Assembly (NCBI GenBank): GCA_018396695.1
Contig: JAGTQU010000017.1
Span: 1-33,718 of the forward strand
Source: Candidatus Bathyarchaeota archaeon
GTDB taxonomy: Archaea > Thermoproteota > Bathyarchaeia > TCS64
Length of the DNA stretch: 33,718 nt
Reading direction: 5' to 3'
Both the position numbers and the translations under genes were made by a program. This document shows positions 1 to 33,718 of the stretch, one piece after another; the stretch's first letter is position 1, and the number at the start of each line of letters is the position of its first letter. The notes beneath the pieces were generated by a model. That model saw only the letters and a list, made by a program, of their open reading frames with translations, did no database searches and had not been told where the DNA came from.

Positions 1-245
1 CTAAAGATCATATAAAAAAACTATATTAGATGATATATACCAATTTTACCGTTTTTGTCAAATATAGTTTTTCGTTAATCCAATCTTTTAGAGTCTGAAC
101 AAAGATTTATTCAAATATAAAGAATTAAATCAACTTAAATTTATGATCGGTATTAAATAGTTTAGTATAGGTGCTAAAAGAAATTCATTTTCATAAAGCA
201 TGGTTGAAGTGAAAAATGTTTAATTTGGCTAGTCTTTTCCCTTTT

Positions 246-485
246 TCACGAGCCTAAGAGCGTACTCGTCTGTTCTATCTCTTCAATTTGTCTCATATCG
301 GTGATGATCTTGTCCAAGTGGCCTAGACTTTTAGCTTCTACACGGATAACCAAATCGTACAGCCCATATGTGACTAAGACTTCTGTGACTTCTTCAAATT
401 TGCGGACTTTCTCGGCCACCCTATGCTCAGTTCCTCGCTTAACCGTCGCCAGAACGTAAGCCTTCACAATCTCGGTCAGAAGCAT
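246..485 (-). CDS. Stand-alone Lrp/AsnC ligand-binding (RAM) domain protein
   Basis: 79 aa, covering only the C-terminal ligand-binding half of Lrp/AsnC regulators; no helix-turn-helix precedes it. The order beta strand (VKAYVLATVKRG), helix (VAEKVRKF), strand (VTEVLVTYG), strand (YDLVIRVEA), helix (LGHLDKIITDMRQI) and final strand (EQTSTLLG) is the RAM fold. The turn LYDLVIRVEA matches the GxYDlvl pattern of the family. Such proteins form dimers and higher oligomers and bind amino acids or partner regulators; they do not bind DNA alone. A TGA lies four codons upstream of the ATG and a GGAGGTGG purine stretch abuts the ATG, so initiation may really use the CTG or GTG just downstream. The gene is divergent from the CocE hydrolase gene. 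Ligand unknown. Confidence 0.85.
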   Translation of the reverse strand: MLLTEIVKAYVLATVKRGTEHRVAEKVRKFEEVTEVLVTYGLYDLVIRVEAKSLGHLDKIITDMRQIEEIEQTSTLLGS

Positions 486-630
486 CCACCTCCATTCTCA
501 CCAATGCTTTTAATAGAGTTTTAAATGTGTTGGAATTATTCTTTTACTGAAGTCTAAGAAACAATAATCCCACTCGATTTTGAAACAATGTCAAAACTTG
601 TAACCGTGCTCAAATAAAATCTCTAATTAT

Positions 631-640
631 TTATTTTAAA
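631..640 (+). promoter_or_regulatory. TATA box of the CocE hydrolase gene, probably leaderless
   Basis: The A/T run ttattttaaa is centred about 26 bases before the ATG at 661. That is the usual archaeal distance from TATA box to transcription start, so the mRNA probably begins at or next to the ATG. No Shine-Dalgarno sequence precedes the ATG, which agrees with a leaderless message. A short ATCTCT/AGAGAT inverted repeat (619-624, 652-657) flanks the box and could bind a regulator; this is weak evidence. Confidence 0.5.
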
Positions 641-660
641 ATCTTCTCTAAGAGATTAGT

Positions 661-2349
661 ATGGTCCACAAAGGTTTCAAGACTCTCTGGGATGTGAAGA
701 TCCCTATGCGGGATGGGGTAAGGCTCTCAGCAGATATTTATCTGCCTGAAGAAGAGGGAAGCTTCCCCTCGATTCTTTGGAGAACCCCCTATGACAATAG
801 TAGAAGCATGGGGCATTATTCCCCATACGACATAGCTAAATTCTTCACCTCTCATGGCTACGTCTTCGTTATTCAAGATGTCAGAGGAAGATGCGATTCG
901 GAGGGTGACTGGTATCCCTTCTTTAACGAAGGCTTGGACGGCTATGACACAATAGAGTGGATAGCAAAACAACCATGGTCTGACGGCAGGGTGGGGATGA
1001 TGGGAGGATCATACGCGGGATGGGTTCAATGGGCAGCAGCACGTCTTAGACCACCTCACCTGAAGACTCTAGTCAGCACTGCTGCAGGAGGCTATTGGAT
1101 GAAGGAGTTCCCCTTCGTAAACGGTATCCCAACGCTCTGGATTCTGGCTTGGCTCCACCTTTCAGGTGGAAGGACTCTACAATCCGAATTAACCTCTATA
1201 GTGGATTGGCGCAAAGTCTTCTATCACCTCCCATTGTCGACTATGGACGAGGTTTTAGGCAGAACCAACACTGTATGGAGAGAATGGATTTCACACCCAA
1301 ACCTAGATAATTTCTGGAGGCAGGTGCTCCTAAGCCCTGAAGACTTTAAAAGAATAGATCTTCCAGTTCTGCACATTACAGGATGGTATGACGGAGACCA
1401 GCCTGGAGCATTATTCTTCTATGAAGGAATGATAAACCACTCTCCCGCGTGTAAGGAACAGTATATTCTCATAGGTCCATGGGATCATGGGGGAACCAGA
1501 ACCCCGAAGAGGGTTTTAGGGGGCGTCGATTTCTCCGAGGATGCCTTACTTGATATGAATAAAGTGCATCTCGAATGGTTTGATCGTTGGCTTAAAGAGG
1601 TAGATAGCCCTGCTTCAAAATGGAAGCGAACCAGAGTTTTCATTATGGGGGACAATAGATGGGTTGATGAAGAAGACTATTGGCCTCCTCGCGGAGTCCA
1701 GCATGCAGACTATTATCTCCATAGTGGAGGACGAGCGAATACTCTGAGGGGGGATGGAAAACTATCATTAGAGCCGCCGGGAGAAGAGGTGCCAGATTCT
1801 TACCTCTATGACCCTTGCGATCCAGTAGTATCGGTTATGGATCTCGACTTATATGGAGGCAAGGTTGAGACTCCACTTGATGACAGGTTTATACTCAGGC
1901 GAGACGATGTTCTAGTTTACACTGGAGGACCTCTCGATGAAGCGGTTTTAGTGGCTGGGAGACCTGAAGCTTACCTATACGCGAGTTCAGATTGTAGAGA
2001 TACAGACTGGTTCGCTATCCTCTCTGATGTTTATCCCGAAGGAAAGAGTATCACTATCGGCACTGGAATGCTTCGCGCAAGATATAGAACCTCTTTAGAG
2101 AAACCAGAGTTGATGGCTCCCAACGAAATATATCTCTTCAAAATAGAACTATCCTCAACTTGCATTTCCATTCAACCCAAACATAGAATCAGGTTGTCGA
2201 TAACGAGCAGTAACTTTCCTCGATTTGCTAGAAACTTAAATACAGGCAATGATGCACATGATGATATACAAATTAAAAAAGCAAATAACAAAATATATCA
2301 TAATAAAATATACCCATCAAAATTAATACTCCCAATAAAGAAAATATGA
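661..2349 (+). CDS. CocE/NonD family alpha/beta hydrolase (peptidase S15-like)
   Basis: 562 aa. The N-terminal alpha/beta-hydrolase domain opens with the family hallmark IPMRDGVRLSADIYLP, followed by RTPY and QDVRGRCDSEG. The nucleophile elbow GGSYAGW puts the serine at about residue 117. A WYDGDQPGALFFYEG segment probably carries the acidic residue and GPWDHGG the histidine. The C-terminal jelly-roll domain ends with the family signature SSNFPRFARNLNTGN. Relatives include cocaine esterase, cephalosporin/glutaryl acylases and X-Pro dipeptidyl peptidases, so it cleaves an ester or amide; the substrate cannot be told. No signal peptide is seen, so it is probably cytosolic. It is a single gene with its own TATA box, and its length is normal for the family. 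Confidence 0.9.
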   Translation: MVHKGFKTLWDVKIPMRDGVRLSADIYLPEEEGSFPSILWRTPYDNSRSMGHYSPYDIAKFFTSHGYVFVIQDVRGRCDSEGDWYPFFNEGLDGYDTIEWIAKQPWSDGRVGMMGGSYAGWVQWAAARLRPPHLKTLVSTAAGGYWMKEFPFVNGIPTLWILAWLHLSGGRTLQSELTSIVDWRKVFYHLPLSTMDEVLGRTNTVWREWISHPNLDNFWRQVLLSPEDFKRIDLPVLHITGWYDGDQPGALFFYEGMINHSPACKEQYILIGPWDHGGTRTPKRVLGGVDFSEDALLDMNKVHLEWFDRWLKEVDSPASKWKRTRVFIMGDNRWVDEEDYWPPRGVQHADYYLHSGGRANTLRGDGKLSLEPPGEEVPDSYLYDPCDPVVSVMDLDLYGGKVETPLDDRFILRRDDVLVYTGGPLDEAVLVAGRPEAYLYASSDCRDTDWFAILSDVYPEGKSITIGTGMLRARYRTSLEKPELMAPNEIYLFKIELSSTCISIQPKHRIRLSITSSNFPRFARNLNTGNDAHDDIQIKKANNKIYHNKIYPSKLILPIKKI

Positions 2350-2416
2350 TAATGTTCTCTTTTCTCTACATCACATTTTCCTCATGTTAAAATAGAAAAA
2401 TTATAATATAGGATTA

Positions 2417-2902
2417 GTGTTAAATAATATAAGATTAGATATAAATATTGAAGAAAAGATAAGTAAATATGTAAGAAGAAATGTTATTTACGTCGAGCCA
2501 AACAATACTTTAGGAGAGGTTGCCTCGGCAATGGTCAAGAATAACGTTGACTTCGTCATAGTGCGAAAAGAAGATAGTGAAATAATGGATTGGTAACTGC
2601 TCAAGAGATCTTATGCGTTAAGATCATACGTGCTAGGCAAAGAAATTCTAAAGAACATTCCAGCAGATCTTAGAAATATAAGTATAAATGAACTTGTTAG
2701 ACGCAATAAAGCCTTAGATTTTATGGACGTTTGTTCCCTTAGAGATACGAACATATGCATTAGCATTGGAGAAAACGAGACAATAGCTAACGCCCTTAGA
2801 GTAATTTCTATAGCAGGTATAAGCCACCTTTTAATTATAAGTGAAAAAGGAATAGTAAGCACTTTATGCGCAGAAGACTTGCTTAAAACACTTGTATACT
2901 AA
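2417..2902 (+). pseudogene. CBS-domain pair protein disrupted by two compensating frameshifts
   Basis: From GTG 2417 the frame reads a first CBS domain (VIYVEPNNTLGEVASAMV, NVDFVIVRKEDSEIM) and hits TAA at 2594. Shifting by one base near 2585 continues the CBS pattern as GLVTAQEILC (2587-2616). A second shift near 2614-2617 returns to the original frame, giving LRSYVLGKEILKN and a second CBS domain (CISIGENETIANALRVIS, AGISHLLIISEKGIVSTL) ending at TAA 2902. The net shift is zero, so one base seems lost and one gained about 30 bases apart. CBS pairs bind adenine nucleotides or S-adenosylmethionine. Only about ten codons are affected, so this is recent decay, an assembly error, or a shortened protein starting at GTG 2630. 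A TATA-like ttataatata lies at 2401-2410. Confidence 0.7.
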
Positions 2903-3120
2903 CTTATTTTTGGCGAATTTTATCTTCTTAATAACGATGTTTAACCGATCCTTTTTCTTTATTTATATTCTAAAATACATTAAAAAATAATATTTTTACT
3001 GTAGTTAAATTACCTAATAAGAATAATTTAACTAAAATTACTAGTTTTATAATGTTCCTAAAAAGTTATTAATCAATATTCCTTTTAAATCATGGCGATA
3101 GTAGTCGGGTGTGACGTTTC

Positions 3121-3354
3121 TTGTCCCTGGAAAAAATGATTGAGAAAGCCAAGAGACTTGTGAGAAGCGGAAGAGTTGAGCGTATAAGCCATGATCGATT
3201 CAACGTTGTTGGGGATCACGGTACTTATACAGTCTTTCAGGGGGTAGATGGAAGGGTAACATGCAACTGTTTAGGCTTTCAAAGTAAAGGCAGATGCTCT
3301 CACGCAGCTGCAGTAATCTATTTAACTGAGCTTTTTGACAAGCAGAATCGATGA
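3121..3354 (+). CDS. Small SWIM zinc-finger protein
   Basis: 77 aa. The C-terminal half holds a SWIM zinc finger: CNCLGF then RCSHAAAVIY, i.e. CxC-x(8)-CxH, which binds one zinc and serves in DNA or protein binding. The N-terminal half is basic (EKAKRLVRSGRVERISHDRFNV) with a beta strand GTYTVFQG. Stand-alone SWIM proteins of this size are common in archaea and have no settled function; in several lineages SWIM proteins go with Rad51/Rad55 paralogs or with bacterio-opsin-type regulators, but no recombinase gene is near. The start is TTG at 3121 with a GGGTGTG purine stretch eight bases upstream. It stands between the broken CBS gene and an MFS transporter, without obvious operon links. Confidence 0.8.
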   Translation: MSLEKMIEKAKRLVRSGRVERISHDRFNVVGDHGTYTVFQGVDGRVTCNCLGFQSKGRCSHAAAVIYLTELFDKQNR

Positions 3355-3456
3355 CACGAATATAGCCCACCCATTCATAAGAGTTTTATCTTCACGCACT
3401 ATTACCTTAAAAGACTAATCGAATCTTAAGATGTTTTAGGATGATGAGGATTGACT

Positions 3457-4827
3457 GTGTTTGTTAATCATATGGCTGGGCCGCGGCTTGATGCGCTACC
3501 AAAGCTCACAAGATTCCATTATCAACTTATTCCCGTATTGATTTTAGGATACTGGTTTGAGTTCGCTGATGTTGCGTCCCTCGGTCTTGTCATGCCGATA
3601 ATAGCTTCAAAAATGGGTTTGAACTCAGAGATGATGGGAATAGCCTTAGCTGCAGTATCTTGGGGTATGATTGTAGGAGCCTATACAGGAGGTTTAATTG
3701 CTGATATTTTTGGTAGAAGAAGAGTGTTTGTCTGGGCTCTAGTCTTTTACTCAGTTTTTACTTTTTTTATTCCCTTTACAACCAATCTACTCCAGTTAAT
3801 ACTGGTGAGAATAATAGCGGGGTGGGGAACAGGCGCAATGACTGATTCGATTACAACATACATCACCGAATACTTCCCATCTAGGATGAGGGGAAAGATG
3901 ACAGCATTGATATTTGGGCTAGGTGCTGGGCTTGGTTCAGGTCTCGGATCGACGATCATCTACCGTACACTCGGGACGTCTCTAGGATGGGAGTGGCTCT
4001 TCTACTTTCTAGGATGCGGAGGAATCGCTGTATACATTCTATATATACTCTACTTACCAGAGTCTGCGAGATGGCTTCAAGTTAAAGGGAGATGGGACGA
4101 TGCGGAAAGGATCTTAGTAAGAATAGAGAATCAGATCCCCCCTATGATGAGAGACCAATACCTACAAAATTTAACATTTTATGTTTCGAGGATTGAAAAG
4201 ACAGATATTAAAGGAGAAAAATTAGGAATCCGTGATATTCTTGGTCGAGATTATATTAAAAGAACTATGGTCTTGTGGCAATACTTCTTCCTAAGCATGG
4301 GCACTTCTTGGCCTCTAAACATGTGGATACCCGTCATTATGATATCATCGTTTGGAGAAGATCTAGGCTCATTGGTAGTTTTGACAATTTCTTTCGGCTT
4401 CTTTTTAGGAAACATGCTTGTTGTCCCTATATCTGAACGATTCGGTCGAAAAAATATCCTCGTCTTTGGGCTAAGCTTCTCAGGTGTTATTATAATAGTT
4501 TTCGGTCAGATAATGAGCTTTGCATTACTAGCTGCAGTCGTAGGTATGCTTTACCAGATCGGGGTCGGCTTATACGCATCTCAAGGATATACATACGCAC
4601 AGGAACTTTTCCCTACGAGGGCGAGAGCAACTGCTTTCGCGTCTGGAACAGGGATAGGCAGGATAGGGATGTCCATCTTTCCAATCATATTTGGATTATT
4701 ATTAAGCCATGTGGGAGCCTCATGGATCATGACATTATCAGGCATGATCATATTAGTTAACGCTAGTATAATAGGGATCTTCGGCATATCTACGAAAGGA
4801 AAGACCCTCGAAGAACTGTCCAAATAA
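3457..4827 (+). CDS. MFS transporter, sugar/metabolite:proton symporter type
   Basis: About 456 aa with 12 predicted membrane helices. The loop between helices 2 and 3 carries MFS motif A as GGLIADIFGRRRV, and the equivalent loop in the second half reads ISERFGRKN. PESARWLQVKGRWDDAERIL after helix 6 is the PESPRWL-type signature of the sugar-porter/metabolite:H+ symporter group. YAQELFPTRARATAFASG between helices 10 and 11 is the equivalent of the PtEiyPtrvRg motif. These transporters import sugars, aromatic acids or dicarboxylates with protons; the substrate is unknown. A TTG at 3451 is in frame, but GATGAGG at 3443-3449 is better spaced (about 7 bases) for the GTG at 3457, which I chose. 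Confidence 0.88.
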   Translation: MFVNHMAGPRLDALPKLTRFHYQLIPVLILGYWFEFADVASLGLVMPIIASKMGLNSEMMGIALAAVSWGMIVGAYTGGLIADIFGRRRVFVWALVFYSVFTFFIPFTTNLLQLILVRIIAGWGTGAMTDSITTYITEYFPSRMRGKMTALIFGLGAGLGSGLGSTIIYRTLGTSLGWEWLFYFLGCGGIAVYILYILYLPESARWLQVKGRWDDAERILVRIENQIPPMMRDQYLQNLTFYVSRIEKTDIKGEKLGIRDILGRDYIKRTMVLWQYFFLSMGTSWPLNMWIPVIMISSFGEDLGSLVVLTISFGFFLGNMLVVPISERFGRKNILVFGLSFSGVIIIVFGQIMSFALLAAVVGMLYQIGVGLYASQGYTYAQELFPTRARATAFASGTGIGRIGMSIFPIIFGLLLSHVGASWIMTLSGMIILVNASIIGIFGISTKGKTLEELSK

Positions 4828-4969
4828 AAGATGCTTCAATAACTTAAGAACATATAAAAATGGTAATTCGATCTAGAACAGAGATTTTAAGTTGCCTTTA
4901 GAAAAGAGTAAGAGGAAAAAGACCCAAATATTTGAAAGCCGATTTAAAAACACGTTCTCATACTATTAG

Positions 4970-5100
4970 TGGGGCCGGAAGGATTTGAACCCTCGACATT
5001 CGGGTTTCTGCTCCAAAACTTCTTCATTCCGCTTTGACGGTCAGTAAACCCAAATTTTGGTTCTGGAGCCCGACGTCATACCTGCCTAGACCACGGCCCC
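4970..5100 (-). tRNA. tRNA-Trp (CCA anticodon) with a 57-nt intron at 37/38
   Basis: Read on the minus strand, the acceptor GGGGCCG pairs perfectly with CGGCCCC and the discriminator is A. The D arm has GTC/GAC, the anticodon stem is TCGGG/CCCGA, the loop CTCCAGA gives anticodon CCA (Trp), and the T arm is GAGGG-TTCAAAT-CCTTC. The exons are 5100-5063 and 5005-4970, giving a 74-nt tRNA including the discriminator; CCA is not encoded. The intron is 5062-5006, at the canonical archaeal site. A bulge-helix-bulge-like fold can form: exon CTCC against intron GCAG with one mismatch, and inner helix CCAAAA/TTTTGG. The intron also contains CTGA and ATGAAGA boxes reported as a finding. Confidence 0.95.
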
Positions 5101-5122
5101 TATACTAAAACCGCTACCCCTT

Positions 5123-5176
5123 TTTAGTTAATAAAAGTTTTTGCGAAAATTTAGTTAATAAAAGTTTTTGCGAAAA
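5123..5176 (-). repeat. Perfect 27-bp tandem duplication carrying the tRNA-Trp TATA box
   Basis: Bases 5123-5149 and 5150-5176 are identical and directly adjacent; three further T residues follow the second copy. On the minus strand each unit contains TTTTATTAA, which in the proximal copy (5128-5136) lies about 28 bases upstream of the mature tRNA 5' end, where an archaeal TATA box is expected. The distal copy puts a second TATA box about 55 bases upstream. The unit therefore looks like a duplicated core promoter. Confidence 0.8.
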
Positions 5177-5328
5177 TTTGTAGGTTGCAATTAAGCAGCC
5201 TCAGATTTGGGAATAGAGGGTCAAGCTTTTTAAATTAGTTTTTCATTCGAATCATTAAAACGTCGCGCATCAAACCCTTTAAAAAGTTTCATTAGATTTA
5301 TTATTAGCCTGACTAATCTATTCACGCC

Positions 5329-5646
5329 TTGACATTATCATTCAAAGAGACATATACCCAAAAAATATTGAAAGGGGAAAAAACAATGACCCGAAGGTTG
5401 AGAAAACCCCCAGTCAAGCCTAATAAAACCTATCCGCTAAGGATAGGAAACAGGTGTCTTCCCGGAGAGATCAAAATAAAAGAGATATACTGCCAGCGAT
5501 TGGGGGACATGAAGAATGAAGACTTGATTAAAGAAGGGTTCACTAAGTTTGAAGATTTCAAGAAAGATTGGATAGAGATATATCGCTTCTGGGACGAAAA
5601 CACAAACGTATGGGTTGTTGAGTTCGAATACCTTCCTAAAGAATAA
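5329..5646 (+). CDS. ASCH-domain protein
   Basis: 105 aa spanning one ASCH domain, a PUA-like beta barrel thought to bind RNA or modified bases. The N-terminus SFKETYTQKILKGEKTMTRRLRK is the typical ASCH opening, where the substrate-lining GxKxxtxRl pattern appears as GEKTMTRRL. It continues with YPLRIGNRCLPGEIKIKEIYCQRLGDM and ends with WVVEFEYL, the final ASCH strand. Some relatives are amidohydrolases acting on N4-acetylcytidine, but this protein cannot be assigned to that activity. The start is TTG at 5329; a TATA-like CTTTAAAAAG at 5277-5286 places the transcript start about 20 bases before it. It sits between tRNA-Trp and 5S rRNA, an RNA-rich neighbourhood that may be coincidence. Confidence 0.8.
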   Translation: MTLSFKETYTQKILKGEKTMTRRLRKPPVKPNKTYPLRIGNRCLPGEIKIKEIYCQRLGDMKNEDLIKEGFTKFEDFKKDWIEIYRFWDENTNVWVVEFEYLPKE

Positions 5647-5734
5647 GGGATCCAAGGGATTTCCTACTAAAAATATTCTGAAAAGCTTCTCAAAAATTAA
5701 AAACGCATTTGAAAAAAGAGGTAGAAACGAAAGA

Positions 5735-5740
5735 TTTAAA
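5735..5740 (+). promoter_or_regulatory. TATA box of the 5S rRNA gene
   Basis: TTTAAA preceded by GAAAGA lies about 26-28 bases before the predicted 5' end of the 5S rRNA, the normal archaeal TATA spacing. The 5S gene therefore has its own promoter. Confidence 0.5.
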
Positions 5741-5764
5741 GAAAAGACTTTGCGATATTGGGTT

Positions 5765-5887
5765 GGGTTGCCGGCCATAGGACGCGGGACCTACCCGAAC
5801 CCATTCCGAACTCGGAAGTTAAACCGCGTTCCGTCCTCGGTTGTAGTGTTGTCTTCGGCGACGCGAAGCCGCGGAAGCTGGCAGCCC
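5765..5887 (+). rRNA. 5S ribosomal RNA
   Basis: About 123 nt. Helix I forms between GGGTTGCCGGC (5765-5775) and GCTGGCAGCCC (5877-5887), 11 pairs including G-U. Inside it are the universal 5S blocks: ACCCGAACCCATTCCGAACT with the loop-A/helix-III core, GGAAGTTAAACC after it, and CCTCGGTTGTAGTGTTG leading into the helix IV/V arm with a TCTTCGG loop. The gene is not linked to 16S or 23S rRNA here, which is usual outside the Euryarchaeota. A T run (ATTTTTC, 5900-5906) downstream may terminate it. It converges with the ABC ATPase gene. Confidence 0.95.
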
Positions 5888-5927
5888 ACTCATTGAAGCA
5901 ATTTTTCGTAGAGGAGCTTAATGTTAT

Positions 5928-6812
5928 TTAATGCACTACACCAAGCCTGTGAAGCTCCTCTATAAGCACCGTTTTGGTCTGTTTGAGGTTAGTCTGTCTT
6001 TCAACATAACTATCGCCGGTGATCAAACCCTTTTTCAAATCCGCATCTAGAAGTTCTAACTGTTTGTTGATCTCTGCTATACGCCTCTGGAGCATATCTA
6101 TGTAGCTTGCTTGCCCCGATACTTCCAACTCAGCTGGAGCCAAGTCGGTTTTTATCACCCCATCTTGAATTCGCAGAATACGATTAGCCTCCCTTGCTAC
6201 AATAGGATCATGAGTCACCATGATTATCGTCTTCCCCAGTTCTTTATTTATCTTTGAAAGGTAGTCTACAATTATACGGGCATTAAAACTATCGAGTTCA
6301 CCTGTGGGCTCATCTGCTAAAATAAGCCTAGGGTCATTGGCTAACGCGGCTGCTAAGGCTACTCTCTGTTGCTCACCTCCACTGAGCTCGCCTGGTTTAT
6401 GGTTTATACGTTCTTTAAGCCCAACAACCTCGATCAATTCATTGACTCTATCTCGACGCTTATGTTTTGGGACTCCCAGAGCTATCATCGGCAGCTCAAT
6501 ATTTTCACCGGCTGTCAAAGAGGGTATGAGATTCATTGTCTGAAAGACGTGCCCGACCGTGCTCCTACGAAACTCCACAAGTTCTTTTGGACTTAGAAGA
6601 GTTAGAATTTTGTCAAAAACTTTAACATATCCTGCAGAGGGCTTATCTAGACCGCCTATTATGTTTAGTAAAGTCGTTTTACCTGAACCTGATGGACCGA
6701 TGAGAGATATCATTTCTCCTCCTTCAACCTTCATTTCGAGCCCTCTTAAGGCTTGAACCTCTATTTGCCCCTGTTTGTAGATTTTTACTACATCTTTGCA
6801 TACGATCGCCAT
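5928..6812 (-). CDS. ABC transporter ATPase, MacB/LolD type
   Basis: 294 aa. Walker A GPSGSGKTTLLN (about residue 39), Q-loop in VFQTMNL, signature LSGGEQQRVALAAAL, Walker B LILADEPTGELD and H-loop IIMVTHDP are all intact, so it should hydrolyse ATP. The sequence around TVGHVFQTMNLIPSLTAGENIELPM is typical of MacB/LolD/FtsE ATPases, which drive mechanotransmission permeases rather than classic substrate pumps. After the nucleotide-binding domain there is a C-terminal extension of about 70 residues, predicted coiled coil (MLQRRIAEINKQLELLDADL, LKQTKTVLIEELHRL), which is longer than usual. It follows the permease gene by 13 bases on the same strand, so the two form an operon. Confidence 0.93.
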   Translation of the reverse strand: MAIVCKDVVKIYKQGQIEVQALRGLEMKVEGGEMISLIGPSGSGKTTLLNIIGGLDKPSAGYVKVFDKILTLLSPKELVEFRRSTVGHVFQTMNLIPSLTAGENIELPMIALGVPKHKRRDRVNELIEVVGLKERINHKPGELSGGEQQRVALAAALANDPRLILADEPTGELDSFNARIIVDYLSKINKELGKTIIMVTHDPIVAREANRILRIQDGVIKTDLAPAELEVSGQASYIDMLQRRIAEINKQLELLDADLKKGLITGDSYVERQTNLKQTKTVLIEELHRLGVVH

Positions 6813-6825
6813 TTATATCACACGC

Positions 6826-9585
6826 CTAAAGCTCACTCTCAATTATGTTCAAGTTTAGCCTCTCCAATGATTTTCTCACCGATATAAAGATGGGTATGAC
6901 GGTAGCTGCAAACACTATTCCGATTATTGAGGCTAAATTTATTTGGAACCATGTAGAGAACAATATTCGCCTCTCGATCAAGGATTGTACCGATATATTG
7001 AGTATCTCATTCTGCCCCCTAAGATAGACGAAGCCCACAGCGGATCCTAAAAACATGGCAAAAATTATTATAAAAACGTTCTCGAGGAGCAAAATCGTGG
7101 CTAACTGCTTTGAAGAAAAGCCTCTTATACTTAGTAGGATAATCTCTTTCCACCGGCTTTGAAGAATAGCTGACATGATTAGTGTAACACCGACAGAGGA
7201 TAAGACTACTGCAAAATATACCCCCAACTGCTGGATCCTGAGAGCCCCTGTAAAAAGCAAATTCGTGTTTATCCTTTTTAAACTCTGATTAACCATATCA
7301 ACACTACTAATATTAGGATCCAACTCTTCAATAAACTTCTTCAATCTATTTTCGTCTGCTCCTTGACTAAATTTAATGAGAATTCTTGTGAGTCTAATAT
7401 CTTCCTCATCCAAATTTTTGATGAAGTCTTTTCCGACATAAATCATAGGTCCACTAGGCACCCAGTTTTGTGGAGGCTCTCTACCGAAGATGCCTATAAT
7501 GTTTAGTGAATAGGTTTTCACACCCATTTTAATTAATATGGTATCGTTTATATCGAATCCTAATGTCTTTGCAGCTCCATTCTCCAATATTATTCGCTCA
7601 GCTGTTCCGTTCATATTTTCGAAGACCTTTTCTCCCTTAATCCATCCTGGCTCTATGTAGGCTATCTTACTCCAATTGATAGGATCTATGATTCTCACTT
7701 CAATCATTCCAAGGTCGCTCTGAGCATCAAACCAAACTTCTACTGTTGCCCCTTCAACGCCTTCCAAAGCTGCGATCTTGTTTGAAATCTCATCTGAGCC
7801 TTTATAGGAGAATAGCCATACACATGCGTCGGCACCTAATGAAAACTTAAGAGACCTTTCAATATAATCATTAGCCCCATCTATACTACCTATAACTAGA
7901 ATGTTATAACCAAATATGATTGCAACCATGAAAGTTGAGGCTACTACACGCTTCATGCTCCTCTGAGAACTTAAAATTGAGAGAACAGAGACCTCTCCGA
8001 AAAGGAAATGGAAGATTCTGTTAAAGATGCGATGAATAAGCGTTGAATGTTGTAAAAATAATTTAATGAAGCCCCAGAAAAAGAGGACTGGGGCGATATA
8101 GGTTAATAGATAGTCCACTCCCCACCAAGTCGAGTATAGCAAATAAACTATAAGATTCCCGGATGATGGTGCAAAAGAGTCCACATTTATCTCAAAAAGA
8201 AACATGATGAGTTTATACGCGCCTAAAGCAAGGGCGATGGCTGGTTCATGCCAAGAAACCCTTCCACCTTCTTCTTCGATCCTATACTCTTTTAGTGCAT
8301 CGATAGCATCTAGACGAGTCGCGTCGCGAGCAGGTTTATAGATTGCTAGAAGCGATAGAATTATGCTGAAAAGGAGTGATGCCGTAATAGTGGTCGGAGA
8401 TAAGGAGGAGAGGATTAAAAGAGGGTTTAATTCAGACATTACAAGTGGAACTATAAACGCTTCTAAAAAGATCCCAAATACGCCAGCAATTAAACTAACG
8501 AAGAATGCTTCAAATAGAAAGATGTAAAACAATTGCTTGTCTTTTACTCCTCTTATTAAGAGGAGTCCAATCTCTCGCCGCCGTTTATTGTATGAGAGAT
8601 CTGATATTACGATTCCTAAATACCAAGCGACAAAGAATATTGGGGTTGCGACGATAATTGTGGTAATTTTCATATTTTGTGAGTTCGTTTGCACCAACGT
8701 AAGGAGGTCGCCTAAATAGTTAACTGGAACAAAGCCCTGTCTAGCTCCAATGCCATTAATCTTATCGTATACAACATTGATCCTATTCCGCGATCCTGCT
8801 ATATCCCATGGAACAAGAAACTTGTCTCGATCTAATCCAATAATTATTTCTGGAATGAGTACCTTTGAAGTTCTACGATTTTTTTCGTATATTGGATTTA
8901 ATATCTCCCAGAGTGTCTCCTCGCCGATAATTGCTAGTTGGTGTGGAGGCCTCTTTTCAGAAGCCTCTGATCCGATGAGTAGAGACCGAACGAATAAGGG
9001 GTATCTGCCCATGGCTATTGAGAATACCCTATCATCAAGTTCGACCACCCCACCAACAGTTAAATTATAATAGTCGAACCTTATATCTACAAGAGTCCCA
9101 TAGGGATTGTATGTTGAGATTCTGAATATTCTAATTTCTCCGGTTTTGAATCTTGTAATATTCCCCGACCCCCCTTCAACATATATCTTCCCTTTTTCTA
9201 GGTATTCCACTCCTTTGACTCCTTTCAACAGGTTTGAATCATTGCTTATCGCAACTATAGTTAGAGGGATTGTGCTATTTGTATCAGTGAAGTTAGAGAC
9301 TTCCATCTCAAACCGAACGATATGATCGACGGATTTAACCCCTTCAATTCCACTTATCGCATTTTCAACCTCTCTAAAAGCCGTCTTAGTCAGGTTTCTG
9401 TTCTCAGCCCCTGAAACCATATCAATATCTGAAGCATCAATGACTCTAGTTAGCATAGAGACTGCAGAGGCGTCGGCTCCTTGAAGTATGCCTGAAAAAA
9501 GGGTAGTAGCTAGCATAACGCTTAGAAAAAGGGTGAAAAAGGCAGACTTATCCCGTACTATTCGCTTAACCGCGTATCTAAACAT
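6826..9585 (-). CDS. FtsX/MacB-type ABC transporter permease
   Basis: 919 aa with the double-FtsX layout. A first membrane helix (FFTLFLSVMLATTLFSGI, about 16-33) leads into a large extracytoplasmic MacB-like domain to about residue 300. Three helices of the first FtsX domain follow (IIVATPIFFVAWYLGIVISD to LSLLAIYKPARDATRLDAI). Two extra helices lie near 440-520 and a further helix (ASTFMVAIIFGYNILVI) precedes a second extracytoplasmic domain. The second FtsX domain closes the protein (LGVYFAVVLSSVGVTLIMSA to the C-terminus). The loop SDLSYNKRRREIGLLLIRGV and its partner QSRWKEIILLSIRGFSSKQL are the coupling segments contacting the ATPase. Such pairs move lipoproteins, peptides or signals across the membrane; the cargo is unknown. 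First gene of the operon, divergent from the DUF1512 gene. Confidence 0.92.
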   Translation of the reverse strand: MFRYAVKRIVRDKSAFFTLFLSVMLATTLFSGILQGADASAVSMLTRVIDASDIDMVSGAENRNLTKTAFREVENAISGIEGVKSVDHIVRFEMEVSNFTDTNSTIPLTIVAISNDSNLLKGVKGVEYLEKGKIYVEGGSGNITRFKTGEIRIFRISTYNPYGTLVDIRFDYYNLTVGGVVELDDRVFSIAMGRYPLFVRSLLIGSEASEKRPPHQLAIIGEETLWEILNPIYEKNRRTSKVLIPEIIIGLDRDKFLVPWDIAGSRNRINVVYDKINGIGARQGFVPVNYLGDLLTLVQTNSQNMKITTIIVATPIFFVAWYLGIVISDLSYNKRRREIGLLLIRGVKDKQLFYIFLFEAFFVSLIAGVFGIFLEAFIVPLVMSELNPLLILSSLSPTTITASLLFSIILSLLAIYKPARDATRLDAIDALKEYRIEEEGGRVSWHEPAIALALGAYKLIMFLFEINVDSFAPSSGNLIVYLLYSTWWGVDYLLTYIAPVLFFWGFIKLFLQHSTLIHRIFNRIFHFLFGEVSVLSILSSQRSMKRVVASTFMVAIIFGYNILVIGSIDGANDYIERSLKFSLGADACVWLFSYKGSDEISNKIAALEGVEGATVEVWFDAQSDLGMIEVRIIDPINWSKIAYIEPGWIKGEKVFENMNGTAERIILENGAAKTLGFDINDTILIKMGVKTYSLNIIGIFGREPPQNWVPSGPMIYVGKDFIKNLDEEDIRLTRILIKFSQGADENRLKKFIEELDPNISSVDMVNQSLKRINTNLLFTGALRIQQLGVYFAVVLSSVGVTLIMSAILQSRWKEIILLSIRGFSSKQLATILLLENVFIIIFAMFLGSAVGFVYLRGQNEILNISVQSLIERRILFSTWFQINLASIIGIVFAATVIPIFISVRKSLERLNLNIIESEL

Positions 9586-9705
9586 TATTTAGATTGTTCT
9601 AATCCCTAAATAAAATTCTTTTTAGAGTCTTCCATGCATTAAGAATAATTTTAAAAGATAGGATTTTAAGCAATTTGATTTCTTTTAAAGTTAAGATTTA
9701 TAACT

Positions 9706-10854
9706 TTGGAGTCAACTTCAACTGCAGTGATTAAATTGTTCCTACAGGTAGGACAACTGTTCCAAACAGATAATGAGATCCAGACGATCATACAGATAAT
9801 ATTCAGCCTAAGCTTCATATTATACATCTTTTACGCCCAACGAATACAGACTATGACGATGCTTAGGCAAGTAGAGGGAACTCTAAGAAAAGTAAAGGCT
9901 CTTCGAGACGAGGGACGCCAAGTATCTATTCAGACTATAAAGGAGATTGGTAAACCTGAGAAGGATCCTACGCCAGGGGTTGAGAGGTTTATGGAGAGTT
10001 TTCTAATAACTCCGACCAGCATGGATCCGGCTGGCATTGTAGACAAGTTTGAACAGTTACTAAATACTCGTGAAGAAACCTTCGAGGCTGAAGTGAAGGC
10101 TCTGGCACCAGCTGCATCAGATAGCGAAATAGATACTCTTGAAAACCTACTTGAAGCAGCATTGGCTCTTAACGTCTACTACAAGGTGATAAGGCATTAT
10201 TACCTCCTAGGCAAGAAGACGATGAACATCTACGTGATACTTCAGATCCACATGGTTCTCCCGCTGATTATGCGTGAGATAGAAGCCTACTCAGCGGCGC
10301 TTTTAGCGTTTAAGCAAGGGATGCCAATAGGAGATGGGGTTGGAGCACTCACCGCTGCTAAACTGATGCATGGTCAGCAATGGAGGCGAATCGCAAAGGA
10401 GACTGTCGCAGCCGAAGGGTCTTTTGAAGGAAGAAAAATCCTAGTGATGAAGGCGGAGGGTCCTGGCGGAACGGTTGGAAAACCTGGAGACGCGATTAGA
10501 ATTCTGCTCGAAGAGCACAAAGACGAAGTGAAAGCGATAATCATGGTTGATGCCGCCGGTAAGCTGGAGGGGGAGATGAACGGGGAAGTGGCTGAAGGAA
10601 TAGGGGCTGCTATAGGTGGGACAGGTGTTGAGAAGTTCAGAATAGAAGAAGCCGCGAAAGACTTCAATGTGCCGCTCTATGCCGTAGCTATAAAACAGGA
10701 TATAAGTGCGGTCGTCGCTCCTCTGGAGGAGGAGCTTTTCGAAGCCACGGATAAGGCTGTCGAAGCTGTGAAGAGGATCGTTAACGAAAAGACTAAAGAA
10801 GGTGAAACTGTGATCGTAGCAGGCATAGGAAACACTGTAGGAATTGCCCAATAG
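9706..10854 (+). CDS. DUF1512 family archaeal protein
   Basis: 382 aa, matching the DUF1512 family of Thermoproteota and relatives, for which no function is established. One membrane helix near the N-terminus (IIQIIFSLSFILYIFYAQ, about 25-43) anchors a large soluble part. The middle is helical (ERFMESFLITPTSMDPAGIV; ENLLEAALALNVYYKVIRHY). The C-terminal 150 residues (KILVMKAEGPGGTVGKPGDA, IIMVDAAGKLEGEMNGEVAEG, VPLYAVAIKQDISAVVAPL) resemble a nucleotide- or ligand-binding alpha/beta fold with a glycine-rich loop. The start is TTG at 9706 and the gene is divergent from the ABC permease. It is followed after 8 bases by a small membrane zinc-ribbon gene, so the two are probably co-transcribed. 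Confidence 0.85.
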   Translation: MESTSTAVIKLFLQVGQLFQTDNEIQTIIQIIFSLSFILYIFYAQRIQTMTMLRQVEGTLRKVKALRDEGRQVSIQTIKEIGKPEKDPTPGVERFMESFLITPTSMDPAGIVDKFEQLLNTREETFEAEVKALAPAASDSEIDTLENLLEAALALNVYYKVIRHYYLLGKKTMNIYVILQIHMVLPLIMREIEAYSAALLAFKQGMPIGDGVGALTAAKLMHGQQWRRIAKETVAAEGSFEGRKILVMKAEGPGGTVGKPGDAIRILLEEHKDEVKAIIMVDAAGKLEGEMNGEVAEGIGAAIGGTGVEKFRIEEAAKDFNVPLYAVAIKQDISAVVAPLEEELFEATDKAVEAVKRIVNEKTKEGETVIVAGIGNTVGIAQ

Positions 10855-10862
10855 GTGATGAA

Positions 10863-11306
10863 ATGAGTAAACGAAGTGGAGGAGTAGAGTATTCCGCATT
10901 CAATATCTCTTTAATCACTCTTCTAGCTATAGCGTTGATCGGAGTCTTTTCCCTCTTCGCGATATATCAAGGGTTTCAATCATATAACAATCGTGAAATG
11001 GAGCAAGCATATTATTATATGCTCATAGGCATATTCGGATTCGCAACTATGGGATTCATGTTCTTCCGGTCTAAAACGCTTGTAAAAAATAAGTTAGACC
11101 TTCCTAAGGCTGAAGTTTTGACGACTATTGAATGCAAAAAATGCGGATACAAGATTGTCAGAAAATTTGAGCGCGGAGATTACATCTTTAAAAATGATAT
11201 TGCTTGCTCAAAGTGCGACGGTATGATGACTATAACTAGGGTTCACCGGAAAAAGAAGACTGAGAAAGAGCTTGAAAAGGAGTTTTCTAATACTTGGCAG
11301 TCGTGA
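10863..11306 (+). CDS. Small membrane protein with a cytosolic zinc ribbon
   Basis: 147 aa, no family recognised. Two membrane helices (LITLLAIALIGVFSLFAIYQ and AYYYMLIGIFGFATMGFMFF) are followed by a basic linker and a zinc ribbon with CKKCGYK and CSKCDG (CxxC...CxxC). The tail is strongly charged (RVHRKKKTEKELEKEF). The start ATG is preceded by GGTGATG and lies 8 bases after the DUF1512 stop, so the two look like an operon and may act together at the membrane. The last 20 bases overlap the 3' end of the convergent methionine aminopeptidase gene. Confidence 0.75.
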   Translation: MSKRSGGVEYSAFNISLITLLAIALIGVFSLFAIYQGFQSYNNREMEQAYYYMLIGIFGFATMGFMFFRSKTLVKNKLDLPKAEVLTTIECKKCGYKIVRKFERGDYIFKNDIACSKCDGMMTITRVHRKKKTEKELEKEFSNTWQS

Positions 11307-12186
11307 CCTCGCAGCCATCTTTAGTAACGATCAGAGTATGCTCCGCTTGAGCCACAGGTCTATTTTTCATCTCGATAAGTTGCGGGTAAGCATGGATACA
11401 CTTTGACCTTAACAACTCTTCCAAGGCTCCCTTAGCTTCAGACTTCGGAAACTCTCTCATAATCCATCGAGACGCAAAAGGGAGTGTACGATACCTCGTC
11501 TGAATCATCTTCAAAATCTCTTTAGATAGTTTTCCTTCGATCGCACGTTTCTTCTGAAATTGAAAAATATACCCTGATGGCCCGTCACGAACCTCTCCAG
11601 AGGCATCCAAGAGGGTGGTGAAAGGCTCCACGGCGTATACTTCTCCTTCCCTGAGCTTATGGCCGTCAAGTGTGGAAACGTTAGGTATGATTTCTCCTGC
11701 ATGTATGACGTATCTCGCCATCTTGTGTCCTGTAAGGTTTCGGATAGGTTTTAAGCCCATCAATCTTATCGTATTCTCAATCGCGTAGCCTACTTCAGAA
11801 GCCTTTACATCAGCTTTAATCGATCTTATCCCGGCTTCAAGAGCCATTTCTGCAGCTTCAACAAGCCTATTTAGCTCAGGGTTGAAGCATACGGTTACCG
11901 CAGTATCTGCAGGATAGCCATCGATGTGAACCCCTATATCGATCTTCACAAGCGAGTCTGGAGGTATGATAGAGGAATCGTCCCAAGGTGAAGTATAGTG
12001 AGCAGCTATCTCGTTTATGTCTACGTTACATGGGAAAGCAGGTAAACCTCCAAGTTCTTTGATCCATGTCTCCACTTTTTCACATACGTCGATAACCTTC
12101 GATCCTACCTTCACATAATCTCTTGCACGTTCCCTGACTTTACAGGCGATTTCACCGGATTTTATAAGCTCTTCTGGATACTCCAT
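11287..12186 (-). CDS. map: Methionine aminopeptidase, type II
   Basis: 299 aa. It removes the initiator methionine from nascent proteins in the cytosol. The two-metal pita-bread site is visible: substrate His in AAHYTSPWDD, Asp in KIDIGVHIDGYPADTAVTV (both metal aspartates), His in LTGHKMARYVIHAGEIIPNV, Glu in YAVEPFTT and the last Glu in AQAEHTLIVT. The helical insertion between the last His and Glu regions (about residues 205-265) is the mark of type II enzymes, as expected in an archaeon. The ATG is preceded by GAGG. The 3' end overlaps the convergent zinc-ribbon gene by 20 bases. Normal length and intact residues. Confidence 0.96.
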   Translation of the reverse strand: MEYPEELIKSGEIACKVRERARDYVKVGSKVIDVCEKVETWIKELGGLPAFPCNVDINEIAAHYTSPWDDSSIIPPDSLVKIDIGVHIDGYPADTAVTVCFNPELNRLVEAAEMALEAGIRSIKADVKASEVGYAIENTIRLMGLKPIRNLTGHKMARYVIHAGEIIPNVSTLDGHKLREGEVYAVEPFTTLLDASGEVRDGPSGYIFQFQKKRAIEGKLSKEILKMIQTRYRTLPFASRWIMREFPKSEAKGALEELLRSKCIHAYPQLIEMKNRPVAQAEHTLIVTKDGCEVTTAKY

Positions 12187-12267
12187 TCCCTCACTTCTCG
12201 CTAAAGGCTGTTAGATTTTTAGATCGGTTAGAGTTTTAAACAGCTCTATTTAACGTTGAGATAAAAA

Positions 12268-12750
12268 CTATTTTACAACTAAGATCGGTTTTGTACATGA
12301 ATCGACAACTTTACGGCTTGTACTTCCAAGGATCCAGCCAGTTATGCCCCCGACACCTCTACTCCCTACGACTATAAGGTCGACTCCATTCTTTTCTGCT
12401 ACATCAACTATTGTAGATGATGGTCTACCCTCTTTGAGAATTCCTTCGACCTCTAACTCTTTATTTATGCTCTTAACTTTCATAAGCGCATCGTTTAGAA
12501 CATTTTGATATACCTCTTTCATTCTCTCTTCATATCGCGCTAACTCTCCATATGCTAGGATAGAGGACGAGCCCATCCCTTGGTCAGGAAATACAGGTAT
12601 AGTCGTTTTTGGAACCACAACAAGGACTGTCAGCCTTGCATCCCATTTAGCCGATATTTCTACAGCATAATCTATAGCCCTATTTGAAGGTTCTGAACCG
12701 TCTACAGCGACTAGGACCTTTTTAAACAAATCCATCAAGTTATATTTCAA
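12268..12750 (-). CDS. Universal stress protein, UspA family
   Basis: 160 aa, one UspA domain. The start FKKVLVAVDGSEPSNRAIDYA and the C-terminal ATP-binding motif GSRGVGGITGWILGSTSRKV (G-2x-G-9x-G-S/T type) are intact, so it should be an ATP-binding member. The TTG start at 12750 has GAGGAA a few bases upstream, a good Shine-Dalgarno position; the internal ATG at codon 6 is the alternative. These small cytosolic proteins form dimers and act in stress tolerance, often with transporters. It is single, with no close partner. Function beyond the family role cannot be read from sequence. Confidence 0.92.
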   Translation of the reverse strand: MKYNLMDLFKKVLVAVDGSEPSNRAIDYAVEISAKWDARLTVLVVVPKTTIPVFPDQGMGSSSILAYGELARYEERMKEVYQNVLNDALMKVKSINKELEVEGILKEGRPSSTIVDVAEKNGVDLIVVGSRGVGGITGWILGSTSRKVVDSCTKPILVVK

Positions 12751-12861
12751 CTATTCCTCATAATAAATGCAACGTTTAAGCGGCGTTTTTATGCACGTAA
12801 CAATCTTAACAGAGTTCTGCTATCAAAAATAGAGAAGGGAGTAGACGATCAAAAATTAAAC

Positions 12862-13794
12862 TCAGTGTTTACCCATAGTCTGCAGTATCTTGAAACGTCC
12901 ATATCGCTCAACTATCAAATTCCATTGCTCTTCATCGTAGAATTTGCATAAGCCTTTTCCGAAAGATTTCGCGACTTCCAACACGAATCTCCCTGCCTCT
13001 TCAACATCTGTTATGTGGCTTGCACCGGTTGCGCAGCCTGGGACCAAAGTCTCAGTGGTTATTGCAACGCCTACAACCGGTGCATCGGTTGCTGTTGAAG
13101 GCGTCATTATGCTGTTGATATGGTCTATGCCTGTTCCGTACGGTACTATATCTTGCATGGTTATCGGGCATACTCTCGGGATCCTGCCTGTAACAATCTC
13201 CATGATATCTAGCAAGTCATCACTGACTTTAAGTATCCACCCTTCTTTAACAGTAGGTGTAATTGCAAACCCTCTCCATTTTACGATTCTATTCCCCTTT
13301 GTAGTATCGATTGAGAGTATAGCCTCCATGTCTTTATCTACCTCCTCTCTGTTCATTGTAGCGGTATCCACTGGCGACCCCATGAAGGGGACCGGCTTAT
13401 GCGGAGTTATCGGAGCGTTGGGACATATGTGTGTCGAGATGATGACATCCCCTTTCAAGTTTTCTCCTCTCCGCATCATATCTGCCAGTTTCAAAGCTAC
13501 AGATAGAGCAGTCACTGCACCGTCTCCGTCTGAAACAATACCAATCATCTCAGGTCTTGCCCCTACTCCTCCGAGCCTCCCTACGACGCCGAGTGTCGGA
13601 GCTTCTCCTCTATTAAGTTTCCCATCGCTTCCCGGAACCTTAATCTTAATGAAGTCTGTGCTACCTTTCTCTCCTTTGATCGTTTTAACCGAGACGTTTC
13701 TCAATCCTCTCTCTCTAAGCAACTCTGCTATTCTCGCAGCTGAAGCGTCCGGGCCATCAAGTAGGTCGAAGGCTTCTAAAACCTGTTTCAACAT
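12862..13794 (-). CDS. DUF1177 family protein
   Basis: 310 aa over the whole length of DUF1177, a family of unknown function found in archaea and some bacteria. Recognisable blocks are EAFDLLDGPDASAARIAELL, the glycine-rich GVVGRLGGVGARPEMIGIVSDGDGA, VIISTHICPNAPITPHKPVPFM, the acidic ILSIDTTKGNRI, and TTETLVPGCATGASHITDVEEAGRF. Conserved His, Cys and Asp residues in the last three blocks could bind a metal or act in catalysis, but no reaction is known. No signal peptide or membrane helix. The gene stands alone on the minus strand between the stress protein and an MBL hydrolase, with about 95 bases to the latter, so a shared transcript is possible. Confidence 0.85.
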   Translation of the reverse strand: MLKQVLEAFDLLDGPDASAARIAELLRERGLRNVSVKTIKGEKGSTDFIKIKVPGSDGKLNRGEAPTLGVVGRLGGVGARPEMIGIVSDGDGAVTALSVALKLADMMRRGENLKGDVIISTHICPNAPITPHKPVPFMGSPVDTATMNREEVDKDMEAILSIDTTKGNRIVKWRGFAITPTVKEGWILKVSDDLLDIMEIVTGRIPRVCPITMQDIVPYGTGIDHINSIMTPSTATDAPVVGVAITTETLVPGCATGASHITDVEEAGRFVLEVAKSFGKGLCKFYDEEQWNLIVERYGRFKILQTMGKH

Positions 13795-13889
13795 ATGATC
13801 TCATCTAGATTAACACAGGATATAAGCCTAATAGATTATTGAAAAATAGGGTAACTTCTCCCAGAAACTAATCTAAAGCTTAGTTTATG

Positions 13890-14789
13890 CTATGCTTTAG
13901 TGATTATCGAGAACCTGTCATAGTTGTATCTGCGTATTTTTATTCCTCCTTCAACTCCCTCAACGTATCTTCCTTTCCCCTCCTTTATCTCTTCTACAGC
14001 CTTTAGAACGTTTTTCAGAACCTCTTTTTCTATCCAAGGCTCGTTATGGCTTGGCATGAGTTTATCAAATCTGCCAGATATTTCCAGCATCTTTCTATAG
14101 CTCTTGATGAAAGTATCGATGTCTCCTCCAGGTAGATAAGTATATATGGCGCCTGTGTAGAACATGTCACCTGTCCAAAATAGCTTTGCATCGGCGTCTA
14201 GGAGGCATATTGAATCTGGGCTATGCCCTGGCGTATGGAACACTTCAAGTTCTCTTCCACCGAGGTCTATCACGTCTCCCTCTTTAAGCCATCTAGTCAC
14301 TTTGAATGGTGGGACAAAATAATTCTTCGGGTCAAACTCCTTAGGGAAGGGCTTCCACACTAGCTCAGGAGCTATCAGATGAGCCATCTCTTCTTTCGTA
14401 CATCCTCTTCTAGCCGCTTCTCGAGAATTTGGCGCATCGAATATTGCAACCTCTTTAAACAGATAGTTCTGAGCGATGTGATCGTTGTGTGAATGCGTGT
14501 TGACAACCATAACTGGAAGTTCAGTGAATTCTTCAGCAAGTCTCTTGATGTTACCGATTCCACACCCAGTGTCAATGAGCGCAGCCTTCTCCTCTCCTAA
14601 AACTAAATAAGATATCGCTTCTTCGAATTGTCCCGGTTCATAGAATACATAGACTTCAGGCTCGATCTTGTAGACCTCAAACCATGGTTGACTACTCTCT
14701 ACTTTCTTAAGCTTAGAGTATACAGGTCTCGGGAGGGCTTCCCACCATTTAGCCGGTCTAACAATATCCTGCTGATCCTTTGGATTCAT
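13890..14789 (-). CDS. MBL-fold metallo-hydrolase
   Basis: 299 aa. The metallo-beta-lactamase metal site is intact: THSHNDH (His99, His101, Asp103, His104), HTPGHSPDS (His185, His189), TGDMFYTG (Asp208) and a final His in MPSHNEPW. The leading strand LIDTGCG is typical of the fold. The family includes glyoxalase II, lactonases, phosphodiesterases and flavodiiron-like proteins; this one lacks flavodoxin or rhodanese partners, so a hydrolytic role on a thioester, lactone or phosphodiester is likely. The gene is divergent from an SLC13 transporter, with a 20-bp perfect palindrome between them, so the two may be controlled together. Confidence 0.88.
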   Translation of the reverse strand: MNPKDQQDIVRPAKWWEALPRPVYSKLKKVESSQPWFEVYKIEPEVYVFYEPGQFEEAISYLVLGEEKAALIDTGCGIGNIKRLAEEFTELPVMVVNTHSHNDHIAQNYLFKEVAIFDAPNSREAARRGCTKEEMAHLIAPELVWKPFPKEFDPKNYFVPPFKVTRWLKEGDVIDLGGRELEVFHTPGHSPDSICLLDADAKLFWTGDMFYTGAIYTYLPGGDIDTFIKSYRKMLEISGRFDKLMPSHNEPWIEKEVLKNVLKAVEEIKEGKGRYVEGVEGGIKIRRYNYDRFSIITKA

Positions 14790-14831
14790 GATCCCTCTTC
14801 GGTATAGAACATTATCATTAATATTACATTA

Positions 14832-14851
14832 TCGCCATTAATTAATGGCGA
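14832..14851. promoter_or_regulatory. 20-bp perfect palindrome between divergent genes, candidate operator
   Basis: TCGCCATTAATTAATGGCGA is a perfect palindrome 43-62 bases upstream of the MBL hydrolase start and about 190 bases upstream of the SLC13 transporter start. Its length and symmetry suit a dimeric regulator. It is probably not a terminator, because it lies upstream of both genes. Confidence 0.5.
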
Positions 14852-15042
14852 ATGAAAAATCCAAGATAATTTTGGCAAATCTGTGTTTAAAGGGATAAGA
14901 ATCATCATCCTGTTCGCAAATATTCATTATGCGAAGGTTTGGAAGCACTAGAGACTGATAAATAGAAAATGTTTATTTTAGTCGAAGAAGATTTCAGAAA
15001 AAATATCTGAGCGGGGGTTTCAATATTCGAGGAGTGTATTGA

Positions 15043-16539
15043 ATGAAAAAAATGTTTTTTCTAATAGGACCAGTCCTGTTCCTGTTATGTCTGATGTTCC
15101 CTACAACCTCCGATATGCTCGAGGCAGCTCAGGCGAGTAAGGTCTATGATTGGGGTCCCAAGTTTGGATTAGGGGTCCTACTTTGGACTGCGACATGGTG
15201 GATCGGGGAAGTCGTTCCCTTAGGCATTACCGCCCTGGTCCCTACGGTTCTATTCTGCTTTTCAGGCATCCTATTATGGAAAGATGGGCTTGCATCCTTC
15301 ACGGATCCTCTAGTATGGGTGATTATGGTCGGCTTCCTCTTCGCTCGATCTTTCCAGATCTGGGGTCTCGATAAGAGGGTAGCTCTCAAACTAGCTAGCA
15401 TTAGCGGTACCAGGAATCCGATCTTAGCAGGTTTTTTCGTCGGCTGCCTTCCAGTGTTTTTATTGACTATTACAGGATCGATGACTACTTCCACTTCGAT
15501 AACCTTTGGATTCGTTTTAGCCTTTTTAAGTAGACAAGGATTCCTGAAGACCAGTAGATATGGTTCAGCAACTCTTATAGCGTTAGGGCAGGCTGCTACA
15601 GCAGGTTCATTGATATTTCTAACAAGTACCACCACCAACCTCATTGCTAAAAGAGTGATTTTAGAAGTGACAGGTGTGAACATATCTTTTGTAGACTGGT
15701 TCATTATCGGAACCCCGCATGCGTTGATAGGGTTATTTCTCACATGGTTCCTCGTGTACGCTATAATCAAGCCGGAAGTCAGTAGACTTCCACTTGACCG
15801 ATCGACCTTAAAAATAGAGGCTCACTCGCTTGGACCTGTGAATAGAGGAGAATGGTTGACATTAGTCCTCCTCTGCATCGCGTTTACTTTTTGGGTTTCT
15901 CCAGGATTATTAGCGATAATAGCTTCTTTTAACCCTAATCTAGCTCAGATCAGCAGTACCGTCTCTAAGCTTGTCCCTGAAGCGGCTCCATCAGTTTTGT
16001 TGATGCTACTTTTTCCCCTATTAAAGGTTGGAGACCGCCCCCTCCTCAAATGGGACGAGATCTTGACAGAAGCCATTAACTGGGATGTAGTGTTTCTTGT
16101 TGGCGGAGGGATCACTCTAGGGATTGGGTTGATCAATAGCGGATTCGCAACATGGATTGGTAATCTCTTCAGGAACTTTGCAGGATCCTCTCCGAACGGT
16201 TGGATCATATTCGCGATAAGCTCTTTCGTAGGGTTCCTCTTATCTTATCCAGCTTCTAACACGGGGGCAGCTTCAGTCGCCTGTCCGCTAGCGGTTGCCC
16301 TATCAACTGCAACAGGTTTTAATCCGATCCCAAGTGTGCTAGGAGCTGCCATAGCTACTACTATCCCCAGTTCTTTTCCGAGCACAACTCCAGCAATAGC
16401 GATAATCTACAGTTCAGGGTATGTAAAGATGAAAGACCTTTTTAAAGTAGGAATGGTATGCGACACTATAAGATTTTTCCTTCTCTTACTTATAGGATAT
16501 CCTCTAACCCAGTATTTCGTATCATTAAAAATAGGATAA
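15043..16539 (+). CDS. SLC13/DASS family anion (dicarboxylate or sulfate) transporter
   Basis: 498 aa, about 11-12 membrane helices. The duplicated substrate/sodium site of the divalent anion:sodium symporter family is visible: STTTNLIAKR in the first half, and SNTGAASVACPLAVALS in the second. WWIGEVVPLGITALVPTVLF is the family hallmark near residues 50-70, and NWDVVFLVGGGITLGIGLINSGFATWI marks the start of the second repeat. Such carriers import succinate, citrate-type acids or sulfate with sodium; the substrate cannot be chosen from sequence. The ATG is preceded by GAGGAGTG. It is divergent from the MBL hydrolase across a region with a palindrome. An organic-acid substrate would suit the organic-acid enzymes further downstream, but this is inference. 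Confidence 0.9.
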   Translation: MKKMFFLIGPVLFLLCLMFPTTSDMLEAAQASKVYDWGPKFGLGVLLWTATWWIGEVVPLGITALVPTVLFCFSGILLWKDGLASFTDPLVWVIMVGFLFARSFQIWGLDKRVALKLASISGTRNPILAGFFVGCLPVFLLTITGSMTTSTSITFGFVLAFLSRQGFLKTSRYGSATLIALGQAATAGSLIFLTSTTTNLIAKRVILEVTGVNISFVDWFIIGTPHALIGLFLTWFLVYAIIKPEVSRLPLDRSTLKIEAHSLGPVNRGEWLTLVLLCIAFTFWVSPGLLAIIASFNPNLAQISSTVSKLVPEAAPSVLLMLLFPLLKVGDRPLLKWDEILTEAINWDVVFLVGGGITLGIGLINSGFATWIGNLFRNFAGSSPNGWIIFAISSFVGFLLSYPASNTGAASVACPLAVALSTATGFNPIPSVLGAAIATTIPSSFPSTTPAIAIIYSSGYVKMKDLFKVGMVCDTIRFFLLLLIGYPLTQYFVSLKIG

Positions 16540-16687
16540 TTTAACCATTAAAAACAAAGACTTTCCCCATAGGCAGTAGACTGACGCATTTATATTTTTG
16601 AGAAGGAATGAAGAGATATAGAAGAAATTTAATCATCTATCAGTTTGCTAGAAGTGTTTATCTCTGAGTTTTTCACACTATGGTTAG

Positions 16688-17119
16688 ATGTCTGAAGAAA
16701 AGAGATTCTTAGTAGATATGGAGCTTTTAGAAGGGTTCCGATTCAATTTGGACTTCCATTTGGAGGGCGTAGACCCCTTCATTATGGATGAGCCGCCACC
16801 ACTCGGGAAGGGGAGTGGTCCAAATGCTTCGCTAGTGCTGGCTTCTGCTATTGGGAACTGTCTGAGCGCAAGCCTCTTATTCTGCCTTCAAAGGTCACGG
16901 GTTCAAGTATCTGGTCTCAAAACGTCTGTCAAGGGATTGATAGGTAGGAACCCTAAGGGTAGGTGGAGGATTAAGGAGATAACTGTCGATATTGAGCCGA
17001 AGATTTCTGTAGAAGACTCGAAGCAATTTGAACGATGCACTCAGATCTTCGAGGATTTTTGCGTTGTAACCGAGAGTGTGAGACAGGGGATCCCTGTTAA
17101 AGTTAACGTAAAGAAATAA
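16688..17119 (+). CDS. OsmC/Ohr family peroxiredoxin-like protein
   Basis: 143 aa. The family has two cysteines used to reduce organic hydroperoxides, both present here: Cys58 in ASAIGNCLSASLLFCL and Cys125 in FEDFCVVTESVRQGIPVKV. GPNASLVLASAIGNCL is the conserved helix start around the first cysteine, and VKGLIGRNPKGRWRIKEITVDIEP is the central strand pair. The protein is a cytosolic dimer in known cases. Archaeal members often act on unknown small oxidants. The start ATG 16688 lacks a strong Shine-Dalgarno. It is convergent, 8 bases apart, with a small membrane-protein gene. Confidence 0.9.
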   Translation: MSEEKRFLVDMELLEGFRFNLDFHLEGVDPFIMDEPPPLGKGSGPNASLVLASAIGNCLSASLLFCLQRSRVQVSGLKTSVKGLIGRNPKGRWRIKEITVDIEPKISVEDSKQFERCTQIFEDFCVVTESVRQGIPVKVNVKK

Positions 17120-17127
17120 TCCCATTT

Positions 17128-17412
17128 TTAGCTGATTTTCGGAGAATTAAACTCTCTGGCTTTCTCCCTTCGCTCGGTGAAGTATCCTCCAACAGTCGTT
17201 AGTATTCCCAAGCCAAAGAAGATCCAAGCCATCCACTCGAAGCTGACATCTCTAGTCTTTGTGACCAGGTAGACGATGAGAAAACATGCCATCAAAGATA
17301 GAATAGATAACGCATACATTAGAATCCAAGGCTTATACCTTAACTGTCTGGGATCGAGCGACACGACTTTCATATTTATGGTTGTTTGGTTTAGGTACAA
17401 AACTTTTTCCAT
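17128..17412 (-). CDS. Small two-helix membrane protein, unknown
   Basis: 94 aa, no family recognised. Two membrane helices (ILMYALSILSLMACFLIVYLV and WMAWIFFGLGILTTVGGYF) are joined by a short charged loop (TKTRDVSFE), with a basic C-terminal tail (TERREKAREF). The first 13 residues may be untranslated, as an in-frame ATG at codon 14 (MKVVSLDPRQ) is an alternative start. The gene is divergent from an FMN-binding oxidoreductase gene, with about 35 bases between starts, so the promoters must overlap. Confidence 0.6.
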   Translation of the reverse strand: MEKVLYLNQTTINMKVVSLDPRQLRYKPWILMYALSILSLMACFLIVYLVTKTRDVSFEWMAWIFFGLGILTTVGGYFTERREKAREFNSPKIS

Positions 17413-17447
17413 GTTTTAGGGTCAAGTAATTAGGCGAGGTTTATCTC

Positions 17448-17924
17448 TTGATTAGATCCGAAAGAGAGATTAAGGATTTAAAAGAAATTGAGCAGATTTT
17501 AAAGGATGCCTCGGTAGGTAGGCTCGGTACATCCTGTGAAGGTCAGCCTTATGTCATTCCAGTCAACTTTGTCTACCATGAAGGAAAAATCTTGATTCAT
17601 GGTGCTAGAAAAGGTAAGAAGATTGACAACATTGCGTCTAATTCAAAAGTGTGTTTCGAAGTAGATGGGGGAGTACTCGTAGCTAGGGATAAACCCTGCG
17701 ACTACACTATGAAGTATTCCAGTGTTGTTGTTCTGGGAGAGGCGAAGATTACAACGGATCCTGATGAGATGTTTATGGCGCTAAAGTTGTTGATGGAAAA
17801 ATACTCCTCTAAAGAACTAAGTGAGCAACTCACCAGAGAATCCGTAGCGCGCTTCAAGAACCTGGCTGTGATCGAAATCTCAATCAGGGATATGACTGGA
17901 AAAAGGAACATACCCAGGTCCTAG
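17448..17924 (+). CDS. Pyridoxamine 5'-phosphate oxidase-like FMN-binding protein (NimA-type)
   Basis: 158 aa, split-barrel FMN-binding fold. VGRLGTSCEGQPYVIPVNFVYHEGKILIHGARKGKKIDNI is the NimA/PNPOx-like N-terminal signature, with the FMN-phosphate-binding basic patch GARKGKK. VCFEVDGGV and YSSVVVLGEAKI are the barrel strands. Members reduce nitroimidazoles, haem, F420- or FMN-linked substrates; the true substrate is unknown. The TTG start at 17448 has GAGGT eight bases upstream, a strong reason for this start. The protein is cytosolic and complete. Confidence 0.85.
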   Translation: MIRSEREIKDLKEIEQILKDASVGRLGTSCEGQPYVIPVNFVYHEGKILIHGARKGKKIDNIASNSKVCFEVDGGVLVARDKPCDYTMKYSSVVVLGEAKITTDPDEMFMALKLLMEKYSSKELSEQLTRESVARFKNLAVIEISIRDMTGKRNIPRS

Positions 17925-18090
17925 GTCGCTGAAAATCTATTCCAATTTTTATTGGTTAAACTCATCAAAAACGTTTGCGATTTTTATAAGCTATTGGCTT
18001 TTTAATCTAAATCCTTTTAGTTTTCTAAAGGTTTCTTTTATCTTGTATGAAAACCTCTATTCGTACGGCGCCTGTCAGGAGCAGACGGAG

Positions 18091-18405
18091 TTGAAATTCT
18101 GTACAGACTGTGGCTCAATAATGATTAATGATCGTGAGAGGCTAGTATGCCCAAGGTGTGGGAAAAGACTAAACATACCGATAGTGGTTGAGAAAAAGAA
18201 AAACGATGAAACTGACAAGATTGTTAGTTTGATCGTTGAAAAAGTAGAGGGGCTCAAAGTGAATCGTCTATGCCCTAGCTGCGGGCATAGCGAGGCTTAC
18301 AGAATGCTCTCAGCATCCTCTGGCGAACATGCTGGAGTTAAGCAAGAGCGGTCGATCGAAATATATCGATGTTCAAAGTGTGCTCATGTTTGGACCGAAA
18401 ACTAG
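18091..18405 (+). CDS. Transcription factor S (TFS/TFIIS-like) paralog with altered catalytic hairpin
   Basis: 104 aa from TTG 18091. The N-terminal zinc ribbon (KFCTDCGS...CPRCGK) and C-terminal zinc ribbon (CPSCGHSEAYRM...CSKCAHVWTEN) are those of archaeal TFS, which binds RNA polymerase and stimulates transcript cleavage in backtracked complexes. In active TFS the C-terminal hairpin carries an Asp-Glu pair nine and eight residues before the third zinc cysteine; here that place reads Gln-Glu (VKQERSIEIYRC) and the hairpin is rearranged (SASSGEHAG). It may therefore be cleavage-deficient or regulatory, like known inhibitory paralogs. The frame is open back to TTG 18043, but TTG 18091 gives the canonical MKFC start with AGGAG nine bases upstream. 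TATA-like TTTTTATAA near 17980. Confidence 0.85.
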   Translation: MKFCTDCGSIMINDRERLVCPRCGKRLNIPIVVEKKKNDETDKIVSLIVEKVEGLKVNRLCPSCGHSEAYRMLSASSGEHAGVKQERSIEIYRCSKCAHVWTEN

Positions 18406-18453
18406 AATCTCCCGATGGGAACCCCATATGTTAAATAATCATACAAACTTATT

Positions 18454-19359
18454 TTGAATAGAACCATGGATAAGATTTCTAAAATTCTAGAAGGAGCTAT
18501 AGATATTCATCAACATACGAGTCCAAGCATTTTTCCAAGGATCATGGATGGGATTGGAGCAGCGTTAGATGCGAAAAAGGCTCGAATTCGAGGGATCGTG
18601 CTTAAAGATCACCATATACCTACCACTGACCGGGCTTATCTTGCTCATGAAACTGTTCCAGAAGTCGAAGTTTTTGGGGGCGTAGTGCTCAACTATGCTG
18701 TTGGAGGGTTAAACCCCTATGCGGTGGATGCAGCCATCAGGCTCGGAGCCAAGATCGTTTGGATGCCCTCGATCGATGCGATGAGCCACAAGAGGCATTT
18801 CGGAGAGGTGGGAGGATTTGGTAGACGACTTGGTTATGAGAAGTCCTTCTTTTATGATAAGAGCGAAGGTATCGAGATATTGGATGAACGCGGCCCTGAT
18901 CCAAGGTTGATAATGATTCTACGCCTAATAGCTGAGGCAGATATAGCGCTCGCGACATCCCACCTCTCTTTCGAAGAGTCGAAGCTGCTTGTTGAGCAGG
19001 CGGTTCGAAGTAATGTGAAAAAAGTAGTCGCCACTCACGTCGATTTCATCACCGCAAGTCTATCTTTAGAAGAGAAAAAATGGATGGCTGAGAGGGGGGT
19101 CTTCCTCGAGCTTTGCTACTCAACCTTGCTCCCTCCATGGAAGCATAAAACAATTGAAGAGATGGTTGAATCAATCAATACAATAGGAGCAAAGCATTTC
19201 ATAGTATCCAGCGATCTAGGTCAACTCCAAAACCCTCCTCCATCCGTAGGTTTGAGAAGCTTCATCGAGATGTTGCTTAAACATGGTATAGGGGAAGAAG
19301 AGATCCGAATGATGATTAAATATAACCCTGAAAAACTGCTTGGGCTAAAAGAGCTTTAA
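18454..19359 (+). CDS. DUF6282 amidohydrolase-like protein
   Basis: 301 aa, fits the DUF6282 family, which resembles the metal-dependent amidohydrolase/PHP TIM barrels. Likely metal ligands are in the first strand DIHQHTSPS (HxH) and KDHHIP, with later His in TSHLSFEES and ATHVDF and an Asp in VSSDLGQ. The last helix MMIKYNPEKLLGL is the usual amidohydrolase C-terminal motif. The reaction and substrate are unknown. The start at 18454 is TTG; an ATG lies four codons in. The stop overlaps the 3' end of the convergent flavoprotein gene by four bases. Confidence 0.78.
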   Translation: MNRTMDKISKILEGAIDIHQHTSPSIFPRIMDGIGAALDAKKARIRGIVLKDHHIPTTDRAYLAHETVPEVEVFGGVVLNYAVGGLNPYAVDAAIRLGAKIVWMPSIDAMSHKRHFGEVGGFGRRLGYEKSFFYDKSEGIEILDERGPDPRLIMILRLIAEADIALATSHLSFEESKLLVEQAVRSNVKKVVATHVDFITASLSLEEKKWMAERGVFLELCYSTLLPPWKHKTIEEMVESINTIGAKHFIVSSDLGQLQNPPPSVGLRSFIEMLLKHGIGEEEIRMMIKYNPEKLLGLKEL

Positions 19360-20960
19360 ATCCGGGCTTTCTCAAGAATAATATCCCCTTTTGCTCCGAG
19401 GCTTAAGTTAACTGATGCACGCCATGAAGGGTCCTCTTTGGGATAGTCTCGCCTGTAATGGGCTCCTCTACTCTCAGTCCTCATAAACGCGGCTCTAACG
19501 ATCATCTCGGCAGCGTCTAAAGCCATGGGAGTCTCCAGGGCTTCAAGCATTGAACTATTTTGAGATGCTCTGAGCATCGGGAGAAGGCCTCTAAGCCGGA
19601 TTATCGTATCTAGGGCCTCTGAGAGGCTTTTCTCGTCTCGAACAATCCCTGCGTTAGTCCACATCAGATCTCTGAGCTGGTTAAGGATAGTTCTCGGGTT
19701 TATTGCTCCAGCCGAGCCGCCATCTCTAATAGTTTTATAACGTTCCAATTCAGGTTGGGCTTCCGATTCAATCTTGGGATGGATCCTACTCTCAGCAAAC
19801 TCGGCTGCGGCCTCTCCTGCACGAGCCCCAAAGACTATTGCTTCCGTCAGGGCATTCCCACCGTGTCGATTAGCCCCATGTAAGCCTCCTACAACTTCGC
19901 CGGCTGCGAATAATCCGGCGACGCCGGTATGCCCGTACCCGTCTATGATGATCCCGCCCATACAGAAGTGGCTTATAGGAGCAACTCTCAAGGGTTTTTC
20001 TCCACCCTTCAACCGTTCTTTGAAAAACTCATAAGACCTAGATGAGAACCAGCCTTCCTTCGATCCTTTCTTGAAGTAGTCTCTAGCATCGATCAGAACG
20101 GCGTTGTCTACGCCCCTCCCCTCCAAGATCTCTATCATAATTGCTCTTGAGAGCAGATCCCTCGATTTGAGGACGAGTGGACGCAGATTCACACGGTGCT
20201 TCTCAGCTATATCCTCCCCTAAACGGTTTATTATCCGGCTCTCCTCTGTTAATGCTCCTCCAAGAAGATGGGGTGGTGCGTCAGCCTCTGCTAGGGCTAG
20301 GGGGAAGAACTGAACGAACTCCATATCTCTCAACTTGGCTCCGGCACTATACGCTAGACTATACCCGTCGCCTACAGTCCTAAAGGGACAGTCTGTCCGT
20401 TTGTAGAGGGCTCCAGCCCCGCCTGTTGCGAGGATAACTGCCTTAGCTGAGAATATGGTAGGTTCGTCATTTCGAATATCGTAGCCTACTGCCCCTATCA
20501 CTTCGCCTTCTTCTTTAAGAATCTTGGTTATAATTACATTTTCATGGAATTTCACGCCTATCTTTCTGGCGTAATCCACCATGGGTTTAGTTATGCGGTA
20601 ACCTGAAGCGTGAAAAGGTTCTCCGACGTGTGCTCCTCCAAAGCTGATCCTGATCTCAACGCCAAACCTCCTCAACTCGGAGACTCTTTCTCCCCCCTCT
20701 TTTGAGAAAATTCTAACAAGATTCGAATCGTTTATTCCCTTCCCCACCGTTAAAGTATCTCTAAAATGTTCTTCAGGGGTTAACCCGCCCAATGTAGCTC
20801 TGAACCCGCCACCGCTTACAGCTGTTGCATTATTCATCCCAGCAGGAGTTTTAGATACAATCGAAACCTGTACGCCTCTCGACCTAGCCTCTATTGAGGC
20901 TCTTAAACCTGCTGCGCCGGCCCCTACGACTAGAACACCGGTATCGAACAGTTTTACCAT
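19356..20960 (-). CDS. FAD-dependent SdhA/FrdA-like flavoprotein
   Basis: 534 aa, of the succinate dehydrogenase/fumarate reductase/L-aspartate oxidase flavoprotein family. The dinucleotide site VVGAGAAGLRASIEA is at residues 11-25. The second FAD motif LHGANRHGGNALTEAIVFGARAGE and the active-site block APISHFCMGGIIIDG are intact. Two family residues are changed: the FAD-linking His region reads GMNNATAVSGGG, so FAD is probably non-covalent, and the fumarate-binding QFHPT block reads QFFPL (Phe219 in place of His). The substrate may therefore not be succinate. No iron-sulfur or membrane subunit is adjacent. It lies 27 bases downstream of the CoA-transferase gene and is probably co-transcribed with it. 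Confidence 0.85.
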   Translation of the reverse strand: MVKLFDTGVLVVGAGAAGLRASIEARSRGVQVSIVSKTPAGMNNATAVSGGGFRATLGGLTPEEHFRDTLTVGKGINDSNLVRIFSKEGGERVSELRRFGVEIRISFGGAHVGEPFHASGYRITKPMVDYARKIGVKFHENVIITKILKEEGEVIGAVGYDIRNDEPTIFSAKAVILATGGAGALYKRTDCPFRTVGDGYSLAYSAGAKLRDMEFVQFFPLALAEADAPPHLLGGALTEESRIINRLGEDIAEKHRVNLRPLVLKSRDLLSRAIMIEILEGRGVDNAVLIDARDYFKKGSKEGWFSSRSYEFFKERLKGGEKPLRVAPISHFCMGGIIIDGYGHTGVAGLFAAGEVVGGLHGANRHGGNALTEAIVFGARAGEAAAEFAESRIHPKIESEAQPELERYKTIRDGGSAGAINPRTILNQLRDLMWTNAGIVRDEKSLSEALDTIIRLRGLLPMLRASQNSSMLEALETPMALDAAEMIVRAAFMRTESRGAHYRRDYPKEDPSWRASVNLSLGAKGDIILEKARI

Positions 20961-20987
20961 CCTGCTCCACTCTTAGCCTAAACTATC

Positions 20988-22193
20988 CTAAATAGCGCGT
21001 ATTTTACGCAGCTTCTCTATCTCATCGGTCGAGTATTCAGCTATCTCTTTCAATACCTCCTCAGTATGCTCCCCTAGAATCGGGGGAGGAAACTCAACAA
21101 TACAAGAAGACTCGGAGAATTTTATGACGGGCCCGATCTGCTTTATTTTTCCCGCTTTTTTATGATTCATCTCGATGAGCATTCTACGCTGAAGAATATG
21201 GGGGTCTTTGAATATCTCATCGATTGTGTATACTGGACCACATGGGAAACCTATGCTTCTTAGACGTTCAAGCCATTCATCCCTAGTTTTCTTCTTGAAT
21301 TCGCTTTCCAGGTGAGAGACCAACTTGACCCTGTTCTCTACACGCTTGTCAGCAGAAGCGTATAGGGGATCATTCTTCAGCTCCTGTAAATCCATCCCAT
21401 CGCAGAGCAGCGACCAAAGCCGATCATTGCCAGCGGCTATTAGAATATGCTTTCCATCCGATGCCTCAAAACTCTGATAGGGAACTATGCTCGGATGAGC
21501 CGATCCCATTCGAGGAGGGACATTACCTGTAGCAAAGTAGTTTCCAGCCACATAGGTCATCCAAGAGACCGACCCATCAAGCATTGATACATCTATATAT
21601 TGACCCGCGTTCAAGTGTTCTCGCGCCATCAATGCTGCTAGAATAGCTATAGCCGCCCACATTCCAGCGCCGATATCAGTAATCGCGACACCAACTCTCA
21701 CAGGAGGCCCGTTTGGCTCTCCAGTAATCCCCATGAGACCCCCCATTCCTTGGACTATTAAGTCGTAACCTGGCCAGTCCGCGTAGGGCCCAGACTGTCC
21801 AAAGCTCGATATGCTGCAATATATGAGGCGCGGGTTTATTTCGTGAATTGTTTCATAGTCTACGCCAAGCCTTTTTGTAACTCCGGGTCTAAAGTTTTCT
21901 AAGAGTACATCGCTTTTTTTAACTAGCCTATATAATACTTCTCTAGCCTCCTTTTTTTTAAGGTCTAAGGTTACGCTCTTTTTCCCTCTGTTTATTGATA
22001 GAAAATAACTGCTCTCCCCGTTAATGAAGGGCGGGTAGGCTCGGGTATCGTCTCCTAATTCAGGCATCTCGACTTTTATAACCTCGGCACCAAGCTCTGA
22101 GAGTATCATCGAGCAGAATGGTCCGGCTAGCACCCTGCTCAGATCTATGATGCGAACTCCTTTCAGAGGGGGGTTACTAACGGATTTAGACAT
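20988..22193 (-). CDS. CaiB/BaiF family (class III) CoA-transferase
   Basis: 401 aa, full length. Family blocks are IIDLSRVLAGPFCSMILSELGAEVIKVE, the nucleotide-pocket FLSINRGKKSVTLDLKKKE, DVLLENFRPGVTKRLGVDY, GYDLIVQGMGGLMGITGEP, and GVAITDIGAGMWAAIAILAAL, whose aspartate is the catalytic residue forming the acyl anhydride. The C-terminal part holds FPCGPVYTIDEIFKDPH. It transfers CoA between carboxylic acids; the acids are unknown (oxalate, carnitine, succinate and others in relatives). It is the first gene of a pair with the SdhA-like flavoprotein, which suggests that a CoA ester or its free acid is then oxidised or reduced. Confidence 0.93.
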   Translation of the reverse strand: MSKSVSNPPLKGVRIIDLSRVLAGPFCSMILSELGAEVIKVEMPELGDDTRAYPPFINGESSYFLSINRGKKSVTLDLKKKEAREVLYRLVKKSDVLLENFRPGVTKRLGVDYETIHEINPRLIYCSISSFGQSGPYADWPGYDLIVQGMGGLMGITGEPNGPPVRVGVAITDIGAGMWAAIAILAALMAREHLNAGQYIDVSMLDGSVSWMTYVAGNYFATGNVPPRMGSAHPSIVPYQSFEASDGKHILIAAGNDRLWSLLCDGMDLQELKNDPLYASADKRVENRVKLVSHLESEFKKKTRDEWLERLRSIGFPCGPVYTIDEIFKDPHILQRRMLIEMNHKKAGKIKQIGPVIKFSESSCIVEFPPPILGEHTEEVLKEIAEYSTDEIEKLRKIRAI

Positions 22194-22344
22194 GTCATTT
22201 GAATACGTGTTTAATTCTCTTTAGCCTTTTCATCAGAGACGACTGTTGGGGAAGCATTAAGGCTTCCAGCTAGGAGGGGAAAGTTCTAATTTTAAAGAGA
22301 AAGTATATTAGGAAACAAATTTATGAGCTCAAATCGAAACATCG

Positions 22345-22569
22345 CTAATCTGTTGACGCTTGCATATTTTCCAGCGTCTTCTTGAGAGATTTGGAAACTT
22401 CCTCTGTGTGTTTTATAGCTTCTTTGAGGCTTTTCGACGCCTCTACGAATCCAAGTTGCTCTATTTCGATAGATGCTTTCTCGATCCGAGACTTGTGCTC
22501 CTCGTTATGTTCTATCCAATGTTCAATTAGCTTCCTCCACCTAACCCTCTCTTCACTCATGTTTATCAA
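22345..22569 (-). CDS. Small helical coiled-coil protein, unknown
   Basis: 74 aa, not recognised with confidence. It is almost all alpha helix, rich in Glu, Lys and His (KLIEHWIEHNEEHKSRIEKA; SKSLKEAIKHTEEVSKSLKK), giving a helical hairpin or coiled coil. The clustered His and Glu residues (EHWIEHNEEH) could bind a metal. Two starts are possible, ATG at 22569 or the ATG four codons in. The gene stands alone before an 850-bp gene-free stretch. Confidence 0.6.
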   Translation of the reverse strand: MINMSEERVRWRKLIEHWIEHNEEHKSRIEKASIEIEQLGFVEASKSLKEAIKHTEEVSKSLKKTLENMQASTD

Positions 22570-23419
22570 AAACTATTTGTTTTTAGCTAATAAAAATTAA
22601 TCCCCCACGCCATCTAAAAATTATTAATTAGGCATCTAGTTCCTTTTAGATAAAGCGCTCAATAAATCTTAATCTTCTTCTACCACCTAAATCAATTCGC
22701 AAGAGAATTTGAATCCTTGTCTTTCAGTCTTTTAAACTGAATCATATAAGGTATATTAAATATATGGCAAACCACTCGAACACGGGACTTCATTTTCTAC
22801 ATCGTGCATGTACATGAAGAACCAAAACGCGAGAACTTCGATATTGGCGAGGGGCGTCTTTTTGCGGTTCACGAATGAATAAAGGAGAGTCGATGAAGCC
22901 AATATCGAAAAGAATTCAAGCCTTTTTCATCGACTAAAAATCATTAAATGAGCTAAAAAGAATCAATTAATAATTGTTTACATCTTAAAAAGGATTTTTC
23001 GAGAGGTGATATTGCGGCATCAGAATGCGAGCGATTATAAACATATGAAAAAATTAGGTCTTCTATTTTTATTAAACTTCACTCTTAGATAAATCTTAGC
23101 TAAATGATGAATATACCATTATAGTTAATTATTTTTAAAAAATGAAAACTATTCAAAACATTGTTTATTAAAATTAAAAATAGGATCCTTTTTGTCACTT
23201 TATCAGCAACATTCATCCCAGAAAACCACTACATTTTAAACATTCTCACTTCACTTCATTCTTTAAGCACTCTCAAGTCGTTCAAACATTCCTCTTCATA
23301 TTCGTTCAGCCTCTAACAGCTTCAAACACTCAGCTTCAAAATAGGATCGAGAACAATCCTTAAGCAGTAAGAAACAGTTCACCATATTTTCTGGGGGACA
23401 AAAATTAATCTGATGCTTC
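22570..23419. other. Gene-free stretch of about 850 bp
   Basis: No ORF over 60 codons with coding character is present. A strong TATA-like block (22751-22766) precedes a region with two long interleaved inverted repeats (22837-22935; separate entry). From 22940 to 23220 the sequence is A/T-rich with nothing recognised. Near 23256-23385 on the minus strand there is a short, possibly frameshifted reading frame. Conserved RNase P or SRP RNA motifs were looked for and not seen. Confidence 0.6.
22780..22940 (+). ncRNA. Candidate structured, pseudoknot-capable RNA
   Basis: Stem A pairs 22837-22848 (TTCGATATTGGC) with 22898-22909 (GCCAATATCGAA), 12 perfect pairs. Stem B pairs 22888-22897 (AGTCGATGAA) with 22926-22935 (TTCATCGACT), 10 perfect pairs. 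The order A5', B5', A3', B3' is that of an H-type pseudoknot, and B5' directly abuts A3'. A smaller hairpin CTTCAT/ATGAAG (22788-22793, 22814-22819) precedes it. The TATA-like block at 22751-22766 would start a transcript at about 22780. The strand is inferred from this promoter only. No known RNA family is recognised. Confidence 0.4.
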
Positions 23420-23914
23420 TTAGAGATAGATCTTCTCGAGGCAGATGTCTTCTGAACTCCTTCTTATCGATCTAGGCTCGATCTTAAATCGAGGGTCGAT
23501 TCTTTTTAGAATAGCTTCGATAGAAGGTATGGCGAGATTCGAACAGATCTCGCCCTGAAGATGGCCACAGTCTACGTTGACACCTAGCAGAGCTTCGTAG
23601 AATGGGCACCTTCTAACTGCGAATACAGCGTATTCCTCTTTTTTCTCTACGACTTGAACCTTAGCTCCTGCGTCTCCCATAAAGATTTTGTACGCTTCAA
23701 TGCCAGAGTCTAAAAGACTAAGATTCTTTGGCATTTTCTTCTTAACCTGCTCGACGATGATTTCCGCCTGTTTTTCTACAGCTTCTTGAAAGATTTGCAG
23801 GCCTTTATCAGATCCTAACTCTTCAATAATTCTCATAACTAAAAGAAAAGTGAGGATATAACTTCTTATTACGCCACTGGAATAGTCGACCTTCTCGAAA
23901 CTTTCCAGATTCAC
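23420..23914 (-). CDS. L-2-amino-thiazoline-4-carboxylate hydrolase-like protein
   Basis: 164 aa. An N-terminal helical half (VIRSYILTFLLVMRIIEELG) is followed by an alpha/beta part with RRCPFYEALLGV, VDCGHLQGEICSNLAIPSIEAI and a final ICLEKIYL strand, the pattern of the ATC-hydrolase-like family (distantly V4R-like). Several cysteines (in RCPF, VDCG, EICS) could be catalytic or bind a ligand. Few members are characterised, so the activity is uncertain. The GTG start shares one base with the TAG stop of the acyl-CoA synthetase gene (TAGTG), so translation is probably coupled and the two products may work together. Confidence 0.6.
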   Translation of the reverse strand: MNLESFEKVDYSSGVIRSYILTFLLVMRIIEELGSDKGLQIFQEAVEKQAEIIVEQVKKKMPKNLSLLDSGIEAYKIFMGDAGAKVQVVEKKEEYAVFAVRRCPFYEALLGVNVDCGHLQGEICSNLAIPSIEAILKRIDPRFKIEPRSIRRSSEDICLEKIYL

Positions 23915-25335
23915 TACGCCTTCGCCCTGTCTAAGTAGAGCTTCCTCCTGTAGAGGACACCCATAACATCAGCAGCGCGCTCTGGGGTAGTGTACACGGG
24001 GATGCGAGCGTCTTCCATAATCTTAGTCGACTCGGTTTCGATATCTGCAGCAGGGTTGATGACTAGTACGGGTTTCTCATATTTTTTATATGTTGTAATG
24101 AGCTGTTCACTGATCCATTTGTATATGCCGCTCAAATCTTCTTTAGCGACATCGGGGAACATTGTCTGCAGAATGCTTGTTCCCAAACCAATGGTGATTA
24201 ATCCATCTATTTCAGGCTGAGATAATACTATGTCAGGGACTCTCAAGAAGGAGTTCATATTCAGTGAAGCTGTTAAATCTACTGGATTCCTGGGGTTACC
24301 GAAGTCTGGTATGACTTTAAGGATCTCTTTCTGAGCCTCCTCTCTTAGAACTGGAACTTTGAGACCGTTGTTGATGAGGGCGTCAGCAGTCTCAACAGCT
24401 ATTCCTCCGGAGTTTGAAACCACTCCTATCCTATCCCCCTTCGGTAGTGGAGCATAGATTAAGCCTTTAATGAAATCGAACATCTCTGAAGCGTCTCTTG
24501 CCCTAATAACTCCGGCTTGTTTAAAGGCTGCGTCATAGATCTTGTCGCTTCCGCTTAATGATCCCGTATGGCTAGCTGCGGCTTTCCCCCCCTCCTCCGT
24601 GGTTCCTACCTTTATGGCGACTATTGGCTTATTCTTCGTAATCTCTTTCGCAGCCTCGTACCATTCTCTCCCTTTCCTCAAACCTTCGATATAGAGACAG
24701 ATCAGTTTCACGCTCGGGTCATCAGCGAAATATTTGATGTAGTCGACCCCGATTATATCCGATTCGTTTCCGCTGCTGATGAACTTGTTTATACCAACCC
24801 CCATAGCTGAAGCCCTAAGGTAGAGTTGAAGCCCATAGCCTCCGCTCTGGGAGACGAAGGCTACCTCACCTTTTTCATGGAGGAAGGGTATCATGAGGGC
24901 GCTGAATTTAGCTGGGCTGCTACAGATCCCCATGCAATTTGGACCAATGAATCTAACTTTCCCTTGGGCGTTGGCTTTAATCTGTTCAACAAGTAACCGT
25001 CCCTCTTCTCCCGACTCGCCGAAGCCTGAGGTGATCACTACTGCGCCCTTCACACCTTTCTCTGAAAGATCCTTGAATACTGAGGGTACAACCTTCGCAG
25101 GCACTACTACAATAGCCATATCGACATCTTCAGGGACATCTTTCACAGAGGGATAGCACTTTAGATTTTCAATCTCTTCTTCCCTCGGGTTTATAGGATA
25201 TATTTTCCCCTGAAACCCCCCCTTAATTATAGCTGACAGTAGCATATGACCCCATTTTAGAGGGTCCTTCGATGCTCCAATTACTGCAACGCTTTTCGGC
25301 ATCAGGATACTGTCTAAAGCTTCTTTAACATCCAT
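23914..25335 (-). CDS. ADP-forming acyl-CoA (acetate-CoA ligase) synthetase alpha subunit
   Basis: About 473 aa, holding the CoA-binding domain (SVAVIGASKDPLKWGHMLL, YPINP) and the two succinyl-CoA-ligase-like domains (FIGPNCMGICS, FVSQSGGYG, SSGNESDIIG). The phosphohistidine of the alpha subunit is in KAAASHTGSLSGSD, about residue 256 with this start. It splits acyl-CoA to acid and CoA while phosphorylating ADP, the ATP-yielding step of archaeal sugar and amino-acid fermentation. The ATP-grasp beta subunit is neither fused nor present in the window, so it must be elsewhere. The frame opens at GTG 25350, but GCAGGTG six bases before ATG 25335 supports the later start. It lies between the HpaI-like aldolase and the ATC-hydrolase-like gene in one operon. 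Confidence 0.9.
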   Translation of the reverse strand: MDVKEALDSILMPKSVAVIGASKDPLKWGHMLLSAIIKGGFQGKIYPINPREEEIENLKCYPSVKDVPEDVDMAIVVVPAKVVPSVFKDLSEKGVKGAVVITSGFGESGEEGRLLVEQIKANAQGKVRFIGPNCMGICSSPAKFSALMIPFLHEKGEVAFVSQSGGYGLQLYLRASAMGVGINKFISSGNESDIIGVDYIKYFADDPSVKLICLYIEGLRKGREWYEAAKEITKNKPIVAIKVGTTEEGGKAAASHTGSLSGSDKIYDAAFKQAGVIRARDASEMFDFIKGLIYAPLPKGDRIGVVSNSGGIAVETADALINNGLKVPVLREEAQKEILKVIPDFGNPRNPVDLTASLNMNSFLRVPDIVLSQPEIDGLITIGLGTSILQTMFPDVAKEDLSGIYKWISEQLITTYKKYEKPVLVINPAADIETESTKIMEDARIPVYTTPERAADVMGVLYRRKLYLDRAKA

Positions 25336-25383
25336 CGTATTCACCTGCACTATAAGGCTCTATGGAAATGGAGTCTTAAATAT

Positions 25384-26163
25384 TTAAATCTGAGGCGGAT
25401 CCGAGCTTGTTCTCGATTCTTTAGCTCTCTCAAGAGCCATCCTCGCTCCTCTAAGGAGGAAGGTATCTGCATCATCAACTGTATTAAACTTGAATCCTTT
25501 ATCCAAAGCCCATCGGATATTCTCCAGAGACGCAAAGATTCCAGCAGACTTACCTGCATCTTCAGCGGCTTCTAGAACCCTATCGATAGCCTCAAGATAC
25601 TTTGGTTCATTCCATTTCGGAGGGATTCCGAAGCCTAGATTATTCGAAAGGTCGTATGGTCCAATATAGCAGGCATCTACCTCCTCGACGGATAAGATCT
25701 CATCGAGATTATCTAAAGCCTGCTGCGTCTCAACTTGAATGGCTATGAGAATCTCATCATTTGCTGTTGCAAAATAGTCTTTGTCAAACAATCCCGCCCT
25801 TCTCGGCCCCCATCCTCTGATTCCTTTCGGCGGATACATGCAAGCCTTAACTGCGTTCTCAGCCTCTTTCCTTGAGTTAATCCATGGGAGGAGTACACCG
25901 TAAGCCCCGATGTCAAGCACACGTTTAATGATGACAGGGTCATTCCATTGGGGACGTATTATTGGAACACAGTCGGATCCGTTCATTGATTGCATCATAA
26001 CCTGCATAGTCTCAAATCCCATTGGACCATGTTCTCCGTCTATCAAGATCCAATCGAAACCGAGACGTGATAGCATCTCGGTTACGTCAGGATGGCCTAA
26101 ACCCACGAAAGTTCCGATAACGGATCTCCCGCTTCTCAGCTTTTCTTTTAAAGGGTTCTTCAT
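25384..26163 (-). CDS. HpcH/HpaI family class II aldolase
   Basis: 259 aa, complete. It cleaves or forms 2-keto-3-deoxy or related hydroxy-oxoacids to give pyruvate and an aldehyde, with a divalent metal. The active-site set is intact: His in IDGEHGPMGFE, Arg in IIRPQWND, metal Glu in IQVETQQALDNLDEI and metal Asp in YIGPYDLSNNLG. GAYGVLLPWINSRKEAENAVKACMYPPKGIRGWGP is the family signature. The exact substrate (hydroxyoxoheptanedioate, rhamnonate-type acid or other) is not readable. First gene of a probable three-gene operon with the acyl-CoA synthetase and the ATC-hydrolase-like protein. Confidence 0.92.
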   Translation of the reverse strand: MKNPLKEKLRSGRSVIGTFVGLGHPDVTEMLSRLGFDWILIDGEHGPMGFETMQVMMQSMNGSDCVPIIRPQWNDPVIIKRVLDIGAYGVLLPWINSRKEAENAVKACMYPPKGIRGWGPRRAGLFDKDYFATANDEILIAIQVETQQALDNLDEILSVEEVDACYIGPYDLSNNLGFGIPPKWNEPKYLEAIDRVLEAAEDAGKSAGIFASLENIRWALDKGFKFNTVDDADTFLLRGARMALERAKESRTSSDPPQI

Positions 26164-26243
26164 ACTTATCTCATAAGTAACTATTCATCCAATTTTTAAA
26201 CTTGAGTATAAAGGGGTAAAGGAGAATCTTAGGGGAATAGCAA

Positions 26244-26252
26244 TCTATTTAA
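26244..26252 (+). promoter_or_regulatory. TATA box of the SCP2-like gene, decides its start
   Basis: CTATTTAAA predicts transcription starting near 26272. That is downstream of the in-frame GTG at 26260, so translation is more likely to begin at ATG 26293, which also has GAGGTG just upstream. Confidence 0.45.
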
Positions 26253-26292
26253 AACCTAGGTGACACATAAATCGAGCATAGAAGAGGTGTTG

Positions 26293-26679
26293 ATGTTGAA
26301 ATTCCTCGATCTAGAGTATTGGAAACAAGTTGAGAGCATTGCTAACAGTGACCAAGAGTTCGGCATAAAAGCTAAAGGTCTTAAAGCCTCATTCACTTTT
26401 AGAGTCACCGACAAACCTGAACTGCCTCCCGCTTATGTTAGATTTGAAGACGGAAAAGTCACGGAAGTAAGGGCTCTTAAAGAAGGTGAAACGACAGAGT
26501 TCGTCCTTGAGGGACCATACGAGACTTGGGTAAAAGTTAACAAAGGCGAGATCGATGGAGCCAATGCTATTATGACTCGCCAAATCCAGTTCAAGGGAAA
26601 CACTAGCTCTATTATAAGATATGGAAAAGCGTTCCTGAGGCTATTTGCGTTAATGCAGAAAGTTCCTGTAGAATATTAA
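26293..26679 (+). CDS. SCP2-like (sterol-carrier fold) small protein
   Basis: 128 aa from ATG 26293. The pattern of a helical start (YWKQVESIANSDQEF), strands (FGIKAKGLKASFTFRV, YVRFEDGKVTEVRAL), then FVLEGPYETWVKVNKGEIDGANAIMTRQIQFKGN is that of the SCP2 fold, in which TWxxvxxGexdpxxAlmtgkikvkGd is the signature. SCP2 domains bind lipids or acyl-CoA; archaeal versions are unstudied. Such a role fits the CoA-linked genes on both sides, but this is inference. Divergent from the HpaI aldolase gene. Confidence 0.7.
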   Translation: MLKFLDLEYWKQVESIANSDQEFGIKAKGLKASFTFRVTDKPELPPAYVRFEDGKVTEVRALKEGETTEFVLEGPYETWVKVNKGEIDGANAIMTRQIQFKGNTSSIIRYGKAFLRLFALMQKVPVEY

Positions 26680-26754
26680 ACCATAAAGACTCCTTTTCCG
26701 CTTATTTCGCCTTTATTCTTTATCTTTGTTTTTATAAAAATATTTGCGATAAAC

Positions 26755-27981
26755 TCATTCTCGAAGTTTATTGTTGAATAGCTTGCCTAGAATCGAGATC
26801 CCTTCCTCAATGTCTGCGATTGAAGGATAACTATAGTTGAGACGGAGAAAGTTGTGAATGTTAGGGTTTAAGAAGAAGTTAGATCCAGGGATATATGCTA
26901 CTCCTTTGTTAACAGCCTCTTTTAAGAGGGTTGTCGTGTTGATCTTTTCAGGCATCTTAACCCAGAGGAATAATCCACCCTTCGGCTCGTTCCATTCAGC
27001 CTGCTTCGGGAAATGAGCGTTCATCGATTCGAGGAGGATATCCCGTTTTCTCTTATATATTCTCGTTATGTAGTCGATCTGCCTCTCGACGACATTCCTT
27101 CTTAACAGTTCTGCAGCTAAATATTGGCTTAGACCGTCGGTGCATATGTCAATATTGCTTTTGGCTTCAGCCATCTTTGAAATGAACTCCTTATGCGCAG
27201 CGATCCAACCGATCCTTAGACCCGGAGAGACGATTTTGGAAAAGGTGCTCATATAGAGAACTCTTCCTGTCTTGTCATAAGCCTTTATCGGCGTAGGCAT
27301 AGGCTCTTCAAAGGATATGTAGCCATAGGGATTATCCTCCACGATGAGGAAGTCGAACTCCTCTGCAAGGTCTATTAAAGCTAATCTCCTATCCTTTGGC
27401 ATCACTGTGCTGGTAGGGTTATCGAAAGAGGGTACAAGATAGATGAATTTTGGGCTCTTCCCATTTTTTTCTAAAGTTGAAAGTTCAACTCTGAGAGCAT
27501 CAATGTCTAACCCCCAATTATCCAAGGGAACTACTTTGAATTGGGGATTAAACTGTTTGAAGGCTGAAAGAGCTTGCAGATAAGTAGGTTCTCCCACGAC
27601 TATTATGTCTCCTTCGTCTATGAAAATTCTCGAGATCAGATCCAAAGCCTGTTGTGAGCCTGTTGTAACGATTAGCTCGCTTTTAGGATCAGCATTTATC
27701 CATGTATGGGACATGAATCTGGATAGTTCTGATCTAAGTTTCATGCTCCCAGTATTGCTTCCATATTGTAGCATCTCCCGCCAGTCATCTAAACCAGCCT
27801 CGGCGAGGATCTCTCTGATCGGTTCTACTGCAAAAGAATTAGGATCGTAGCTTCCCCCCGTCAAAGATATCAGCTTCTTCCCCTCCTTAGCTAGCTCGAA
27901 TGCCGCAAGCACTATCTCAGTCAATACCCCGGGCTTGAAAGATTCTCCGAGTTTTGAATAGAATCTATCGAAGTTTAACAT
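26755..27981 (-). CDS. PLP-dependent class I/II aminotransferase (LysN/2-aminoadipate type)
   Basis: 408 aa, fold-type I. The PLP lysine is in MSTFSKIVSPGLRIGWIAA. Cofactor contacts are in TGSQQALDLISR, VPSFDNPTST (the Asn of the NP motif is present) and IVEDNPYGYISF (Asp holding the pyridine nitrogen). The N-terminal ISLTGGSYDPNSFAVEPIREIL and LQYGSNTGSMKLR are typical of the MocR/2-aminoadipate aminotransferase subgroup, which often act on aromatic, branched or 2-aminoadipate amino acids. No DNA-binding domain is fused. It is divergent from the 2-oxoacid:ferredoxin oxidoreductase operon, and its product would be that enzyme's substrate. Confidence 0.92.
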   Translation of the reverse strand: MLNFDRFYSKLGESFKPGVLTEIVLAAFELAKEGKKLISLTGGSYDPNSFAVEPIREILAEAGLDDWREMLQYGSNTGSMKLRSELSRFMSHTWINADPKSELIVTTGSQQALDLISRIFIDEGDIIVVGEPTYLQALSAFKQFNPQFKVVPLDNWGLDIDALRVELSTLEKNGKSPKFIYLVPSFDNPTSTVMPKDRRLALIDLAEEFDFLIVEDNPYGYISFEEPMPTPIKAYDKTGRVLYMSTFSKIVSPGLRIGWIAAHKEFISKMAEAKSNIDICTDGLSQYLAAELLRRNVVERQIDYITRIYKRKRDILLESMNAHFPKQAEWNEPKGGLFLWVKMPEKINTTTLLKEAVNKGVAYIPGSNFFLNPNIHNFLRLNYSYPSIADIEEGISILGKLFNNKLRE

Positions 27982-28105
27982 ACTCGTCAGATCTTAAGAT
28001 GAATCTTCGCCCTATATCTCTTTTAGGTGGTGTTTAAACCCGATAATAAATATAATCGGCGAAAGTATATATTGTGTTTATAGTAAACAAAAAGTTTTAG
28101 GAAAG

Positions 28106-28115
28106 TTTTTATTTA
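28106..28115 (+). promoter_or_regulatory. TATA box of the 2-oxoacid:ferredoxin oxidoreductase operon
   Basis: TTTTTATTTA preceded by purines (GGAAAG, a BRE-like stretch) suggests a transcript start near 28135. The leader would then be about 75 bases long and would contain the AATGGGTC/GACCCATT inverted repeat. Confidence 0.4.
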
Positions 28116-28142
28116 TTCTTATGTAAGCTTGTAAGAGTTGAT

Positions 28143-28179
28143 AATGGGTCAAAGACAGTCATTTCTAACCCGACCCATT
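28143..28179 (+). promoter_or_regulatory. Inverted repeat in the leader of the oxidoreductase operon
   Basis: AATGGGTC (28143-28150) and GACCCATT (28172-28179) are perfect 8-base arms separated by 21 bases, just after the predicted transcript start and about 30 bases before the first gene. It could be an operator for a dimeric regulator or an RNA hairpin. Confidence 0.35.
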
Positions 28180-28211
28180 TCAATTTCTATTTTTGAAAAG
28201 AGGTTAAACAG

Positions 28212-28784
28212 ATGGTAGAAGAGATAAGGCTCCACGGAACAGGAGGGCAAGGCGTAGTCGCAGCTGGAGAACTTATAGCTATAGCGGCTTCGTATGAAGG
28301 CAAATTCTGTAGAGCTTTTCCGATGTACGGTTCGGCAAGAAGGGGCGCGCCTGTGGTAGCTTTCGCACAGATCGGTGAAGAATCCGAAGCCACAAGATCC
28401 ATGATCTATTATCCCAAATATTTAGTTATCATGGATCCACCTATGCCGATGACAGTCAACGTGACGGATGGCTTAGTTAAGGGGGGAGTTATCGCTTATA
28501 ATACTCCTGAAACTCCAGAGAAAGCTGCTAAAATATTCAAAGCTAACATCTCTAAGATAGGAGTAGCAGATGCGAATAAGATAGCTGAGAAAATTATCGG
28601 AAGACCGATACCGAATACTAGCATGCTTGGCGTCTTCGTGAAGACTACAGGGCTCTTAAAACTAGATTCGATAAACAAAGCTATATTAAAACGATTTGAA
28701 GGCGAGATAGCTGAGCGAAATATACAAGCAGCTAAAGCTGGCTATGATTCTGCTCAGATCAAAAATTTTGATGAAGGGTTCTGA
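28212..28784 (+). CDS. porG: 2-oxoacid:ferredoxin oxidoreductase, gamma subunit
   Basis: 190 aa. The gamma subunit binds CoA at the interface in this thiamine-diphosphate enzyme. Signature blocks are EEIRLHGTGGQGVVAAGELIA, the GSARRGAPVVAFAQIG loop, and YLVIMDPPM. TSMLGVFVKTTGLLKLDSI near the C-terminus is usual for the PorG subunit. GAGGT eight bases before the ATG is a good Shine-Dalgarno. It is the first of three genes (gamma, delta, alpha-beta fusion). The pyruvate-specific name is a best fit; 2-oxoisovalerate or another 2-oxoacid could be the true substrate. Confidence 0.93.
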   Translation: MVEEIRLHGTGGQGVVAAGELIAIAASYEGKFCRAFPMYGSARRGAPVVAFAQIGEESEATRSMIYYPKYLVIMDPPMPMTVNVTDGLVKGGVIAYNTPETPEKAAKIFKANISKIGVADANKIAEKIIGRPIPNTSMLGVFVKTTGLLKLDSINKAILKRFEGEIAERNIQAAKAGYDSAQIKNFDEGF

Positions 28785-28785
28785 A

Positions 28786-29058
28786 ATGATGAGGAAGGTT
28801 GAATCGATAAAAGGAATGTTAGTCGTTGATAAAACCAAGCGTGGAGGGCAAGATGTTTCGAGTTGGAGGATTTATGTTCCTTCGAATGATCCAGAGAAAT
28901 GCACAGGGTGTATGTTATGTGCAATGTACTGCCCTGAAGCGGCTATCGTTGCGAATGAAGAGGGAAAACCTGAGGTAGACATGCGTTTCTGCAAAGGATG
29001 CGGGGTCTGTGCTAATGAATGCCCAACTAAATCGATGAAGATGGTAAGGGAGGATTGA
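28786..29058 (+). CDS. porD: 2-oxoacid:ferredoxin oxidoreductase, delta (ferredoxin-type) subunit
   Basis: 90 aa from ATG 28786, one base after the gamma stop. Two [4Fe-4S] motifs are intact: CTGCMLCAMYCPEAAI and CKGCGVCANECPTKSM. The subunit carries electrons from the thiamine site cluster to external ferredoxin. The frame is open back to ATG 28744, but that would overlap gamma by 41 bases, and GAAGGG before 28786 supports the later start. Its stop overlaps the in-frame TTG of the next gene, whose better start follows. Confidence 0.93.
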   Translation: MMRKVESIKGMLVVDKTKRGGQDVSSWRIYVPSNDPEKCTGCMLCAMYCPEAAIVANEEGKPEVDMRFCKGCGVCANECPTKSMKMVRED

Positions 29059-29060
29059 AA

Positions 29061-31160
29061 ATGCCTGAATTCGATGTAATGCCTGGAAATAAAGCCGTAG
29101 CGTATGGAGTGAAACTGGCCAAGGTTGAAGTAATCCCTGTCTTCCCCATAACCCCACAGACAACGATTGTCGAATATATAGCTGACTTCATTGCAAACGG
29201 AGAGATGAAGGCGGAGTATATCCAGTCTGAGGGTGAGCACACGTGTATGGGTATAGCGGTAGGCGCATCCCTTGCTGGAGCCAGAGCCTTCACGGCCACA
29301 TGCTCTCAAGGACTAGCATACATGCATGAAGTAGTGGCGCAAGCTCCATCATACAGAACACCCGTAGTGATGGCTGTAGCAAACAGAACCTTGGGATGGT
29401 ACTGGTCTCTAGGACCAGATTATTCAGATATCATGCCTGAACTTAACCTAGGATGGTTAGTTAACTTCGCAGAGAGCAACCAAGAATGCCTCGATATGGT
29501 TCTCCAATTATATAAGATATCTGAAAACCATAACGTGCTTCTGCCTTCAATGCTTAATTTGGATGGTTTCTATCTCAGCTATAGTTATGAACGGGTTAAT
29601 CTCCCTGAACAGGAACTTGTTGATGAGTTTCTCCCACCTTATAAAGCCCCATTCCCAGTGGATCCTACCATCAGCGATAAATGGCCTTCAGCAGCGATTC
29701 CGCCTCCATTGCATACAACTTATCGTAAGTTGTTTGAAGAAGTGTTAGAAGACTCAAAGAAGGTGATTTCAAAAGTTGACGCCGAGTTCGGAGAAATCTT
29801 TGGGAGAAAATATGGCGGTCTAATAGAAGAGTATCGCTGTGACGACGCTGAGGCTGTTCTGGTCACCATGGGGTCGATGACAACGGCTGCAAGACGGGCA
29901 GTAGATAAATTGAGAAGTGCAGGAGAACGTATCGGTTTAGTCAAGCTGAGATTCATGCGACCTTTCCCCGCCTCAGAGCTTCGAGAGATCGCTAGCCATG
30001 TGAAAGTAATAGGGGTTGTTGACCGCATGGTTCTCCATGGAACTGGAGGAGGGGGAGCCTTCTCAGACGTGAAATCAGCTTTATATGCGATGGATGAAAG
30101 ACCCAAGGTTCTAAACTTCATCACTGGAATGGGTGGGGAAGATATACCAATCGACGATTTTATCACCATGGGTAAGAAGACCCTGAAAGCAGCAAGGAAA
30201 AGTTTAGAGAGAGAAGTTGAGTTTATAGAGCATCCCTTTAAACCTTCAGAAACATCAGTCCCTACCGAAGGCGAAGACATTTCAATATTTCCTGGAAGCG
30301 ATGGATGTGCTGGCTGTGGAGCAAGCATAATTGTTCGTCACCTCCTGAAGGTTTTAGGACCTAATACGGTTATAGTGAACCCTCCCAGCTGCTCCGGAGT
30401 CAACTATGGTGGAGTAGTCGCCGTCCCTTGGATCTTGGCGAACTATGCGGCGGCAGCAGGGTATGAAACAGGCATATATAGGGCTTACAAGATAAAGGGG
30501 AAGGCGGACAAAATCTATTTGACAAGCTTCTCTGGAGACGGGGGGACAGTAGATATAGGTTTGCAAGCGATTTCAGGCGCCGCAGAGCGTAATGAGAGCA
30601 TGATCTGGTTATGCTATGATAATGAGGCTTATATGAACACAGGGATTCAACGGAGCGGCTCTTCACCGCTTTATGCTTCGACTACCTCAACCCCTGCAGG
30701 CTCGGTTTGGAAAGGTAAGCCTGAGAGAAGAAAAAACATGATTCTCATAATGGCGGCTCACAGGATACCCTACATAGCTACCGCCTCGCTTGCTTACCTT
30801 CCAGATCTCGAACGTAAGATCAAAAAGGCTGCTGAGGTGACTAGAGCTGGTAAAGGTATGGCATATATACACGTCCAGCAACCATGCGCTACAGGCTGGT
30901 ATTTCCCTCCTGAAAAGACTGTTGAGATAGCTAGACTCGCAGTTCAGACGGGAGTCTGGCCAGTCTTGGAGATAGATGAAGGGAAGCTGAAGGTAAATAT
31001 CAAGCCTAAAGAGCTTAAACCGGTTGAAGAGTTCTTGAAACCGCAACGTAGATTCAGACACCTAACCAGAGACCAGATTGAAGAGATCCAAGTAGAGGTT
31101 AGAAAAGAATACGAAAACTGGATAGAACTAGAGAAGCTTGACAAGTTACCTTGGTATTAA
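29061..31160 (+). CDS. 2-oxoacid:ferredoxin oxidoreductase, fused alpha-beta subunit
   Basis: 699 aa from ATG 29061, which has GGAGG seven bases upstream. Residues 1-385 are a complete alpha subunit (FDVMPGNKAVAYGVKLAK, FPITPQTTIVEYIADF, SQGLAYMHEVV, and the VLVTMGSMTTAARRAVDKLR transketolase C-terminal domain). After a linker (HPFKPSETSVPTEGEDI), residues from about 410 are a beta subunit. CAGCGASI, PPSCSG and QPCATGW give four cysteines for its [4Fe-4S] cluster; SGDGGTVDIGLQAISGAAERN binds thiamine diphosphate and magnesium; and CYDNEAYMNTGIQRSG is the pyruvate/oxoacid-enzyme signature. The enzyme oxidises a 2-oxoacid with CoA to acyl-CoA, CO2 and reduced ferredoxin. Alpha and beta are normally separate genes; see finding. 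Confidence 0.93.
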   Translation: MPEFDVMPGNKAVAYGVKLAKVEVIPVFPITPQTTIVEYIADFIANGEMKAEYIQSEGEHTCMGIAVGASLAGARAFTATCSQGLAYMHEVVAQAPSYRTPVVMAVANRTLGWYWSLGPDYSDIMPELNLGWLVNFAESNQECLDMVLQLYKISENHNVLLPSMLNLDGFYLSYSYERVNLPEQELVDEFLPPYKAPFPVDPTISDKWPSAAIPPPLHTTYRKLFEEVLEDSKKVISKVDAEFGEIFGRKYGGLIEEYRCDDAEAVLVTMGSMTTAARRAVDKLRSAGERIGLVKLRFMRPFPASELREIASHVKVIGVVDRMVLHGTGGGGAFSDVKSALYAMDERPKVLNFITGMGGEDIPIDDFITMGKKTLKAARKSLEREVEFIEHPFKPSETSVPTEGEDISIFPGSDGCAGCGASIIVRHLLKVLGPNTVIVNPPSCSGVNYGGVVAVPWILANYAAAAGYETGIYRAYKIKGKADKIYLTSFSGDGGTVDIGLQAISGAAERNESMIWLCYDNEAYMNTGIQRSGSSPLYASTTSTPAGSVWKGKPERRKNMILIMAAHRIPYIATASLAYLPDLERKIKKAAEVTRAGKGMAYIHVQQPCATGWYFPPEKTVEIARLAVQTGVWPVLEIDEGKLKVNIKPKELKPVEEFLKPQRRFRHLTRDQIEEIQVEVRKEYENWIELEKLDKLPWY

Positions 31161-31170
31161 CTTTTTTCTT
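31161..31170 (+). terminator. T-rich terminator after the oxidoreductase operon
   Basis: CTTTTTTCTT directly follows the stop of the alpha-beta gene, the pattern of intrinsic archaeal termination. A G-poor pyrimidine tract downstream (31219-31271) may add factor-dependent termination. Confidence 0.5.
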
Positions 31171-31187
31171 AAAGCATAAAGTTATTA

Positions 31188-31312
31188 CCCCAAACCCCAA
31201 ACCCAATGCTTACGCACGCCTCTTCCTTCTCTTCTATACTCTCTTACTCTCCCCCCTCCCCCACTCTCTCTACAAACAAACAGACAAACAAACCAACAAA
31301 CAGACATACCAA
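31188..31312 (+). repeat. Low-complexity G-poor tract: CCCC-AAA, polypyrimidine and CAAA/CAGA repeats
   Basis: 31188-31204 is CCCCAAACCCCAAACCC, telomere-like on the other strand. 31219-31271 is almost pure C and T. 31271-31312 consists of ACAA/CAGA tetranucleotide repeats. Only about six G residues occur in 125 bases of the plus strand. A 60-codon frame through it is an artefact of the bias. On the minus strand the G runs could form a G-quadruplex. Confidence 0.75.
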
Positions 31313-31415
31313 ACACGCATCGAGTTAGATTAGCGAAAATAATTTTAGTAAATTTCATACTCTGTTTGTTATGGTTACTTAGTCTAAAGCCTTCAGTTCT
31401 GCGATAAAGATAATC

Positions 31416-31733
31416 GTGTACTCGATAGGATTCTGGATTATAGGAGCGATATTAATCGGATTCGGAATGTCTCAGGTGACTGCCCTTGCCATGGCTTATC
31501 CTGCTAAATACTACATTAACTTAGTAATAGGCATCCTATCGACTCTAAGCGGAGTGATCCTAATTGCATTAGGTGGTTTCGCGTCTCTGCTAAAAGTTTT
31601 CACCGAGTTGATAATCAGCGAAATCAAAAACCCCAAAGAGATGGTGCAAAGCAATCCACTTTGTAAACGGTGTGGGCGAGAATATCCAATCGGCTCAAAG
31701 TATTGTTCGAATTGTGGCAGTGAACTAAGCTAA
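31416..31733 (+). CDS. Small membrane protein with C-terminal zinc ribbon
   Basis: 105 aa, no named family. Two membrane helices (GFWIIGAILIGFGMSQVTAL and INLVIGILSTLSGVILIALGGF) are followed by a cytosolic zinc ribbon, CKRCGREYPIGSKYCSNCG, of the common zinc-ribbon-2 type. The start is GTG 31416; no clear Shine-Dalgarno. Its layout, two helices then a zinc ribbon, resembles the protein at 10863-11306, though the sequences are not clearly related. Its stop overlaps by four bases the 3' end of the frameshifted gene on the opposite strand. Confidence 0.7.
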   Translation: MYSIGFWIIGAILIGFGMSQVTALAMAYPAKYYINLVIGILSTLSGVILIALGGFASLLKVFTELIISEIKNPKEMVQSNPLCKRCGREYPIGSKYCSNCGSELS

Positions 31734-32205
31734 AATGATGTAAGTAAAGAAACTTGCTGATCTTTCTCATCCTGTGATTTTATCCCCTTGATTATTTTCT
31801 TAGCTAGTTTACGATAATCAAGAAAACATTTAATCTCATTATCTTGGTTCCCTAATCTTCCCACGATTCGCGGCAGCTTTTTCTTACCCTTAGGCCCCAT
31901 CTAAGCGTCGAAGGCCCTTTAATCCCTTGCATCAAGGCGTATTCTTTCAATGTAGGCAACTGAGACTCGATGGCTACCCAATTCATTATCTGAATATTCT
32001 CAGACCACGTCACAGATCTATTGAAAACCGCATGATAGTGGTCCTCACTCGAAAATATCACTATGAAGCCATCGAGATCAAACCAAACATAAGCTCGTAT
32101 AACCCATTTTTTAACTTTCTTTAAGGGTACATCGTCGAAGTCGAGTTTCACTGTTGACCTGTCAGAGTAACCCATGATAGGATTAGGAGTCGACTTTGAA
32201 GTCAA
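31730..32205 (-). pseudogene. Frameshifted element protein, possibly primase/replication-like
   Basis: The first frame (32205 to 31852) gives 117 aa ending ...GPSTLRWGLRVRKSCRESWED. Near 31900 a one-base shift opens a second frame that runs on for about 55 codons (MGPKGKKKLPRIVGRLGNQD..., ...LLTSF) to a TAG at 31730. Joined, the protein reads STLR-MGPKGKKKLPRIV, which fits the STLRxSPKGxKPSPRIV ending I recall for hypothetical proteins of archaeal elements; this recollection needs a search. VKLDFDDV and FSSEDHYHAVF resemble the acidic and sxH motifs of archaeo-eukaryotic primases, but this is only a pattern resemblance. The start overlaps the upstream gene by 23 bases. Either decay, an error in the sequence, or -1 frameshifting. 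Confidence 0.6.
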
Positions 32206-32572
32206 GCCAGTACCCCTCCGAACCGTATCTGCTTGGATTCGAGATGAAGTCTCTCGCCGAGAGAGTCATGAACTGCCCCTTAGGCGGATGATGATAAGCC
32301 AACCTAACAGCTCTCTCTAAGTCTCTCCCAGTGCCGAAGAACTCGTATCTGCGTGATTGCCTCCCAAACCTGTTAACCCCCACACCGTAAACCGCAATGG
32401 CCTTCCCATATGTCGTCTTTCTTATGACGTATTCAACCCAAGGCTCCCAGTGAACAAATCGACCTCTCTCATCACGGGTAACATTGACTCTTCCCTTACC
32501 CTTCCAGTTCTCCTTACGAGTCTGTGAAGTCACTTCACGCCCTCCCTTCTCTTCATTAACTGAGTAAGCCAA
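32183..32572 (-). CDS. Hypothetical protein of the element
   Basis: 129 aa, not recognised. The N-terminus is basic and probably disordered (GGREVTSQTRKENWKGKGRVN). The rest is a small alpha/beta domain with many aromatic residues (WEPWVEYVIRKTTYGKAIAVY, RRYEFFGTGRDLERAVRLAY, GYWLDFKVDS). It overlaps its upstream neighbour by 43 bases and its downstream neighbour by 23, so the genes are probably translated from one message. No membrane helix, metal motif or catalytic motif is seen. Confidence 0.65.
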   Translation of the reverse strand: MAYSVNEEKGGREVTSQTRKENWKGKGRVNVTRDERGRFVHWEPWVEYVIRKTTYGKAIAVYGVGVNRFGRQSRRYEFFGTGRDLERAVRLAYHHPPKGQFMTLSARDFISNPSRYGSEGYWLDFKVDS

Positions 32573-33054
32573 ACATCGTAGGAGTCTGGTTCCTCTCCGC
32601 TAGCTTCACAGTTTTTCACATAGAACTCGTATTTTGCATGTTGTCGCTTCTTTTCTATTTCTTTATAGTTCTGTGGTTCAATGTTTTGATCTATTTCTTT
32701 TTTTAAACGGGCCTTTGCTTGGAAGTACGCTTGGACCTCAGGGTTAGATCTGAGTAAATTTTCTGGATCCTGCTCAGCTTCCGTTAGCTGAAAAGGTATT
32801 GCCTTTTTGTTTAAAGTGAACGAGTTACCATCAAAGACCAATATTCCTCTCGTTTCAAGATCTGGAAGATACTCCTCCTCTACTTTCCTCCTGCTTATCC
32901 CTAGCGTCGCGGAGGCGACTCTGATGAGGTTCAGTCTAGTCTTAGGTTCGATGCTCTCTGCGAGATAGGCGGTTATTCTAATAGCCTCTATTCTCTTCTT
33001 GGCACCACCGAATAGAACCGTCGGATCTGGGATAAGCATTTCCCAGTCAATCAT
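32530..33054 (-). CDS. Hypothetical protein with a winged-helix-like N-terminal half
   Basis: 174 aa, no family recognised. Residues 20-80 (RIEAIRITAYLAESIEPKTRLNLIR..., LGISRRKVEEEYLPDLETRGILVFDGNSFTL) have the pattern of a winged helix: three helices, then a beta hairpin. The C-terminal half is charged and helical (AYFQAKARLKKEIDQ, YKEIEKKRQHAKYEFYVKN). It could bind DNA as a regulator or replication accessory protein; this is inference. It overlaps the upstream ribbon-helix-helix gene by four bases (ATGA-type coupling) and the downstream gene by 43. Confidence 0.65.
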   Translation of the reverse strand: MIDWEMLIPDPTVLFGGAKKRIEAIRITAYLAESIEPKTRLNLIRVASATLGISRRKVEEEYLPDLETRGILVFDGNSFTLNKKAIPFQLTEAEQDPENLLRSNPEVQAYFQAKARLKKEIDQNIEPQNYKEIEKKRQHAKYEFYVKNCEASGEEPDSYDVWLTQLMKRREGVK

Positions 33055-33251
33055 CTCAAGACCTCCTTTTGTGGTGCTATTCCTAGGGCCTTCTTAGTGT
33101 CGTCTGGATAGTAGGAGAGACCAGCCAACTCCTTTCTGATAGCCTTTCTAACGAAGTCACTCAGATCCTCGCCCCTCGCCTCGCATACAGATTCCAATAA
33201 CCTGCGATCTGAGGGAGAGATCCTTAAGCCAATTCTGTTGTTAACCAACAT
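33051..33251 (-). CDS. Ribbon-helix-helix (CopG/Arc-like) protein
   Basis: 66 aa. RIGLRISPSDRRLLESVCEARGEDLSDFVRKAIRKEL matches the ribbon-helix-helix layout: one strand (IGLRIS), helix A (PSDRRLLESVCEARG), helix B (DLSDFVRKAIRKEL). Such proteins bind DNA as dimers and act as plasmid copy-number, antitoxin or relaxosome (MobC-like) proteins. No toxin gene is adjacent. It is the first gene of the minus-strand set, and an inverted repeat 34-61 bases upstream of its ATG could be its own operator. Confidence 0.8.
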   Translation of the reverse strand: MLVNNRIGLRISPSDRRLLESVCEARGEDLSDFVRKAIRKELAGLSYYPDDTKKALGIAPQKEVLR

Positions 33252-33284
33252 CTACCACGGTTCAACAGATTTATTAAGGAGTAT

Positions 33285-33312
33285 TTAACAGGTAAAGATA
33301 ACGACCTGTTAA
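33285..33312. promoter_or_regulatory. Spaced palindrome between divergent regulator genes, candidate operator
   Basis: TTAACAGGT (33285-33293) and ACCTGTTAA (33304-33312) are perfect 9-base arms with a 10-base spacer. A second nested pair, AGGTAAA (33290-33296) and TTTACCT (33313-33319), shares the AGGT core. The site lies between the ribbon-helix-helix gene and the winged-helix gene and is a likely binding site for one or both. Confidence 0.55.
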
Positions 33313-33325
33313 TTTACCTAACTGG

Positions 33326-33718
33326 ATGCGGGTTGAGATGATTGAGGACATAGAGCGCAACAAGAAAATCGATGAAGTAACAAGAGAGGCCTTTACCTTA
33401 GATGATTACTGCTCCAACATCTTCCTTGAAATTATTATCAGAGAAAAAATTAGGTTTAATCAGCTTCACAAAAACCTGCTCGCCTTAGGCGTTAAATTGT
33501 CGAAGCCGACCCTCTCTGAGCATCTTAAACATCTCCTAGCAAGGGACTTGATAACTAGAAAAGTTGAGGAGGCTCAAAACGTCACTTACTCGCCTAACCC
33601 TGAGAAGCTCCCTTCAAAACTGCCGCCGGAGAGTCTTGAAGTCTTCGACTTCTTAAAGGGGATTACTACGAAGGAACCCGCTCATTCTTTGGAGCAGGTG
33701 AAAAGAAATAGATCAAAA
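33326..33718 (+). CDS. Winged-helix transcriptional regulator, truncated by the window end
   Basis: 131 codons without a stop up to the window end, so the 3' part is missing. The winged helix runs over IFLEIIIREKIRFNQLHKNL, LSKPTLSEHLKHLLARDLITRKVEE and the wing strand NVTYSPN; TLSEHLKHL is the recognition helix region, as in ArsR-like regulators. The ATG at 33326 is the first in frame; ATG 33338 is the alternative. Divergent from the ribbon-helix-helix gene across the candidate operator, so it may autoregulate and control the element genes. Confidence 0.75.
   Translation, partial: MRVEMIEDIERNKKIDEVTREAFTLDDYCSNIFLEIIIREKIRFNQLHKNLLALGVKLSKPTLSEHLKHLLARDLITRKVEEAQNVTYSPNPEKLPSKLPPESLEVFDFLKGITTKEPAHSLEQVKRNRSK

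Follow-up and report, generated by a model that had tools for sequence, protein, structure and literature searches.

In a CoA-metabolism operon of a Bathyarchaeal genome, about 808 bp of apparently non-coding DNA seems to have been inserted between neighbouring genes, and it carries two perfect, interleaved inverted repeats. We read it as an insertion with a structured RNA segment, whose transcription, folding and function we infer, and give this reading a probability of about 0.42. The repeats clearly exceed what chance would place in a single genome, and comparison with seven relatives shows that they lie within lineage-specific extra DNA.

The operon and the extra DNA

The host is a Bathyarchaeia genome of 1.9 Mb in 91 contigs. 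On the minus strand of the window, the whole stretch of 33,718 nucleotides that was analysed, an operon-like series of CoA-metabolism genes surrounds the gap in which the repeats lie:

23914-25350, minus strand: acetate--CoA-ligase-type (ADP-forming) alpha subunit, operon member
23420-23914, minus strand: ATC-hydrolase-like gene (just below the Pfam cut-off), upstream of the insertion in the operon direction
22592-23410, no strand assigned: putative insertion of 808 bp together with a retained copy of the 11-bp repeat; apparently non-coding and present once
22345-22560, minus strand: conserved 71-aa ORF with homologues in relatives, downstream of the insertion in the operon direction
20988-22193, minus strand: CoA-transferase family III (CaiB-like), operon member
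19356-20960, minus strand: fumarate-reductase-type flavoprotein, operon member

The 71-aa ORF matched no curated family. It is a genuine gene: seven relatives have a homologue with 37-46% identity at the corresponding place. Several Bathyarchaeia keep it between the ATC-hydrolase-like gene and a gene for a CoA-transferase or a flavoprotein; in other relatives it is missing there.

The distance from the stop of the ATC-hydrolase-like gene to the 71-aa ORF (stop codon excluded) is 38-60 nt in the seven relatives, which include two genomes from other families of the order, whereas it is 859 nt here. By this outgroup comparison the compact spacing is to be regarded as ancestral, and the extra DNA is therefore best read as an insertion; the comparison of empty sites is of moderate strength, all of the relatives' sites coming from other genera. 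Four short elements were found at the ends of the extra DNA:

22592-22602, plus strand: direct repeat AAAAATTAATC, left insertion end, resembling a target-site duplication
23400-23410, plus strand: direct repeat AAAAATTAATC, right insertion end
22601-22607, plus strand: TCCCCCA, left member of a possible pair of short terminal inverted repeats, overlapping the direct repeat by 2 nt
23392-23398, plus strand: TGGGGGA, right member of that possible pair

The two 11-bp direct repeats are exact. One lies just upstream of the start of the 71-aa ORF and the other 9 nt after the ATC-hydrolase-like gene, and an exact repeat of such length between the two end zones arose in 8 of 3000 shuffles. When one repeat unit (808 bp) is deleted, 51 nt remain, which is the spacing of the relatives. 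The AT-rich composition of the direct repeat is a point against an insertion, and the TCCCCCA/TGGGGGA pair, 7 nt long with an offset of one base, is too short as proof of a transposable element. The direct repeat and the restored spacing give moderate support to an insertion with a target-site duplication in the assembled contig, the repeat probably having originated as the duplication.

The initial annotation had called the region gene-free. This agrees with our searches: translated in six frames, the insert had no Pfam match, and two of its minus-strand frames, compared with PHROGs, had none either; no transposase or recombinase was recognised in the same frames. At 23185-23400 the minus strand is purine-rich, and its frames resemble short pieces of helical protein (FEAECLKLLEAERI, YEEECLNDLRVLKE) with stops in between. 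This could be a decayed gene inside the insertion; the fragments matched no family. A 57-codon frame at 22764-22936 on the plus strand, with one internal TGA, was discarded after it gave merely weak, composition-driven matches to unrelated places. A rough ORF-based estimate counts 40 gaps of at least 700 nt among 1175 in 1.52 Mb of the genome, so that a gap of this size is uncommon but not exceptional for the host.

Short and apparently non-coding intergenic insertions flanked by a short direct repeat are known from the non-autonomous insertion elements, or MITEs, of prokaryotes (review PMC10969869), and the comparison with empty sites points to an insertion with a target-site duplication at moderate strength. 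In contrast to such elements, the insertion is present in a single copy rather than in several per genome, its terminal inverted repeats are very short and imperfect, and no related transposase was identified. No other copies of its ends were found in 1.5 Mb of the genome, and a 22-nt insertion-end pattern searched with up to 3 mismatches had no further copy in the whole genome.

Interleaved repeats and their predicted folding

The arms of the two inverted repeats were located from the sequence, and the island around them from composition and sequence:

22764-22936, no strand assigned: local G+C island with the repeats inside
22837-22848, plus strand: stem A 5' arm TTCGATATTGGC
22888-22897, plus strand: stem B 5' arm AGTCGATGAA, adjoining the 3' arm of stem A with no base between
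22898-22909, plus strand: stem A 3' arm GCCAATATCGAA
22926-22935, plus strand: stem B 3' arm TTCATCGACT

Stem A has 12 perfect base pairs with 49 nt between its arms, and stem B has 10 perfect base pairs with 28 nt between its arms. As first annotated, the two repeats interleave and B abuts A'; our re-check reproduced the coordinates exactly. The order is A-B-A'-B' with loops of 39, 0 and 16 nt, there being no base at the B/A' junction. Read as its reverse complement, the contiguous 22-nt block at 22888-22909 gives A (22837-22848) and then B' (22926-22935). Across 22760-22919 the G+C content is 0.43-0.48, against 0.20-0.33 in the surroundings. On the plus strand G exceeds C over 22800-22919, whereas the flanks are mostly G-rich on the minus strand instead, a skew that hints weakly at an RNA from the plus strand.

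How often such a pair arises by chance was estimated with shuffles that preserve local dinucleotide composition, counting interleaved pairs with gaps up to 60. A pair of at least 12 and at least 10 bp occurred in 2 cases in 19,475 shuffles of the window (657 Mb), which corresponds to about 0.006 per 1.9-Mb genome; for pairs of at least 10 and at least 10 bp, the same shuffles give an expectation of 0.16 per 1.9 Mb. When the 860-bp gap alone was shuffled locally, a pair of at least 12 and at least 10 bp appeared in 4 of 20,000 shuffles. The figure of 0.006 leaves the zero-base junction out of account. Such a junction was present in 5.6% of the interleaved shuffle pairs of at least 8 and at least 8 bp, and the product of both rates suggests roughly 3 occurrences of a 12/10 pair with a zero-base junction in 10,000 genomes. 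In 1.52 Mb (about 80%) of the same genome, no second interleaved pair of at least 10 and at least 10 bp was found elsewhere. The repeat pair exceeds single-genome chance and is not ordinary background of the host genome. The earlier statement that it is unlikely by chance thus holds for one genome, while a screen of many genomes would turn up such cases.

The geometry suits an H-type pseudoknot, as had been proposed, with interleaved helices and compatible loops (39/0/16). With the H-type pseudoknots of some riboswitches and of type III toxin-antitoxin RNAs it shares the order A-B-A'-B', the zero-nucleotide junction that allows coaxial stacking and loops long enough to span the helices. Compared with the compact H-type RNAs, its helices (12 and 10 bp) and its first loop (39 nt) are longer, and the candidate is known from the sequence of one genome, with no homologues known.

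The nested fold of the 99-nt segment has an energy of -28.7 kcal/mol on the plus strand and -20.0 kcal/mol on the minus strand. For the pseudoknot, stacks of -20.9 and -17.1 and a penalty of +9.6, the value of a standard pseudoknot energy model, give a rough estimate of -28.4 kcal/mol, or -32.8 kcal/mol if the long loop forms a hairpin. The two stems keep the same strength on the minus strand, where the nested competitor is weaker. By this rough estimate the pseudoknot would tie with the nested hairpin on the plus strand and beat the nested fold on the minus strand, which is sense for the operon. The proposed pseudoknotted RNA is consistent with the geometry and with these energies (-28.4 against -28.7 and -20.0), but they do not establish the plus strand as the preferred one, the minus strand offering less competition.

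The minimum-energy fold of the plus strand over 201 nt consists of stem A and an inner hairpin and has a z of -2.2. Wider segments gave modest z values of -1.5 to -2.3 on the plus strand and about -1 on the minus strand. The segment bounded by helix A reached -4.8 on the plus and -4.1 on the minus strand, values that are biased since the segment was picked by its repeat ends.

No clear promoter or terminator for the segment was found. The TATA-like block described upstream is present at about 22746-22765. A promoter matrix derived from the genome, itself weak, did not select it on the plus strand. Since the DNA is AT-rich, the matrix weak and the block nearly symmetrical, it says little.

Homologue searches and competing explanations

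A search of the host genome revealed no further copy of the insertion or of the segment. The 221-bp segment had no homologue by DNA in 100 relatives, the best match (E 0.001) being a 23-nt AT-rich stretch. Below E 0.1, a covariance model recovered the window alone from the 257 genomes of the class searched, and among 121 genomes the best matches besides the window had E values of 0.3-0.6; built from a single sequence and from the nested plus-strand structure alone, the model would miss diverged homologues. Viral contigs searched with exact-arm patterns gave no homologue, nor did phages and plasmids searched with the whole insertion. Because no relative has the segment, its function can be neither demonstrated nor excluded from the sequence alone.

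Membership in a known RNA family, such as a tRNA-like RNA, a C/D or H/ACA guide RNA or a riboswitch, is highly improbable: nothing speaks for it beyond the structure, Rfam gave no match at gathering level, and permissive filters returned matches at chance level alone. Inspection by eye of both strands showed no boxes of H/ACA or C/D guide RNAs. Elsewhere in the window, a tRNA (Rfam 48.9 bits) at 4970-5100 on the minus strand has its anticodon arm interrupted by about 60 nt and is an intron-containing archaeal tRNA, which was missed by ARAGORN in bacterial mode. The plus strand carries a 5S rRNA gene standing on its own at 5767-5886, the only rRNA found in the window.

Judged from the sequence, a structured RNA segment is a plausible, unproven reading, and about equally likely is inert DNA, a real but decaying insertion whose interleaved repeats arose by coincidence or as a side effect of mutation, such as template switching during replication. 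The single copy without relatives, the lack of coding content and the weak fold z-scores of wide segments all agree with inert DNA, as does the finding that long AT-rich gaps (the 40 of at least 700 nt in 1.52 Mb) are not rare in the host genome; a screen of many genomes would also pick such pairs by selection. Against coincidence stands the expectation of about 0.006 pairs per genome even with the zero-base junction uncounted. In addition, one template switch would have to copy from an unbroken 22-nt source, but the two halves of the source are separated by 77 nt. Recombination and transfer sites often carry inverted repeats, and this general frequency, the target-site-duplication-like ends and the possible short terminal inverted repeats would favour repeats that act on DNA, serving a mobile element bounded by the 11-bp direct repeats as sites of recombination or protein binding. 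We consider this improbable: the repeats are placed deep within the insertion, away from its ends, neither a recombinase nor a transposase was recognised within it, a second copy is absent, and it would be unusual for a dimeric operator to have its arms 49 or 28 nt apart.

A possible role in the operon

If the insertion works at all, a structured RNA segment would be the most likely mode. If transcribed, the 22-nt block would pair with the flanking 12-nt and 10-nt segments, and the resulting helices of 12 and 10 bp may stack coaxially in an H-type pseudoknot. Such an RNA could be a short one made by the insertion itself, or the structure could form on the minus strand in read-through RNA of the operon, where it might separate or stabilise the messages of the ATC-hydrolase-like gene upstream and of the 71-aa ORF and CaiB downstream. 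The fullest version, an undescribed pseudoknotted RNA, recently acquired by one Bathyarchaeal lineage, that sets an expression boundary between the operon halves as its own transcript or within the operon RNA, seems to us rather unlikely.

If the segment is not transcribed, it would be an ordinary small insertion that splits the genes of an operon and bears a striking but functionless repeat pair. In either case the comparison with empty sites supplies context beyond the reading of a single sequence. If it is transcribed, a lineage-specific structured RNA would have come into being when DNA was inserted into a functioning operon of an archaeon, which would make it a case for studying the origin of non-coding RNAs and of new regulatory boundaries.
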